From Bifidobacterium sp. ESL0769 (GTDB lineage Bacteria > Actinomycetota > Actinomycetes > Actinomycetales > Bifidobacteriaceae): 64,000 nucleotides of DNA. Under the pieces are notes generated by a model. That model made no database searches and was not told the DNA's origin. It worked only from the letters and a program-made list of their open reading frames with translations. Position numbers and translations under genes: made by a program. The DNA lies in contig NZ_CP113918.1 in NCBI RefSeq assembly GCF_029395495.1, positions 310,001 through 374,000 of the forward strand, written 5' to 3'. Shown piece by piece: positions 1 through 64,000 of this stretch (position 1 is the stretch's first letter; every line of letters begins with the position of its first letter).

Positions 1-134
1 AAGTGCGTCGATTTTCAGGTATTTTTAGGTAATTCCAGCTTAGAATTCGTGTACTTTTTTCTTCTTGGTAGAAAAGTGCACGGCTTCATCTCGTAAATCA
101 TAATTATTGCATTTTAACGAAAGGAACAACAACC
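1..134 (+). promoter_or_regulatory. Upstream region of the C69 dipeptidase
   Basis: Non-coding AT-rich stretch. A GAAAGGAA ribosome-binding site lies about 10 nt before the ATG at 135. AAGTGCG at 2 and AAAAGTGCACGG at 73 resemble the core of intergenic repeats elsewhere in the window. No clear promoter could be fixed. Confidence 0.4.
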
Positions 135-1751
135 ATGGCATGCACCACCATTCTGGTCGGTAAGGATGCGAGCTATGACGGCTCGACCATCATCGCGCGC
201 AACGAGGATTCGGCAAACGGGGAGTTTAACCCCAAGCGTTTCGTCGTGGTCAAGCCCGCCGATCAGCCGCGGCATTATCGCAGCGTGCTGAATCATCTCG
301 ACATCGAACTGCCAGATAATCCGATGCAATACACTTCGTTGCCCAACGCGGACCTCAAAGACGGTGTCTGGGGCGAGGCGGGTGTCAACGAGGCCAACGT
401 GGCAATGAGCGCCACGGAGACCCTGACGACCAATGAGCGCGTCATCGGCGCCGACCCGTTCGTCGAGTTCGAGCCGGCCAAGTGCAAGAAGGGCGAGCCG
501 GACTATGTGCCCGAAGTGGCTGGCGGTATCAGCGAAGAGGATTTCCTTTCCATCGTGCTGCCATATATCAAGACCGCGCGTGAAGGCGTTCAGCGCCTGG
601 GCTCGTTGCTCGAGCAGTACGGCACCAATGAGATGAACGGTGTCGCCTTCAGCGATGTCAACGAAATCTGGTGGCTCGAGACCGTCGGCGGTCATCATTG
701 GATTGCCAAGCGCGTGCCCGACGAGGCCTACGTCACCATGCCGAACCAGCTGGGCATCGACGAATTCGACCTTGAAGACGCATTCGGCGAGCAGGAGAAT
801 CACATGTGCTCCGCCGACCTGAACGAGTTCATCGAGGCCAATCATCTCGACCTCGCCGTCGAAGCGACCACTCCGTTCAACCCGCGCGACGCGTTCGGTT
901 CCCACTCAGATTCCGACCACGTCTACAACACCCCGCGCGCCTGGTACATGCAGCGTACGCTGAACCCTTACGACGAGGTGTGGGACGGGCCGGACGCCGA
1001 CCATACTCCTGAATCCGATGACATTCCGTGGGCGCGGCAGCCTGAGCGCAAGGTTACCATCGAGGATGTCAAATACGTGCTGAGCTCGCACTATCAGGGC
1101 ACGCCTTACGATCCGTACGGCCATCGCGGCGACGAGCACACCCGTCACATGTACCGCTGCATCGGCATCAACCGCCAAAGCCAGCTTGCGGTGATGCAGA
1201 TTCGTCCGTATCGTCCGCAGTCCGACCGCGCCATCCAGTGGATTTCCTATGGTTCGAATCCCTTCAACGCACTGGTGCCGTTCTACCCGAATGTCGACGC
1301 CACGCCGGCCTATCTCGAAGCGACCACCACCCGCGTGACCAGCGAGAACCTTTACTGGGAGAACCGTATCATCGCGGCGCTGTGCAACTCCGCATTCGCT
1401 GAAACCTCCAACGCCATTGAGCGCTATCAGGAGCTGACCGGCGGCATGGGCCATCGCATGGTCGCAGCCACCGATGAGCAGATCGCCCGGCTCGGCGGCG
1501 ACAAGGAGGCCAGCGCCGAATCCATGGCACAGGCCGAACTCAACGCAGGCAATCCCGAAGGCGATGTCGAGCCGATGAAACCGGACCAGATCATCGCTGC
1601 CACTCGCAACGCTGAAGTGCGCGAGATTTTGCGCACTGCCAACCAATCGATGGCCGACCAAATCAAGAAGGAAACCGATTCGCTACTCGACACCGTGCTC
1701 TACACGGCTTCGATGAAGATGGCCAACGGCTTCAACCGCTCCGACAACTAA
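135..1751 (+). CDS. pepD: C69-family dipeptidase
   Basis: A 538-residue Ntn-hydrolase of peptidase family C69 (dipeptidase A type), which cleaves dipeptides in the cytoplasm. The N-terminus reads M-A-C-T-T; the Cys at position 3 is the expected autocatalytically exposed nucleophile, followed by the family-typical ARNED segment near residue 25. WWLETVGGHHW near residues 177-187 and the Trp/Tyr-rich centre also fit the family. There is no signal peptide. A GAAAGGAA ribosome-binding site supports the start. It stands alone, followed by a 240 bp gap. Family assignment is firm; substrate preference is not visible. Confidence 0.92.
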   Translation: MACTTILVGKDASYDGSTIIARNEDSANGEFNPKRFVVVKPADQPRHYRSVLNHLDIELPDNPMQYTSLPNADLKDGVWGEAGVNEANVAMSATETLTTNERVIGADPFVEFEPAKCKKGEPDYVPEVAGGISEEDFLSIVLPYIKTAREGVQRLGSLLEQYGTNEMNGVAFSDVNEIWWLETVGGHHWIAKRVPDEAYVTMPNQLGIDEFDLEDAFGEQENHMCSADLNEFIEANHLDLAVEATTPFNPRDAFGSHSDSDHVYNTPRAWYMQRTLNPYDEVWDGPDADHTPESDDIPWARQPERKVTIEDVKYVLSSHYQGTPYDPYGHRGDEHTRHMYRCIGINRQSQLAVMQIRPYRPQSDRAIQWISYGSNPFNALVPFYPNVDATPAYLEATTTRVTSENLYWENRIIAALCNSAFAETSNAIERYQELTGGMGHRMVAATDEQIARLGGDKEASAESMAQAELNAGNPEGDVEPMKPDQIIAATRNAEVREILRTANQSMADQIKKETDSLLDTVLYTASMKMANGFNRSDN

Positions 1752-2027
1752 AGTGGCTGGTTTCCTCAGTCAAAAGGTCGGTCGATGGAAATCAAAGAAT
1801 GGCAGTGTTTTGCCGTCCCGGGTTTCATGTCGATCGGCCTTTTTGATATCGACCATTATGGAAACTGTTTCTGAGCGTTTTATCCTTCGCGGCGACGCGT
1901 ACTGATAGGCTTTTGGTATTGGTTGCGGGTTTATCGGTACGGTTGATTCGTAGGTTAGATTATATCTAGTAACGATATAATTCCGTAATTTCGGATGATT
2001 CTTACGCGCGTTGAAAGCAGGTACGGC

Positions 2028-3599
2028 ATGGCTCTGATCGATCAATTCACCACCCAGTATGGACTGGTCAAAAAAATCGACGCATTCGGATATCTCGATT
2101 ACCTGAAAAACCACGCCGATGAGCCGCGCAAGCACGGGCAGGTTGTGCTCGTCACCGCCGATACGCCGCTGAAGGCTTCGCGTGGCGAAGGAAAGACCAC
2201 CACCACCATCGCGCTAATCGACGCGCTGCGTGCCCGTGGCATTGACGCGACCGCAGTACTGCGCCAGCCGAGCATGGGCATCACCGCGGCTGGCTCCAAG
2301 GGTGGCGCTTCGGGCGGTGGCAAATCCTCGCTTTCCCATCCCGAATTGATTGACTGGGGCCTGTGCGGCGAAATGGCTGCCATCGAGAACGCGCAGAACC
2401 TGCTGGTTTCCTTCGCAGAGAAGGCCATTGATGATGGCGTTATCGACACTATCCTCGTGCCGCGCGTCTCCGAAGTGCCGTCGCGCTCGCTGCGTCAGAT
2501 TGCCGTCGACCGTGGTAAGGGCAATGTGCCCGAGCGCGTCGTGCTGACCCCGACCTGCGAGCTGATGCAGATTGTCGTACTTTCCCATTCCATGGACGAG
2601 ATTGCCGAGCGTGTCTCGAAGATGGTCGCTGGCACCAAGGATGGCAACCCTGTCGCTTTCGGCGATTTCATTGACCTTTGGCGCATCACCGGCATCCTCG
2701 GCGATGCGGTGAAGCCGGCGCAGACCGAGACCGTCAACGGTTCGCCGGTCTATGTGCACTGCGGCCCGTTCGCCAACGTGTCGCTGGGCATCCCGAGCCT
2801 GATTTCCGTGGAGATGGCCTGCGCGCTGCACGACGTCGTGGTGGTCGAAGCCGGATACGGCGCCGATGCCGGTGCCCAGAAATGGCTCGACATCGCCTGT
2901 CGCGAGTACGGCGCCGAATGGCCGGCCGCCGCCGTGGTGGTCACCCGTGCTTCGACCTGGCGCGACGACCCGAAGTTGGCCTGGCGTTACCCGTTCCATG
3001 TTCATCGTCTCGAAAACCTTGGTATTCCGACCTTCCCGCTGGTCAATCTCTGGGACGGCGAGGACGACCAGATCGATTCCCTGCGTGACACCGCGAAATC
3101 ATTGGACTTCCGCAACCCGATTATCGGCAACCTCTTCCGTGACGGCGGCGAGGCTTTGGCTCCGCAGCTTGACGCGTTCGTGGAGGCACTTGACGATGCG
3201 AATAACGCCGACAATGCCAACGCGACCAATGCTCCTGCCGATTCCGACGATCCGGAAGCCGCCGACAACCGCGCCAGCCACAAGGGCATGGGCCTGGTCG
3301 AAGACGTGAAGTGGATTGCTGACAACGCGTACGGCGTTCCGGCCGACCGCGTGCTGACCAAACTCGGTTTCGCCGAGTCCCTGGCCGCTGCGACCGATTT
3401 GTGCAACGGTGTCGGAACGAGTATTGATGACCTCGCCGTGGTGGCGGTGAAGTCCCCGGCCACGATGACCGACGATGATTCTGCTGCCACCGACGAGCGC
3501 ACAGTAACGCTTAAGAAAGTCGAGCCGCACCTTGGCGCCGGTGTGGTGCAGGTCAACCTCACCACATCGCTCACTACCCCGATGCCCAAGATCGTCTGA
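2028..3599 (+). CDS. fhs: Formate--tetrahydrofolate ligase
   Basis: Formyl-THF synthetase: formate + THF + ATP gives 10-formyl-THF for purine and one-carbon metabolism. The P-loop-like SRGEGKTTTT lies near residues 49-57, then SMGITAAGSKGGASGGG, a divergent version of the KGGAAGGG region. I chose the ATG at 2028 (523 aa) because similarity begins at MALIDQF; an in-frame ATG at 1995 is possible but adds 11 residues with no family match. The protein is shorter than the usual ~555 residues and diverged. A low-complexity Asp/Asn/Ala stretch (about residues 391-421) interrupts it. The next gene starts 10 nt after the stop. Confidence 0.85.
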   Translation: MALIDQFTTQYGLVKKIDAFGYLDYLKNHADEPRKHGQVVLVTADTPLKASRGEGKTTTTIALIDALRARGIDATAVLRQPSMGITAAGSKGGASGGGKSSLSHPELIDWGLCGEMAAIENAQNLLVSFAEKAIDDGVIDTILVPRVSEVPSRSLRQIAVDRGKGNVPERVVLTPTCELMQIVVLSHSMDEIAERVSKMVAGTKDGNPVAFGDFIDLWRITGILGDAVKPAQTETVNGSPVYVHCGPFANVSLGIPSLISVEMACALHDVVVVEAGYGADAGAQKWLDIACREYGAEWPAAAVVVTRASTWRDDPKLAWRYPFHVHRLENLGIPTFPLVNLWDGEDDQIDSLRDTAKSLDFRNPIIGNLFRDGGEALAPQLDAFVEALDDANNADNANATNAPADSDDPEAADNRASHKGMGLVEDVKWIADNAYGVPADRVLTKLGFAESLAAATDLCNGVGTSIDDLAVVAVKSPATMTDDDSAATDERTVTLKKVEPHLGAGVVQVNLTTSLTTPMPKIV

Positions 3600-3608
3600 G
3601 GATGCCGT

Positions 3609-4370
3609 ATGGCTGAAGACGACAAGGGCGACGAGAGCGATACCCACGGTGGAGTCGACAGCACCCAGCTGAGTACTGACCAGCGTGCGGCCATTTCCGG
3701 CCTTGCCAAAGACAATGTCTATGTCAAACAGTCCAAGTGGACCACGTTCCGTGAGCTCCCCGCCGGCCAAAAAGGGACGTATTTCGTCCAGAACTTTCTG
3801 CTGGGCACGGTCGTGGTTGTCGTCGCTCTCGTTATCGTCATTTCGCTGGTGGTCACGTATCTGACCAAGCCGCCCACGCCGGTTTTCACGCTGGAAGCGG
3901 TGAATATGCACCAGGATTCCGAGCAGATCAGTGCGTTGAAAGACGGATTCGTCAAATATGATAACGTCAAGGACGCGCGTCGAGTGAGCTTTGGCAGCAG
4001 CCTCAACATCGGCAAAAACAGTTACACCGATGATTCCCCGAAAATCATGACTCAGGTTGCGGCCGGTCAGATTAACGCCATGGCCTCTGACAAAAAGACG
4101 ATAGCAACGCTGAACAAACGCGGCCTTGTCAACAAGCCCTCAGAAGTGCTCGCAGGCTCGGAGCTCAAGCGGTACTTGGATATGGGCGTTCTGGTTGACG
4201 CGAAAGGTAATCCGGCCACGAGTGCAAAAGACGCCATCGCCTTCGATCTTTCCCGTTCGCAGACCTGGAAGGCCAAGGGTCTGCCGAGCGATGCGCTGTT
4301 TGGTTTCAGCAACGTCAAGAGCGGCAAGGATCATCCTCGCGCCTTCGTGCGCTATCTGGATTTCAAATAA
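3609..4370 (+). CDS. Single-pass membrane protein of unknown function
   Basis: A 253-residue protein I do not recognise. It has an acidic hydrophilic N-terminus (about 55 residues), one hydrophobic segment rich in Val/Ile near residues 60-82, and a C-terminal domain of about 170 residues that would sit outside the cell if the N-terminus is inside. No Cys, no lipobox and no catalytic motif are evident. Its ATG follows the fhs stop by 9 nt with GAGGA just upstream, so it is probably co-transcribed and translationally coupled with fhs. A strong terminator hairpin follows at 4439. Function unknown. Confidence 0.8.
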   Translation: MAEDDKGDESDTHGGVDSTQLSTDQRAAISGLAKDNVYVKQSKWTTFRELPAGQKGTYFVQNFLLGTVVVVVALVIVISLVVTYLTKPPTPVFTLEAVNMHQDSEQISALKDGFVKYDNVKDARRVSFGSSLNIGKNSYTDDSPKIMTQVAAGQINAMASDKKTIATLNKRGLVNKPSEVLAGSELKRYLDMGVLVDAKGNPATSAKDAIAFDLSRSQTWKAKGLPSDALFGFSNVKSGKDHPRAFVRYLDFK

Positions 4371-4438
4371 AGCGGTGTTGAAAATTATCGGCGCCTAAGC
4401 TGCGGAAGCCGAAATGGATGTTGGCCAACAGCGACAAC

Positions 4439-4489
4439 AAAAGGCGACAAACAGACCAATGAAAATTCTTGGTTTGTTTATCGCCTTTT
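4439..4489. terminator. Bidirectional terminator hairpin
   Basis: AAAAGGCGA (4439-4447) pairs perfectly with TCGCCTTTT (4481-4489); inner bases AAAC/ACCAA also pair with TTGGTTTG. It lies between two converging genes (the membrane protein and the tautomerase) and carries U-runs in both directions. Confidence 0.8.
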
Positions 4490-4543
4490 AATAATTACTA
4501 TAAGGTGCTGTTCGTTGCTATTTAGCGCCGCGGCAGACAGAAA

Positions 4544-4897
4544 TCAGAAGTTGCCGCCGTTCCAGCCCCAGTCGCCGGTAGCCGTATAGCGGATGTAGGT
4601 GCGGTCTTCTGGCACGCCGAGTTCGTCGTGAAGCGCGGTCATGATTTGCTTCGTCATCGACTCCCAGACGGAGCGGTCGATGCTGCCGGGCGCGCCCATG
4701 ACATTGACCTCGACATAGGCCGCCGGCTTGGCGTCGGTGCCGCCGAAGTAAATCGGCATATTGTCCTCGAACGGGCACATCAGCCAGCTCTCGGTCTTGC
4801 CGGGAACGGCGGTGATGGCCTTGCCGTACGCGGCCTTGAGCGCCTCGCGCTGCGCCTGCGTGGTGGAAACGGAAACGTGGGTATGGATGACTGGCAT
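4544..4897 (-). CDS. MIF/4-oxalocrotonate-type tautomerase
   Basis: A 117-residue protein of the tautomerase/macrophage-migration-inhibitory-factor superfamily. The start is set at the ATG giving MPVIHTHVSV because Pro2, exposed after Met removal, is the catalytic base in this superfamily; AAGGAACT lies just upstream. The longer reading frame adds 49 residues of unrelated sequence. The central region MPIYFGGTDAKPAAYVEVNVMG and the C-terminal RTYIRYTATGDWGWNG match phenylpyruvate-tautomerase-like MIF proteins. Single gene, converging on the fhs unit. The physiological substrate is not known. Confidence 0.85.
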   Translation of the reverse strand: MPVIHTHVSVSTTQAQREALKAAYGKAITAVPGKTESWLMCPFEDNMPIYFGGTDAKPAAYVEVNVMGAPGSIDRSVWESMTKQIMTALHDELGVPEDRTYIRYTATGDWGWNGGNF

Positions 4898-5225
4898 GAT
4901 AGTTCCTTGCGTTTTGCGGTGAATCGTTATCGTCACTGATATTTTATGACAAGCGTTGTGTATAGCACCACGTTGATTCCATTTCTGGCCTGCTGGTTGC
5001 TTGCGTTCGTGATGCTCGCGTCTGTTCTGGTGTTGTGTCCGCAATCCGGCATTCTGTTCGCCGCATTCGTGTCTCGGTTTCTTTCCGTTTGCAATCGATG
5101 AATGCGTTTGTATGTCAGCTCGTCAGTGCCTTAATGTGGCGGTGGTGCGCAGATTATCGGGGTATTTGGTGCAGAGTATGCCCGCTAGGGCCCTTATCGC
5201 TTCAGTTGTGCGTACATTAAGAATG

Positions 5226-5255
5226 TTGACACAAAGCGGTATGACGCGATGTATT
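5226..5255 (+). promoter_or_regulatory. Probable sigma-70 type promoter of the fused isoprenoid gene
   Basis: A consensus -35 TTGACA at 5226-5231 and a TGTATT -10 at 5250-5255 are separated by 18 nt. They lie about 95 nt before the chosen start codon at 5349. Inference from sequence only. Confidence 0.5.
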
Positions 5256-5348
5256 AAAAAGTATCAATACATGATACCTAAGGATTTTAAAGCCAATCGC
5301 AACGCGCGAATGTGGTTGACGAAATATGAGGGGAAGGAACGGCAAACG

Positions 5349-8045
5349 ATGAGCGGTAGGCAAGCCCAGGAACCGAGTAGCAGCGTAGCGACGGCCCCCG
5401 GGAAACTGTATATCGCTGGTGAATATGCCGTGGTCGAGCACGGCCATCCCGCGATTCTCATCGCTGTCAATCGACTTTTGACCGCCCGCATCACCGAGCA
5501 TGACGCCACTTCCGCGGTCGCTCAACTCCAGTCTTTCGGCGTCGATCCGGTCGGCCGTATCCATTCCGCAGGCCATCCCGAGGCATCGGTTACCTGGCGA
5601 CGTCGCGCGGGACGTGCGGTGCCTGACGTGGAGCAGCCGGGCGCGGCGTTCGTGCTTTCCGTCATCCACGCGGTCGAGGAATTGGCGCAGCAGCAGGGCA
5701 GAGCCCTCAAAATCTACGATGTCAATATCGAAAGCGAACTTGACGATGCTTCCGGCCGCAAGTATGGCCTCGGCTCGTCTGCAGCGGTGACTGTGGCCAT
5801 GATGAAGGCGCTCACTGCGTTTTACGGCCTCGAACTTGACCCGATTCAGCAGTACAAACTCGCGTTCGTTTCGGCAAGCCGCGCCCAGAAGGTCGGCTCC
5901 GGAGGAGACCTGGCGGCAAGCCTGTTCGGCGGCTGTATCCGTTTCACGGCTGTCGACCGGCAGTGGGTTACCAATCGTTTGCAGGACACCGCGCTGAGCG
6001 ATTTGATCGACATGCCATGGCCGGGGCTGAGCATTGCACGGCTTCGTGCATTTGAGCCCGACAGCAGCTTGCGTCTGATGGTTGGATGGACCGGTAATCC
6101 CGCGTCCACGCCTTCGCTCGTCGGCCACGTCCAGCAGCAGAGCGCCGCCGAACACGAGCGGACGTATCAGGACTTTTTGAGCGGTAGCGATGCCTGCGTC
6201 GACGCGTTGGCTTCGGCGTTGATTCGCAACGACGAACAGGCCGTCATTGCATGCGTGCGCGAGGCCCGAAAGCTGTTGCAAACTCTTTCTTCGTTTACCG
6301 GTGTGACCATCGAAACCCCAGCCTTGCGTGCTCTGGTCGAGGTCGCGGAAAATCATGGAGCAGCAGCGAAAAGCTCCGGTGCGGGTGGCGGCGACTGTGG
6401 CATCGCGATTGCCGGACCGAGTGCCGATTGCGCTGCCATCACACGTGGCTGGCAGGAGAAGAGCATCGTTCCGCTGAATCTTTCGGTGCATGCCCCGCAA
6501 GTCGAGCTCACCGATTGGGCGGGTGGTGTTTCCGCCGGTATGTCTGGTGGAATTGCTGGAAGCGCTCGTGCAGAAGAAAATTTTTTCGAAAGGACCGGCG
6601 GTAGTGAAGGCTCTGGAGTCGGTGGTATCGCAGGTGTTGCCGGTATAGCTGATATTGCTGGTGTCTCACGTGGTGTCGATGGCGTCAGCGGTGCAGGCGC
6701 CGGAGGTGCTAACGGTACTTTTGGTGTTAACGGTGTCACAGGTGCCGCTGGAGCTGGAATTGCCGGTAATAGCGGTGCCGGCATCGCCAGTTCCGGGATG
6801 TCGAATATGTCGGCTCCGAACGTATCGGCAGGTCATGTACTTGGCCTAAATTCGCAGTTCCCTGCTGCCGGGACGAACCGCAAAGACGACCACGTTCGTC
6901 TCGCGCTCGCTGAACATGCGGATATGCAGCGTAATGCATTTGATGATATTGCGTTCGTTCATCACAGCCTGGGCAGTGTTGACGTCAACGACGTTGATAT
7001 GACCACGCAGGTTTGCGGTGCAACGTGGGACGTGCCGTTTTATATCAACGCGATGACCGGTGGATCGGCCAAAACCGGCGCAATCAACGCTTCATTCGCG
7101 CGCGTCGCCGCCGCGACCGGCTTAGCTATGGCCTCCGGTTCGCAGCACGCAGCCATTCGCGACTCGAAACTCGAGCCGACGTTCACCACGATTCGTGAGT
7201 ATGACCCGTCTGGTTTCGTCTTTGCCAACGTCGGGCTTTCCGTGAGTGTCGAGCAGGCCTTGCATGCCGTCAAGATGATTCATGCCGACGCCCTTCAGAT
7301 TCATATCAACGCTGCCCAAGAGCTCGTGATGCCGGAAGGCTCGCGCGATTTCGACGCGTGGCCAGAGCGTATAGCAGCGATCGTGAAGGCTTCGCCGGTG
7401 CCAGTGATGGTCAAGGAAGTCGGCTTCGGCATGAGTGCGCGAACCGTGCGGCAACTGGCTGAGCTCGGCGTGTGCACTGTCGATGTCAGCGGCCGCGGTG
7501 GCACTGATTTTGCCCGTATCGAAAACGCTCGACGACAGGCTCATGAATACGGCTATATGGCCGGCTGGGGCCAGTCCACGGCGTTGTGTCTGCTTGCGTT
7601 GTTGCCGAATAAATGTAATGCACTAAATAATGATAGTGCTAGTGAATTCTCCTCAAATTCCGGTAACGTTACAACCGATGCCAACTTACCCGCCAATGGC
7701 ACGAATAAGACCGGGAACAAAGTGATTGGTTGCGGCGAAACCAACGTGGCCGTGCTGGCTTCGGGCGGCGTGCGCAATCCGCTCGACGTAGTGAAGGCGC
7801 TCGCACTGGGTGCTAAAGCCGTCGGCATTTCCGGCCACTTCCTGCAGGTGTTGAACGCCTCTGGCGAAGACGGCCTGATCGCCGAAATCAACAGCTGGAA
7901 GAGTCAGGTCCGCTCGCTGATGGCCTTGCTCGGCGCGAAAACCGTCGTCGACTTGCGCCGCACAGACCTGTTGGTCACCGGCAAAACCGCCGAAGAAGCC
8001 CGTTTACTTGGTGTCGACCTGTCGACGCTTGCGAAACGTTGCTGA
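5349..8045 (+). CDS. Fused phosphomevalonate kinase / type 2 isopentenyl-diphosphate isomerase
   Basis: One 898-residue reading frame holds two mevalonate-pathway enzymes. Residues ~10-390 are a GHMP kinase of the phosphomevalonate kinase type: APGKLYIAGEYAVVEHGHPA at the N-terminus, GLGSSAAV (~140-147) and a C-terminal KSSGAGGGDCG motif. Residues ~512-898 are a type 2 (FMN, NADPH) IPP isomerase: NAMTGGSAKTG, ASGSQHAA, QIHINAAQE, VKEVGFGMS, DVSGRGGT and a C-terminal SGGVRNP. Between them lies a ~120-residue Gly/Ala/Ser/Val linker. A second low-complexity insert (~754-798) interrupts the isomerase. The start at 5349 has GGGGAAGGAA upstream; earlier in-frame starts lack one. mvaK1 and mvaD are not in this window. 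Confidence 0.9.
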   Translation: MSGRQAQEPSSSVATAPGKLYIAGEYAVVEHGHPAILIAVNRLLTARITEHDATSAVAQLQSFGVDPVGRIHSAGHPEASVTWRRRAGRAVPDVEQPGAAFVLSVIHAVEELAQQQGRALKIYDVNIESELDDASGRKYGLGSSAAVTVAMMKALTAFYGLELDPIQQYKLAFVSASRAQKVGSGGDLAASLFGGCIRFTAVDRQWVTNRLQDTALSDLIDMPWPGLSIARLRAFEPDSSLRLMVGWTGNPASTPSLVGHVQQQSAAEHERTYQDFLSGSDACVDALASALIRNDEQAVIACVREARKLLQTLSSFTGVTIETPALRALVEVAENHGAAAKSSGAGGGDCGIAIAGPSADCAAITRGWQEKSIVPLNLSVHAPQVELTDWAGGVSAGMSGGIAGSARAEENFFERTGGSEGSGVGGIAGVAGIADIAGVSRGVDGVSGAGAGGANGTFGVNGVTGAAGAGIAGNSGAGIASSGMSNMSAPNVSAGHVLGLNSQFPAAGTNRKDDHVRLALAEHADMQRNAFDDIAFVHHSLGSVDVNDVDMTTQVCGATWDVPFYINAMTGGSAKTGAINASFARVAAATGLAMASGSQHAAIRDSKLEPTFTTIREYDPSGFVFANVGLSVSVEQALHAVKMIHADALQIHINAAQELVMPEGSRDFDAWPERIAAIVKASPVPVMVKEVGFGMSARTVRQLAELGVCTVDVSGRGGTDFARIENARRQAHEYGYMAGWGQSTALCLLALLPNKCNALNNDSASEFSSNSGNVTTDANLPANGTNKTGNKVIGCGETNVAVLASGGVRNPLDVVKALALGAKAVGISGHFLQVLNASGEDGLIAEINSWKSQVRSLMALLGAKTVVDLRRTDLLVTGKTAEEARLLGVDLSTLAKRC

Positions 8046-8178
8046 GTAATCGGTGTCTGTCGCCGTTCGCTAAACATCGTTGAATAATCGTTGATTTGAC
8101 TGCTCTGACGAAGCATCGCAGAAACCACGTCGAGGAAATGCCCTTGCACAAATCCCGCTTGCGGACTTCAATGGAATC

Positions 8179-8748
8179 ATGTTTCCTGACTTTTTGAGTG
8201 AAGATGCCGAAACCGTGGCGAAAGGGCTGCTCGGCTGCACGTTGACGCGCGTCATCGACGGCGAGACGCTGACGGTGCGCATCGTGGAAACCGAAGCCTA
8301 CGATGAGCTTGACCCCGCGAGCCACACCTTCCACGGCAAAAGTGAACGCAACCGTGCGATGTTCGGCCCGTCCGGCCATGCCTACATTTACCTGATTTAC
8401 GGCATGAATCTGTGTATGAACGTCACCGCGTTCGAGGAGGGCTTCGGTGCGGGTGCGCTGATTCGTGCCGCCGAACCGATGGATACGCGAACCGTTGAAA
8501 TTATCGAAAAACGCCGTGGCGGTCGCCGTATCAAAGATTGTTTGAATGGTCCAGGCAAGATATGCAAGTCGCTGGGCATCACGATGGATCTCTATGGTCA
8601 TAATCTGCGCAAGCCGCCGCTGAGCCTCGAAACCGGTTCGTTGCGCCCCGGCGAACGTATCGAAGCCACGCAACGCATCGGCATCAGCAAGGCTAAAGAC
8701 CGCCCACGCCGTTTCATCATTGCCGGCAATCCGTATCTCTCGCGGTAA
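8179..8748 (+). CDS. mpg: 3-methyladenine DNA glycosylase (AAG/MPG family)
   Basis: A 189-residue monofunctional glycosylase that removes alkylated or deaminated purines (3-methyladenine, hypoxanthine) in base-excision repair. RIVETEAYDE carries the catalytic Glu (E39 by alignment to human AAG Glu125) and the intercalating Tyr41; YIYLIYGMNLCMNVT and GPGKICKSLGIT are family signatures. The length is normal for bacterial members. It lies 133 nt downstream of the isoprenoid fusion, same strand, possibly read through; the ribosome-binding site is weak. Confidence 0.93.
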   Translation: MFPDFLSEDAETVAKGLLGCTLTRVIDGETLTVRIVETEAYDELDPASHTFHGKSERNRAMFGPSGHAYIYLIYGMNLCMNVTAFEEGFGAGALIRAAEPMDTRTVEIIEKRRGGRRIKDCLNGPGKICKSLGITMDLYGHNLRKPPLSLETGSLRPGERIEATQRIGISKAKDRPRRFIIAGNPYLSR

Positions 8749-8999
8749 GGCTGGCAGGCTGGGTCTGACATGTCGGATTCTGCTGATTTTCGCTCGGTGT
8801 ATTGCTGCCGTCAAACAAATGTTCAAGAGAGGCAAAGCGCGTTTTCCGCGCACCAATGCATAGTGCTGTCGTCGCACCGATCTTCATGGTTCGTTGGACG
8901 CTGTGTGCCGGCAACAATATGTCGCTGCGTGTATCTCGAGTTCCGTCGCATAATGGTCCGGGCGGTTTGTCGGCTGATCGGTTGCCGTGAAATACCGGC

Positions 9000-10124
9000 T
9001 TATGCCAACACGATGATGATGACGATGATGTTCATTAGGCTTGTGACGGCTTCGATGATGCCGATGTGCATGGGCTGCATGCGTTTGTGTCGTAGCGGGA
9101 AGATTGTGGCCCGCATTAGCAGAATGACCGCAGGAATTCCCCAAAGCAAAGCCGATGCAATGGCACCACGTGGCAGGGCGAGCCCGCCTACGTCTTGCAG
9201 GAGCAGAGGAGTTGCGAAAGCGAGGGCGATAAGCATAACGTGATAACTGGCGGAAAGTGCGTAATATCCGATATGCCCGTGTTTGCGAATCATTGTTTTG
9301 ACGAAGAGCACGGTTGCGTATTCGCTTAGAATGAAGGCAAATGCGGCGACGACGCCGGTTTTCGGCAGCAACGGCGAAGCGAGATAGTATTCGGTCGTGT
9401 TTGCCGGGGCAACAGATCTGAGCGATAGTTTTGAGGTGAAGCTATCTGTTGCGATGATAGGCGTGAAAAAGCGCGAACCCAGTGACACGGCCAATAGACT
9501 CATGGTTCCGGCGGCGATGACCGCGACAGCGTTGCCCCATAATGAGCGTTCCTGATGCAGCCAGGCCGAGAGGAACGAGAGGGTGGCCAAAACGAGGTAG
9601 GCCGGAAGCCACCAGATCAGTCTCGGCGCGAATACGAAAACCGGGATTCCGACGATGGCGGTGGCAATGAAGTAAGTCGTGACCGGGGCGATGTAGGCGT
9701 CCGAATGGCGTCCTGTTTCCGTGGTCTTCCTGGAAGCCGTATGATCCAAGTTGTCTTCAGATGCCCCTGATGTCGTCGAATTCGATGTTTTCGCTTTGTT
9801 GGGCTTGCCGGTTTCGGCCTGATGTCTCTGCACGGAGTCGCGTTCGTGTGAGCGAACGCCGAGCCATCGGGACGCGCTGAATTGTAGGCAATAGCACAAT
9901 GTCCAAGCCGCAAGCAGCCAAATATTGCGCCATGAGATTCCGCCGATGAATATTCCTCCGAGCGTAGGGAAGAGCGCCATGGTCCAAGCTCCCGGCTGGT
10001 TCGGCAGCCAGATTCCACTGTGTTGGTTTTTGCGAGGGTTGCGAGACCGCGCACCGGCGGCATTACCTGTTTCCCTCCTATTCTCATTTTTTGCGACTAA
10101 TATACCGGTTTTTGTCTCATTCAT
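9000..10124 (-). CDS. YwiC-like polytopic membrane protein
   Basis: A 374-residue integral membrane protein. After a basic hydrophilic N-terminus, WLPNQPGAWTMALFPTLGG (~residues 40-58) is the characteristic opening of YwiC-like proteins (PF14256); about nine or ten hydrophobic segments follow. A hydrophilic Thr/Ser/Asn-rich loop (~residues 100-145) interrupts the membrane part. The family's molecular role is undefined; some members sit near nitrate-respiration genes, but none are here. The start is uncertain because the first 35 residues are not conserved and no good ribosome-binding site precedes 10124. Confidence 0.75.
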   Translation of the reverse strand: MNETKTGILVAKNENRRETGNAAGARSRNPRKNQHSGIWLPNQPGAWTMALFPTLGGIFIGGISWRNIWLLAAWTLCYCLQFSASRWLGVRSHERDSVQRHQAETGKPNKAKTSNSTTSGASEDNLDHTASRKTTETGRHSDAYIAPVTTYFIATAIVGIPVFVFAPRLIWWLPAYLVLATLSFLSAWLHQERSLWGNAVAVIAAGTMSLLAVSLGSRFFTPIIATDSFTSKLSLRSVAPANTTEYYLASPLLPKTGVVAAFAFILSEYATVLFVKTMIRKHGHIGYYALSASYHVMLIALAFATPLLLQDVGGLALPRGAIASALLWGIPAVILLMRATIFPLRHKRMQPMHIGIIEAVTSLMNIIVIIIVLA

Positions 10125-10201
10125 ATCTTTAGGTTATGCTCTGGTATCTATTTATTCTTTCTTCTCGATAATGTTGTCGATAATCCCCTCAAACGCAAAA
10201 A

Positions 10202-10236
10202 GAAACGGTGTCATGTTTTACGCATGACACCGTTTC
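10202..10236 (-). terminator. Rho-independent terminator of the nucleoside-locus MFS gene
   Basis: A perfect 14-bp stem (GAAACGGTGTCATG, 10202-10215, with its complement at 10223-10236) is followed on the minus strand by TTTTTG. A second imperfect hairpin (about 10247-10279) lies between it and the stop codon of the transporter. Confidence 0.85.
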
Positions 10237-10286
10237 ATCAATCTCGCAGTAGAAAATCACGATAAGGGATTCTCTACTGTCGATTT

Positions 10287-11714
10287 CTACTTATCCGCAT
10301 AGATCTTCTTGTTGAAGATAAGGAAGACGGCAAGGCCGACGATAGTCGCAATCGAAGCCACGAGGAACAGGTTCCCGTAGTTTGCTGCGGAGCCGGTCAG
10401 ACCAGCGAGGCTGAAACCGGTCATGGGCTTCGACGTCATCAGTCCGCCAATGATGGCGATGCCGATTGAGCCGGCGACGTTCATCGCCAGATCGTTCATG
10501 CCCACGCCACGTCCGGATTCGTCCTTGGTCAGCGTGCCCAGCACGGTGTCGACCACTGGGGAATAAAGCAGGCCGACGCCCGCATAGTAGAGGCAACCGG
10601 CGGCCGCAAGGGCACCGGGGCTTACCTTGACGCAGAACGAGGCGATGATCAGGCCGGCAAGCTGCAGGCAGGCAGCGGTGATGATGCCCGTCTTCTTGCC
10701 GATCTTGTCGATGATCCAACCGGAGCAGGTGCCGAAGATGGCCGCCACGATGAAGGCCCATACGATGTAGAGCGAGACGGTCTGCGTGCCGAGATGATAG
10801 ATCTCACTGCCGATTGCGTTGAAAATCGGGGAGAAGGAATAGTTCGGCAGGTAGAAGAGCAGGATGAGGCTGATGGCCATAATCCAGCGCTTGTTGTGGA
10901 AGAAGTCCGGGGTGATGAACGGGTTCTTCGCCTTGTGAATGTAAACGGCGAAGACAACGTAGAGCGCTGCGGAGACCAGGAGCATCCACCATGCACTGTA
11001 GGAGAAGAAGAGGGTCAAGAACGCCGTAGCGGTACCGAAAATCACGAAGCCCCAGACGTCGACGCTCTCGCCGGTGCCCGACTTGTTGGGCAGGTTGTGC
11101 AGCAGCAGCGGCAGGAAGAGGACGGTGACGATTGGGATCAGGAAGAGGTACTGCCAGTGGATGGAAGTCAGCCAGCCTGCGGCGAAGACGCCGATGGCGG
11201 CGGAGACCTGATAGCCTGCGGTGAAGATACCGAAGAAGATGACCTTCAACGAATCCTTGAGGTACTTGCTGGCCACTACGAGGTAGACGGATCCTGCGAC
11301 CTGTTCGCCTGCGGTCTGAATCACGCGCGCGATGATCACGGTCCAGATATTGGCCTTGAACCAGAAGTTTGCGACGAAGCCGAAAACGGAGCCCGCCAGC
11401 AGCAGTGTGATACCGACGATCACAAGCTTCTTCAGGGAGACGAAGTCACCGAGTGAGCCGTAGACGAAGCAGACGATGCCGAGCACGATGCTGGGCAGTG
11501 CTGTAATCAGCGAAGCCTGCGCCGGAGCGCCCACGTCCTTGCCCACCTGAGTGAAGACCAGATTGAATCCCTGCAAGCACAGTGTGCCGAGGATGAAGGT
11601 GATCAGCAGCGGGATGAGGGCCTTGACCGCCATGTCACTGGTGATTTCCGGCTCATTACCTTTCGCTGTTGGATTTTGAGGGCTTACTGTGCCCTCTTTG
11701 GTTGATTCTGCCAT
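10287..11714 (-). CDS. MFS transporter, probable nucleoside or ribose importer
   Basis: A 475-residue major facilitator with about 14 hydrophobic segments and a hydrophilic N-terminus of ~30 residues. YGSLGDFVSLKK corresponds to the conserved loop 2-3 motif A, and the length and helix count fit the 14-TM DHA2-like subgroup usually associated with drug efflux. It begins 34 nt after the nucleoside hydrolase stop and is clearly in its operon, so import of ribonucleosides is the likely role here. AAGGACGG lies upstream of the ATG. Substrate direction is inferred from context alone. Confidence 0.8.
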   Translation of the reverse strand: MAESTKEGTVSPQNPTAKGNEPEITSDMAVKALIPLLITFILGTLCLQGFNLVFTQVGKDVGAPAQASLITALPSIVLGIVCFVYGSLGDFVSLKKLVIVGITLLLAGSVFGFVANFWFKANIWTVIIARVIQTAGEQVAGSVYLVVASKYLKDSLKVIFFGIFTAGYQVSAAIGVFAAGWLTSIHWQYLFLIPIVTVLFLPLLLHNLPNKSGTGESVDVWGFVIFGTATAFLTLFFSYSAWWMLLVSAALYVVFAVYIHKAKNPFITPDFFHNKRWIMAISLILLFYLPNYSFSPIFNAIGSEIYHLGTQTVSLYIVWAFIVAAIFGTCSGWIIDKIGKKTGIITAACLQLAGLIIASFCVKVSPGALAAAGCLYYAGVGLLYSPVVDTVLGTLTKDESGRGVGMNDLAMNVAGSIGIAIIGGLMTSKPMTGFSLAGLTGSAANYGNLFLVASIATIVGLAVFLIFNKKIYADK

Positions 11715-11748
11715 ATTTTTCCGTCCTTGGAAGATTCGTTTGATTTAC

Positions 11749-12708
11749 TTACTTGGCTGCAGCTGCAACGTTGCCGATGCGGGTCATGAATTCATGCAGG
11801 AAGCGTTCCTTGTCGACGCCGACGGCGACCTTCATGGTCTTGTTCGGGTCGTTCAAGCGGTCGTTGTCGCCGATGGTGCGTCCGCGCAGTTCGCCCTCGG
11901 TGTCCACCTTCATATTGATTGGAAGCGTGGTGACCAGCGTCGGGTCGATGGCGACCGCGGCGGCCAGCGGGTCGTGCAGACCGCATCCGTTGAGGTTCGG
12001 GGAAGTGGTCTCATAGGCCTTGATATAGAAATCGACCATATCGGCGAGGAACTTCGCCGCAGGGGTTCCGATTTCGCGCCACTGCTGGGAATCCTTATAG
12101 GTCATAAGGGTTTGCAGCGTCACGTCGAGGCCGACCATGGTCACCGGCGCGCCGGAACGGAAGAGCATGTCGCAGGCCTCGGGGTCTTGCGAGATGTTGG
12201 CCTCAGCGCAGGGGCTGACGTTGCCGCAAACGGTCAGCGCGCCGCCCATGATGACGATGTTGCCGATTTCGTCCTTGATTTCCGGAGCTTTCTTAAGTGC
12301 CGTGGCAATGTTGGTCTCCGCGCCGGTGGGCACGAAGGTAAGGTCTTTGCCATACTTCTTCACCGATTCGATGATGAAATCAGCCGCGCTTTCCGTCTCC
12401 GCTTTGCGAGGAGAGTCGGGGATCTCGACGTCGCCGATGCCATTCTTGCCATGGATGAAGGCCGAGACTTCGGAAACGGCGAACGAATCCGATTTCAGGG
12501 CGTGACTTTCGCCGCGATACACCGGCACTTCGGGATGACCGAGCAGATCGGTGATGGCCAGGTCGTTGCGGATGCCTTGGTCAACGAGCACGTTGCCGAA
12601 CGTACTGGTGATGCCGATAAGCTCGACTTCAGGACTTCCCAATACGTAGGAGATGGCAAGGGTATCGTCGATACCGGTATCCAAATCGAGGATAATCTTT
12701 TTCTTCAT
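11749..12708 (-). CDS. Ribonucleoside hydrolase
   Basis: A 319-residue inosine-uridine-preferring nucleoside hydrolase that splits ribonucleosides to base and ribose. ILDLDTGIDDTLAI at residues 5-18 is the Ca2+-binding Asp cluster (family pattern DxDxGxDD). HDPLAAAVAIDPTL near residue 240 supplies the conserved His-Asp pair. The start at 12708 is preferred over the upstream ATG at 12765 because similarity begins at MKKKIILDLD and AAGGCAG precedes it. It is first in an operon with the MFS transporter, and two LacI-type operator sites lie 100-150 nt upstream. Released ribose would feed the ribokinase at 15299. Confidence 0.92.
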   Translation of the reverse strand: MKKKIILDLDTGIDDTLAISYVLGSPEVELIGITSTFGNVLVDQGIRNDLAITDLLGHPEVPVYRGESHALKSDSFAVSEVSAFIHGKNGIGDVEIPDSPRKAETESAADFIIESVKKYGKDLTFVPTGAETNIATALKKAPEIKDEIGNIVIMGGALTVCGNVSPCAEANISQDPEACDMLFRSGAPVTMVGLDVTLQTLMTYKDSQQWREIGTPAAKFLADMVDFYIKAYETTSPNLNGCGLHDPLAAAVAIDPTLVTTLPINMKVDTEGELRGRTIGDNDRLNDPNKTMKVAVGVDKERFLHEFMTRIGNVAAAAK

Positions 12709-12812
12709 AACTTCTGCCTTTCGCCTTTGCAGCATCTGATTTGAGATGTTACTCAACAGTGACAATCAACAACAATCAGACAGCGCCGTTGCAGGTGTTG
12801 TTTTATCGTATC

Positions 12813-12828
12813 GATAAAACGCTTTATC
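12813..12828. promoter_or_regulatory. LacI-family operator O1 (nucleoside hydrolase promoter)
   Basis: The near-perfect palindrome GATAAAACGCTTTATC lies between the lacI-type gene and the nucleoside hydrolase. It matches copies at 14206 and 16350 and has the central CG typical of LacI-family operators. Confidence 0.85.
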
Positions 12829-12843
12829 AATACTGCTATCCAT

Positions 12844-12859
12844 GATAAAGCGTTTAATT
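12844..12859. promoter_or_regulatory. Degenerate LacI-family operator O2
   Basis: GATAAAGCGTTTAATT keeps the left half-site of the operator but has a weaker right half. Its centre is 31 bp, about three helical turns, from O1, compatible with cooperative binding. Confidence 0.55.
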
Positions 12860-12993
12860 TAATGAGTCAAATCGAGACGGATTCCTTGTTAGATAAATGG
12901 TTGTCTCCGATTTTTATAATCATAATACGTTCATCGGCTTGAAGGCGTTTAATTGCAAGGAAACGTAAGACGGTGTTTCTCCATTTACGATAT

Positions 12994-14037
12994 CTAAAGT
13001 TCCGATATCGTCGCCCGGTTGACGAGTGTTGGCCGGATGAATTGCTGCTTGGGCTGCGTAATCCACGGTCTGCGGCTCGATTCCGATCCCATATCCTTGA
13101 TCCGCGAGGAAATGACGTCGTTGCAGGCGGCAGCCATGGCACTGATGTTCTGGTCAAGCGTGGTCAGGCGATGGTTGAAGCCCAACCGTTCCGAGATGTT
13201 GTCGTAGCCGATCACGGAGCAATCCTGTGGGCAGGAAAGGCCACGTTCCTCAAGACGCTGGATGAAGCCCAAGGCCATCAGGTCGTTGGTGCAGAAAACG
13301 GCGGTCGCGCCGGCGTCGATGATGTGGTCGGCGGCGTGGTAGCCCCCGGTATAGCGGTAGTTTCCGGAGCAGTTGAGATTCGGATCGAGTGGCAATCCGG
13401 CCTTTTCAAGAACGCTGGAAAAGCCGGCGACGCGTCTGTTCATGTTTCCAGTTCGGGCGTCTCCCGAGATACAGGCGATGCGTTTGTGCCCTTTTGAAAG
13501 CAGCGCTTGGGCCGCAAGCTGGCCGCCGACATAATTATCGGAGCCGACGGCATCGCACCAGTCATCACTGACAAGTCTGTCGGTGAGTACCACCGGGAAA
13601 TCAAGGGTGCTGACGTCTTTTTTGAGTGTCTTGGAATTGTTCACCGACTCGCGGGAGGGAATGAGAAACAGTCCGTCAACGCCACGGGAAGCGAATTGTC
13701 GTAGCAATTTGTGCTCGGCGTGTTGCGAGTCGTCCGAATTCGCGATTAGCAGGGAGTAGCCGTTGCTGCTGCTCACGTCCTCTAGTTCCTTCGCCAAGGA
13801 GGCAAAGAACATGTTTTCGATATCGGGGATGAGCAGAGCCAGCAGCATCGATTTGTTGGTGGCAAGGCTGCGAGCCGCCTGGTTAGGCACGTAGCGCAGG
13901 CGTTTGGCCGTTTCGACGATGAGTCCGCGCTTTTTCTGCGACATACGGGTTGGTCGGTCGTTGAGAACCAGAGAAACCGCCGTAACCGAGACGTCGCAGG
14001 CTTTGGCGATGTCCTTCAATGTCGCTTTATGGTTCAT
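12994..14037 (-). CDS. LacI-family transcriptional repressor of nucleoside/ribose genes
   Basis: A 347-residue LacI/GalR regulator. Residues 5-50 form the helix-turn-helix and hinge helix (ATLKDIAKACDVSVTAVSLVLN, then YVPNQAARSLAT); the rest is a periplasmic-binding-protein-like effector domain resembling RbsR/CytR (DNYVGGQLAAQALLSKGHKRIACISG; AVFCTNDLMALGF). It is encoded upstream of the nucleoside hydrolase on the same strand. Identical operators sit before itself (14206), before the hydrolase (12813) and before ribokinase (16350), so it probably represses all three and itself. A ribose or nucleoside effector is inferred from the regulated genes. Confidence 0.9.
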   Translation of the reverse strand: MNHKATLKDIAKACDVSVTAVSLVLNDRPTRMSQKKRGLIVETAKRLRYVPNQAARSLATNKSMLLALLIPDIENMFFASLAKELEDVSSSNGYSLLIANSDDSQHAEHKLLRQFASRGVDGLFLIPSRESVNNSKTLKKDVSTLDFPVVLTDRLVSDDWCDAVGSDNYVGGQLAAQALLSKGHKRIACISGDARTGNMNRRVAGFSSVLEKAGLPLDPNLNCSGNYRYTGGYHAADHIIDAGATAVFCTNDLMALGFIQRLEERGLSCPQDCSVIGYDNISERLGFNHRLTTLDQNISAMAAACNDVISSRIKDMGSESSRRPWITQPKQQFIRPTLVNRATISEL

Positions 14038-14205
14038 GTCGCCCCGTCCCTGGATACCTCTGATGGTGATTGCCGATTGCCGGCTTCAACAAGTCTAGTC
14101 GTTAGCCGGTATGCCATAACCTTATTCCGGTTGGAACGTTGGCAAGGCAGAGCATGCCCAGATTTGACATATTTCGTCTTTTATGGTTATTATTCATTTT
14201 GATAC

Positions 14206-14221
14206 GATAAAGCGCTTTATC
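14206..14221. promoter_or_regulatory. LacI-family operator O3 (between regulator and phosphatase lipoprotein)
   Basis: Perfect 16-bp palindrome GATAAAGCGCTTTATC. It lies in the 310 bp gap between the divergent lacI-type gene (start 14037) and the lipoprotein (start 14348), so it could control either or both. The remainder of the gap is AT-rich, with a TTTAACGAAGATAT direct repeat around 14270-14300. Confidence 0.88.
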
Positions 14222-14347
14222 TATCCGTAACAATGAAGATTGTTGGTTTGTATTTCATTTTTTATATATCTTCGTTAAATTGAGATTTAACGAAGATATT
14301 CGAAAGAATATATGGACCCTTTCTGTTGTTCAAGGAGGAATCAAATT

Positions 14348-15151
14348 ATGAGTAAGAAATGGCTGGCTGGATTGCTTGCGCTAAGTACGTTGATGTTCAG
14401 CGGATGCGGTTCCGCGGGAGCTTCGGGCAAGCAGGAACAGCCTGATGCAAAGCCTGCGGAAGTGACTATTTACCTGACGCGACACGGCAAGACGATGTTC
14501 AATGAACTCAATAAGGTCCAGGGCTGGTCCGACACCCCTCTTACCAAAGACGGAGAGAAAGTCGCTGTGGATCTTGGCAAGGGGCTGAAAAAGCACGATG
14601 TCAAGTTCAATGCCGTTTATTCCAGTGATTTGAAGCGTGCGCACGACACTGCTTCGGCTGTGCTACAGGGGTCTGACCAGAAGGAGCCCATTAAAGAGCT
14701 GAAAGGTCTGCGCGAGGCATGTTCGGGCCAATTCGAGGGAGCGTCGCTGGACACCATCGGTGCCGAGCAAGCAAAATCAGCGGGTTTCCCCTCGTATGAG
14801 GCGTACGAGGCGGCCAAACGTCCTAAAACCGATGACCAATGGTCGTGGCTTGATGATGCACATTATTTTGCGGATAAGTCCGGCTATGCCGAAAGTTCGC
14901 AGACTGTTCGCAAGCGCATGCTACGCACGGTGAAGAAAATCGGGGCCGATCAGAGCAAGAATGGTGGTGGCAATGTTTTGGTCGTCAGTCATGGTATGGC
15001 CATCAACGTGATGCTTGCCGGTATGACAGACAAATACAAAAGCGCTCCCTTGGAGAATGCTAGCGTGACCAAGATCAAGTACAAGGATGGGAAGCTTCAG
15101 GTTCTCAGCATCGGTGACACTTCCTATCTCAAGGAAGGTGAAAAGCTTTAA
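14348..15151 (+). CDS. Secreted histidine-phosphatase (phosphoglycerate-mutase-like) lipoprotein
   Basis: A 267-residue protein with a lipoprotein signal: MSKKWLAG, a hydrophobic core, then LMFSGCGS with the lipid-modified Cys near residue 19. The mature part is a histidine phosphatase: LTRHGKTMFN carries the RHG phospho-acceptor His, and VVSHGMAINVM supplies the second catalytic His. The start at 14348 has a consensus AAGGAGGA; the earlier in-frame ATG does not. Exported members act on extracellular phosphate esters; the position beside a nucleoside-uptake regulon suggests that nucleotides or sugar phosphates could be dephosphorylated outside before uptake. That role is inference. Confidence 0.87.
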   Translation: MSKKWLAGLLALSTLMFSGCGSAGASGKQEQPDAKPAEVTIYLTRHGKTMFNELNKVQGWSDTPLTKDGEKVAVDLGKGLKKHDVKFNAVYSSDLKRAHDTASAVLQGSDQKEPIKELKGLREACSGQFEGASLDTIGAEQAKSAGFPSYEAYEAAKRPKTDDQWSWLDDAHYFADKSGYAESSQTVRKRMLRTVKKIGADQSKNGGGNVLVVSHGMAINVMLAGMTDKYKSAPLENASVTKIKYKDGKLQVLSIGDTSYLKEGEKL

Positions 15152-15207
15152 AGCTAAGGGTCGATTTGAAGGTTTCCTACCTTCGTATAAAGCCCAACAA
15201 TAGCAAT

Positions 15208-15240
15208 GTGCCGGCCATCTGGATGATGACCGGCACGTTT
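15208..15240 (+). terminator. Terminator-like hairpin after the lipoprotein
   Basis: GTGCCGG (15208-15214) pairs with CCGGCAC (15230-15236), followed by GTTT. The stem is GC-rich with a short T run. Confidence 0.6.
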
Positions 15241-15259
15241 GCGTATTTACCATATCGCT

Positions 15260-15293
15260 TTCGCGATTATCGTGTCGACACGATAATCGCGAA
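15260..15293. repeat. Perfect 34-bp palindrome between converging genes
   Basis: The stretch reads identically on both strands: arms beginning TTCGCGATTATCG meet at a central GTCGAC. It lies 6 bp beyond the ribokinase stop. No U-tract follows on either strand, so it may be a bidirectional transcription stop or a protein-binding site. Confidence 0.85.
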
Positions 15294-15298
15294 TCAGT

Positions 15299-16276
15299 TT
15301 ATTGCTTGGCTTGGCGCTTGAAGAAATCGCGAATTTGGTCTGCGTTGCCGTACGAGGCCTGGGCACCGTAACCGGTGGCGGCGTAGGCGGCCACGTACGA
15401 GGCCAGTGAAGCGGAGTCGCTTAGCGGGAAGTTAGAAGCCAGACCGGCCAGAAGCGTGCCCATGAAAGAGTCGCCGCAGCCGGTGGTGTCGACGGCGTCG
15501 ATCTTGGCCGCGTCGACGTGGTATGTGCGATCATGGTCGAGCACCATAGCCCCGTTGCCGCCCAGAGTGACGACTGCTTGCCTGAAGCCGAAATCGTGCA
15601 TGGTCTGGCCGATATAGTTCCAATCCATCCCCAGCCAGTCGCCGTTCTTGGGCTCGGCGATGTTGAGCAGCTGCGCCATCTCGTGTTCATTGACCAGCAG
15701 GATGTCCGAATATTTGATGAGTTCATCCGGAAGTTTGTCGGTGAAGGGGGAGTCGTTCAGAAGCACTTTGATGCCCGCGTCATGGCACATTTTCGCCGTA
15801 GCGGTGACGGTTTCGATCGGGCTTTCCAGGCACAGGCCGAGCACCGACGATTTCAGCAGCACGTCCTTCTGGCTTTCGATATAGTCGATGCTGACCGTGG
15901 CGTTGGAACCGGCCGAGTAGACGATGGTGTTCTCGCCGTTGCCGTCGACGGTGATCACGGTGGTGCCGCTGGCTCCGTTGGTGTGGCGGACGTGGGAGGT
16001 GTCGACGCCGGCGTTGTTGAGCTGTTCAAGCAGGAAATCCGCGTTTTTGTCGCTTCCCACGGCCCCGAACATATTGACGTTCGCGCCGATTCGTGCAGCG
16101 GCCGCAGCCTGGTTGCCGGATTTGCCGCCGGGCAGGATGCGCAACGGGCCTCCGGCGATGGTTTCACCCGGCTTCGGTAGACGCTTGGCGGTGACGGTAT
16201 AATCCGCGTTCATCGACCCGACAATGCTGATTGATCCGGAAATGCCATCTAGCAGGGAAAGCGTCTTTGCGTTCAT
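15299..16276 (-). CDS. rbsK: Ribokinase
   Basis: A 325-residue PfkB-family sugar kinase phosphorylating ribose to ribose 5-phosphate. GGKSGNQAAAAARIG (~residues 50-64) is the sugar-binding signature (usually GGKGANQ), and DTTGCGDSFMG (263-273) is PfkB signature 2 with the catalytic Asp269. The start at 16276 follows GAGGATGAA; the longer frame adds 13 non-family residues. A LacI operator lies 74 nt upstream, placing it in the same regulon as the nucleoside hydrolase at 11749, so the pathway runs nucleoside, ribose, ribose 5-phosphate. Confidence 0.92.
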   Translation of the reverse strand: MNAKTLSLLDGISGSISIVGSMNADYTVTAKRLPKPGETIAGGPLRILPGGKSGNQAAAAARIGANVNMFGAVGSDKNADFLLEQLNNAGVDTSHVRHTNGASGTTVITVDGNGENTIVYSAGSNATVSIDYIESQKDVLLKSSVLGLCLESPIETVTATAKMCHDAGIKVLLNDSPFTDKLPDELIKYSDILLVNEHEMAQLLNIAEPKNGDWLGMDWNYIGQTMHDFGFRQAVVTLGGNGAMVLDHDRTYHVDAAKIDAVDTTGCGDSFMGTLLAGLASNFPLSDSASLASYVAAYAATGYGAQASYGNADQIRDFFKRQAKQ

Positions 16277-16349
16277 TTCATCCTCGATTGGTTCTTGGCT
16301 ATTTGCAACGCACATTAAAATTAGTGCGTTATTACTAACTTGCTTATAA

Positions 16350-16365
16350 GATAAAACGCTTTATC
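16350..16365. promoter_or_regulatory. LacI-family operator O4 (ribokinase promoter)
   Basis: GATAAAACGCTTTATC, identical to O1, lies 74 nt upstream of the ribokinase start codon on the opposite side from its reading direction, as expected for a promoter-overlapping operator. Confidence 0.88.
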
Positions 16366-16455
16366 AAAAAAGTCAAATTTTACGGAGGGCGTTGTCGAGG
16401 GTCACAAAGAATGAGCAGCTGGGATTGCCGCCAGTGTCATCGTCGTCAGGGATTT

Positions 16456-16610
16456 ACCGTCGTGAATCCTCTACTAATGAGATTTAGCGGATAATTTGCG
16501 TCGGTAAATCGGGTGTTGTGCGTCGTAATTCCTCTACGAGTGGGCGTTAGTTCGTGATTTGCGACGCTGGATTAGACCTAAGCGTCGTGATTTCTCCATT
16601 AGTATTGTTC
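16456..16610. repeat. Degenerate hairpin repeats upstream of the AbiEi-like gene
   Basis: Two ~50-bp units and one half unit. Unit 16456-16505 opens ACCGTCG and ends TTGCGTCGGT; unit 16519-16569 opens TGCGTCGTAATTCCTC and ends GTGATTTGCGACGCTG, with GCGTCG (16520-16525) pairing with CGACGC (16562-16567); a half unit AGCGTCGTGATTTCTCCATTAG starts at 16581. The shared centre is TCTACTAATGAGATTTAG-like. The rest of the 16366-16786 gap shows nothing else. Confidence 0.65.
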
Positions 16611-16786
16611 TGCAGGCTGGGTTGTTCGGAAGCTGAGTGCAGATGAGCAAGGTAAATTGTGGGTAACTCTTCCGAGTATGTGGATAGCTTCCTGCGACAC
16701 GCCCGGGCCTGTGGATAAGTGATAGCGTTCGACCACAGTACCTTGTTTTCTCGCGGAATTTTGCCTGTTCGCCGTATGGTGACAAT

Positions 16787-17740
16787 ATGAGAAACCATCA
16801 AAAAGTCAACGCATTGATCGCGCAGGCGAAGCGAAAGAAACGCTGCTGTGTTTCATCAAACGCTGCTGAAAGCCGGGCGTTGTACCGTCGCAGTGTTGCC
16901 GGTGAACTTGTAAAACCATATCCAGGATTGTTTTTCCCCGCCAAGGATTGGAAGCAGCTTGATTGTCGCCATCGGACGTTGTATGTGGCGCGCGCCCTTC
17001 ACCTCAAGTATCCAGATTGGGGGTTTGCCGCTTTCACTGCGGCTGTGATTTATGGCTTGGATTTACGCTTAAATCTTTATGATGGCATCGTATATGTGGC
17101 TGATAGTTCGAGCTCTTCAAACAGCCGATTGCTGCGCCGTGTTTCGATGCCGCATGCTGAAGTTTGCTATGTCGATGGAATCCCGGTGACTTCGGTCGCC
17201 AGAACACTCGTGGATTGTGGCCTGCGCTGTGCATTCAGGGATGCCTTGCCGCTTTATGACTCGGCTTTACGTGCTGGGTTGGTCTCTTTGGACGATATTG
17301 CCGCCGAACGGCAGACCCTGCGTCGTGGTCGGGCTTCGATAGATCGCCTGATTCGTTGCGCGGACGCCAAGAGCGAAAGTGGCGGCGAATCGTTCTGCAG
17401 GGCCACGATGATCGAGGAAGGATTTCCGATCCCGCAGCTTCAAGTAGAATATGCTAATGATGCTGGCTCAACGTATCGTGTCGATTTCCAGTACCGGTTA
17501 CGCGGCGGGGAGGTTATTGTCGTCGAGTTTGATGGCATGGAGAAGTATGTCAATCCGTTGATGACCCATGGAGCTGCAATAGAGGAGGTTGTGCGTCAGG
17601 AGCAAGAGCGTGAACGATTCCTCTTTCATAGTGGCATCTCGCGGATAGTGCGTCTTACCTACCGCGATGTCGTGGGGCGTAGCGAACTGGTGCGTAAGCT
17701 GGCGGATGCCGGCGTTCCTTGTATGAAGTTGGCAGGTTAG
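16787..17740 (+). CDS. AbiEi-like antitoxin N-terminus with PD-(D/E)XK (DUF559/Vsr-like) C-terminus
   Basis: A 317-residue actinobacterial protein. The N-terminal ~190 residues resemble type IV AbiEi-family antitoxin/transcription regulators (short helix-turn-helix, then GIPVTSVARTLVDCGLR, the common VTs..RTl.D motif). The C-terminal ~110 residues look like a DUF559/Vsr-type nuclease fold: ESFCRATMIEEGFPIPQLQVEY, then YRVDFQY and VVEFDGMEKY, giving the E...D...ExD core of PD-(D/E)XK enzymes. No AbiEii toxin gene is adjacent; the gene stands alone between two clusters of hairpin repeats. Nuclease activity and any defence role are inference. Confidence 0.72.
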   Translation: MRNHQKVNALIAQAKRKKRCCVSSNAAESRALYRRSVAGELVKPYPGLFFPAKDWKQLDCRHRTLYVARALHLKYPDWGFAAFTAAVIYGLDLRLNLYDGIVYVADSSSSSNSRLLRRVSMPHAEVCYVDGIPVTSVARTLVDCGLRCAFRDALPLYDSALRAGLVSLDDIAAERQTLRRGRASIDRLIRCADAKSESGGESFCRATMIEEGFPIPQLQVEYANDAGSTYRVDFQYRLRGGEVIVVEFDGMEKYVNPLMTHGAAIEEVVRQEQERERFLFHSGISRIVRLTYRDVVGRSELVRKLADAGVPCMKLAG

Positions 17741-17841
17741 GGCGAGAATCGATATCAACGGGGCGAGAAGTGGCCAAAATTAGCTAGCTGAGTTCTGGGA
17801 TTGATTCCTAGTAGGTGGATTACGACGCTCAAGCATCATTT

Positions 17842-17954
17842 TGCGTCGCAAGTTCACTCTTAATGAAGATTAGTGGGCGATCTGCGACGATAAATCGTAT
17901 TATAGCGTCGCAAATCACCCGACAGTGGGAGTTGATGGGTGATTCGCGACGCTA
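17842..17954. repeat. Degenerate hairpin repeats downstream of the AbiEi-like gene
   Basis: Two units of the family seen upstream. Unit 17842-17890 begins TGCGTCGCAAGTTCAC and ends CGATCTGCGACG. Unit 17903-17954 has the best stem: TAGCGTCGCAAATCACCC pairs with GGGTGATTCGCGACGCTA, one mismatch in 18. The loop is GACAGTGGGAGTTGAT. The rest of 17741-18108 is unremarkable. Confidence 0.75.
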
Positions 17955-18108
17955 GAAGATGAGTTGGAGAGCTAGGAGGAATCGGAAAGGTAGACGGAAG
18001 GGTCTGCAGAGGAAGCGGAGACTGGCTATGGTTCAGTCGACAACGTCATGGTGAGCAGGAACGGGAAAGTCGGCGGGGAATCGATAGACCAAAGTGAGAG
18101 AAGAACTG

Positions 18109-19122
18109 TTACGCGTACATGTTGCGCGGGTGCATGTCTTCGGGCAGACCGTCCATCAGGCCAGAGACCGAACCGGACTCGAAGACCGAGCGGATACCAG
18201 CGGCCAGCAGCGGGGCGATGGAGAGCACGGTCATATTGGGAAGGCGCTTTTCTTCCGGCACCGGAACGGTATCCATCAGAACGATTTCACGTGCGCCGCA
18301 GTTCTTGAGCCGTTCGACGGCCGGGCCGGACAGAAGCCCGTGGGTGGCGACCAACGTCACCGATTTGGCGCCGGCCTCGCGCAGCGTGCGCACGGCCTCG
18401 CAAATCGTGCCGGCGGTATCGATCATGTCGTCGACCACCACGCAGTCGCGTTCGCGCACCTCGCCGATGATGCCGTGGGCCACGGCGTGGTTCGGGCGCG
18501 TGACGTCGCGGGTCTTATGAATAAAAGCAAGCGGCAGTCCGCCGAGCTTGGCGGCCCAGCGCTCGGAAACCTTGATACGTCCGGCATCGGGGGAGACGAT
18601 GGTCGCGTTTTCAAGCGGCATCGAGTTCTTGACGTAATCGAGCAGTACTGGCATCGCGGTCAGATGGTCGACCGGCCCGTCGAAGAAGCCCTGCTCCTGT
18701 GAGGCATGCAGGTCGACGGTCATGATGCGGTCGGCACCGGCGGTCTGGAAAAGATCGAACATCAGGCGGGCAGTGATGGGCTCGCGGCCGAGGCCCTTCT
18801 TGTCCTGACGCGAATAGCCGAGGAACGGGGCGACGACGGTGATGGAACGGGCGGAGGCGCGCTTCAGCGCGTCGATCATCAGCAACTGCTCCATAATCCA
18901 TTTGTTGATGGGATCGGTGTGCGATTGCAGCACGAAGACGTCCGCGCCTCGCACCGGTTCGGTATAGCGCACGTACATCTCGCCGTTCGCGAAGTCGTAA
19001 GCTGTGGTCTCCAGCGGCACAGTGCCCAGGCACTCGGCTGTGGCTCGAGCCTGCTCCGGATACGCTCGACCTGTCACCAGTGCCAGTCGTTTTTTGGGCT
19101 TTCCTTCGAGAATCGCCGACAT
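18109..19122 (-). CDS. prs: Ribose-phosphate pyrophosphokinase (PRPP synthetase)
   Basis: A 337-residue enzyme making PRPP from ribose 5-phosphate and ATP, the precursor for purines, pyrimidines, histidine and the tryptophan pathway encoded at 38-45 kb. FLGYSRQDKKGLGREPIT (~100-117) is the ATP/phosphate-binding PRPP synthetase signature; VVVDDMIDTAGTI (228-240) is the PRPP-binding loop. A C-terminal tail of ~15 residues exceeds the common length. It is transcribed alone, opposite to and well separated from neighbours. Confidence 0.95.
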   Translation of the reverse strand: MSAILEGKPKKRLALVTGRAYPEQARATAECLGTVPLETTAYDFANGEMYVRYTEPVRGADVFVLQSHTDPINKWIMEQLLMIDALKRASARSITVVAPFLGYSRQDKKGLGREPITARLMFDLFQTAGADRIMTVDLHASQEQGFFDGPVDHLTAMPVLLDYVKNSMPLENATIVSPDAGRIKVSERWAAKLGGLPLAFIHKTRDVTRPNHAVAHGIIGEVRERDCVVVDDMIDTAGTICEAVRTLREAGAKSVTLVATHGLLSGPAVERLKNCGAREIVLMDTVPVPEEKRLPNMTVLSIAPLLAAGIRSVFESGSVSGLMDGLPEDMHPRNMYA

Positions 19123-19525
19123 ATCTCGCCTTCCGCTTTATCATCCTGCGTCCGTATCACCAACCCGACATCGAAGATACCGGGCGCGGCGGAGCAAGGA
19201 TGGATCACAAGAAACCTCTTCTAATATAGCGCCAACCCCGCGCAAATCGTCGAGAGGCGGGTTGCGCGGGGTCGCAACGAATTTTTGACGTAACTATGGA
19301 TCATACCGAAGGCTTTTAGTGGAACGTCGGCATCCGTGGACGAGGCGCAGTCAGCTATTTTCTTTCTGGCCGCGTCTATAGTGTATTGCAAACGAAATCA
19401 AGGATTTGTCTGCAGGGCCAACAAATAGTTCAGATTTAGCCATTTTGCGGCTGTTGACAGTAGCTGATATCGGCAGTCGTGCTCGCCGCCGCGAACGGTT
19501 TCCGATATCAAAGCGGAAAATATGA
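19123..19525. other. Non-coding gap between prs and the zinc-ribbon gene
   Basis: It contains the presumed prs promoter on its left side. On its right lies an 8-bp inverted repeat (GATATCGG at 19466-19473, CCGATATC at 19502-19509) that could end the zinc-ribbon transcript. No ORF with coding character was seen. Confidence 0.5.
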
Positions 19526-21862
19526 TTATTGGTTCGGTTGGCCGTTTTGCGGCGGAATCTGTCCTGTAGATTGAGAGCCCGGTTGCCGGTACTGCCGTTG
19601 CTGCCATGTATTCGGCTGTTGCCAGTTTGCGTCGGCGGCAGAATTACCGTCTTGCGTATTGGCTGGGGCCGCGGCAGAAACGCGATGCTCGGGATACGGA
19701 TTGGGCATCCCCGGATTTCCCGTCGGCGGGTTTGCCGAATAGGGATTGGGACGGGCATAAGGATTCACTTGCGGCTGCCCATAATAGCCTGGTGCGCTAC
19801 CTTGCATTGACGGTATCGCGTCAGTCGGAGCCATCCCCGGCCTGCCGTTCATCGCAGTCTGCATTCCATATTGTCCGTATGCGGTTTGCATCCGTCCGGC
19901 CTTAAGCAGAGCGATGAAGACGTCGGGATTGGTAAAAGGCTTACTGGTTTTGCCGGTGAAATTATTTTGTCTCCCATTTTCCGCGCCTACCAAGGCAGAG
20001 GACGGCTGCACCAGCCCTCCTTTGAGAATGCCCATCAGACCCGGCATCGATTTAATCATCGCAGGTCCTAGGCTCAGCGCCAGCGCTTCGATGGCAAACA
20101 TCCACAACGCCCCGATAAGGGTATACCAAGGCTGCACGTCGTTGATATAGGTATAGCTGTCGCCGGAGAATTGATGGTACATCGCAAGGAGGTATGGGTC
20201 CTGCGGATGCGGTTGCGTCACTTTCATCGTCACGCAGCTCAGATTGATCGCCACTGCTGCCACGGCCCAGAAGATTGCGGCGATAGCCGGTGTCTGCCAG
20301 GTCTTGGCCCACCCGGCGTTCGCCCGATCCTGCAAAGACCGTGCCGAGGCCCGCAGCATGATGTAGGACGTGCTCAACAGGAACAGGACCAGCGGAAGCA
20401 GATAATTCAGGAACATGGTCGGTGGGTTATTCCGCATATACCGTTCTGGAGTGAGAGCAGAGAAGGCATACAACTTGTCGCTGCCGAAAAGCCCAGGGCC
20501 ATATAGGGCAGATAGTCGTTGTGTCTTCGGCGAGGTTGGCGAAACGTACATCAAAATTCCGCCCAATGATCCCTCTTGCCACCCTGCCAATTGATTGCTT
20601 GGAATATTTCTGAGAAAGACCATTATCGGCGCGGTTCCGCAGTGGTATGAGATTGTGTACATGATGACATTCAGCACTTGCATGATGAGACTGTAGACGA
20701 AGAAAACGAGGGAATAGATGCCGAGCGCTTCAACGCCGGTTCGCACCGCCCCTCGTGCTCGATGAACCCATGCCCAGCAGGCAGAAAAGACATTGCCGTT
20801 TTCAAAGTAGCGCCGGCTAAGGGCGTATCCTATCAGCGCGCCGATTGCCGCGGTCAGCAACGGCATGACGAAAGTGACCCAAGTCAATGAACTATTGACA
20901 AGCGATAATGTAGATGTCTTCTCCGGGTCATTTAGGGGGAAGTACGGCAAAAGTATATGCAGTTCGTCGCTTCTGATTTCGCAGCGGATGGGGAAACACG
21001 CAGCCAGCAGAAGATAGATCAGCCCGACCCCGACGCCCACAATCACAGAGCTGGCCAATGGTTCCCATTTCTTTTGTGAAATGATGTGCCGCGAAACCAT
21101 ATACGCGCCAAAAGCCGTGCCAAACAACAGCGCCAGGCCAGGCAGTCCGAAGGTTCCTCTGGCAAAAACCGCGGCTTCCGGTGTGGACCCATGCAGCAAT
21201 GAAATGGAATTGGCGCCGCCCGTCGCATTGGTAAGTATATTGACGAAGGTGGCGATAATGGAACCCGAGGTGAATTGGGTCGTGGAACCGCCTGCCGCTA
21301 TGTTCGAGAACTGAGCGGCCATCATGTTTTTGGCTCTTTCTTGTCCCTGTGAGTACAAGTGAGCGTTGAGACAGACCAACGCAGTGATTAGGAGCGTGGC
21401 CAAAAGCGCCGCGGCAATGCCGATACCAAGCGAAACCAGCATGGCCTTGATGTTGGCGGCGCTCGCGAAACCAGCCGGCGTGCGTTTTACCGGTTTCGCG
21501 GCCTTGGCTGAGGTTCTATTCCGGTTAACGGCGGGTGTTTGCATGTATTGGTTCGGCGGCGCAGACGGATAAACGCTGTTTGCGTTGCCGATATTGGCGG
21601 GGCGATATTGGGTTCTGCCCTTCGGTTGGCCGGAAGGATATTGTAAAGTCGGAATTGGGCCCTGAATTGGTTGTGGGGACTGAGATGGAACCGAACCTTG
21701 AATCGGAGTCGGTGCCTGAGTCGAAGTTGGGGCTGGGATAGGTGTTGCGTTTTGCGACGAAGGCGCCAAGTCCGCAGCCGTCGTTGTTGTCACTGTCTTG
21801 CCGCAATTTGAACAGAACCGTGCGTCGGCAGGTAAAATCGCACCACAATACGGGCACTTCAT
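19526..21862 (-). CDS. Large zinc-ribbon polytopic membrane protein
   Basis: 778 residues. Residues 1-21 form a treble-clef zinc ribbon (CPYCG then CSNCG, two CxxC pairs). A Pro/Gln/Ser-rich linker follows to ~residue 120, then a membrane domain of about 10-12 hydrophobic segments to ~residue 620, and a Pro/Gln/Asn/Tyr/Gly-rich tail of ~140 residues. Zinc-ribbon plus multi-TM proteins are common in Actinobacteria and Firmicutes with no fixed function. It is a single gene, divergent from rpsF. I cannot name a substrate or partner. Confidence 0.8.
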   Translation of the reverse strand: MKCPYCGAILPADARFCSNCGKTVTTTTAADLAPSSQNATPIPAPTSTQAPTPIQGSVPSQSPQPIQGPIPTLQYPSGQPKGRTQYRPANIGNANSVYPSAPPNQYMQTPAVNRNRTSAKAAKPVKRTPAGFASAANIKAMLVSLGIGIAAALLATLLITALVCLNAHLYSQGQERAKNMMAAQFSNIAAGGSTTQFTSGSIIATFVNILTNATGGANSISLLHGSTPEAAVFARGTFGLPGLALLFGTAFGAYMVSRHIISQKKWEPLASSVIVGVGVGLIYLLLAACFPIRCEIRSDELHILLPYFPLNDPEKTSTLSLVNSSLTWVTFVMPLLTAAIGALIGYALSRRYFENGNVFSACWAWVHRARGAVRTGVEALGIYSLVFFVYSLIMQVLNVIMYTISYHCGTAPIMVFLRNIPSNQLAGWQEGSLGGILMYVSPTSPKTQRLSALYGPGLFGSDKLYAFSALTPERYMRNNPPTMFLNYLLPLVLFLLSTSYIMLRASARSLQDRANAGWAKTWQTPAIAAIFWAVAAVAINLSCVTMKVTQPHPQDPYLLAMYHQFSGDSYTYINDVQPWYTLIGALWMFAIEALALSLGPAMIKSMPGLMGILKGGLVQPSSALVGAENGRQNNFTGKTSKPFTNPDVFIALLKAGRMQTAYGQYGMQTAMNGRPGMAPTDAIPSMQGSAPGYYGQPQVNPYARPNPYSANPPTGNPGMPNPYPEHRVSAAAPANTQDGNSAADANWQQPNTWQQRQYRQPGSQSTGQIPPQNGQPNQ

Positions 21863-22054
21863 ACTTTCTCTTTTCTCTCAACATCGCGACAAAATCCAAA
21901 GATATCTCATTTTATCATCGAGTAATCTCAATCATATTATGATAGATAATGACCAAGGCTATAACAATGATAAGTCGCCCACAGCCCGTAATATAGAAAA
22001 GCTATGTCTGACGCGGGTTTGCGTCTTGATATGGCAACGCATACACACTCCTGT

Positions 22055-22069
22055 CGCGGAAAGACCGCG
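22055..22069 (+). promoter_or_regulatory. Hairpin in the rpsF leader
   Basis: CGCGG (22055-22059) pairs with CCGCG (22065-22069) around an AAAGA loop, followed by GCCGAC, 28 nt before the rpsF start. Position and the CCG near the hairpin recall S6:S18 autoregulatory leaders, but the match was not tested. Confidence 0.35.
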
Positions 22070-22097
22070 GCCGACTTTAGTCCGAAGGAGGTGGGTG

Positions 22098-22394
22098 ATG
22101 TCTGCACACAAGTATGAACTGATGTTCATCGCCGATCCGGAGCTTGACGAAAGAGCCCTGAAGAAGCTGACCGATGAGTATATGGAAATCGTCACCAAAG
22201 AGGGCGGTTCCGTTTCCGACCCCGATATCTGGGGACGCCGCAAGCTTGCCTATGAAATCGATGGCAAGACCGAAGGCAACTACGTCGTGGTCAACTACAG
22301 CTGCGAGCCGGCAACGAACGATGAGCTGGACCGCGTCCTGAACCTGAACGAGTCCGTAATCCGCACGAAGATTCTTCGTAAGGATGTCAAGTAA
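22098..22394 (+). CDS. rpsF: 30S ribosomal protein S6
   Basis: A 98-residue S6 protein that binds the central domain of 16S rRNA together with S18. YELMFIADPELDE, GRRKLAYEIDGKTEGNYVVVNY and the C-terminal NLNESVIRTKILRKD are typical. The start at 22098 follows a consensus GAAGGAGGTG. It is first in the rpsF-ssb-rpsR-rplI operon. Confidence 0.97.
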   Translation: MSAHKYELMFIADPELDERALKKLTDEYMEIVTKEGGSVSDPDIWGRRKLAYEIDGKTEGNYVVVNYSCEPATNDELDRVLNLNESVIRTKILRKDVK

Positions 22395-22482
22395 TTCCGT
22401 TTAGGAATATTAAATTTTAGTCTATTTGCTTTTTGCTTCATCGTTATCGACAAAAGCCAAAAGCTGGTGAGGAAGGCACGTC

Positions 22483-23139
22483 ATGGCAGCAGGAGATACG
22501 GTCATCACGATTATCGGCAACCTTACGGCTGACCCGGAGCTGCGCACTATCGGCAGCGGGGCTTCGGTCGCGAGTTTTACCATCGCTTCTACGCCGCGAA
22601 CCTATAACCGCAACACGAATCAGTGGGAGGACGGCAATGCCCTCTTCATGCGCTGCTCCGCGTGGCGGGATATGGCCGACCATTGCGCGTCCTCGCTTTC
22701 CAAGGGCATGCGCGTGATCGCCCAGGGCCGCCTGCAGCAGCGTTCGTACACCGCCAATGACGGTACGAACCGCACGGTTGTGGAGATGACGGTCGACGAG
22801 ATCGGCCCGTCCCTGCGCTACGCCACCGCTCAGGTGCAGCGTCAGTCCTCTTCGAACGGCGGGTTCCAGGGTGGTTCCCGCAATAACGGAGGCTATAACG
22901 GCGGTGCCGGCAACAATGGCGGCGGTTATAACGGCGGTTACAATGCCGGCGGCAACGGCGGATACCAGGGTGGCGCAGGCTACTCGGGCGGTGCCTCGGC
23001 TGGGCAGTCCCAGCAGGGCGGCCAGTCCCAGGCTCCCGCGGCCGATCCGTGGGGCAGTTCCAGCAATTCCGGTGACGGGTTCTCGAGTTTCGGGGGCAGC
23101 TCCGATTTCGGCGGGGATTCCGACGAGCCGGAGTTCTAG
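22483..23139 (+). CDS. ssb: Single-stranded DNA-binding protein
   Basis: 218 residues. The N-terminal OB fold (1-~115) includes [14 protein letters not shown] and the conserved [20 protein letters not shown]. It is followed by a Gly/Asn/Gln-rich disordered tail with repeated GGYNGG-type units. The C-terminal tip is DSDEPEF rather than the textbook DDDIPF, still acidic and ending in Phe, so protein-partner binding is probably kept. Located between rpsF and rpsR, the standard arrangement. GAGGAAGG lies upstream of the start. Confidence 0.96.
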
Positions 23140-23205
23140 CGACAGTCGCGAAAGCGCGAGAAGCAACAAGCAATAGACGTTTATAAGTGTTAAGGAGACA
23201 TTGAT

Positions 23206-23454
23206 ATGTCACGTAAAAGGCCAAAACCACCAGTCAAGCCGTTCAAGAAAAAGCCGAACCCGCTGAAGGCTGCGAAGATTACCGAGATCGATTACAAGGA
23301 CACTGCGCTGCTGCGTAAGTTCATCTCCGATCGTGGCAAGATCCGTTCGCGTCGCATCACCGGCGTGACCATCCAGGAACAGCGTGAGATTTCCCGCGCC
23401 ATCAAGAACGCGCGCGAGATGGCTCTGCTGCCTTACGCCACCAACGGTCGCTGA
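23206..23454 (+). CDS. rpsR: 30S ribosomal protein S18
   Basis: 82 residues, basic. [27 protein letters not shown] is the S18 core. Partner of S6 in the 30S platform. AAGGAGAC precedes the ATG, 66 nt after ssb. No zinc-binding Cys residues are present, so it is the Cys-free form. Confidence 0.97.
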
Positions 23455-23470
23455 TAGGAGGATACGAACA

Positions 23471-23917
23471 ATGGCTGAAACTAAGGTTATTCTTACCAAG
23501 TCCGTCTCCAACCTCGGTCACTCCGGTGACGTCGTCGAGGTCAAGCCCGGCTATGCACGCAACTATCTCATCCCGCAGGGCCTTGCTTTTGCTTGGAGCA
23601 AGGGCGCCGCAACGCAAATCGAAGCGATGAAGCGCGCGCGCCTGGCCAAGTCTGTGGCCACCCGTGAAGACGCCGTGGCCGCCAAGACCGCCATCGACGG
23701 CACCGTCGTCGAATTGAGCGCCAAGGTTTCCGAGTCCGGCAAGCTGTTCGGCGGCATCTCCGCCATGGACATCGCTTCCGCGCTGGAATCCAAGGCCGCC
23801 GTCGATCCGAAGGCGATCAAGGTCGAGACCATCAAGACCACCGGCGAGTTCCCCGCCACCGTGGCCCTGCATCCCGAAATCTCCGCGAACTTCACCGTGA
23901 AGGTCGTCGCCGAGTAA
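23471..23917 (+). CDS. rplI: 50S ribosomal protein L9
   Basis: 148 residues. The N-terminal domain reads [34 protein letters not shown], the L9 signature, followed by the long connecting helix and a C-terminal rRNA-binding domain. The start at 23471 has AGGAGGATACGAACA upstream and lies 16 nt after the rpsR stop. Last gene of the operon; a terminator follows. Confidence 0.97.
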
Positions 23918-23961
23918 CTCGGTTTGTGTTTATAACGGTTTAAAACCGTAAGCTTAAGCAG

Positions 23962-24001
23962 AAAAATCCCGCCACACGTCAATCGTGCAGGCGGGATTTT
24001 T
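23962..24001 (+). terminator. Rho-independent terminator of rpsF-ssb-rpsR-rplI
   Basis: AAAAATCCCGCC (23962-23973) pairs with GGCGGGATTTTT (23990-24001), a 12-bp stem with a U-rich 3' arm. Confidence 0.92.
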
Positions 24002-24129
24002 CATCTTTGAAGCTATCGCAGTGGACGGCGTATACTAGATAAGTTGCGTGCTCGGGGGGTCGGAGCGCGCCAGCCATTGCCACACCCCTCAAGTGCCTGA
24101 TATGGCAAAAGTATATTGAGGTTTACAAC

Positions 24130-25548
24130 TTGCAAGAAGAACGTGTATCCACACAGACAAAACTATCCATCGCGGCAGCCGCCCTGCTTTCCTTCACCGG
24201 CATTCTGACCGAGACTTCGTTGAACGTCACTTTCCCGACGATGACACGGGAATTTGGTCTACCGCTTTCGACCATCCAGCTTTTGACTTCCGGCTACCTG
24301 CTGATGGTAACCATCGTGATGAGTACCTCTTCGTTCCTGCTCAAGCGTTTCGATGCGCGTTCGCTTTTCCGTTGCGCCGTCGTCGTGAGCATCGTCGGTA
24401 CGATTCTGTGCTGCCTGCCGCTGAACTATTGGCTTCTGTTGCTCGGCCGCCTGCTTCAGGCCGCGGCCACGGGCATCTCCACACCTCTGATGATCAATGT
24501 CATCCTCGCGCTGGTGCCGGTCAGTAGGCGTGGCACTTACGTCGGCGTCGCCAACATGGTTACATCCTTCGCGCCTGCGCTCGGCCCCACTTACGGCGGG
24601 CTTATCAATTATTACTTCTCCTGGCGCGTCATCTTTATATTCACCTTGCCGCTGCTCGTCGTCGCCTGGATTCTGGGCGAAAGCAACCTGAGGCTCAAGG
24701 CCGAGGGGGCCAACGAATCCTTCGATGGCATCGGCCTGGTGCTGCTGAGCTTCTTCATGATTAGCTTCACCGAGATTTTCGACCAGTTCGGGGCCGGCGG
24801 CGGTTGGTCGTATAAGGTCGCCATCGCCATCTGTGCGGCAGTGGTTCTGCTCGGTCTCTTCATCTGGCGTTGCTTCACGTTCAAGTCTCCGCTGCTCAAC
24901 CTGCGTCTTTTCAAGAAGCCGATTGTGAGCTTGCGCGGCGCGAACTATGCCATCCTCCAGTTCATTAATATCGGCAGCTCCTTCCTACTGCCGGTTTTCG
25001 CCGAGAACTTCCTCGGCATCGATTCGCTGGCCGCCGGCCTGATGCTCCTGCCGGGTTCGTTGCTTGGCGCTTTCATCGCCCCGTTCGTCGGCAAGCTCTA
25101 TGACCGCCGCGGTCCGACGCTGGTCCTGTTGATTTCCAACATTTCGCTAATCATCGGCGCTACCGCGTTGTGGGTGATGACCGGCAAGGCGACGGTAGTG
25201 ATTCTCACGCTGCTTTATATGTTCCTGCGTGCCGGTTTCAACTTTGGCTATGGCAATACGATGTCGGATGCGAGCAAGTTCGTCTCCGGCGCTCAGCAGA
25301 CCGATTTCAACTCGCTGTTCAACGTGCTGCAGCAGTATGCCGGCTCGTTTGGCACCACCGTGCTTTCCGCGTCGCTTTCCTTGAGTGAGGCCCACGTCCC
25401 GCACAACGTCAAGGCTGCGTCGGCGGCCGGAGCTACAAACGCCTTCGCCCTGCTGATCGTCTTGGCGCTGGTGGCGCTGTGCATCACGCTGGTTTCCATC
25501 AAGGTGCGCAAGGACCCGTCCGTCGAAATGCGGAAGGTCGAGGTGTAA
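24130..25548 (+). CDS. MFS multidrug-efflux-type transporter (DHA2/EmrB-like)
   Basis: A 472-residue, 14-TM major facilitator. LNVTFPTMTREFGL with GYLLMVTIVMSTSSFLLKRFDAR in the first third, and GISTPLMINVILALVPVSRRGTYVG with ALGPTYGGLI (antiporter motif C), match EmrB/LmrB-type drug:H+ antiporters. The first codon is TTG at 24130 with a weak ribosome-binding site; GTG at 24145 is an alternative that loses five residues. The 130-nt leader contains complementary segments (TTGCC near 24079 and GGCAA near 24104) that might form an attenuating structure. No regulator is adjacent. Confidence 0.85.
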   Translation: MQEERVSTQTKLSIAAAALLSFTGILTETSLNVTFPTMTREFGLPLSTIQLLTSGYLLMVTIVMSTSSFLLKRFDARSLFRCAVVVSIVGTILCCLPLNYWLLLLGRLLQAAATGISTPLMINVILALVPVSRRGTYVGVANMVTSFAPALGPTYGGLINYYFSWRVIFIFTLPLLVVAWILGESNLRLKAEGANESFDGIGLVLLSFFMISFTEIFDQFGAGGGWSYKVAIAICAAVVLLGLFIWRCFTFKSPLLNLRLFKKPIVSLRGANYAILQFINIGSSFLLPVFAENFLGIDSLAAGLMLLPGSLLGAFIAPFVGKLYDRRGPTLVLLISNISLIIGATALWVMTGKATVVILTLLYMFLRAGFNFGYGNTMSDASKFVSGAQQTDFNSLFNVLQQYAGSFGTTVLSASLSLSEAHVPHNVKAASAAGATNAFALLIVLALVALCITLVSIKVRKDPSVEMRKVEV

Positions 25549-25754
25549 TCGGATTCCACTCTTATTCGTCTGTGCTCTTTGTGTGATGCTACGGCTCTTG
25601 TAATTGGTACGTTTTCGCAATGCAAGCACAATGCAAGGAACATCACAAGGTCGGGTCTGTCATATTCGCCTACGGCTGGAAAGCATGATTGTAATACGTA
25701 AATCGCAGATGGCTGGATTATTGTTTAAGTCAACCGATGCGAAAGGGGCCGACG

Positions 25755-27518
25755 ATGGCTGACAAAATCAATGCATCCAACGCGATGATCAAAGTACTTG
25801 AAGACTGGGGCGTGAACCATATCTTCGGGCTTCCAGGAGGGTCGTTCGACTCGACCATGAACGCGCTCTACGACAGGCGTGAGACCATGAAATATATACA
25901 GGTGCGTCACGAGGAAGCGGGTGCGCTCGCGGCTGCCGGAGAAGCCAAGTTCACCGGCAAGATTGGCGTGTGCTTCGGTTCCGCGGGCCCCGGAGCTGTC
26001 CATCTCCTGAACGGACTTTACGATGCCAAGCACGACCACGTTCCGGTGCTCGCGCTCGTGGCACAGGTGCCGACTTCGATGATGAACACCGATTATTTCC
26101 AAGAGATTGACGAAGGTCCGATTTTCGAGGATGTCGCTGTCTACGACCGTACGGTGATGACTGCCGAACAGCTGCCGAGTGTGGTCGACCAGGCCATCCG
26201 TCAGGCTTACGAACATTCCGGTGTCGCCGTGGTCGTCATTCCCAAGGACTTGGGCTGGATGCCGATTAAAGACGTCGTCTATTCCACAGCACACGACTTT
26301 ACCCTTGGCAAGACCTGCCTCAAGCCGGATGCCAAAGACGTGGCCAAGGCTGTCGAGATGCTGGGCAACGCCAAGAAACCATTGATTTACTTCGGTGCCG
26401 GTGCCAGAGATGCTGCCGCAGAGCTCAAGGCGCTTTCTGATCGTATGAAGATTCCGATGATGTCGTCCGTTCTGGGCATCGGGGTAATGCCGGAAGCTGA
26501 AAAGGCGTATATGCTCAGTGCCGGACGCGTGGCCTCCAAGCCGGGCGTCGACGCGGCCTCCACTGCAGACGTCGTGCTGTTCATCGGCACCAATATGCCG
26601 TTCGCGCCTTTCTTTATTCATCCTGAAACGCAATTCATCCAAGTTACGAACAAGCAGACCGACATCGGTAAGCGTCATCGCGTCGATCTGGGGATTGTGG
26701 CTGATGCCAAGGAAACGCTGAAGGCGATGCTCGAAGTTGCGCCGCAGGTCGATTCCCGTCCGTATTACGATACACTGATTGAAGACCGGGCCAATTGGGT
26801 TGAATGGCTCGCCGCCCGCGAGGACCTTGACCACACCCCGCTCGATGTCGACACGGTTTTCGTCCGCATCAACCGCATCGCCAAGGACGATGCCATCTTC
26901 TCGGTAGACGTCGGCAATGTGACCATCGATTCCTTCCGTCTGCTCAAGGTCAAGCCCACACAGAAGATCGCGACTTCAGCGTGGTACGCCACCATGGGCA
27001 ACGCCCTGCCGTCGGCCATCGGCGCACAGGAAAGCTATCCCGGCCGTCAGGTTTTTTCGATCAGTGGCGACGGTGGTTTCGCGATGAATATGCAGGATAT
27101 CTTGACGCAGGTGAAGTATCATGAGCCGATTATCAACATCGTGCTGACCAACGAGGCGCTGGGCTTCATCGAGGGGGAGCAGGATGACAATCACCAGCCT
27201 CATTCTGGTGTCGACCTGATTGACGGCAATTATGCGGATGCCGCCGCTGGGCTTGGGGCCAAGGGTTTCGAGGTCCATACGCTCGACGAGCTTGACGTGG
27301 CATTTGCCGAAGCGGCGAAACCGCAGGACGGACCGGTGGTCATCGATGTGAAGATCAGCGATGAACGCCCGTTGCCGGTCGAGCAATTGGTGCTTGAGCC
27401 GGACGACAATCATACCCAGGCCGATGTGGATGCCTTCGCTCGTACCTATCATTCCGAGGGTTTGGTGCCGGTTGACCAACTGCTCGAGAAGCATGGCTTG
27501 AGTCGCTGTATCGATTAG
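25755..27518 (+). CDS. spxB: Pyruvate oxidase (ThDP/FAD)
   Basis: 587 residues. The layout is that of thiamine-diphosphate enzymes: N-terminal PYR domain with IFGLPGGSFDSTMNAL and VRHEEAGALAA (the ThDP-activating Glu), a central FAD-binding domain, and a C-terminal PP domain with SGDGGFAMNMQD and TNEALGF (the GDG...N metal/ThDP motif). Overall similarity is to phosphate-dependent pyruvate oxidases (pyruvate + Pi + O2 to acetyl-phosphate + CO2 + H2O2) rather than acetolactate synthase. The ATG at 25755 follows GAAAGGGG. Stand-alone gene. Acetyl-phosphate would feed acetate kinase; peroxide production is the expected side effect. Confidence 0.85.
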   Translation: MADKINASNAMIKVLEDWGVNHIFGLPGGSFDSTMNALYDRRETMKYIQVRHEEAGALAAAGEAKFTGKIGVCFGSAGPGAVHLLNGLYDAKHDHVPVLALVAQVPTSMMNTDYFQEIDEGPIFEDVAVYDRTVMTAEQLPSVVDQAIRQAYEHSGVAVVVIPKDLGWMPIKDVVYSTAHDFTLGKTCLKPDAKDVAKAVEMLGNAKKPLIYFGAGARDAAAELKALSDRMKIPMMSSVLGIGVMPEAEKAYMLSAGRVASKPGVDAASTADVVLFIGTNMPFAPFFIHPETQFIQVTNKQTDIGKRHRVDLGIVADAKETLKAMLEVAPQVDSRPYYDTLIEDRANWVEWLAAREDLDHTPLDVDTVFVRINRIAKDDAIFSVDVGNVTIDSFRLLKVKPTQKIATSAWYATMGNALPSAIGAQESYPGRQVFSISGDGGFAMNMQDILTQVKYHEPIINIVLTNEALGFIEGEQDDNHQPHSGVDLIDGNYADAAAGLGAKGFEVHTLDELDVAFAEAAKPQDGPVVIDVKISDERPLPVEQLVLEPDDNHTQADVDAFARTYHSEGLVPVDQLLEKHGLSRCID

Positions 27519-27596
27519 TTGACCTTGTTCGGTTACGTACAAAATAAGGAGATCAGACTAAAACAGCAAAGGAATACAAAGAAACGCAAACGGATC

Positions 27597-27664
27597 GCAG
27601 GTTTTCAAATCGATTTCGGCAGTAAACGTCGAAATATTCAAGCCACAATCTTGGGAAAACCTGC
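27597..27664. repeat. Inverted repeat upstream of the GPH transporter
   Basis: GCAGGTTTTC (27597-27606) is complementary to GAAAACCTGC (27655-27664) with a 48-nt spacer. It could be an operator or part of a leader structure; the surrounding 260 bp shows no ORF. Confidence 0.45.
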
Positions 27665-27780
27665 AGGCCGTTTTGTGACACAAATCGTTGAAATGTCATT
27701 TGCCGTCGCGCGTTGCCATACCGGTTGTCTATGATGAATATTGACTGTTTGACGACATCCGACATGAGGAGTGTGCGATC

Positions 27781-29442
27781 TTGATTCGGTCTCGATGTGG
27801 AGACAACCATTCGACTTCACAGCCGCAATCGCAACCTTCTTCAACGCATTCTGTCGAAGTGGATGAGTCCGGGAATTCAGCGGCACAATCTGGCCGGCAG
27901 CGTCATCCGCGCCACCACTCCCGCCACGACCCGATTACTCTGGGCAATGCCATCGGTTACGGTATCGGTGATGTCTATGGCGGCGGCCAGCTCACGCTTA
28001 TCGGCACCTATCTGGTCCTCTTCTGGACTCGATTCTGCGGCATGTCCATCTCCCTGGCGCAGTCGGTGGTCGGCTTGAGCGCCATCATCAGCGGAGTTGC
28101 AGCCCTTTCGTTCGGCATCCTCGGAGATAATCTCTATCGCTTCCCGATTGGCCGTCGTTTCGGTCGTCGCCATCTGCTGCTGATGGTTGTGCCGCCGCTT
28201 ATTTTGGTGGGCATTTTCCTGTGGATTCCCGGTTTGCCGTTCGTGCTCTATTTCCTGGTCTACGTGCTCTGGGTCACCGTCGCACAGCTCTTTGCCTCGG
28301 CCTACAACACGCTGCCCGGCGAAATGGCGTTAGGCTTCGACGACCGCACCAAGCTTTCGACTGTCCGCCTCCTGATTTCCGGGGCTTCCGGCACGTTGAT
28401 TCTTCTGATCGGAGGAGGCACACTGTCGCTTTTTGGCGAGCATAGGCCGCTGGGCTACATGATTTTCACCATCGCTGTCACGATTTGTTTCGCCGTTGCG
28501 GTTTTCGCATGTTGGAAAAGCACTTGGGAGATGTCGCCCGAGGAAGCGGGATTCGGGCAGTATGTTAAAAGTGCCGCCGAGCAATCAGGCTCCGAAAGTC
28601 ATCTTTCATTCCATGATGAAGTTGGGCTTTGGAGCCATCGTCTGGCCGTCATGTTCCGTGAATACGCGAGCACGCTGCGTATCGCCATTTTCCGCCGCCA
28701 CCTGGCGCTTTATCTGTTGATGCTCACCGCCGGCGACGTGTTCAGCCAGACCTTCGTGTTCTTCGTCATCTACAACTGGAACAAAACCGCCGCGTTCGCC
28801 TCGCTGCTTTTAAGCGCCGGCATCATCACCGTGCCGCTCACCCCGCTTTTTGGCGTGGCCATGACCAAGATCGGACCAAAACGCATGTATCAGGCCAGTT
28901 TCTTGGCAAGTATCGTCGGCCTGCTTTGGCTCTTCGCCGCGTGGCGTTTGGTCGGGGTGATGCCCGAACCGTGGTGGACGGTATTCGCGGTGGCAGGCGC
29001 ATTGTTCTTCTTCATCGCCAAGGCTCCCTCCGGCTACCTGCCTTGGGCCGTGTTCCCGTTCATCGCCGATGTCGATCAGGTGGTTTCCGGCAAATACCGT
29101 GCCTCCACATTCAGCGGTATTCAGGCTGGGTTCCGCCAGCTGGTTTCAGGATTTTCGGCAATAGCGGTCGGTGCCATTCTGGGATTCGTCGGTTTCGATT
29201 CCTCGCGTCGCGTGCAGACATCGTTGGCGTGTAACGGCTTGGGAGCCTTGATGATTGGCTGGTACGCGCTATCAATCGTGGTTTGCATCATCGTCGTGCG
29301 TCGCTTCAATCTTGACAAACAAACGGACGGCATCGCCCTTGCCGAGACGGCCCGCGTCGCTTCCGGCGGCGATCCGCACGACGTTGATTCGTCGGTCCGT
29401 GCCACCATTGAGGACTTGACCGGCCAACCTTACGCTCGCTAA
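27781..29442 (+). CDS. GPH-type MFS sugar transporter
   Basis: 553 residues. A hydrophilic His/Ser/Gln-rich N-terminus of ~50 residues precedes about 12 hydrophobic segments. AIGYGIGDVYGGGQLTLIGTYLVLFWT at the start of the membrane domain is typical of the glycoside-pentoside-hexuronide:cation symporter family. The start is TTG at 27781 with GAGGAGTG upstream; the N-terminal extension is not conserved, so a later start is possible. No glycosidase is immediately adjacent on this strand; the nearest is the GH1 at 31536. Substrate unknown. Confidence 0.8.
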   Translation: MIRSRCGDNHSTSQPQSQPSSTHSVEVDESGNSAAQSGRQRHPRHHSRHDPITLGNAIGYGIGDVYGGGQLTLIGTYLVLFWTRFCGMSISLAQSVVGLSAIISGVAALSFGILGDNLYRFPIGRRFGRRHLLLMVVPPLILVGIFLWIPGLPFVLYFLVYVLWVTVAQLFASAYNTLPGEMALGFDDRTKLSTVRLLISGASGTLILLIGGGTLSLFGEHRPLGYMIFTIAVTICFAVAVFACWKSTWEMSPEEAGFGQYVKSAAEQSGSESHLSFHDEVGLWSHRLAVMFREYASTLRIAIFRRHLALYLLMLTAGDVFSQTFVFFVIYNWNKTAAFASLLLSAGIITVPLTPLFGVAMTKIGPKRMYQASFLASIVGLLWLFAAWRLVGVMPEPWWTVFAVAGALFFFIAKAPSGYLPWAVFPFIADVDQVVSGKYRASTFSGIQAGFRQLVSGFSAIAVGAILGFVGFDSSRRVQTSLACNGLGALMIGWYALSIVVCIIVVRRFNLDKQTDGIALAETARVASGGDPHDVDSSVRATIEDLTGQPYAR

Positions 29443-29622
29443 TTGATTGGCAAATCCGGTTCGGGTATTCAGATATATCCGTTTCGATATATCTGGTTAT
29501 ATATAAAGCTAGCCTGCAAAATGATTGGCTTATCGCGGAGTTTCATCACTCTGCAGCATGTCAGTGCCCCGCAACGTGCCGGTATCCTTCGTTTTGGCAC
29601 AATCTCGCAATGATAAATAGAA

Positions 29623-29714
29623 AAGCCGTCGGCTGGAAAATTTCCAACCGATGGCTTGTCGGGTATTATCGGATTAAATCTTATGCGTTAAACACATTGC
29701 ATAAGATTTAATCC
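29623..29714. terminator. Two consecutive hairpins between converging transporter genes
   Basis: Hairpin 1 (29623-29657) pairs AAGCCGTCGG with CCGATGGCTT and continues through TGGAAA/TTTCCA. Hairpin 2 has perfect 16-bp arms, GGATTAAATCTTATGC (29671-29686) and its complement (29699-29714). They sit between the two converging transporter genes and probably terminate both. The rest of 29443-29777 shows nothing else. Confidence 0.75.
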
Positions 29715-29777
29715 AAAATAGCCTTAAGGTCTGTAAAAAGGTAGAAAGATTATCTTCTTACAGATTGATCATTGCAG

Positions 29778-31202
29778 TCACTTGACGTTGCGGATCTTGT
29801 AAACGGCGATACCACCGATGAGTACGCAGACGCAAGACAGGATGTAGATCGCACGGTAGCCGGATCCCCAGGTGATCGTCGCGGAGACGAGCTGGCCGCC
29901 GATAACCGGAGCGAGCATCTGGCCGAGGTTGGTAGCCACGTTCGCGGTACCAAGGTCGCGTCCTGCATCCTGCTTGTCGGGCAGAACGTCGATGAAGAGC
30001 GCCTGATCGACAGCGGTGTAGAGACCCATGCCCATGTTGCCAAGAACCGCATAGCAGATGATTGCCGGGAAGGTCGGGGAAACGATCGGAATGAACAGAC
30101 CGATGGCCATGATGAGGGCACCGAGGAACACGAAGAACTTACGGTTGTGGAACTTGTCGGAGAGTGCGCCGCCCACAAGCATCGCGATGATCATGCCAGG
30201 CATGCCGATCATGCTCAGGATAGGAGCCCACTTGTTGGCTTGGTTCGCGCTGAATGCCGGGTGGATGTAGGACTGCAGAATGAAGAGCGTATAGACGTTG
30301 ATCGCCTGATAGCCGATCATGAAGCTGAAACGAGCCAGCCAGGTCCAGCGATAATCGTGGTCCTTGAGCGGGATGATGAAGTTCTTGAAGAACGTCTTCC
30401 AATCGATCGGCTTGGTCTTGAGTTCCTTGGAGGACCTATCGGGAGCGAGAAGGACAAACACCAGCGCGCCCACGATGATGAGGACTGCAAAGACGAAGAA
30501 CACGTTCAGGCCGAGTACCGCAAAGAACGTACCGGCGATGAAGGAGCCGCAAAGGCCACCGATCATCATGCCCATGCCGGAGAAGCTGGAGAGCAGGCCG
30601 AGCTTTTCGTCGGTGATGCGGTCGGCGATGGTGGTCGTGAACGGGCCCTGCATGCAGTTCAAGCTGATGGAGGTGGCCACGAAGAAGACGCCCACGAGGA
30701 TGATGGTCGTGGAGAAACGCAGGCCGAGCATGAGGACAGCGCCGAAGGTTGCGCCCGCGACGATCCAGAAGGACCTACGGCCCCAACGCGAACGCCAGCG
30801 GTCGGAAACCACGCCGACGATAGGCTGGACGAACATCGTGAAGAGCGATGCGATGGCGTGAACGTAGGAAAGGTTCTTCGCACGTGCCGCGCTGTACTGA
30901 TTGTAGATATCGGCGAGATGCTTCTGGCTTCCTGTCAGAGAGGCCTTTGAATTGACCAGGTCGGCAAGTGCGTTCAGATCGTTGACCGAACCGATTTTGG
31001 TTCCCTTGAAGAATTGGTTGAACTCGATTCCCTGAATCTGGTTCGGCAGCAAGATGCTGCTCAGTGCCGAATAGCAGGCAAACAGGGCTAAAGCGCCAAT
31101 GGTGTAGGCGATGACGTACTTTACGAGAGGCGCTCCGCCCACTATCTTCGCTGAGGTGCCGGGCGTCGTCGGCTCCAGTACTTTCTGTTTGGTTTCAGCC
31201 AC
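29778..31202 (-). CDS. MFS transporter, probable beta-glucoside or other sugar importer
   Basis: 474 residues, about 12 TM segments with an extended loop (~residues 60-115) between TM1 and TM2. FVQPIVGVVSDRWRSRWGRRSFW is the MFS loop 2-3 motif, of the version seen in sugar:cation symporters (SLC45/GPH-like). It is divergent from the GH1 gene and shares a 333-bp promoter region with it, so the pair likely works together: this protein imports the glycoside that the GH1 splits. Substrate is inferred from that pairing only. Confidence 0.8.
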   Translation of the reverse strand: MAETKQKVLEPTTPGTSAKIVGGAPLVKYVIAYTIGALALFACYSALSSILLPNQIQGIEFNQFFKGTKIGSVNDLNALADLVNSKASLTGSQKHLADIYNQYSAARAKNLSYVHAIASLFTMFVQPIVGVVSDRWRSRWGRRSFWIVAGATFGAVLMLGLRFSTTIILVGVFFVATSISLNCMQGPFTTTIADRITDEKLGLLSSFSGMGMMIGGLCGSFIAGTFFAVLGLNVFFVFAVLIIVGALVFVLLAPDRSSKELKTKPIDWKTFFKNFIIPLKDHDYRWTWLARFSFMIGYQAINVYTLFILQSYIHPAFSANQANKWAPILSMIGMPGMIIAMLVGGALSDKFHNRKFFVFLGALIMAIGLFIPIVSPTFPAIICYAVLGNMGMGLYTAVDQALFIDVLPDKQDAGRDLGTANVATNLGQMLAPVIGGQLVSATITWGSGYRAIYILSCVCVLIGGIAVYKIRNVK

Positions 31203-31324
31203 TATACAACTCCTTCGTTAATAGTTGCGACGCATTACTTCCCGAATAAGGACGAAATTACCCATCTATAGGCAAAATGTAATGCACCGTTCTCTTCTCG
31301 TGCATCCAACGTTGAATGCACACA

Positions 31325-31426
31325 GAATAGTATACACTTGTCTAACAAATTTTTTGAATTTAGTGTTTTTCTTTGTAACACGCAGACCTAAATTGCCTAT
31401 TTAGATAAATTAACCTTATACTATTC
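31325..31426. promoter_or_regulatory. Divergent promoter region with mirrored -10 boxes
   Basis: Toward the GH1 gene: -35 TTGCCT (31393-31398), 18 nt, -10 TATACT (31417-31422). Toward the MFS gene: -10 TATACT on the minus strand (31329-31334). The boxes lie in a perfect 10-bp inverted repeat, GAATAGTATA (31325-31334) and TATACTATTC (31417-31426). A small hairpin CAACAG/CTGTTG (31464-31481) lies in the GH1 leader. No regulator gene or clear palindromic operator was seen in 31203-31535. Confidence 0.6.
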
Positions 31427-31508
31427 AGGATGTTTCGTCTTCAAAGGAATGTGATCCTTCTGGCAACAGACAATGCTGTTGGAGACTGAGACTCACAGTC
31501 ATAGTTGA

Positions 31509-32999
<1,491 letters not shown>

Positions 33000-33092
33000 G
33001 ATATTCGAGAGTATTGATTCCGACAAAATGCGCTGATTTGCGGGATAGTTAAAAATTATTCTGTAGATCGGTCGTTTTCATGGGTCTCATGT

Positions 33093-33147
33093 AAAAGTGC
33101 GGTTGTGGTGTTCAGCTTTAATGGCTGTTCGTCATAACCGCACTTTT
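33093..33147 (+). terminator. Terminator hairpin after the GH1 gene
   Basis: AAAAGTGCGGTT (33093-33104) pairs perfectly with AACCGCACTTTT (33136-33147). It uses the AAAAGTGC core seen in repeats elsewhere in the window. The rest of the gap to the tRNA (about 33150-33270) shows nothing else. Confidence 0.75.
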
Positions 33148-33271
33148 GGTATTTATCTTGACCATGTAATTCAGTTGCAGCAATATAACTGTAAGAAATC
33201 GTGCCGTTTTCAGCACGCAGGAATACGTTTGGGATACATTGCTCCGTTGCCGGCGCTGTTTCTCGAAAATC

Positions 33272-33303
33272 GAAAATCCTCAGAACCTTGCGATTCTGAG
33301 GAT
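33272..33303 (-). terminator. Terminator of tRNA-Lys
   Basis: On the minus strand, ATCCTCAGAA pairs with TTCTGAGGAT (arms at 33294-33303 and 33276-33285) and is followed by TTTTCG, 9 nt beyond the tRNA 3' end. Confidence 0.8.
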
Positions 33304-33311
33304 ATCGTCTG

Positions 33312-33385
33312 TGCCCCCACGGGGATTCGAACCCCGGACACGCTGATTAAGAGTCAGCTGCTCTAACCAGCTGAGCTATAGGGGC
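33312..33385 (-). tRNA. tRNA-Lys (anticodon CTT)
   Basis: On the minus strand the sequence folds as a 74-nt cloverleaf: acceptor GCCCCTA/TGGGGGC, D-arm with AGCTCAGCTGGTTAGAGCA, anticodon arm CTGACTCTTAATCAG giving anticodon CTT, and T-arm GGGGTTCGAATCCCC. CCA is not encoded in the sequence shown. Confidence 0.95.
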
Positions 33386-33416
33386 GCTGGTCTAAAACTA
33401 CAAGAGCCAAGAGAAT

Positions 33417-33445
33417 AGTATACAGATGCTTGCCACATTGCGCAA
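33417..33445 (-). promoter_or_regulatory. Promoter of tRNA-Lys
   Basis: On the minus strand TTGCGC (33440-33445) and TATACT (33417-33422) are separated by 17 nt and lie 32 nt before the tRNA 5' end. Confidence 0.65.
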
Positions 33446-33986
33446 GGCGGTGTGTCGCCTGTTAGGTGGCAGGCCTGTCGCGCCGGTCCTGACTCTTCGA
33501 ATTTGAGCCCTTGTTTTGCTGGTTTCTGGCCAGTGCATGAAGTCTCAAAATCGGCTATTATTCGTTATAAGAACGTTTGCCGTAAGTTGTGCAATGATTT
33601 CGCTTCTGGCTAGTTTTATGGTGGTTGGATAGAGCGTTTTCTTGAACGTACAGTGCTTCTTTTTCTGATTCGGGAACAATGTCAGCAGTATTCAGAATTT
33701 CCCTAACGGGTTCATTGGTAAAAAATAGCTATTTATTGCAACAAAAATAATAAAATTATCTATTTAAAAACGTGATTTTAGTAACAAAATATTTTGAAAC
33801 GCAAAAAATTATCGAAATCGGAATGTCTTCATCCTTCGGTGGGTTACACTTCTAGTTATCGGATATGAATAAGTTCAACGTTTCGAACTTATTCTTTTCG
33901 AGAGATGACTAAGAACGATAGATGTTCTGTGCCTGAGCCACATGGCTGTGTGAAGGCACGTTCGTCGTACTTGAGGAGGAAGAATA
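33446..33986. other. AT-rich non-coding region upstream of the aquaglyceroporin
   Basis: About 540 bp with no convincing ORF. GAATAAGTTC (33867-33876) and GAACTTATTC (33885-33894) form a perfect 10-bp hairpin followed by TTTTC, 90 nt before the aquaporin start; it looks like an intrinsic terminator and might attenuate that gene. The segment 33720-33800 is very AT-rich. Confidence 0.55.
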
Positions 33987-34727
33987 ATGGATCCCACTCT
34001 ATGGACAAAGTTAGCGGCTGAATTCATAGGAACGGCGTTCCTGATGGTTTTCGGCAATGGAGCGGTGGCCAACACCGAACTCAAGGGCACGAAAGGCCAT
34101 GGTACCGGCTGGCTCAACATAGCGATGGGCTACGGTTTCGGCGTCATGTTCCCGGTTATGATGATCGGTTCCGTTTCAGGCGCGCACATCAACCCGGCCA
34201 TGACCATCGGCCAGGCTGTCAATGGCCTTTTCCCGTGGAACGAAGTCGCGCCCTATATCGTCGCACAGCTGCTTGGTGCGGCCGTCGGTCAGCTGATTAT
34301 CTATTTCACCTACCTTCCATATTACAAAATGGAAACCAGTCCTGACGCCATCTTTGCAACGTTCAGCACCACTGAGGCTTCCAACAATAAAATCGTCTAC
34401 TTCCTTAACGAGCTCTTCGGCACCCTCGTCCTTGTGCTTGGCGCGCTGTGCATGCTTTCCCTGCCTTGGGGTAAGAAGGACCCAGCTGCCGCGGCCATCG
34501 TCGTCGGTCTTATCGTCTGGGGCCTCGTGACGTCCATGGGCGGCTCCACTGGCCCTGGCCTGAACCCGGCCCGTGACCTCGTGCCTCGCTTCCTGCACTG
34601 GATCCTTCCGATTCCCAACAAGGGTACCTCCCGCTGGGGCGAGGCTTGGATTCCGGTTGTGGCTCCGATTGTCGGTGCCATCATCGGTGCATGGATTTTC
34701 AAGTTCTGCTTCGGCTATCTGGCATAG
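33987..34727 (+). CDS. glpF: Aquaglyceroporin (MIP family)
   Basis: 246 residues with six membrane spans and two re-entrant half helices. The first NPA box is in HINPAMTIG and the second in GLNPARDLVPR; the Asp after the second NPA (NPARD) is the hallmark of glycerol facilitators as opposed to strict water channels. GAGGAGGAAG gives a strong ribosome-binding site. There is no glycerol kinase nearby, so glycerol, small polyols, water or even peroxide or lactic acid could be the cargo. A terminator follows at 34843. Confidence 0.92.
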   Translation: MDPTLWTKLAAEFIGTAFLMVFGNGAVANTELKGTKGHGTGWLNIAMGYGFGVMFPVMMIGSVSGAHINPAMTIGQAVNGLFPWNEVAPYIVAQLLGAAVGQLIIYFTYLPYYKMETSPDAIFATFSTTEASNNKIVYFLNELFGTLVLVLGALCMLSLPWGKKDPAAAAIVVGLIVWGLVTSMGGSTGPGLNPARDLVPRFLHWILPIPNKGTSRWGEAWIPVVAPIVGAIIGAWIFKFCFGYLA

Positions 34728-34842
34728 TATGTGCGAATTTATCGAATTGCAATAATGGGCTTTTGTCGGAGACATTGAAGTGGCTGAATGCTCGCTTCTG
34801 CTGATTGCCGAGTTTCTAGCGTTGCTCCCGTTACCAACAGTG

Positions 34843-34881
34843 ATGGCGCGGTCTGTGATTTCGCAGGTCGCGCCATTTTTA
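34843..34881 (+). terminator. Rho-independent terminator of the aquaglyceroporin gene
   Basis: ATGGCGCG (34843-34850) pairs with CGCGCCAT (34869-34876), followed by TTTTTA. Confidence 0.85.
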
Positions 34882-34997
34882 TGATTTTGGGTGCAGGGTT
34901 ACATCAAGCTTTTGCCTGGCTTGTGCTCAACTCTTCATCGAGCTTTGTGTTCCGTTTTTCTCTCCGGTTCCGTGTCCAGCTTCAGACCTGTGAATAA

Positions 34998-35093
34998 CGG
35001 AAATCGGTCTATAGGAAAGTGCGGGAAAACGGAAATCGCTTTATTGCAAAGTGCTGATATGCGGAAATCTCATATCGAAAATTTACGATGATG
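34998..35093. repeat. Three-copy ~32-bp tandem repeat
   Basis: CGGAAATC recurs at 34998, 35030 and 35062, an exact 32-bp spacing. The first two units share CGGAAATCG, then a T-rich middle and AAAGTGC; the third is degenerate. It lies between the aquaporin terminator and the DUF3152 gene. Confidence 0.65.
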
Positions 35094-35180
35094 ATGAACA
35101 TTGAGGCCTGCGAATTTTGCTCGTCATTAAGAATCTCTATTATTGAGCCGTAACGATTGAAACCTGAGGCGGGAGACAAT

Positions 35181-36413
35181 GTGAAACGTGGGGGACGGCC
35201 AGACTCGGGGTCTTCGCGCGGCAAAAAGCCGGCGGGGAAGTCGTCGTCGAACGCTGCAGGCCGCCGAATCGGCAAAGTGGTTCGGGCTTTCATACGTCGA
35301 CTCGGCCAAATTCTGCTTGCTGCCGTTCGCGGGTTCAACCACGGCGTGCGGCGTGGATTGCGTGCGTTTCGTCATTTTTTGGGATTGAATGGGCCGAAAA
35401 CCGCTCATAACACACATACCCGGGCGGCTGAGGATTCCTCGTCCCCGCGCAAGGCGGCCCACGGCTTTCAGAATTCGCACGCAACCAGTCCCTTGCAGGA
35501 TCCCGCGATTTCGCAAGGTTTCATAGGTACTGTGTTGAAAGACGATGATACCCAAGATTCTCAGCGAAGTGACGGCTCGAGAGATAGAGCCGGCAGCGCT
35601 TCGAGGACGCGACGCGCGATAAAATCCATATATCTTGTTCGTCGTGTCGCTGTGGTGGCTGTGGCGCTGGTGGTAGTCATCGCCATCGTTTTCGGCTGCA
35701 GAGCGGTGATTTCAGCCGTTGGACATCATAACGATTCCGCAACGCGGCAAGGAGCGTCCTCTGCTTCTTGGCAGGCGAAGCAAACGGGGCGCAACGGCAA
35801 GAGCAAACCTCCGAAACCTGACCTCAAAAAGGCAACCGTCCGTAAGCCGCTGACTGACCAAAATCGTGCCTCAATTCTCGCGACCGCGCAGAAAACCGCC
35901 GCAGCAAGCGGTAAGCCGGCGCACCAATATTCCTATTGTGTGAGCACCAAGGGTGACGTGGGCGGTACTAAAGTCCAACAGGAATTCGAAAACAGTATTT
36001 TCCGCACCCTCAACGATCCGCGCGGATGGCCGCGTGCCGGCGCGAGCTTCACGTATAGCGTCGACTCGAGCAATTGCGATTTCGTCATTTATCTTTCGCA
36101 GCCTTCTCTGATGACGACGTTCTCGGGCGATTGCTCCGACGAATACAGTTGCCGGGTGGGCGACGACGTCATCATCAACGAAGACCGTTGGAACGGCGCG
36201 ACGCCGCAGATGCTGAAGGCCGGGATGTCGCTCGACCGTTACCGCGTCATGGTCATCAACCATGAGGTCGGCCACCGGCTCGGGCATATCGACAACGAAC
36301 CTTCGTGCCCCGCGTCGAACGCTCTCGCGCCGCTGATGCAGGAGCAGTCGATGAGTCTGCGCGGCTGCAAGCCCAACGAATGGCCGACGGATTCCGAGCT
36401 CTGGATTCAATGA
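35181..36413 (+). CDS. DUF3152 membrane-anchored metalloprotease-like protein
   Basis: 410 residues from a GTG with GGGAG upstream (a TTG at 35157 is the alternative). The basic hydrophilic N-terminus (~145 residues) is cytoplasmic; one hydrophobic segment ([17 protein letters not shown]) lies near residues 155-175; the extracellular C-terminal domain is DUF3152. It carries [14 protein letters not shown], a complete HExxHxxGH zincin zinc site, and paired Cys residues likely forming disulphides. The catalytic role is unproven for the family. Its stop overlaps the GluQRS start (ATGA), so the two are translationally coupled. Confidence 0.88.
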
Positions 36414-37729
36414 GCGGGCGGGGTGCGGATGAACGGCTTGAGCCGTTGCGTGCCGTGCGGAATGACGAAATTGCCTCTGCTGGTGAATCGTCGGTTGCCG
36501 AAACGCCTGTGGCCGGGCAAAGTCTTAAAGTCGGCCGTTTTGCGCCCACGCCTTCAGGCCGGATGCACATCGGCAACGTCTACGCGATGCTGGCCGCTTG
36601 GCTTTCGGCGCATGCCGGGGATGGTTCGGGCGACGGTGATTCCCAAGCTGGTTCGGAAAGGCAACGAGGCAAAGTTCTGCTTCGCATCGAGGACGTTGAC
36701 GGGCCTCGCGCAATGAAGGACGCCGACAAGTGGATCATGGACGACTTGCATTGGCTCGGGCTGGATTGGGACGGCGAGCCGGTTTATCAGTCGCAGCGCG
36801 CGGAAATCTATGAGGATGCGTTGCGCTCGCTGGAATCGGTGAGCTTGGATGATTTTCCGTTGGTCTATCCGTGTTTCTGCTCACGTGCCGATTTGCGTGC
36901 GGCCTCGGCCCCGCAGGAGGGCGACCGGTTCTTGATCTATCCTGGAACGTGTCGGAAGTTGCTGTCCTGGCATCCCGACGAAGTGCGTTCGCGGCTGGAA
37001 GCCGGGCAGCGTCATTCGTTGCGTATAGCAGTGCCTGAAGAAAGTTCGTCTGAAAGTATCGTCACGTTTGATGACCGGGTATTTGGCCGACAGCGTTTCG
37101 ATTTGTCTCGCGAAGTCGGCGACACCGTGATCCGCCGCTCCGATAGCATCTTTTCGTACCAGCTGGCAGTGGTGGTCGACGACCTTCTGATGGGTGTCAA
37201 CGATATCGTGCGTGGCCGCGATTTGCTGCGTTCCACGGCTTTGCAGATCTGGATTAGACGGGCGTTGGTGGCGTCCGGTTTTGCAACGAAATATGTTATT
37301 GCTGGCAATGATGATTCAAACCAAAGCAATGATCATAATACCTTAAAATCAAATAATTCCACGAATTATCGGACCAACGTAACGGCGGAAGACCCGGCCT
37401 ATGCTCACCTGCCTTTGATCGATGACCCAGCTGGGGTGCGCTTGGCCAAACGCAAACGTTCGCTGGATATCAGCTCCTTGCGAGCGGATGGAGTCAAGCC
37501 GGAGCAGATTATCGGATATTGCGCGTGGCTGCTTGGCGTTCGAGCCTCCGAATCCCAAGGTGTCCACATGCCGGACGCTACCGGACCGGTTGCCATGAGC
37601 GCACGGGAGGCCTTGGAGCGCTTCACTTGGGACGATATTCGTGTGGACAAATCCGACCGTATTCTCCCTGCCAATTGGGCAAGCGAATTGACAGGCGCAA
37701 AAACGGCAGTGTACTCTAAACAACAATAA
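36410..37729 (+). CDS. gluQ: Glutamyl-Q tRNA(Asp) synthetase
   Basis: 439 residues; a GluRS catalytic-domain paralogue that attaches Glu to queuosine-34 of tRNA-Asp. [13 protein letters not shown] (HIGH motif), [10 protein letters not shown] and the KMSKS-like AKRKRSLDI are present. CFCSRADL and YPGTC supply the Cys/Tyr zinc site. There is no C-terminal anticodon-binding domain. The longer-than-usual length (typical ~300) comes from an N-terminal extension and an Asn/Ser/Asp-rich insert (~residues 300-327) before the KMSKS region. The start overlaps the DUF3152 stop. A T-box leader follows directly. Confidence 0.88.
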
Positions 37730-37739
37730 TTAAAAAATA

Positions 37740-38019
37740 CTACAAACCGATGAAGCGGGGAAGTAGACGGAAACGCGCGAGGAGCGAGCCCGGGATGGTG
37801 AGAGCCGGGACGAGATGCGAACCGTTGAGTGGGCCGCTGAGGGCGCACCGATTGGCCGGATTTCAAAGTTCCGAACATGAGGCTGCGACGTAAGGCATAC
37901 GTTAGTTGCCAAAGACGTGTTGGCGTCTGATAAGGGCACGGGAAACCGTGAACCAAGGTGGCACCGCGGGCAATATTCGCTCGTCCTTGGCTGTAATTGA
38001 CAGCTGGGACGGGCTTTTT
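37740..38019 (+). promoter_or_regulatory. T-box leader of the trp operon (Trp-responsive)
   Basis: A ~280-nt leader with the T-box sequence AAGGTGGCACCGCGG (37955-37969); its TGGC can pair with the GCCA end expected of uncharged tRNA-Trp. Stem I includes GGTGAGAGCC (~37797-37806) typical of the apical AG-bulge region, and the likely specifier TGG at 37830-37832. The competing terminator pairs GCTCGTCC (37979-37986) with GGACGGGC (38007-38014), followed by TTTTT. Uncharged tRNA-Trp binding should favour the antiterminator and read-through into trpE. The specifier position is judged by eye. Confidence 0.9.
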
Positions 38020-38056
38020 AGTCCCAAAATGAGGCGAGGGCCTCTGGGAGGTGCCC

Positions 38057-39715
38057 ATGGTGACCATGAGTGCGGATGCTACGGCAGGTTCGAACGGCGG
38101 CGCGGCCGTGCGGAATGCTGCCGGTCAAAGTGATGCTGCCGATAAGAACGGTATGGGTGAGAGCAACATTGCCGCGAATCAGAGTTTTGTGGGCCGGGAA
38201 AGCCGATACGCGGGTATTCGACCCACGCTTAATGAGGTTCGCGAGCTGGCCAAATCCGGCAAATACCGCCGTATTCCCGTGATGCGTGAGCTGCTTGCCG
38301 ATCGCCTGACCACCATCGAGGCGATGCGTCGGGTACGTGCCGCTTCCAATCATTGCTTCCTTCTGGAAAGCGCCGAAGCCGATCAGCGCATGGGGCGTTA
38401 CAGCTTCCTCGGATTCGCGCCGACGCTGGAACTGACTTGCAAAGCCGGGGACTTGACCATCAAGCGCGTTGCTCCTGCGGGTTCGAACGCTGAAGATGTG
38501 GTCGTTGAACACAAGCACGTCGACCATCCAAGCGAGGCGATTCGCAAGGTGCTCGCCCAATATTCCAGCCCGCGGCTCGAGGGCTTCCCGCCGTTCGCCG
38601 GCGGCTTGGTCGGTTATTTCTCCTTTGGCTATTTCGCTTACGCCGAGCCGACGTTGCGACAGGCGACCCACGATCCGAAGGCGCTGCCCGATGTCGATCT
38701 GATGCTCTTTGACCAGCTCATTTCCTTCGATTCCTACCGCCAGCGTTTGCAGCTCATCGCCGGCGTCGATACCAGCGATGTGGATGCCTCCTACGAGCGT
38801 GCAGTGAACCAAATCGAGGAAATGCAAGCGATTTTGGACCATGGCAAGCGTTACGACTTCAAGCCGTTGGAACTTGACGGATCTCTGGAACTGACGCTTA
38901 ACTGCGAACAATACGGTTCGATGATCAAGAAGGCGAAGGAACACATCTACGCCGGCGACATCTTCCAGGTCGTGCTTTCCAATCCTAGCGTTGCCTCGGC
39001 TTCTGGCAGCCTCTTCGATGCCTACCGCTTGATGCGGGCCGAAAACCCGAGCCCCTACATGGTCTTCATGTCCAGCGACGACATCGAAATCGCCGCTGCT
39101 TCGCCCGAGACGCTGGTGCGGCTGGAAGATGGCAAGCTCCTGACCTATCCGCTCGCCGGAACCCGCCCGCGCGGTGCAACTCCGGAAGAGGACAAGCTCA
39201 TCGAGCAGGATTTGCTCAGCGACGAAAAGGAACTGGCCGAGCACAACATGCTGGTCGACCTCGGACGCAATGATATCGGCCGCGTTTCCAAGCTTGGCAG
39301 TGTCGAAGTAGAGCGGCTGCACGATATTCTGCGATTCTCCCATGTCATGCATATCGGTTCCACGGTCGCCGGGCAGCTCGCAGACGGCAAGGATGCGCTG
39401 GATGTCATCGATGCGGTGCTGCCGGCCGGCACGCTTTCCGGAGCACCCAAAATCCGCGCCTGCCAGATCATCGCGGAACTTGAGGATTCCCCGCGCGACA
39501 TCTACGGCGGGGCCATCGGTTACCTCGACTTCTCCGGCAACCTTGACACCTGCATCGGTATCCGCTTGGCTTTCAAGCACAACGGCAAGGTCTGTGTGCA
39601 GTCCGGCGCGGGCATCGTCGCCGATTCCAGCCCCGACAAGGAATTCGATGAGTGCCGCAACAAGGCGCTCGCCGTCGTGGACGCCATCAATCAAGCGAAC
39701 GGAGGTATCGCATGA
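38057..39715 (+). CDS. trpE: Anthranilate synthase component I
   Basis: 552 residues. It converts chorismate plus glutamine-derived ammonia to anthranilate with TrpG. The C-terminal chorismate-binding domain includes IYAGDIFQVVLS, SPETLVRLEDGKLLTYPLAGTRPRG, LVDLGRNDIGRVS and GTLSGAPKIRA. The N-terminal LLESAEADQRMGRYSFLG holds the LLES Trp-feedback motif, so allosteric inhibition is likely retained. The first ~45 residues are variable. ATG at 38057 is chosen because GGGAGG lies 5 nt upstream; in-frame GTG 38051 and ATG 38066 are alternatives. First gene of the operon; overlaps trpG by ATGA. Confidence 0.95.
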   Translation: MVTMSADATAGSNGGAAVRNAAGQSDAADKNGMGESNIAANQSFVGRESRYAGIRPTLNEVRELAKSGKYRRIPVMRELLADRLTTIEAMRRVRAASNHCFLLESAEADQRMGRYSFLGFAPTLELTCKAGDLTIKRVAPAGSNAEDVVVEHKHVDHPSEAIRKVLAQYSSPRLEGFPPFAGGLVGYFSFGYFAYAEPTLRQATHDPKALPDVDLMLFDQLISFDSYRQRLQLIAGVDTSDVDASYERAVNQIEEMQAILDHGKRYDFKPLELDGSLELTLNCEQYGSMIKKAKEHIYAGDIFQVVLSNPSVASASGSLFDAYRLMRAENPSPYMVFMSSDDIEIAAASPETLVRLEDGKLLTYPLAGTRPRGATPEEDKLIEQDLLSDEKELAEHNMLVDLGRNDIGRVSKLGSVEVERLHDILRFSHVMHIGSTVAGQLADGKDALDVIDAVLPAGTLSGAPKIRACQIIAELEDSPRDIYGGAIGYLDFSGNLDTCIGIRLAFKHNGKVCVQSGAGIVADSSPDKEFDECRNKALAVVDAINQANGGIA

Positions 39716-40299
39716 TCACCATCGTCGATAACTACGACAGCTTCTCCTACAACCTGTACCAGCTCATCGGCTCCATCGAACCGGACGTGCGTGTGGTGCG
39801 CAACGACGACCTCGATGTCGCTGGCCTGGCCGCGCTGGGTTCCGATGGCATCGTGCTTTCACCGGGGCCGGGCAAACCTGCCGACGCCGGAATTTGCGAG
39901 GACGTGGTGTGTGAGCTTTCCGGAACGGTACCGATTCTGGGCGTCTGCCTTGGCCATCAGGCCATCTGCGAGGCGCTGGGCGGCAAAGTCGTTCCCGCCG
40001 CCGAACTCATGCACGGCAAGGCCTCTCCGGTCGAGCTCGATAATGATTGCCCGCTCTTCGCTGGAATGCCTTCGCGGATTCAGGCCGCGCGTTACCACTC
40101 GCTTGAAGCCGATAAAGCCACGTTGCCTTCTACCTTGCGCGTCGTGGCCCGCACGGCTGATTCGGACGAGATCATGGCCGTCCAGCACGTTACGGATCCG
40201 ATGTTCGGCGTTCAGTTCCATCCCGAAAGCATCCTGACGCCGCTTGGCAAGGATATTCTCAAGAATTTCATTGATGTTGTCGAAAGGTTCGGCAATTGA
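39712..40299 (+). CDS. trpG: Anthranilate synthase component II (glutamine amidotransferase)
   Basis: 195 residues, class I glutamine amidotransferase. VDNYDSFSYNL at the start, oxyanion-hole SPGPGKPADAG, catalytic Cys79 in GVCLGHQAIC, and the His-Glu pair in FGVQFHPESILT. It supplies ammonia to TrpE. The start overlaps the trpE stop; an upstream in-frame start at 39652 would lie inside trpE and lacks family similarity. Not fused to trpD, unlike in enteric bacteria. Confidence 0.95.
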   Translation: MITIVDNYDSFSYNLYQLIGSIEPDVRVVRNDDLDVAGLAALGSDGIVLSPGPGKPADAGICEDVVCELSGTVPILGVCLGHQAICEALGGKVVPAAELMHGKASPVELDNDCPLFAGMPSRIQAARYHSLEADKATLPSTLRVVARTADSDEIMAVQHVTDPMFGVQFHPESILTPLGKDILKNFIDVVERFGN

Positions 40300-40384
40300 A
40301 CATAAATCTTTAAATTTCAATATCAGGTAATTATCAAATCGAAATAAAAGTTATTAGCTAATCAAACACAAGGAAGCAATCAAA

Positions 40385-41431
40385 ATGATCAGTGAAGCAA
40401 TCGTCAAAATCGTCAACAAGCACGACCTCACCTATGACGAGGCCTATCAGGCGATGAAGGAGATCATGGGCGGCAAGTCGACGCCGACCCAGAACGCGGC
40501 CTTCCTCGCGGCGCTTTCCACCAAGTCGACCAAGGCTGAGACCATCGACGAGATCGCGGGCTGCGCGGCCGCCATGCGCGAACTGGCCACGCCGGTTCCG
40601 CACCCTGGCATCGAAACGCTCGACATCGTCGGCACCGGCGGCGACGGCGCCAACACCTTCAACATCTCGACCACGGCAGCCCTGATTTCGGCGGCCGCCG
40701 GAGCTAAGGTGACCAAGCACGGCAACCGCGCGGCCAGCTCGCAATGTGGTACTGCCGATTGCCTCGAAGCCCTCGGCGCGAATATTTCGCTGTCGCCGGA
40801 AGAAGCAGTCGACCTGCTCAAGAAAGACAACTTCACCTTCCTTTTCGCCCAGCGCTACCACACCGCGATGCGCTACGTCGGCCCGATTCGCAAGGAACTC
40901 GGCTTCCGCACCGTCTTTAACATCCTCGGGCCGCTGACCAATCCGGCCCGCCCTGAGTACTTCCTGCTCGGCGTCTACGACGAATATCTCGTGGAGCCCA
41001 TCGCTCATGTGCTCGAAAGCCTTGGCGTCAAGCGCGCGCTGGTCGTCTACGGCCGCGACAAGATGGACGAAGTCTCGCTTTCCGCCGAAACAGCGGCCTG
41101 CGAGCTGCGCGACGGTGAATACCTCCCGATGACGCTGACGCCTGAGGAATTCGGCCTGACCCGCTGCGAGAAGAAAGATCTGCTGGGTGGCACCCCGCCG
41201 GAGAACGCGGCGATCACCCGCGCCATTCTGGGTGGCAAGGAGACCGGCCCGAAGCTCGAAGCCGCGCTCTTCAACGCCGCTTGCGCGCTGTATGTTGCGG
41301 GCGTCGCCTCGTCCATCGGACAAGGCGTCGAAATCGCCCGCGAACAGATTGCTTCTGGTGCCGCGATGAAGACGCTCGACACGTTCGTCGCTGGTTCTCA
41401 GGCATTCGCTGAGGCCGACGCTGAGAAGTAA
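40385..41431 (+). CDS. trpD: Anthranilate phosphoribosyltransferase
   Basis: 348 residues; joins anthranilate to [21 protein letters not shown] is the PRPP-binding GTGGD loop and [21 protein letters not shown] the anthranilate/PRPP site, both well conserved; [10 protein letters not shown] follows. AAGGAAGC precedes the ATG. The 85-nt gap from trpG is AT-rich with no ORF or strong hairpin. Confidence 0.96.
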
Positions 41432-41442
41432 GGACTGAAGAC

Positions 41443-41508
41443 ATGGCCGAAAGTTTACGAATGTTTCATTGTCTGTATGACAATATTCCGCAAGCTTGTG
41501 GCCGTTGA
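41443..41508 (+). CDS. Tiny ORF (21 aa) between trpD and trpC
   Basis: ATG at 41443, 11 nt after the trpD stop and with AAGGACTGAAGAC upstream, opens a 21-codon frame ending TGA at 41508, 27 nt before trpC. It begins MAES, echoing MADS at the start of trpC. It could be a translated leader that couples trpC to trpD, or the debris of a duplicated start. No database family expected at this length. Confidence 0.4.
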   Translation: MAESLRMFHCLYDNIPQACGR

Positions 41509-41535
41509 AACCAACGAGAGGAAAGTGCAAAGGTA

Positions 41536-42390
41536 ATGGCTGATTCCGAAAATATCCTGCAGCGCATCGCTGCGAAAACCCGCGAGCGCGTGGCCGAGGA
41601 AAAGGTGCAAACCCCGCAGAGCGTGGTGGAGGCGCAGGCTCGTGAAGTCAACTCGCGGAAGGTTGCGGCAGGGGAGACCGGCGGGGCGGCGTTTCCGTTC
41701 GAACGTGCGCTGAAGGTTCCGGGTATGAGCTTCATCTGCGAACTCAAGCAGGCTTCGCCAAGCAAGGGCATCATCGCGCAGGACTATCCCTACCTCGACA
41801 TCGCCCGCGACTACGAAAAGGCGGGAGCGGCGGCCATCAGTTGCCTCACCGAGCCGACGTGGTTCAAGGGCTCTGACGAACACCTGCGTCAGGTCGCGGC
41901 GGCAGTCGATATTCCGGTTCTGCGCAAGGACTTCATTGTTGACGAATACATGATTTATCAGGCCCGTGCCTGTGGCGCTTCGGCGGTACTGCTGATCTGC
42001 ACGATTTTGGACGACAAGCAGTTGGCTGATTACACCGCGCTCGCGCACGAACTTGGCATGAGTGCGCTGGTGGAGGCCTACCAGCCCGACGAGGTGCCGC
42101 GTGCGATTGCTGCCGGAGCCCGCGTGGTTGGCGTCAACAACCGCGACTTGCGCACCTTTGACGTGGACTTTGACCACAGCATCAAGTTGCGTCCGACCGT
42201 TGGCCCGGACCGCGTGTTCGTTTCGGAATCCGGCGTGCGTACGCGTGCCGATGTCGAGGAACTCGAAGCTGTCGGTGTCGACGCGGTCCTCATCGGCGAG
42301 ACGCTGATGCGTTCACCCGACAAAACCGCAGCGCTCGCGGAACTTCGTGGCGGTCCGGCTAATAAGCCAACGCCAGCGGCGGAAAAGTAA
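41536..42390 (+). CDS. trpC: Indole-3-glycerol-phosphate synthase
   Basis: 284 residues, (beta/alpha)8 barrel. SFICELKQASPSKGII carries the CdRP-binding Lys, then VLRKDFIVDEYMIYQARACGASAVLL, GVNNRDLRTFDVD and VSESGVRTRADV, all hallmark segments. The C-terminus has a short Pro/Ala tail. GAGAGGAAAGTG lies upstream. Separate from trpF, in contrast to enterobacterial TrpCF fusions. Confidence 0.96.
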   Translation: MADSENILQRIAAKTRERVAEEKVQTPQSVVEAQAREVNSRKVAAGETGGAAFPFERALKVPGMSFICELKQASPSKGIIAQDYPYLDIARDYEKAGAAAISCLTEPTWFKGSDEHLRQVAAAVDIPVLRKDFIVDEYMIYQARACGASAVLLICTILDDKQLADYTALAHELGMSALVEAYQPDEVPRAIAAGARVVGVNNRDLRTFDVDFDHSIKLRPTVGPDRVFVSESGVRTRADVEELEAVGVDAVLIGETLMRSPDKTAALAELRGGPANKPTPAAEK

Positions 42391-42401
42391 GAGGCTCGAA
42401 G

Positions 42402-43211
42402 ATGAATAATTCGGCAGCATCGACTCGGCCTGTGTTTGAGGAATCGAACGATATTGACGTACCGTTTGAAGACGACGCAACTATTGCTAATGCAATTGAA
42501 GAACGTGAGTCTTCAAATAAAGATGCCGTAAACGTCGATGCCGTAAGCGCCTACAAAGTCAAGCTCTGCGGACTGAAACGCGAGCAGGATCTGGACGCCG
42601 CGTTGGCGGCCGGTACCGATGCCGTCGGATTCATTATTGATTTTCCAAAATCGCATCGCTCGATTTCTCCCGAGCGCGTGGCGGAGCTGGTCAGGTATAT
42701 GAAAGCGAAAGCCAGCGAAACTGGCGTAAACCCGCCAGCTGCGGTAGGGGTGTTTGTTGATCAGCCGGCCGAGCGAGTGGCGGAAATCGCGGGCGACGCT
42801 GACCTGGATGTGATTCAACTTCATGGTCACGAGGACGAGGATTATCTCGCCGAACTGCGTGAGCTCGTAACCCTGCCGATCATGCAAGCGTTCAAGGTGC
42901 GTGAGGCGATGGACGTGGCGCAGGCCATCGAATCGTCGGCTGACATGGTGCTGCTCGATGCCGGTGCGGGCGATGGCAGGACCTTCGACTGGTCATTGGT
43001 TCGTGATGTCAATCGTCCGTTCATGTTGGCCGGTGGACTCACTGCAGAGAATGTGGCCGAAGCCATTCTCGCCACGCATCCGTTCGGCGTCGATATGAGC
43101 TCGGGGGTCGAAACTGACCGTCTCAAGGACCCATCCAAGATGTTTGCTGCGGTCAAAGCGGTACGTGAGGTTTCGGATAATCCGGAAGCTGGCGATAGCA
43201 ATGAAACGTAA
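42402..43211 (+). CDS. trpF: Phosphoribosylanthranilate isomerase with N-terminal extension
   Basis: 269 residues. The catalytic barrel begins at ~residue 49 with YKVKLCGLKREQD, holding the catalytic Cys, and contains VGVFVDQPAERVAE, VIQLHGHED, VLLDAGAGDGRTFDW (catalytic Asp), PFMLAGGLTAENV and GVDMSSGVE, a full TrpF set. The first ~48 residues are acidic, Asn/Asp/Glu-rich and have no counterpart in typical TrpF (~200-220 aa). It starts 11 nt after trpC. A single trpF suggests the bifunctional PriA route is not needed here. Confidence 0.93.
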   Translation: MNNSAASTRPVFEESNDIDVPFEDDATIANAIEERESSNKDAVNVDAVSAYKVKLCGLKREQDLDAALAAGTDAVGFIIDFPKSHRSISPERVAELVRYMKAKASETGVNPPAAVGVFVDQPAERVAEIAGDADLDVIQLHGHEDEDYLAELRELVTLPIMQAFKVREAMDVAQAIESSADMVLLDAGAGDGRTFDWSLVRDVNRPFMLAGGLTAENVAEAILATHPFGVDMSSGVETDRLKDPSKMFAAVKAVREVSDNPEAGDSNET

Positions 43212-43360
43212 TACTGTAGCAAGGTTTACAGGGTAGATGTTTCGATACCTCATCTATCGAATCTAGATAATATAAACGATATAAAAATAACGAAATCTGA
43301 TAGCCCAAAACCAATAATCAATAATTCAAAAACCAACTGTATATATTAAGGAGCAATCTC

Positions 43361-44560
43361 ATGACCAATTCGCCCAATTCGAAGGGGCGCTTCGGCATCC
43401 ACGGGGGCCAGTACATCCCCGAGACGCTGATGGGCGCCGTCAACGAGCTGGAGGAGGCCTACAATCATTACAAAAATGATCCGGACTTCATCGCCGAGCT
43501 CGACGACCTCGAGAAGAAGTACGCCGGCCGTCCGTCGCTTTTGTATTACGCAGATAATATGACCAAGGACCTCGGCGGCGCGAAAGTGTACCTTAAGCGC
43601 GAGGACCTCAACCATACCGGCGCGCACAAGATTAACAACGTGCTCGGCCAGGCGCTGCTCGCCAAGCGGATGGGCAAAACCCGCCTGATCGCCGAAACCG
43701 GCGCGGGACAGCACGGCGTGGCCACGGCCACCGTCGCGGCGCTTTTCGGTATGGAGTGTGTGGTCTATATGGGCCAGGTCGATATGGAACGCCAGGCCTT
43801 GAACGTCTATCGCATGCGTCTGCTCGGCGCGGAAGTGCGCGGCGTCACCAGTGGCACTGGAACGCTCAAAGACGCGGTTTCCGAAACCTTCCGCGAATGG
43901 ACGCGCCGCATTTCCGATACCCATTACTGCCTCGGCTCCTGCATGGGCCCGCACCCCTTCCCGACCATGGTGCGCGACTTCCAGGCCGTCATCTCCAAGG
44001 AGGCCCGCGAGCAGATTCTTGAGGACGAGGGCAAGCTTCCGGCCGCGGTGATCGCGTGCGTCGGCGGCGGTTCCAACGCCATCGGCAGCTTCTACAACTT
44101 CATCAACGACAAGGACGTGAAGCTCATCGGCTGCGAGGCGGCCGGCCGCGGCATCGACACCAAGGAGACGGCGGCGACCATGAACACTGGATCACTTGGC
44201 ATCTTCCACGGCATGAAAAGCTACTTCTGCCAGAACGAATACGGCCAGATCGCGCCGGTCTATACGATTTCCGCCGGCCTCGACTACCCGGGCGTCGGTC
44301 CCGAACACGCGGCGCTGAAGGATTCCGGACGCGCCCAATACGTGCCAATCAACGACGACGAGGCGGCCGACGCCTTCGAATACCTGAGCCGTACCGAGGG
44401 CATCATTCCGGCCATCGAAAGCGCGCACGCCGTGGCTTATGCCATGAAACTCGCGCCGACGCTGCCCAAGGACGAAAGTATCATCGTCACCCTTTCCGGT
44501 CGTGGCGACAAGGATGTGGCGGCAATGGCCCGCTATCGTGGGGAGGATCTTCATGACTGA
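43361..44560 (+). CDS. trpB: Tryptophan synthase beta chain
   Basis: 399 residues. The PLP lysine is K90 in [33 protein letters not shown] (phosphate-binding) and [13 protein letters not shown] are typical TrpB1 signatures. It forms an alpha2-beta2 complex with TrpA and joins indole to serine. AAGGAGCAATCTC gives a good start. The 149-nt gap after trpF is AT-rich. The trpB stop overlaps a 35-codon ORF preceding trpA. Confidence 0.97.
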
Positions 44561-44660
44561 GACAACCAAGGCCAACGGTGCGAATAGCGCAACTGGTGTG
44601 AATGGCACGATTCACGAAAACAGACGGAGTGGCGAAAACGGTGTGAAAGGATGCAACTGA
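44553..44660 (+). CDS. Small ORF (35 aa) overlapping trpB stop and abutting trpA
   Basis: The frame starts at ATG 44553, overlapping the trpB stop by 8 nt (GGGAGG 9 nt upstream), and ends TGA at 44660, one base before the trpA ATG. It encodes 35 hydrophilic Asn/Gly/Thr-rich residues beginning MTETT, identical to the first five residues of TrpA. Translation through it would couple trpB and trpA. It may be a duplicated and interrupted trpA start. Its product is probably unstructured; function unknown. Confidence 0.5.
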
Positions 44661-44661
44661 T

Positions 44662-45501
44662 ATGACTGAGACAACAACACAGGCCCAGCAGGGCGCACGC
44701 CGCTCCCGCATTTTGGAAGCGTTCACGGCCCCCGACGGCAGCCGCCGCAAGGCTTTTATCCCGTTCGTCACCGTTGGTGATCCTTCGATTGAGCTGACCG
44801 AAAAACTGGTGCCGGCCATGATTGATGCCGGTGCCGATTTGATCGAGCTGGGTGTTCCGTTCTCTGACCCGACCGCGGAAGGTCCTGTCATTCAGGAAGC
44901 CAGCAACCGCGCGCTTTCCGCTGGAACGACGACCGACGATGCGTTTGCACTGGTCGAGCGCCTGCACAATGACCATCATATCGATACGCCGATGGTCTTC
45001 ATGACCTACGCCAACGTGCTCTATTCCTACGGCCTCGAGCGTTTTGCACACCGCGCTGCGGAAGTCGGGCTTGACGGCGTGATTCTGCCGGACGTGCCGC
45101 ACGAGGAAAAGCCGGAATTCGACGAGCCGCTGGCCGACGAGGGGCTTGATTTGGTCAGCCTTATCGCCCCGACCTCGCACGAGCGCATCCACAGCATCGC
45201 CTCCGACGCCAAAGGCTTCATCTATTGCGTGAGCTCGCTTGGCGTCACCGGCGTTCGCGAGGAGATCACCAGCGATGTGAAGGGCATGGTGCGCGAAGTG
45301 CGCTCCGTCACCGATGTGCCAGCCGCCATCGGTTTCGGCATCTCCACGCCCGAGCAGGCTGCTACGATGGCCGCCGATTCCGACGGTGCTATTGTCGGTT
45401 CCGCCATCGTGCGCATGGTCGGCAAATACGGTGAGGACGCGGTGCCTTACGTCACCGACTACGTCCGTTCGCTGGCCGAGGCCGTTCACGGGCTGAACTG
45501 A
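44662..45501 (+). CDS. trpA: Tryptophan synthase alpha chain
   Basis: 279 residues. FIPFVTVGDPSIELTEKLV, LIELGVPFSDPTAEGPVIQEA (catalytic Glu and loop 2), GVILPDVPHEE (catalytic Asp) and IYCVSSLGVTGVRE are diagnostic. It cleaves indole-3-glycerol phosphate and channels indole to TrpB. GAAAGGA lies upstream, inside the preceding small ORF. Last gene of the trp operon; no strong terminator immediately after, but a repeat array begins 60 bp downstream. Confidence 0.97.
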   Translation: MTETTTQAQQGARRSRILEAFTAPDGSRRKAFIPFVTVGDPSIELTEKLVPAMIDAGADLIELGVPFSDPTAEGPVIQEASNRALSAGTTTDDAFALVERLHNDHHIDTPMVFMTYANVLYSYGLERFAHRAAEVGLDGVILPDVPHEEKPEFDEPLADEGLDLVSLIAPTSHERIHSIASDAKGFIYCVSSLGVTGVREEITSDVKGMVREVRSVTDVPAAIGFGISTPEQAATMAADSDGAIVGSAIVRMVGKYGEDAVPYVTDYVRSLAEAVHGLN

Positions 45502-45560
45502 GCAGGCCTTGCGTATACACATGATGCGTAAGTGGTGTCGCGCGCATGAAGTGAGCGCGT

Positions 45561-45725
45561 AAAAGTGCATTTTAGCGACCGCATCTCGTATGTTTTTCAC
45601 GTAACTGTGGAAAATGTGCAAGATGCGGTCGCTATTTTGCATGTTTTTTACATGACCGTCAGAAAAGTGTGTTTTAGAGATTGTATTTTGCGTGTTTTTC
45701 ATCTCAATGCTATAAAAGTGCGATT
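45561..45725. repeat. ~51-bp tandem repeat array with internal inverted repeat
   Basis: Units begin AAAAGTGCATTTTAG (45561), AAAATGTGC (45611), AAAAGTGTGTTTTAG (45663) and AAAAGTGCGATTT (45714), spacing 50-52 bp, each followed by a GTTTTTCAC-like segment. Units 1 and 2 contain a perfect 13-bp inverted repeat, AGCGACCGCATCT (45574-45586) and AGATGCGGTCGCT (45621-45633), which could act as the trp operon terminator. Confidence 0.7.
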
Positions 45726-45792
45726 TGGGCCGAGTCGCGATGACATGGGCATGCATAATATGGATGCGGACAATCGAAGTGGGAAGCGAGGA

Positions 45793-46755
45793 ATGATGAC
45801 TGCTTATATGGATCACAAGGATCTCGCCAATGAGGTCATCGACGAGGCGCGTATCAAGGAAATCACGGACGGCGTGCATCGAGTACTCGACGATATCGCA
45901 AAAGCCGAGGTTTCATCCGGGCGTGAGACTGGTTCCGTTCGTCTGCTCGCGGCTACGAAAACCCGTGATGTCGGCGAAATCATGGCGGCCATCGACGCTG
46001 GCGTACGTATGATCGGTGAGAACCGCCCGCAGGAAATTTCTGCCAAGGCCGAGGGCTTGATTCGTCAATGTGCGCAGCGCGGCTTTTCGCTGGGTGCCGC
46101 TGTAAACGGGCAAAGTGCCAATGGTTCTGCTTCTGCGAATGTCTTGAATGGTAATGGTTCCAATGATGCTTCTGCAAGTGCACAGAATGACAATGGTTCC
46201 AACGATTCTGCTACTACGAACGTGCGGAATGCCAGCGCTTCTGCAGCTTCTCAAACCGCCTCGAACGGCCACATCCCGTTCCATCTAATCGGCCAGCTGC
46301 AATCCAACAAAATTGGGAAGGTGCTCCCGTACGTTGACACCATCGAATCCGTCGGCTCGCTTGAGGAAGCGCAAAAAATCGCGCGTCGCGCCGTCGCCCG
46401 CCACATCGTCGTCGGCGTGTTGATGGAAGTCAACGAATCCGGAGAGGCTTCGAAGTCCGGTTGCGAACCTGACGAGGCCGTGGATTTGGCCTATCAGATT
46501 GCTTCACTTGAAGGCCTGCAATTGCAAGGTTTGATGACCATCGGCGCCCACGTTGACGACGAAAAGACGATACGCAACGGTTTTGCGCACCTGCGCGGCA
46601 CCCGCGATACGATTTTGAAGTCCGGTGAGCCCGGAACGGCACAATGCCGCGAACTTTCGATGGGCATGACCCACGATATGGACTACGCGGTGGCCGAAGG
46701 CTCGACCATCGTGCGCGTCGGCACCGCGATTTTCGGCGAGCGTGCGTTTATCTAA
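45793..46755 (+). CDS. YggS/PROSC-family PLP homeostasis protein
   Basis: 320 residues; pyridoxal-phosphate-binding protein of the YggS/YlmE family (alanine-racemase-like barrel), involved in PLP homeostasis. LLAATKTRDVGEIMAAIDAG includes the PLP Lys; MIGENRPQEISAKAE, FHLIGQLQSNKIGKVLPYVDTIESV and LSMGMTHDMDYAVAEGSTIVRVGTAIFG are diagnostic. About 55 Asn/Ser/Ala-rich residues (~103-158), encoded by repeats starting AATGGTTC at 46120, 46153 and 46192, interrupt it before the FHLIG segment. The start at 45793 has GCGAGGA upstream; a longer frame back to 45565 only reads the repeat array. It may be involved in translation-independent vitamin B6 balance; often near sepF but not here. Confidence 0.88.
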   Translation: MMTAYMDHKDLANEVIDEARIKEITDGVHRVLDDIAKAEVSSGRETGSVRLLAATKTRDVGEIMAAIDAGVRMIGENRPQEISAKAEGLIRQCAQRGFSLGAAVNGQSANGSASANVLNGNGSNDASASAQNDNGSNDSATTNVRNASASAASQTASNGHIPFHLIGQLQSNKIGKVLPYVDTIESVGSLEEAQKIARRAVARHIVVGVLMEVNESGEASKSGCEPDEAVDLAYQIASLEGLQLQGLMTIGAHVDDEKTIRNGFAHLRGTRDTILKSGEPGTAQCRELSMGMTHDMDYAVAEGSTIVRVGTAIFGERAFI

Positions 46756-46785
46756 GCTACTGATTTCAACGTTTTGGGGGAGACG

Positions 46786-47139
46786 ATGAGAGAACAGACA
46801 ACAATGAAAAGTGGCGTAGGCAAAGTCAAAGCCAGAAATAAAACCGAAGGTCGTGTCATCCGTGTGCGCGCGGTGGTCACCGGCATGGTGCAAGGCGTCG
46901 GCTACCGCTATTTTGCGGTCAATGAGGCCCGTCGTTGCGGTGTAGCGGGCTGGGTGCGCAACCGTCTCGACGGTTCGGTGGAGGTTGAGGTGCAAGGCGA
47001 GCAGAGCGTGGTCGCCGCGTTCGTCCAACGGCTCGGCCATGGTCCGCAATGGGGTCGTGTCGATAACGTCGAAACCACGGAAATCCCGCTTTCTGGCAAT
47101 GAAGGCTTCGAATTCCGCGTCCGTCGCGACGCTATCTGA
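46786..47139 (+). CDS. acyP: Acylphosphatase
   Basis: 117 residues; hydrolyses carboxyl-phosphate bonds. VVTGMVQGVGYRYF provides the phosphate-binding loop with catalytic Arg41, and GWVRNRLDGSVEVEVQG the catalytic Asn59. An N-terminal basic extension of ~23 residues is unusual (family ~90 aa). ATG at 46786 with GGGGGAGACG upstream is preferred over the TTG at 46774. It lies 30 nt after the YggS gene and is probably co-transcribed. Confidence 0.92.
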   Translation: MREQTTMKSGVGKVKARNKTEGRVIRVRAVVTGMVQGVGYRYFAVNEARRCGVAGWVRNRLDGSVEVEVQGEQSVVAAFVQRLGHGPQWGRVDNVETTEIPLSGNEGFEFRVRRDAI

Positions 47140-47149
47140 GATTTGTGTC

Positions 47150-47260
47150 TTTTCCCGCACTAAGTGGGGTTGGTGTGCGGGGAAAGTCGCATTTAGCGAT
47201 TCAGATTGCGTTTTTTCCCGCACATGTGCCGGGGTTAGTGCGGGGAAAGTCGCATTTAGC
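47150..47260. repeat. Two-copy ~63-bp tandem hairpin repeat
   Basis: Each unit has TTTTCCCGCAC (47150 and 47213) pairing with GTGCGGGGAAA about 15-25 nt on, then GTCGCATTTAGC. It starts just after the acylphosphatase stop and may end its transcript. GTCGCATTTAGCGA resembles GTGCATTTTAGCGA in the 45.6 kb array. Confidence 0.7.
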
Positions 47261-47410
47261 TGGTCGGTTTAGGTGTTTCCAGTACAGGTGAGTCCGTCTA
47301 GGGATGAGGCACGGGTAAGTGTCCATCGCAGCGGCAGTATTCGGGATTATTTTCTGGCCTATTTCGGCTTTTGACCTACGCATGACGGGGAAGTGGCGTA
47401 GGCTGAAGGC

Positions 47411-48226
47411 ATGAGAATTGCACGCTATTCCTATAACGATATTCCGCACTATGCCTTCGTGCAGACCGACAGCAACGACAAGAAGGATTATCTCGTCGAG
47501 CTTGACGGCTATCCCTTCGGCTCCCAGCCGGTGCAGCCCACCGGCGAGCGTCACCTGATTGACGAAGAGGGCATCCGCCTGCTTGCGCCCGTCATCCCTT
47601 CCAAGGTTTATGGCCTGGCTAAGAACTACGAGGCCCACGCCGAATATATGCACTCCAAGGGCCAGTCGGCCGCCGAGCATGCCCCCAGCGAGATGGTCAT
47701 TTTCATGAAACCGTCGACCTCCGTCATCGGCCCTGACGATCCAATCGTCATTCCTGATTTTTCGAACGATATGAACTTCGAGCCGGAAGTGGCCGTGGTC
47801 ATGGGTCGTATCGCCAAGAACGTTTCCGTCGAGAAAGCTATGGATTACGTACTCGGCTTCACCTGCGTCAATGACGTGACGTTGCGCGACCTGCAGGGCG
47901 ACGACCCGATGTGGACGCGTGCCAAGGGCTTCGACACCTCCTGCCCGCTGGGCCCGTGGGTTGAGACCGACCTCAACTGGAAAGACGCGAAGATTTCTTT
48001 CACCCTGAACGGCGAGGACGTGCCCGCCGCTTCCGGCACCACCGCCGATCTGATTCATTCTATTCCCGAGCAGATTGCCGAGATTTCAAGTTTTGCCACG
48101 CTTCTGCCCGGCGACGTCATTATGACCGGCACCCCGAACGCTTCCGGCACGCTGAAGCCGCGCGATGAGGCCATCGTCAACATCGACGGCATCGGTTCCC
48201 TGCGCAACGTGGTGGTCAAGGGCTGA
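47411..48226 (+). CDS. Fumarylacetoacetate hydrolase family protein
   Basis: 271 residues. KVYGLAKNYEAHAEYM, IFMKPSTSVIGPDDPIVIPDF, FEPEVAVVMGRIAKNV, GFTCVNDVTLRDLQ and FDTSCPLGPWV are classic FAH-family segments with the metal-binding E-x-E...D set. Bacterial homologues are acylpyruvases, 2-hydroxyhepta-2,4-diene-1,7-dioate isomerases or oxaloacetate decarboxylases; the sequence alone does not choose among them. No aromatic-degradation genes are near. Start context is weak (GGCGTAGGCTGAAGGC upstream). A strong terminator follows. Confidence 0.88.
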   Translation: MRIARYSYNDIPHYAFVQTDSNDKKDYLVELDGYPFGSQPVQPTGERHLIDEEGIRLLAPVIPSKVYGLAKNYEAHAEYMHSKGQSAAEHAPSEMVIFMKPSTSVIGPDDPIVIPDFSNDMNFEPEVAVVMGRIAKNVSVEKAMDYVLGFTCVNDVTLRDLQGDDPMWTRAKGFDTSCPLGPWVETDLNWKDAKISFTLNGEDVPAASGTTADLIHSIPEQIAEISSFATLLPGDVIMTGTPNASGTLKPRDEAIVNIDGIGSLRNVVVKG

Positions 48227-48296
48227 GCTGAATCGCGGATTTAACCTCGGTTTGGTATTGAAGTTTCATCAGTACATAAGGTATAGGTATTAAATA

Positions 48297-48338
48297 GGCC
48301 GGCTAGCGGAATCCAAGTTCCGTTGGCCGGTTTGTTTT
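48297..48338 (+). terminator. Terminator after the FAH-family gene
   Basis: GGCCGGCTAGCGGAA (48297-48311) pairs with TTCCGTTGGCCGG (48318-48330), with small internal wobble, followed by TTTGTTTT. Confidence 0.88.
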
Positions 48339-48444
48339 ACCCAGTTCGCTTTTATCCGATAGTAGTTATTGAGATATATACAGTGCTATAAGAACGGCGA
48401 TTACCCGGTATTTGAATTACAAAACTAGACAATGGCGTCTAAAA

Positions 48445-48465
48445 GTTGAGTCGAATAGACTCAAG
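48445..48465. promoter_or_regulatory. HAIR element (HspR operator) of clpB
   Basis: GTTGAGT-N7-ACTCAAG matches the HspR-associated inverted repeat CTTGAGT-N7-ACTCAAG with one mismatch. It lies 107 nt before the clpB start, so clpB is probably repressed by HspR and induced by heat, as established for actinobacteria. hspR is not in the window. The rest of the 346-bp gap shows nothing else. Confidence 0.88.
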
Positions 48466-48572
48466 TTTTGGGAATAGAATTCCTCCGTTTGCGGTTGTAA
48501 TAAGCAGAGATTGAATAATGCCTTGAATTCCAACGATTCACGGAGGAACAGGGCGAACAAACGGAGGAACAC

Positions 48573-51206
48573 ATGGAACAACAATTTACGACCATGGCTC
48601 AGGAAGCTATTGGAGACGCGATTCAAAGCGCGTCGGCTGCGGGCAACCCGCAGGTTGACACTCTGCATCTGATGGATGCGTTGCTGCGTCAGGAAAACAG
48701 CGTGGTCACGGGGCTCATCAGCGCCGCGGGCGGGGACCCGAAGGCGATTGGCGCCGCGGTGCGCAACGCGTTGGTCGCGCTGCCCAGCGCGAGCGGTTCT
48801 TCGACCTCGCAGCCTCAGGCGAGCCGCCAGCTGACGGCCGCGCTGGCCCAGGCCGAGAAGGAAATGCAGAAGATGGGCGACGAATACGTCTCCACCGAGC
48901 ATCTGCTCATCGGGATCGCCGACGCAGCACCCAACGAGAGTGCGACGATTTTGAAGAACAACGGTGTGACCCCGGAAGCCTTGCGCAAGGCCGTGCCGAG
49001 CGTGCGTGGCGGCGCGAAAGTGACCAGCCCGGACGCCGAAGGCAGCTACAAGGCGCTGGAGAAGTACTCCACCGACTTGACGGCGCAGGCGAAGGAAGGC
49101 AAGCTTGACCCGGTCATCGGCCGCGATCAGGAGATTCGTCGCGTCATCCAGATTCTTTCCCGCCGTACCAAGAACAACCCGGTGCTGATTGGCGAACCCG
49201 GCGTCGGCAAGACCGCCGTCGTCGAAGGATTGGCGGAACGCATCGTGGCGGGCGACGTGCCCACGACCTTGCAGAACAAGAAGCTCATCAGCCTTGATTT
49301 GGGTTCGATGGTGGCCGGTTCGAAGTACCGTGGCGAATTCGAGGAACGCCTGAAGTCCGTCTTGAACGAGATTAAGAGCGCGAACGGCGAGATTATCACC
49401 TTCATTGACGAGATTCACACCATTGTCGGCGCAGGTGCGGCCGAAGGATCAATGGACGCTGGCAATATGTTAAAGCCCATGCTGGCCCGTGGCGAGCTCC
49501 GTCTGATCGGCGCGACCACGCTCGACGAATACCGTGAGAACATCGAGAAGGATCCGGCGCTGGAGCGTCGTTTCCAGCAGGTCTTCGTCGGTGAGCCTAG
49601 CGTTGAAGACACCATCGCGATTCTGCGTGGCTTGAAGCAGCGTTACGAGGCGCACCACAAGGTGACCATTGGCGACGATGCGCTCGTGGCCGCGGCGACG
49701 CTTTCGAACCGGTACATTTCCGGTCGTCAGCTGCCCGATAAGGCCATCGACTTGGTCGATGAGGCCGCTGCGCACCTGCGCATGGAGTTGGATAGCCAGC
49801 CCGAGGAAATCGATGAGCTGCAGCGTCGCGAGACCCGTCTCGAGATGGAGGAGATGCAGCTTAAGAAGGCCGAAGATCCGGCCAGCAAGGACCGCCTGAA
49901 GAAGCTGCAAAGCGACTTGGCGGACACTCGCGAGAAGCTTTCGGGCTTGAAGACCCGCTGGGACGCCGAGAAGGCCGGCCACAACAAGGTCGGCGACCTG
50001 CGTGCCCAGCTCGATGCCAAGAAGGTGCAGGCCGACAAGTACACCCGTGAGGGTGATTTGGAGAAGGCCAGCAAGATTCTGTACGGCGAGATTCCGGCGA
50101 TTCGCAAGCAGCTCGATTTGGCTGAGCAGGCCGCGGACGAGGAGAATGCGAACGGTCAGGAGACCGAACCGATGGTCCCCGACCACGTGGACGCCGATTC
50201 GGTGGCGGGCATCGTCTCCGAATGGACCGGCATCCCCGTCGGCCGCTTGATGCAGGGCGAGAACGAGAAGCTTCTGAATATGGAGAAGTTCCTCGGCAAG
50301 CGCGTCATCGGCCAGAAAGAAGCCATTCAGGCGGTTTCGGACGCTGTGCGGCGCTCGCGTGCCGGTATCTCCGACCCGAACCGTCCGACAGGATCGTTCC
50401 TCTTCCTGGGCCCGACCGGCGTGGGCAAGACGGAGCTCGCCAAGGCGTTGGCGGACTTCCTCTTCGACGACGAGAAGGCCATGGTGCGTATCGACATGAG
50501 CGAGTACATGGACAAGGGTTCCGTGACCCGTCTGATTGGTGCGGCCCCTGGCTATGTCGGCTACGAAGAGGGCGGTCAGTTGACCGAGGCCGTGCGGCGT
50601 CGTCCTTACTCTGTCGTGCTGTTCGACGAGGTGGAGAAGGCGAACCCCGAGGTCTTCGACATCCTTCTGCAGGTGCTTGACGACGGTCGCCTGACCGATG
50701 GCCAGGGCCGGACCGTGGACTTCAAGAACACGATTCTCATCATGACCTCGAACTTGGGTTCGCAGTTCCTGGTGCAGCCTGATTTGGATGATGAGGCGAA
50801 GCGCAAGGCCGTTATGGACGCGGTTCACTCGCACTTCAAGCCGGAATTCATCAACCGTCTTGACGAGCTGGTCATCTTCCATCCGCTCACACGCGAGGAG
50901 TTGGGCGAGATCGTGGACATCCAAGTCAAGCAGGTCGCGTCGCGTCTCACCGACCGCCGCATCACGCTCGACGTCACCAAGGCCGCAAAGGAATGGCTCG
51001 CCAACGCCGGTTACGACCCGGCTTACGGCGCCCGTCCGTTGCGTCGCCTGGTGCAGACGGAGGTCGGCGACCAGATGGCGAAGATGTTGCTCGCCGGCAA
51101 GGTTCACGACGGCGACACCGTCTTGGTCGACCAGACCGGCGGCGATCACCTTGAGCTGAGCACGATGCCCGAAGATCCGCTGAGCGAGGATCACGAGGAC
51201 AAGTGA
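48573..51206 (+). CDS. clpB: ATP-dependent chaperone ClpB
   Basis: 877 residues, a Hsp100 disaggregase working with DnaK. N-terminal double Clp repeat (1-~150); AAA+ domain 1 with Walker [10 protein letters not shown] (~208-216) and Walker [10 protein letters not shown]; a coiled-coil middle domain (~residues 400-520, present in ClpB but not ClpC); AAA+ domain 2 with Walker [10 protein letters not shown] (~613) and [15 protein letters not shown]. The C-terminus is acidic. No ClpP-binding IGF-type loop was noticed. GGAGGAACAC precedes the ATG. A HAIR element lies upstream. Confidence 0.97.
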
Positions 51207-51293
51207 TTTGACGGTGTGAAGCCGGTTGCGGAGCGCAAATGATAAAGCGTTCCGCAGAGGGCTTATAGATAGCTGATAGTTATTAGTATCTGG

Positions 51294-51337
51294 CGAAGAG
51301 CCGAGCTGTTGCAGCAATGCGATGGCTCGGCTCTTCG
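51294..51337. terminator. Hairpin after clpB
   Basis: CGAAGAGCCGAGC (51294-51306) and GCTCGGCTCTTCG (51325-51337) form a perfect 13-bp stem with an 18-nt loop. There is no T-run on the plus strand. Confidence 0.7.
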
Positions 51338-51447
51338 CTGTATGTATCAGGCTTGTGTGTCGATCCCGTTTGGCGCCTGCAATGTTATCTTGGTTTGCTC
51401 TAGCGCAAATAGAAAAATACAGATTTATTATTTATTGGTTCCATTGA

Positions 51448-52569
51448 TTATTCAGCGGCTTTGATATTGCCGCGCTGTGCTTTTCTACGTCCATTGACAA
51501 TAAGGACGAGCGCGAGAATTGCAAGGATGAAACCGGCGATGACCAGCACGCCGACGCCGCCGAACAGTGCGAATGTCAGGCGCGGCTGCGGGCCGAACAC
51601 CACCAACAGCGCGAACGCCCAGACCGCGATGATGATGACGGTGATGACGAAAATGCGGGTGAAATGCGCGAGTTTTCTGATGCCTGCAATGAGCGTGTTG
51701 AACGCACGGTCGGCGATGCCATGGGCTGCCATATTGGCGTTTGCGCCAATCGTACGGGCGTTGGAGCCAGAGCCGACACCTGAAGTTTGAGACGGTGAGG
51801 ACGAACTTTCGCTACTTTTATTGTTTTTGTTTATGGCTGCAGTCGAGCTGTTGTTGACAGTAGAAGCTTTCTCTATTGCGGATGTGGCTTGCGATGCTGT
51901 TGCCGCATTTACCATATCCTGTGATTCTCCAACATCACGAAGAATCAAAAGTTCGACGAGTTCGATGGCCAGCGCCAAGGCGATGATGACATTGACGCCG
52001 CCGAAATAAGCGCGCCGCGAGCCTTCCGGGAACTGGTTGCCGGCCACGCAAATCGCGAGGCTGTAGATAAAAGCTCCCGTGGCTCCCAATGAAATCAGCG
52101 AATTGACGTCCGGGGTGCGACGCCTGAGCGCGTGCCAGCCTTCGCGGTGAATCGGAGCGCCGCACCAGAACATCGTCGGGGTGGTCAGAATGGCTTGCAG
52201 CCAAGGGTTGACCAGCCAAGTAGATGCAAAGGATGCGCTGAAACGGCTGACCAGTGAAGGAATGAAAACGATGACGGTGAGTACGATCGCGAGAATCAGC
52301 ATCCGGGAAATGCGTGAAATCTGAACTTCGGTCCCATCGGTTTCCGCCGTTCGGGTTTGCCGGGATTGTGCTTGACCGCTCTCCGGGCTGCTGTTTGCTG
52401 CCAGTCCCGAGCGCTCGGCGGATGACGAATTGGGGTTGCGAAGCCCTTGCAGCGCGGTCTCGACCGACGATTGCGCCGAAGTGGGGGAGCGGAAATAGAG
52501 GATGATGAGCCATGTGGCCAGCGCTGCGGCTACCACCGCCAAACCGCCCATAAATAAGTCGAATCCCAC
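51448..52569 (-). CDS. Membrane protein resembling the transmembrane part of a P1B metal ATPase
   Basis: 373 residues. Hydrophobic segments lie at ~5-25, ~90-112 and ~120-135; then FWCGAPIHREGWHALRRRTPDVNSLISLGATGAFIYSLAI (~132-171), which strongly recalls the GxxFxxxAxxxLRxxxxxMDxLIxLG segment of copper/metal P-type ATPases, followed by YFGGVNVIIALALAIELVELLI. The CPC ion site, the DKTGT phosphorylation site and the ATP-binding domain are all absent. A Ser/Asn/Thr-rich loop (~235-280) and two C-terminal spans end it. Presumably a truncated relic or repurposed module; function unknown. Confidence 0.65.
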   Translation of the reverse strand: MGFDLFMGGLAVVAAALATWLIILYFRSPTSAQSSVETALQGLRNPNSSSAERSGLAANSSPESGQAQSRQTRTAETDGTEVQISRISRMLILAIVLTVIVFIPSLVSRFSASFASTWLVNPWLQAILTTPTMFWCGAPIHREGWHALRRRTPDVNSLISLGATGAFIYSLAICVAGNQFPEGSRRAYFGGVNVIIALALAIELVELLILRDVGESQDMVNAATASQATSAIEKASTVNNSSTAAINKNNKSSESSSSPSQTSGVGSGSNARTIGANANMAAHGIADRAFNTLIAGIRKLAHFTRIFVITVIIIAVWAFALLVVFGPQPRLTFALFGGVGVLVIAGFILAILALVLIVNGRRKAQRGNIKAAE

Positions 52570-52844
52570 GGTTCCTCCTTGATTACCCTTTTATCATTCC
52601 AGTAAGTTGTGCTGATATCTGCGTTACCGCGTTGATTGACACGAGATATACGCACACATTAAAGGGTAATTGGGCACGGACGGTGCTCCGATTCGTATTT
52701 CGTGGGTTTCGAGGGTGTAAGGCAGGCATGTTTATTGAAGTGTGAAGCGGAATATTTGGCACCGTGAAGCGCGAATTGGGGAATCGATATTTTAACAGGA
52801 TTGCGTGTCTGATTTCGTCCATGGCGTCCTGTGTAATAGAACAT

Positions 52845-54194
52845 ATGTTCGAAAATCCTGTAGTGGCAATCGTATTGGTCATCTTCGCAGCGGCGCTGGG
52901 GCTGGTGGCCGGTTTCGTGTTGGGCAAATCCAAAGGGCAGGAAACTGCGCGAAACGTGAAAAACACGGATGCCGAGGAAGCGCAGGCGCAGAACGACCAG
53001 CTTCGTCGTCAGGTGGGAGAGCTGACTACCCAGTCCGCGCAATATCGTACACAGTGCGATGGGCTCAATCGGCAGCTCGCTTTCGTTAAATCCCAGTTGG
53101 CGCAGGCCCAGCAGGCCGAACAGTTGCGCGTGCAACGGCAGCAGGAACAGGAGCGTGAGGCGGCCGAGCGCAAGCGGCAGGAGCAGGCCAAGGCGATGGC
53201 CGAGCAGAGCAAGGTGCTTTCGGCGCTCGCGCCCGTGCAGAAGAACCTCGATGCCTTGCAGCAGAAGGTCACCCAGATCGAAGAAGGACGCAAGCAGGAG
53301 ATGGGTTCCTTGGGCCAGCAGCTCAAGGGTTTGAACGACCAGCAGACGCGTTTGGACAAGGAGACCAGCTCGCTTTCGGCCGCGTTGCGTAACAACAAGG
53401 TTCGTGGTGCGTGGGGCGAGGCGCAGCTGCGCAACATTGTCGAATCCGCGGGACTTCTGGAACACGTCGATTTTGATACGCAGGTAGTGGTCACGGATCC
53501 GGAAGGTCGTGTGCAGCGGCCGGATATGGTGGTTTATCTGCCCGGCGGCAAGACCATTCCCATCGATGCCAAGGCCCCGTATTCCGATTATCAGCGTGCC
53601 TGCGAGATTCCCGATACCGCCTCGGAAGATGAGCTCAAACGACGTGACCAACTGCTGCAGGCCCATGCCAAGGCATTGCGTGAGCATGTCAAGACCTTGG
53701 GCGACAAGGCTTATTGGAACGCTTTTGATACCACTCCCGATTTTGTCATCGCTTTCATTCCCAACGATGCTTTGCTTGAGGCAGCATTAAAAGTCGATCC
53801 AACGCTGATGGATGATGCCTTTGCCAAAAAGGTCGCGTTGACTTCGCCGGTCACGTTGTGGGCCGTGCTGAAGTCGGTCGCCTTCGCATGGCAGCAGCAG
53901 AGCCTCACCGACGACGCCAAGATGCTCTTCGACCTTTCGCGCGAACTCTACGAGCGCTTCGCGGTTCTGGGTGACAAGGCCAACAAACTCGGCCATTCCA
54001 TCACCCGCACGGTTTCGGCCTATAACGCTTTCGCTGCATCATTGGAATCGCGTGTGTTGGTCACCGCGCGTAAGATGCAGAAGATTGATTCGAGCAAGGT
54101 CATCGAGCCGGTCGAGATGGTCGATTCCGACAAGACCGACGTGCATGAACTGACCGCGCCCGAGCTGGATCTTGATTCTGAGGAGAAGGAATGA
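52845..54194 (+). CDS. rmuC: DNA recombination protein RmuC
   Basis: 449 residues. One N-terminal membrane anchor (residues 4-24, VVAIVLVIFAAALGLVAGFVLG) leads into a long Gln/Glu/Arg-rich coiled coil (~40-190), then the RmuC nuclease-like core: GAWGEAQLRNIVESAGLLEHVDF, RPDMVVYLPGGKTIPIDAKAPYSDY (PD-(D/E)XK-type) and NDALLEAALKVDP. RmuC limits inversions at short repeats. The start at 52845 gives the anchor directly; in-frame ATGs at 52764 and 52821 are possible. The stop overlaps the next gene by ATGA. Confidence 0.9.
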   Translation: MFENPVVAIVLVIFAAALGLVAGFVLGKSKGQETARNVKNTDAEEAQAQNDQLRRQVGELTTQSAQYRTQCDGLNRQLAFVKSQLAQAQQAEQLRVQRQQEQEREAAERKRQEQAKAMAEQSKVLSALAPVQKNLDALQQKVTQIEEGRKQEMGSLGQQLKGLNDQQTRLDKETSSLSAALRNNKVRGAWGEAQLRNIVESAGLLEHVDFDTQVVVTDPEGRVQRPDMVVYLPGGKTIPIDAKAPYSDYQRACEIPDTASEDELKRRDQLLQAHAKALREHVKTLGDKAYWNAFDTTPDFVIAFIPNDALLEAALKVDPTLMDDAFAKKVALTSPVTLWAVLKSVAFAWQQQSLTDDAKMLFDLSRELYERFAVLGDKANKLGHSITRTVSAYNAFAASLESRVLVTARKMQKIDSSKVIEPVEMVDSDKTDVHELTAPELDLDSEEKE

Positions 54195-54871
54195 GTGCAG
54201 AAAACGGTGGATTCGCGGCTGACTCGGGAGCTGAAGCTAAAGCCAGAAGCGGGAGTGAAGGTGAGAGCAGCAAGCAGGGCAAAAACAAATTGCAGGCGCT
54301 TCTGCAGGCAGCGGTTGAGAAGAAACCCTTCAGCGAGCTGTTCGATGTGAGCCTTGACTATCGTGGTGCGGCGCTGATTGGCGACGCTCTGCTCGACGCG
54401 CTTGAGAAGCGTGGTTTTACGCTTAATAATTTCGACGCGGTCGGTGCGCTGACCGCTGCCGCTGTGCCGATGGTGACGGCAGTGATGCATGCCGCCTATG
54501 CGCGTGGTCGTGAGCTTGATGGCTTCGTGATGGATTTTGTCTATCCTTCAATCAAAGGCCCTTCTATTGCCAGTAAACGTGTGGTATTGCTGGATTCCTG
54601 GCTTTCTGAAAAGTCGTATGTACAGACTTCGTCACTGGTCACCTTGCGTAACGGCAACGAGCTGAGCCTTGATTTCAGCGTCGTCGAGCACGAGGGCGCG
54701 AAGGTCGTGGCTATCGCTTCGCTGATCGGCGGAGTCAGCGGTGATGCGGATTCCAACAGCATTAAGGTCATCAATCCCGTTTCTGGTGAGGAATGCAATC
54801 TTCCGTTCATAATGGCTTTTGACGAGGATGAATTGCGTGATAGCACAGCTATGGCAAAGAAGGCCGACTGA
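54191..54871 (+). CDS. Phosphoribosyltransferase-like protein (PyrE-related, degenerate)
   Basis: 226 residues. The fold pattern (LDYRGAALIGDALLDALEKRGF, DAVGALTAAAVPMVTAVMHAA, RVVLLDSWLSEKSYVQTSS) looks like an orotate-type phosphoribosyltransferase, with the last segment in the place of the PRPP loop. The usual acidic pair and Gly/Thr-rich loop (VDDVxTTGxT) are replaced by LDSWLSEKSY, so normal PRPP chemistry is doubtful. The first ~35 residues are low-complexity. The start overlaps rmuC and the stop is 1 nt before the methyltransferase, so the three genes form a tight operon. Confidence 0.6.
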   Translation: MSAENGGFAADSGAEAKARSGSEGESSKQGKNKLQALLQAAVEKKPFSELFDVSLDYRGAALIGDALLDALEKRGFTLNNFDAVGALTAAAVPMVTAVMHAAYARGRELDGFVMDFVYPSIKGPSIASKRVVLLDSWLSEKSYVQTSSLVTLRNGNELSLDFSVVEHEGAKVVAIASLIGGVSGDADSNSIKVINPVSGEECNLPFIMAFDEDELRDSTAMAKKAD

Positions 54872-54872
54872 T

Positions 54873-55664
54873 ATGCGCGAACCCAATCCGATAACCGCAG
54901 CTGCTCAGGCTTCCGGCGAGCCGGTTTTCCGTGAAATCGGCGTCGGTCCGTGGTCGGATACCCACCCAGACGAACCTCGTCCTGACGACCCGCAATCCCC
55001 GAATTTCGATGAACGTTACGACCCGGAATTGCTCGACAACGGCGACCGCCGCAACGTGCTCGACAGGTTCCGTTACTGGTCAGTAGCCGCGATTAAGGCA
55101 GATCTTGACAAGCAGGGCCGGCACGACTTCGAAGTGGCCGTCGAAAACTGGACGCACGATTTCAACATTGGTTCGATGGTGCGCACGGCCAACGCCTTCG
55201 CCGCCCGCAAAGTGCATATCGTCGGTCCGCACAAGTGGAACCGCAAGGGTGCACTGATGACCGAGCTCTACCAGCATGTCGACCATCATCCCTCCATCGA
55301 GGAGCTGGTGGTGAGCTGGAAGAAGGAAATCGCCGAGGAAATCAGGCAGGCTGAAGCCGATGAAGCCAAAGCCGAATTTCGTGTGGACAAGGCTCGTTAT
55401 CATCGCATCGCCGAGGAGGCCAAAGCCTCCCGCATCATCGCGCTCGATATCATCCCCGGCGCGGTTCCCATCGAAACCTATCGTTTCCCGAATCGTTGCC
55501 TGATGCTGTTTGGCGCCGAAGGCCCGGGCCTTTCCCAAAAAGCGCTGGAACTGGCCGATGATGTGGTCTATATTTCCCAATTCGGCTCGGTACGTTCCAT
55601 CAACGCCGGTGCCGCCGCCGCTGTCTCGATGCACTGCTGGATCTCCCAGCACCTGACTCGATAA
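54873..55664 (+). CDS. TrmH/SpoU-family RNA methyltransferase
   Basis: 263 residues, SPOUT knot methyltransferase transferring a methyl from AdoMet to a tRNA or rRNA 2'-OH. HDFNIGSMVRTANAFAARKVHIVG (motif 1 with the catalytic Arg), LMLFGAEGPGLSQKALE (motif 2) and YISQFGSVRSINAGAAAAVSMH (motif 3, the knot) are all present. The N-terminal ~70 residues are acidic/Pro-rich. ATG 54873 lies directly after the upstream stop. The target nucleotide is not predictable from sequence. Confidence 0.92.
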   Translation: MREPNPITAAAQASGEPVFREIGVGPWSDTHPDEPRPDDPQSPNFDERYDPELLDNGDRRNVLDRFRYWSVAAIKADLDKQGRHDFEVAVENWTHDFNIGSMVRTANAFAARKVHIVGPHKWNRKGALMTELYQHVDHHPSIEELVVSWKKEIAEEIRQAEADEAKAEFRVDKARYHRIAEEAKASRIIALDIIPGAVPIETYRFPNRCLMLFGAEGPGLSQKALELADDVVYISQFGSVRSINAGAAAAVSMHCWISQHLTR

Positions 55665-55716
55665 AGTGTTTACCGCTTGTTAAATTGTGCAGGATCCAAT
55701 GGATGATTCTGCTTGC

Positions 55717-55790
55717 AACAAGACAATCCTGCGAGAAAATGTACGTTTCAAAGGTTCAAAGTGTGCGTTTTCTAACAGGATTGTCTTGTT
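55717..55790. repeat. Long inverted repeat between trmH-like gene and gatC
   Basis: AACAAGACAATCCTG (55717-55731) and CAGGATTGTCTTGTT (55776-55790) are perfectly complementary 15-mers, with inner AGAAAA/TTTTCT (55734-55739, 55768-55773). The loop contains AAAGTGTGCG. A further GCAGGAT at 55689 could pair alternatively with ATCCTGC at 55726. Possible terminator. Confidence 0.75.
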
Positions 55791-55895
55791 TCTAGCAGAA
55801 GTTGTCGGAATATCGGTTTATTCGTCATCGGAATCGGATTTTTGCGGATGAATCCCGTTATCTGAACGTCACAGACGACTCATATAGTTAAGGTT

Positions 55896-56195
55896 ATGCC
55901 TACTTTCACAAGAGAAACAGTCGAGCATCTGGGCCATCTCGCCCAGATTGCGCTCACCGACGAGGAAGCGACCCGCATGCAAGGCGAGTTGAACGTCATC
56001 GCCGATTCCATCAACAAGGTGCAGGAAGTCGCGTCCGACGACGTTGAACCCACTGCCAACCCGGTCCCGCTCGAGGCCTATCTGCGCCCCGACGTTCCCG
56101 AAAAGCCGCTGACCCGCGAAGAGGCGCTTTCCGGCGCCCCCGCCACCGAAGACGGTATGTTCGTGGCACCGCGAATCCTTGGAGGTGACGAATGA
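55896..56195 (+). CDS. gatC: Glutamyl-tRNA(Gln) amidotransferase subunit C
   Basis: 99 residues. [31 protein letters not shown] and [21 protein letters not shown] are typical GatC segments, the latter wrapping between GatA and GatB. It stabilises the complex that converts Glu-tRNA(Gln) (and often Asp-tRNA(Asn)) to the amide. First gene of gatCAB; the stop overlaps gatA. Its presence implies there may be no GlnRS. Confidence 0.96.
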
Positions 56196-57733
56196 TGGCC
56201 GAAACAAACGAACTGGTGAAGCTGACCGCCGCACAGATGGCGGAGAAGATTCGCAACAAGGAAGTCTCCAGCCGCGAGCTGGTCGACGCTGAGCTCAACG
56301 TCATCGATGCCGCCGAACCGGAATTGCACGCCTTCCTTCACGTTTCCGCCGACGAGGCTCGCGCCCAGGCCGACGAATTCGACAAGAAGAACACCGCAGG
56401 GGAGACCGAAGGCCTGCCGGAGCTTGCCGGTGTGCCGATCGCCATCAAGGACATGATCGTCACCAAGGGCATCCCTACGACGGCCGCCTCGAAGATTCTC
56501 GAGGGCTGGGTGCCGCCCTACGATGCCACGGTCATCAAGAAGCTCAAGGCCGCTGGCATGCCGTTGCTGGGCAAGACCAACCTCGATGAGTTTGCGCAGG
56601 GTTCCTCCACGGAGCATTCCGCGTATGGCCCGACCCACAATCCTTGGGATACCGAGCGCGTCCCCGGTGGTTCCGGTGGTGGTTCCGCATCCGCGGTCGC
56701 CGCGTTTGAGGCCCCGCTTGCCCTTGGCACCGATACCGGTGGCTCGATTCGTCAGCCTGGTTCGTTGACCGGTACGGTCGGCGTCAAGCCCACCTACGGC
56801 GGCGTCTCCCGTTTCGGCGCAATCGCCATGGCGAGCTCGCTCGACCAGATCGGCCCCGTCTCCCGCAACGTGCTCGATTCCGCACTGCTGCAGGAAATCA
56901 TCGGCGGCCACGACGTGCGTGATTCCACGTCCATCCCGATGGATGTGCCCCCGATTTCCAAGGCTGCCCGTGAAGGCTACAAGCGCGACCTCAAGGGTGT
57001 GCGCGTCGGCCTGGTGCGTCAGCTGAGCGGCGACGGCTACCAGCCCGGCGTTGAAGCCCGTTTCAACGAAGCGGTCAAGCTTTTGCAAGACATGGGTGCC
57101 GAAGTGGTCGAGGTCGATTGCCCGCACTTCGATTACGCGCTTGCTGCATATTACATCATCATGCCCTCCGAAGTCAGCTCCAACCTGGCCCGTTACGATG
57201 GCATGCGTTACGGCCTGCGCGTCATGCCGCCAGAAGGCGTGCCGCAGACCGCCGCCAACATGATGGCCTACACCCGTGAAGCCGGCTTCGGTGACGAAGT
57301 CAAGCGCCGTATCATCCTCGGCATCTACGCACTTTCCGCCGGTTACTACGACGCGTGGTACGGCTCGGCACAGAAGGTCCGTACCCTGATCATCGACGAC
57401 TTCAACAAGGCGTTCGAGAAGGCCGACGTGTTGGTCGCGCCCACTTCCCCGACCACCGCGTTCAAGTTCGGCGAGAAGATGAACGACCCGCTGACCATGT
57501 ATATGAGCGATGTCGCCACGATTCCGGCGAACATGGCCGGAACCCCCGCAATGAGCATTCCCGCAGGACTTTCGGACGACGGCCTGCCGGTCGGCTTCCA
57601 GTTCATGGCCCCGCAGAAGCACGACGAGCAGATGTACAAGCCCGCAGCCGCGCTCGAGGCCGCGCTCGAGGAGCAGTGGGGCGGCCCAATCTGGCAGTCC
57701 CTCAAGACCCCGTGGCTCGGGAACGCAAAGTAA
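56192..57733 (+). CDS. gatA: Glutamyl-tRNA(Gln) amidotransferase subunit A
   Basis: 513 residues, amidase-signature enzyme that releases ammonia from glutamine. The catalytic triad is the Lys near residue 86 in AIKDMIV, the cis-Ser in the [11 protein letters not shown] signature stretch, and the nucleophile Ser in [15 protein letters not shown] Met-Met pair (56192, 56195) leaves a one-codon ambiguity; ATGATG overlaps the gatC stop, preceded by GGAGG. Between gatC and gatB in the classic order. Confidence 0.97.
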
Positions 57734-57757
57734 TCGGACGGCAAGGAGCATAAAATC

Positions 57758-59257
57758 ATGGCTGAAAAATTGATGAAGTATTCCGATGCCGTCAAGGAAT
57801 TTGACCCGGTATTCGGTCTGGAAACCCACGTCGAGCTGTGCACGCAGACCAAGCTGTTCTGCCCGGCGCACGAAGAGTTCGGCGCGGAACCGAACACGGA
57901 GTTGACCCCGGTAAGCCTCGGCCTGCCCGGATCGCTCCCGGTGGTCAACAAGACCGCCGTCGATTTCGCGATCAAGCTGGGTCTGGCGCTGCACTGCCAG
58001 ATCAACGAGTGGAGCCAGTTCGCGCGTAAGAACTATTTCTACCCGGACATGCCTCGCGACTATCAGATCTCCCAGTTCGACAAACCGACCAATGGTAACG
58101 GCTACCTCGACATCGAGCTCGACGACGGCACCCCCTTCCGCGTGCCGATTGAGCGCGCGCACATCGAGGACGACGCCGGCAAGAACACCCACGTGGGCGG
58201 TGCCGACGGCCGTATTGAAGGTGCCGACCATTCGCTGGTCGACTACAACCGCGCCGGCGTCCCGCTGATCGAAATCGTCACCAAGCCTGTCGAAGGCGGC
58301 GGCGACCGCGTCCCAGAGATTGCGGACGCCTACATGCGTGCCATTCGCGACATCGTGCGTGCCCTGGGTATTTCCCATGGCCGCATGGAACAGGGCAACA
58401 TGCGTGCCGACGTCAACATTTCGTTGCGCAAGAAGGGTGAGACCAAGCTCGGCACCCGTAGCGAGACCAAGAACGTCAACACCTTCCGCGGCATCAAGAA
58501 GACCCTGCAGTACGAGATTCGCCGTCAGGCGGCTATCCTCGACGAGGGCGGCGAGATCCTGCAGGAGACTCGTCACTGGGACGAAGCCACGCAGACCACG
58601 GCCGGCGGTCGTGTGAAGTCCGACGCGAACGATTACCGTTACTTCCCCGATCCGGACCTGGTGATGCTGCACATCACGCAGGATCACATCGACGAAATCG
58701 CCAAGACCATGCCGGAGATGCCTCGCGAGCACCGCGCCCGTCTGCAGTCCGAATGGAAGCTCAGTGATCTCGAGATGCGCGACATCATCAACGCCGATGC
58801 GCTCGACTTGGTCGAAGAGACCGTCAAGGATGGCGCGAGTGCAGCCGGCGCCCGCAAGTGGTGGCTCGGCGAGATTTCCCGCGTCGCCAACGAGCGCAGC
58901 CTTTCGCTTGAAGAGCTGCCGATCACCCCGGCCGATGTGGCTGAGGTTGAGAAGCTTGTTGCCGACGGCAAACTGAACGACAAGCTCGCCAAGCAGACCG
59001 TCACTGGCGTTCTCGCCGGCGAAGGCACACCTGACGAAGTCGTGAAGAAGCACGGCTATCAGGTCGTCTCCGACGACGGTGCACTCGACAAGGCGATTGA
59101 CGAGGCTCTTGCCGCCAACCCGGACGTGGCTGAAAAGCTCAAGAGCGGCAACATGAAGCCGATGGGCGCCATCATCGGTGCCGTCATGCGCGCCACCCAC
59201 GGTCAAGCCGATGCCAAGGCCGTGAGCGCTTTGGTCATCAAGAAGATGAAGAACTGA
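57758..59257 (+). CDS. gatB: Aspartyl/glutamyl-tRNA(Asn/Gln) amidotransferase subunit B
   Basis: 499 residues. [59 protein letters not shown] and [31 protein letters not shown] form the catalytic cradle with kinase and transamidase activity. The C-terminal YqeY-like helical and tail domain follows ([29 protein letters not shown]). GCAAGGAGC lies upstream. Terminator at 59286. Confidence 0.97.
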
Positions 59258-59285
59258 GTCTTCTTTATAGAAGCCGAAGAATTTA

Positions 59286-59319
59286 TGGGACGAATGCAAA
59301 AATGTGTTCGTCCCATTTT
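59286..59319 (+). terminator. Rho-independent terminator of gatCAB
   Basis: TGGGACGAA (59286-59294) pairs with TTCGTCCCA (59307-59315), followed by TTTT. Confidence 0.9.
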
Positions 59320-59413
59320 CTATGAAGCGAGAGCACAATAGCTTTCAGCGAATAGTCAGGCGAACACGATAATCTTGTTAAAGATTTCAAGTGTGTTGGA
59401 GGAATGAAAGCAA

Positions 59414-60634
59414 ATGTCTGGAAACTCCGAAAACCCCAGTGCAGAGGTTAGTCCGCGTCAGCTGCCCAAGAGTATTGTCATCCCGGAGATTCGTGGCGAA
59501 ATGGTGCATCTGCGCCCTGCCACTCTTGACGATATCCCGAAGCTCGACCAGCTTGAGGTCTATTTCAACGCTTCCGGCGATACCGGCAAAGACAAGCAAT
59601 CCGAACGTGCCGTGGTTCAGGCTTGGGTCAAGCGTTCCGTGGCGTGGGTCAATGGCATAGCTGCCTCCGATTCAGGAGTAGGAGACCCTGAAGCCCGCCG
59701 CACGATGGCTTGGGCGATTTTGACCGATGCTGACCATGATATTGACGGCAAAGTCGACGCCGGTGCCACCGATAATGTCATCGGTATGATTTTCCTTATC
59801 GATATCGACGGCTGGGCCCGTTCCGCGCGTATCCAGGTGATGTTGGGCAAGGATTATCGCGGTCGCGGCTATTCCCGCGACGCCATGCCCCGCGTGATGA
59901 CCTATGGTTTCGCCGCCTCGCCGGTCGGGCTCGGCATGCACCGCATCTGGGTGGCCGTGCCAGAAAAGAGCTCGCGCACGCTTTCGGTCTATCAGTCCTT
60001 GGGCTTCATCAAGTCCGGAACCTCCCGAGATTCGCTGTGGGACGCCTCTATCGGCAAGTATCAGGATTTGATAGTTCTCGATACTCTTGCCGACGAATAC
60101 GATCCGATTCGCTCACTTGACGCCTTCGGCATGCACGTCATTGAGGGTAACCCTGGCGTTAAAGAGGCTATGGCCGCACGCGAGCATTCCATTGAAATCA
60201 AGCAGCACAAGCACAGCAATGACAAGGCCGACGTTGCAGGTGCCGACGCCAGTTGTGGCGAAAGCGCTGGAAACGAATCTGGCCGCGCAGCCTTCGGACA
60301 AAAGGTCAATGGCCAAGCAGGCAAGCGTGATGGGCAAGGCGGCAGCAAAGATTCCGGAAAACAATCTGTTCGCGAAGCCACTTCAACAGGTGCTGACATC
60401 ACCGACAAAACTCGTTCGAATGATTTCGTATCGTCCTCGGCAGACGGCTCAGGCCGCAAACACGATGCCGACGACGATTCCGAAACGTCATGGCCCTATT
60501 CGGCAACGCAAAGCAAGAAATCGAAGAAGGCTTGGTGGCGTAATATCGGCCATAATGGTCAAAACAAGGCCAAGGCCGACAGCAAGATTGCTTCAACCGA
60601 CAATTCAGATAAGTCAGGGGGTAGCGTTCAGTGA
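59414..60634 (+). CDS. GNAT N-acetyltransferase with long disordered tail
   Basis: 406 residues. Residues ~25-230 are a RimJ/RimL-type GNAT fold: GEMVHLRPATLDDIPKLDQLE, VMLGKDYRGRGYSRDAMPRVMTYGFA (acetyl-CoA loop) and HRIWVAVPEKSSRTLSVYQSLGFIKSG. The last ~170 residues are hydrophilic and low-complexity (Lys/Ser/Asp/Gly/Ala), ending Lys-rich. An internal extension ~60-110 also departs from the family. The target is unknown. GGAGGAATG lies upstream. Its stop overlaps the DUF2469 start (GTGA). Confidence 0.85.
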   Translation: MSGNSENPSAEVSPRQLPKSIVIPEIRGEMVHLRPATLDDIPKLDQLEVYFNASGDTGKDKQSERAVVQAWVKRSVAWVNGIAASDSGVGDPEARRTMAWAILTDADHDIDGKVDAGATDNVIGMIFLIDIDGWARSARIQVMLGKDYRGRGYSRDAMPRVMTYGFAASPVGLGMHRIWVAVPEKSSRTLSVYQSLGFIKSGTSRDSLWDASIGKYQDLIVLDTLADEYDPIRSLDAFGMHVIEGNPGVKEAMAAREHSIEIKQHKHSNDKADVAGADASCGESAGNESGRAAFGQKVNGQAGKRDGQGGSKDSGKQSVREATSTGADITDKTRSNDFVSSSADGSGRKHDADDDSETSWPYSATQSKKSKKAWWRNIGHNGQNKAKADSKIASTDNSDKSGGSVQ

Positions 60635-60945
60635 GCGCTGAAGATCTCGACGATTACGAGATGAACGCCGAGCTGGCGCTCTACAAGGAGTACCGCGACG
60701 TCATCAAGCTTTTCACCTACGTCGTAGAGACGGAACGACGCTTCTACTTGGCCAACAAGGTCGATTTCAACGTGCGTTCCGCCGGGCAGGACGTCTACTT
60801 CGACGTGCAACTCACCGACGCGTGGGTCTGGGACGTGTACCGGTCCTCGCGATTCGTCAAGAACGTGAGAATTGTTACGTTTAAGGATGTCAACGTAGAG
60901 GAAGTGCAGAAGTCCGACATCGATATTCCTGATTCTTTGGCGTAG
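60631..60945 (+). CDS. DUF2469 family protein
   Basis: 104 residues starting at GTG. YEMNAELALYKEYRDVIKLFTYVVETERRFYLAN is the conserved opening of DUF2469, an actinobacterial family with no defined role, commonly found near rnhB/lepB in the lineage; neither is here. Acidic, with no Cys and no membrane segment. Translationally coupled to the GNAT gene. Confidence 0.9.
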   Translation: MSAEDLDDYEMNAELALYKEYRDVIKLFTYVVETERRFYLANKVDFNVRSAGQDVYFDVQLTDAWVWDVYRSSRFVKNVRIVTFKDVNVEEVQKSDIDIPDSLA

Positions 60946-60962
60946 GAACAGCTACAACTGGC

Positions 60963-61058
60963 GGTCTGGGAGGCAGAGGCATACATTGCTCGACACGCTC
61001 CGGGCCGCTCAGGCCAAGTCTTTACGGTCGAGCAACGCATGCCTCTGCCTCCCAGACC
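60963..61058. repeat. 96-nt long-stem inverted repeat
   Basis: The left arm 60963-60994 (GGTCTGGGAGGCAGAGGCAT, then acattgctcgac) and right arm 61027-61058 are complementary at 30 of 32 positions; the loop is 32 nt and contains GGGCC and GGCC. It lies 18 bp after the DUF2469 stop, without a T-run after it. The stem far exceeds an ordinary terminator. Nothing else is apparent in the rest of 60946-61253. Confidence 0.85.
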
Positions 61059-61253
61059 TCAACCTTACAAATCGCCAAGAGAACGACTGGGGCGATGTCG
61101 AAGTTCTGAGGGGCACTTTTAAGCAAATTTGAAGAATGTTCGTGTATGTTGTGAGGCATTCATTGGTCTGGTTTGCGCTTTCGTGTAGGCTGAGGATGAT
61201 TTGTGTAATGGGGCGTATTGGCTTCAAAGGTATGTATTTTTCGGGAGGCAGTT

Positions 61254-62936
61254 GTGGCTGAGGATGCGGATAAGAAATCTGTGGTGATTATTGGTGGCGG
61301 GCCTGCGGGCCTGACCGCCGCTTGGGAGCTGTTGAAGGACGGCGGCGCCAGCAAGTATGATGTGACCGTTTTGGAAGCGACGAAAGAGTTCGGCGGCATC
61401 AGCCGTACAGTGAAGCACAACGGCAACCGCATGGATATCGGCGGGCATCGTTTCTTCTCCAAGGACGACCGTGTGATGGACTGGTGGAAGAACATCATGC
61501 CGCTGCAGGGTGCGCCTTCATACGACGACAAGAAACTCGGTCGTCACCACGACCTCGAGCCCGGCGGCCCGGATCCGGAGAAGACGGATGTGGTGATGTT
61601 GAAGCGCCACCGTGTCTCTCGTATCTTCTGGAACCAACATTTCCTGGACTATCCGATTTCGCTTTCCCCGGGCTTGTTCAAGGCACTGGGCCTGAAGCTG
61701 ACGTTGAAGGCCGGGTTCAGCTATCTCTGGTCGATGATTCACAAGCTGCCGGAAGACAATCTCGAGAACTTCTATATCAACCGTTTCGGCCGCCAACTCT
61801 ATTCAATGTTCTTCGAGGGCTACACCACGAAGGTTTGGGGTCGTACTCCTGCTGAGATTTCGGCAGATTGGGGCGCCCAGCGCGTGCGTGGCTTGAGCGT
61901 CATTTCCGTGCTCAAGAACGCCATCCAGAAGATGATGCCGAAGAAGCGGGATTCCAAGGACGTCGAGACCTCGCTGATCGAGGAGTTCTGGTACCCGAAG
62001 CTTGGCCCGGGCCAGCTCTGGGAGATCGTCGAAGGCCAGGTTGTTGACAACGGCGGCAAGGTATTGACGGATGCGAACGTGGTTGAGCTGCGCCAGAAGG
62101 ACGACGGTAGCATCGCTTCGGTCGTGTATCTCGATGCTGACGGCAAGCGCGTCGAGCTCGGCGGAGATCAGTTCATTTCTTCTATGCCGGTCAAGGACTT
62201 GGTCAACGCCATCGATAAGGCCGCGAAAGACGACGAAGCCGGAAAACCCGCTGACAGCAACGACAGCGCTAATAAGTCTGCTTCCAAGGAAGTCGCCACG
62301 ACCTCCGAGGATGTGCCCGCCGATATGAAGCGTATCGCCAACGGCCTGCCCTACCGTGATTTCGTCACTGTCGGCCTCTTGGTCAAGCACCTGCGTTTGA
62401 AGAACACGACGGATATGAAGACGCTTGGCAACCCGCCGATTGTGCCGGACTGCTGGATCTACGTGCAGGACCCGGGCTACAAGGTCGGCCGCGTGCAGAT
62501 TTTCAACAACTGGAGCCCGTATCTGGTCAAGGATGTCGACAATACGGTTTGGGTCGGCCTCGAGTACTTCTGCGAGGAAGGCGATGATTTCTGGAATCTT
62601 TCAGATGAAGAAGCCACTGCGTTCGCCATCAAGGAACTCACGCGCATGCGCGTGATCAACGGTCCCGAGGACGTTCTGGATTCGCACCGCGAGCATGTCA
62701 AGAAGGCGTACCCCGCCTACTTCGACACCTACGACGAGATGCCTCAGCTTATCGATTACCTTGATTCGTTCGGCAATCTCTACTGCGTCGGTCGCAACGG
62801 CCAGCACCGCTACAACAACCAGGACCATTCCATGGCCAGCGCGATGGAGGCCGTGGGCAACATCAAGTCCGGCCGTGCCGACAAGAAGAACGTCTGGTCG
62901 GTCAACACCGAAAAGTCCTACCACGAAGAAAAGTAG
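61254..62936 (+). CDS. FAD-dependent oxidoreductase, UDP-galactopyranose-mutase/amine-oxidase-like
   Basis: 560 residues. Residues 7-40 are a Rossmann FAD-binding fold ([18 protein letters not shown], then [17 protein letters not shown]); [19 protein letters not shown] is typical of NAD(P)-binding flavoproteins tied to polysaccharide biosynthesis and UDP-Galp mutases. [23 protein letters not shown] near the C-terminus is the FAD-contact motif. An Asp/Ser/Lys-rich insert (~322-361) interrupts the middle. The GTG at 61254 has GGGAGG 5 nt upstream; an earlier frame from 61218 lacks one. No glycosyltransferase cluster is visible nearby in the window. Confidence 0.83.
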
Positions 62937-62969
62937 CCGTTAGCCAGTTTTAACTTTTATCGTATACAA

Positions 62970-63001
62970 GGCGAATGCTCCTGACGGGGCGTTCGTCTTT
63001 T
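62970..63001 (+). terminator. Terminator after the FAD oxidoreductase
   Basis: GGCGAATGCTCC (62970-62981) pairs with GGGGCGTTCGTC (62986-62997), including a few G-U pairs, and is followed by TTTT. Confidence 0.82.
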
Positions 63002-63183
63002 GCGTTTTCCGACACGCTTCCGCTTCAGGCGTGGCGAAGGTCGCACATCGGTTGTACGCTAAAGGGAAGTTCGAAAACCACAAGTTGGTGTCGAATATTC
63101 ACACGCGGTTTTTAAAGATGCCGCATCTTTTTCATTACGCTTCCGGGCACTGCCGTAGGAAGTCAAGGAAAGGCAACATTATA

Positions 63184-64000
63184 GTGGCAACTAGCCAGAA
63201 TATTGAGGATATGAAGCTGCCTGAGCTGAAGACGCTCGCCAAGCAGATGGGACTTCGCGGTACGTCAACGATGCGTAAGCCGGAATTGCTCGCCACCCTT
63301 CAAGCCGCGAGAACAGGTGGTCAAGCGCCCAGCGGTGTCACGGTTCGTGCGCCAAAGGCCGCTCCTAAAGCTGCTCTGAAAAAGAGCAGCGACGATAACG
63401 ATACGTCCAATGAGTCCAAAGCTGTGCAAAGGCAAAGCTCTGGAACTGAGCATGCCAGTCAATCGGCAAGCGGTGAAGGCAAAGAATCCGCTGACGCGCG
63501 CAAATTCGGCAATGGCATGTCGACCAATGCTGAGAAGCACGAAAAGGCTCCGGTCAATGCCATCCGTCATTCCTCTGCCAGTATGAACGCCAAGCGTTCG
63601 CAAAAGCAGGAAAACCAGGAAGAACGTGAGTCGCAAGAGCCCAGGCTTTTTGATGACGACGAGCCGCTGCACCGCCGGAACAGGTCGTTTGTGGCCCACC
63701 GCCGTGGTGAGCGTGAAATGGAAGAGGGCGGCGAGGAACACATCCGTCGTCGCAACTATCGTGCGGAGCAGCAGTCCCGTCACGATACCGCTTCCAACGA
63801 AGTTCGTGATTTGGACGACATTCTCGCCACATTGCCTGTCGTCGGCAATGACGAGGGCAGCTCCAAGGACGGCAAAGAGGAAGAGCCCCGTCGCGAGTTC
63901 ACCCGCCACACGCGTCGTAACGATCGTTACAACCGCGAGGAACGTGGCAGTGAGCGTCATCAGCGCAGGATGCGCGGGCGCGATCGCAACAATAATTACG
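63184..64000 (+). CDS. rho: Transcription termination factor Rho, N-terminal part (runs off the window)
   Basis: The frame from GTG 63184 stays open to the window end (272 codons). LPELKTLAKQMGLRGTSTMRKPELLATLQ is the Rho N-terminal (SAP-like) domain. It is followed by a long Arg/Asn/Glu/Asp-rich insertion (RRNRSFV, RRNYRAEQQ, RRNDRYNREERGSERHQRR), the N-terminal insertion typical of high-GC actinobacterial Rho. The RNA-binding and ATPase domains must lie beyond the window. A weak GGAAAGG lies upstream. Confidence 0.9.
   Translation, partial: MATSQNIEDMKLPELKTLAKQMGLRGTSTMRKPELLATLQAARTGGQAPSGVTVRAPKAAPKAALKKSSDDNDTSNESKAVQRQSSGTEHASQSASGEGKESADARKFGNGMSTNAEKHEKAPVNAIRHSSASMNAKRSQKQENQEERESQEPRLFDDDEPLHRRNRSFVAHRRGEREMEEGGEEHIRRRNYRAEQQSRHDTASNEVRDLDDILATLPVVGNDEGSSKDGKEEEPRREFTRHTRRNDRYNREERGSERHQRRMRGRDRNNNY

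Follow-up and report, generated by a model that had tools for sequence, protein, structure and literature searches.

A fused phosphomevalonate kinase and type 2 isopentenyl-diphosphate isomerase in Bifidobacterium

The enzymes joined in IspDF flank IspE, and a metabolon of IspDF with IspE has been proposed. In the mevalonate pathway, MvaD acts between the steps of phosphomevalonate kinase (MvaK2) and isopentenyl-diphosphate (IPP) isomerase; MvaK2 and the type 2 isomerase (Fni, or IDI-2) thus flank MvaD. One study calls IspD–IspF fusions common 'despite catalyzing nonconsecutive steps' (PMC13001223). The protein described here is like IspDF in that two isoprenoid catalytic domains of non-consecutive steps share one frame. 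IspDF, however, belongs to the MEP pathway and is built from other families, whereas MvaK2–Fni combines a GHMP kinase with an FMN-type TIM-barrel isomerase. Because its halves are MvaK2 and IDI-2, not IspD and IspF, the fused protein is not an IspDF; by analogy, it may be seen as the mevalonate-pathway counterpart of IspDF, which would be its nearest known analogue. The mevalonate clusters of actinobacteria and lactobacilli hold the same enzymes, adjacent (75 of 76 loci) and in the same order, with a 4-nt overlap at 7 of 16 junctions, but encode two proteins with little or no linker. Database entries such as P0017 and P0037 share this fused architecture and carry a name for both activities (ERG8-type phosphomevalonate kinase/isopentenyl-diphosphate delta-isomerase type 2). 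We found no description of an MvaK2–Fni fusion in the open-licence PMC literature, a collection that includes PMC13001223 and PMC10663253, both consulted in extract, and that leaves subscription journals mostly outside.

One frame with two catalytic halves

The window is the whole 64,000-nt stretch of Bifidobacterium sp. ESL0769 DNA that was analysed. An earlier note on this DNA had described 5349..8045 as one intact 898-aa frame, and the region does translate without a stop. The gene, its parts and its neighbours are as follows.

5349..8045, plus strand: fused mvaK2::fni gene, 898 aa (stop-free frame; TIGR01220 and TIGR02151 above their cut-offs)
5334..5338, plus strand: AAGGA, likely ribosome-binding site for the ATG at 5349 (from the sequence)
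5388..6491, plus strand: phosphomevalonate kinase half (MvaK2, GHMP kinase), residues 14–381 (TIGR01220, PF00288, PF08544, Foldseek)
6525..6869, plus strand: Gly/Ala/Ser/Val-rich linker, residues 393–507 (pLDDT below 50, predicted disordered)
6876..8039, plus strand: type 2 isopentenyl-diphosphate isomerase half (Fni/IDI-2), residues 510–897 (TIGR02151, Foldseek, residues)
7614..7736, plus strand: low-complexity Asn/Ser-rich insert inside the isomerase half, residues 756–796 (pLDDT below 50)
4544..5044, minus strand: divergent MIF-like upstream neighbour, outside the mevalonate pathway (PF01187, 24 bits, cut-off 22)
8179..8748, plus strand: methylpurine-DNA glycosylase, downstream neighbour (PF02245, 194 bits)

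The stop-free frame extends 5' of 5349 as far as an ATG at 5112. Homologues begin at the position corresponding to 5349, and 13 of the 32 genomes scanned, the window genome counted among them, have an ATG with AAGGA at the equivalent place. A promoter and terminator scan gave no signal exceeding shuffles.

The NCBIfam model for phosphomevalonate kinase, TIGR01220, matched residues 14–381 with 372.7 bits against a cut-off of 165.7. An AlphaFold2 prediction (five models, 38 aligned sequences) revealed two mostly confident domains, with a mean pLDDT of 77.5 and a pTM of 0.48, at which the relative placement of the two halves is not fixed by the model. Solved relatives of the kinase half are the phosphomevalonate kinases 1k47, 3gon and 3k17, the last from Listeria, and Foldseek searches with the predicted structure gave target TM scores of 0.92 for 3k17 and 0.89 for 3gon. 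The glycine-rich motifs of GHMP kinases, GLGSSAA and SGAGGGDCG, are kept; across 38 aligned proteins, G140–S144, A146 and S343–G351 are invariant and A145 is kept in at least 90%. The N-terminal half should phosphorylate 5-phosphomevalonate.

The isomerase half matched the type 2 IPP isomerase model TIGR02151 with 369 bits (cut-off 281.3) in two stretches, the best of which covers residues 510–750. Its solved relatives are the IDI-2 structures 3sr7, 4n02, 1p0k and 2zru, and its predicted fold aligned to 4n02 with a target TM of 0.95. H652, N654, Q657, E658 and K689 are invariant in the 38-row alignment, and the first four pair with H155, N157, Q160 and E161 of Sulfolobus shibatae IDI-2, which we take to be active-site residues. 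The Asn/Ser-rich insert at residues 756–796 differs in length between relatives. This half should interconvert IPP and DMAPP. The earlier note had held that both halves keep their catalytic motifs, and conservation of the GHMP motifs and of H652/N654/Q657/E658 bears that out. The MvaK2–Fni fusion in the window genome is confirmed as genuine.

Linker and candidate internal starts

The low-confidence stretch of the predicted structure, residues 393–507, comprises 115 residues, close to the linker of about 120 that the earlier note had proposed. The distance between the kinase motif and the isomerase motif ranges from 45 to 177 residues across the 34 fused genomes found in the genus and is 159 in the window genome. 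It is 93–177 in a 12-species clade whose fused gene parted from mvaD, and only 45–46 in six fused genomes. To judge from the other fused proteins that have almost no linker, the Gly/Ala linker is dispensable. A tandem-repeat origin of the linker was rejected, as a search of window positions 6300–7000 found no such array.

The linker frame is free of stops here, as the earlier note had stated, and likewise in all 34 fused genomes: their 3126 in-frame codons include none, whereas the other two frames hold 76 and 194. For the genome pair G000 and G048, the linker had a dN/dS of 0.53, compared with 0.035 for the kinase and 0.08 for the isomerase. The linker had the highest value of the three parts in 8 of 8 genome pairs, although several of its dS values lie near or beyond saturation, so that the ratios can be taken at face value for the closest pair only, and one linker has just 14 codons. 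Selection seems to maintain the frame of the linker more than its letters. One base error could merge overlapping frames, which is the case for a sequencing or assembly artefact that joined two genes. However, the fusion recurs in 34 species genomes with linkers under frame constraint, and an artefact, in effect ruled out by these 34 fused relatives, is exceedingly improbable.

Two ATG codons lie in frame within the linker.

6798..6800, plus strand: in-frame ATG, unsupported as an internal start (no Shine-Dalgarno-like word upstream, not conserved)
6807–6809, plus strand: further in-frame ATG (without a Shine-Dalgarno-like word upstream)

These codons could point to two separate proteins, produced through internal initiation or through cleavage of a disordered linker that, on the structural model, would be accessible to proteases. 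The earlier note had seen no obvious internal ribosome-binding site, which agrees with the lack of a Shine-Dalgarno-like word before either ATG. We scanned 32 of the 34 fused genomes (G060 and G028 were left out), counting as a candidate any ATG, or any GTG or TTG behind a Shine-Dalgarno-like word, that lies no more than 60 codons before the isomerase motif. No conserved internal start before the isomerase was found in these 32 genomes. Five of them (G014, G050, G055, G489 and G528) do have a candidate start with a Shine-Dalgarno-like word upstream of the isomerase, at differing places, but 17 have no candidate of any kind, and production as two proteins is very unlikely.

The residues NPDS stand right before the isomerase start both in the fused protein of G489, which is probably B. 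aemilianum, and in separate isomerases of relatives. This suggests that the kinase tail and the N-terminal extension of the isomerase either gave rise to the linker or are what remains of it.

Distribution of the fusion and placement of the pathway genes

Among 112 genomes of GTDB-Bifidobacterium, MvaK2 (TIGR01220 above cut-off) was present in 34 and fused in one frame in every one of them. Dxr, which marks the MEP pathway, was found in 77 genomes, none of which is among the 34, and had no match in the window genome. One further genome, G526, has MvaD, HMGR and HMGS and no MvaK2 match, which makes 35 mevalonate genomes beside the 77 MEP genomes in this set. TIGR01220 exceeded its cut-off in only two of 396 genomes drawn from across the phylum, the window genome and one with separate genes. 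All 120 proteins among the matches listed (120 of 498) carry both motifs, and at least three of the fused proteins among these matches lie outside Bifidobacteriaceae (P0062, P0035 and P0037); P0062 is Actinosynnema by name and P0035 falls among Actinomyces on the tree.

A scan of 294 relatives gave at least 80 named loci; of the 80 kept, an automatic frame test called 76 separate (75 outside the genus, plus B. xylocopae), 3 fused and 1 with MvaK2 only. The three fused loci are all Bifidobacterium (G054, G532 and G530) and already among the 34. In 75 of the 76 separate loci kept, the two matches lie at most 321 nt apart. We resolved 16 of 17 hand-picked separate junctions, measuring overlap with the candidate start nearest to it: seven overlap by ATGA or GTGA, three overlap by 11 nt and six do not overlap. 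Because the genes of unfused relatives are adjacent and often overlapping, a single frameshift can join them.

Unfused enzymes also occur close to the fused ones. B. xylocopae has a separate kinase of 441 aa that overlaps its isomerase by ATGA. A protein search with this kinase returned further standalone kinases from B. actinocoloniiforme, three Bombiscardovia species and B. aquikefiri, and an isomerase search returned standalone isomerases from B. xylocopae, B. actinocoloniiforme, Bombiscardovia nodaiensis and B. aquikefiricola; the listed isomerase of B. actinocoloniiforme begins only past the N-terminal motif that these proteins usually have, which leaves its real start in doubt. Both enzymes stand alone in B. 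xylocopae, B. actinocoloniiforme and Bombiscardovia nodaiensis. These species overturn the view, suggested by 34 fused genomes out of 34, that the fusion is universal to mevalonate bifidobacteria, while the many fused relatives rule out a strain-specific fusion. The earlier note had asked whether the fusion is strain-specific or clade-wide. Its reading of a real fusion with conserved motifs and no conserved internal start stands, but the fusion is neither strain-specific nor universal to the clade.

The genes mvaK1 and mvaD, which the earlier note had left to be located, lie together on the minus strand of the window genome (family matches at 2144254–2146553, frames at 2144176–2146583), far from the fused gene: the distance is about 1.8 Mb in the numbering of the contig, or about 0.66 Mb across its ends should this single contig be circular. 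The thiolase–HMGR–HMGS operon is at 493178–496852 of the same genome. By coordinates, the fused gene adjoins mvaD in 20 of the 34 genomes and is apart from it in 13; the remaining genome, G060, fits neither class, as it has no mvaD above the cut-off and its fused gene begins where a contig ends. Of the 13, all but G525 belong to a single well-supported clade, which includes the window species; a single separation of the fused gene from mvaD thus seems to account for these twelve.

A separate observation concerns the early mevalonate genes. HMGR was found in 31 of the 112 genomes and HMGS above its cut-off in 31, with a weak match in G506. Both are missing from four mevalonate genomes (G015, G029, G034 and G489), which retain MvaD and the fused gene, the mvaD of G015 being frame-broken; a search of G015, G029 and G034 found MvaK1 above cut-off in all three. 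Both G015 and G029 conserve the genes on either side of the thiolase–HMGR–HMGS operon (88–94% identity), but no trace of thiolase, HMGR or HMGS genes was found between them, and an MFS gene of about 430 aa occupies the site. The MFS gene of G034 is 94–95% identical to that of G029 and adjoins the same downstream gene, where the sister genome G025 has HMGS; that of G489 is at another location. At a threshold of E ≤1e-40, which we chose, a search of the 112 genomes showed homologues in all four mevalonate genomes that lack HMGR, in one of the 31 genomes with HMGR (G512) and in 10 of the 77 MEP genomes. Within the mevalonate genomes, the association with HMGR loss has a Fisher p of 9.5e-5, a value that ignores shared ancestry and likely interspecies gene transfer. 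The closest NCBIfam models, all under cut-off, describe bile-salt, L-lactate and oxalate/formate MFS transporters. The obvious reading of these sequences is that the MFS protein is a candidate mevalonate importer replacing mevalonate synthesis, but the homologues in ten MEP species and in G512 count against a strict link with HMGR loss. A mevalonate transporter is reported to have been evolved from a yeast JEN1 (PMC12405511). The HMGR-less genomes and their MFS gene suggest a candidate importer for mevalonate in bacteria, as well as bifidobacteria with a need for mevalonate.

Origin and possible role of the fusion

To follow the fused and separate states through time, we used two trees. The kinase tree has 95 MvaK2 rows, including B. 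xylocopae (as P0121) and 31 of the 32 other separate loci (L078, [Pseudopropionibacterium] massiliense, was excluded for its excessive length); for database proteins other than that of B. xylocopae, the separate state was read from the protein alone. This tree requires seven changes between fused and separate states, each of them forced by well-supported branches, and the number stays at seven from the 5% to the 95% bound over 200 bootstrap trees. The two-domain tree has 75 rows, drawing on B. xylocopae and 32 others of the 76 separate loci, with G072 left out as its isomerase motif was not found; its labels need five changes, and B. xylocopae is its one unfused bifidobacterial row. A single clade of the 46 fused Bifidobacteriaceae rows was rejected on the kinase tree (p-AU 1e-44). 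On the two-domain tree, a single Bifidobacteriaceae clade that includes the unfused B. xylocopae was not rejected (p 0.086), and the 22 fused Bifidobacterium rows as a clade excluding B. xylocopae were rejected (p 0.00015). The clade groups were defined with a first, quick tree already in view, and these p values should not be read as coming from blind tests. The join, present in many relatives, appears to have arisen, or to have been undone, several times. The simplest rooted account starts from separate genes and has seven gains of the fusion, given that the genes are mostly unfused outside; some of the seven changes could be fission, not fusion, and the long Gardnerella-type branch is placed with uncertainty.

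We think it probable, on sequence evidence, that the protein is a genuine two-enzyme polypeptide that arose by frameshift fusion of coupled genes, and that covalent linkage replaces translational coupling. Ancestral mvaK2 and fni genes would have overlapped and been translationally coupled, a coupling suggested by overlap alone (6 of 16 junctions have none). A frameshift in the overlap would have joined the two frames, and the kinase tail and the N-terminal extension of the isomerase would have become the linker, a tether presumably without a sequence-specific role. The covalent link may then have taken over from overlap coupling in ensuring 1:1 production of both enzymes, with MvaD, encoded at a separate locus, working between the two halves, and the fusion may keep the pair together once the gene has moved away from mvaD. 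The earlier note had pointed out that the two enzymes are not consecutive, in keeping with the established pathway order; as the MvaD step intervenes, the product of one active site is not expected to be simply channelled to the other. Its suggestion that the fusion fixes enzyme stoichiometry around MvaD is possible.

The strongest rival is neutral fixation, in which overlapping genes become joined by frameshift at a noticeable rate, the product is good enough and drift fixes it. Overlap makes joining a one-step event, state changes are recurrent on the kinase tree, and the linker evolves fast and varies in length; its free change, and the near-zero linkers elsewhere, would fit neutrality as well as they fit benefit. 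However, the frame is kept open in all 34 genomes, the gene stays fused in the 13 where it lies away from mvaD, and at least three fused proteins outside Bifidobacteriaceae are set against 75 separate loci outside the genus. We regard neutral fixation as possible, if somewhat unlikely.

Returning to selected linkage, a broader proposal is that MvaK2–Fni fusions in Bifidobacterium, the Gardnerella type, an Actinomyces relative and Actinosynnema are convergent, formed from overlapping genes under selection for coupling around MvaD, as a counterpart of IspDF and perhaps with an IDI-2 octamer whose tethered kinases gather MvaD. This we hold to be doubtful. Its structural element could also stand alone as a metabolon, in which the isomerase octamer would bear kinases on flexible tethers, recruit MvaD and raise the local concentration of intermediates. 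An octameric IDI-2 structure is on record (by the title of 3vkj), the tether is predicted to be disordered, and the fusion is non-consecutive, as in IspDF (PMC13001223). Against this, mvaD is unlinked in the window genome, the linker is unconserved and nearly missing in other fused proteins, and the structural model, with its pTM of 0.48, is silent on the mutual arrangement of the halves; we find a metabolon distinctly unlikely.

Fused MvaK2–Fni could serve isoprenoid engineering as an existing building block. Should selection be what makes the fusion recur, enzymes on either side of a third one would have been joined in both bacterial isoprenoid pathways, and the purpose of such fusions would become testable by comparing naturally fused and unfused sister species, such as B. 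aemilianum and B. xylocopae.

Further features of the window

One feature of the fused mvaK2::fni gene lies in its isomerase half:

Window 7614-7736: Asn/Ser-rich insert of variable length, predicted to be disordered

Elsewhere, the frame at window 1995-3599 is that of a formate--tetrahydrofolate ligase, a divergent or atypical copy whose match spans only positions 43-329 of the 556 in the family profile.

Isoprenoid pathways in the genus

The genus search sample comprised 112 genomes, drawn from G000-G060 (part) and G488-G538. Dxr, the MEP pathway marker, was found in 77 of these and mevalonate genes in 35, with zero overlap. In G015, a single-contig mevalonate genome, the reading frame of mvaD (L163, G015:C1:1891500-1900500) is broken: it contains an in-frame TGA and also changes frame, which may reflect either real decay or sequencing error.

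A transporter at the upper mevalonate operon site

We compared the site of the thiolase-HMGR-HMGS operon at these loci:

L175, G000:C1:486000-503000: locus of the window's own genome
L171, G015:C1:454000-468000: MFS gene for operon
L172, G029:C1:19000-33000: MFS gene for operon
L195, G034:C2:1400000-1415000: MFS locus

In G015 and G029 the conserved site lacks thiolase-HMGR-HMGS and holds in their stead one gene for an MFS transporter of ~430 aa; in G034 the same transporter type adjoins the same downstream gene. In G025, the sister of G034, HMGS lies ~1.36 Mb from thiolase-HMGR as the contig is numbered (L198, L199). Each part is bordered on one side by the sequence that normally flanks the operon, as a rearrangement would leave them.

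Counted at E 1e-40 or better across the 112 genomes, MFS homologues occurred in all four mevalonate genomes lacking HMGR and HMGS, in 1 of 31 with HMGR and in 10 of 77 MEP genomes. From sequence, we consider the MFS protein a candidate mevalonate importer and the mevalonate bifidobacteria lacking HMGR and HMGS candidate mevalonate auxotrophs.
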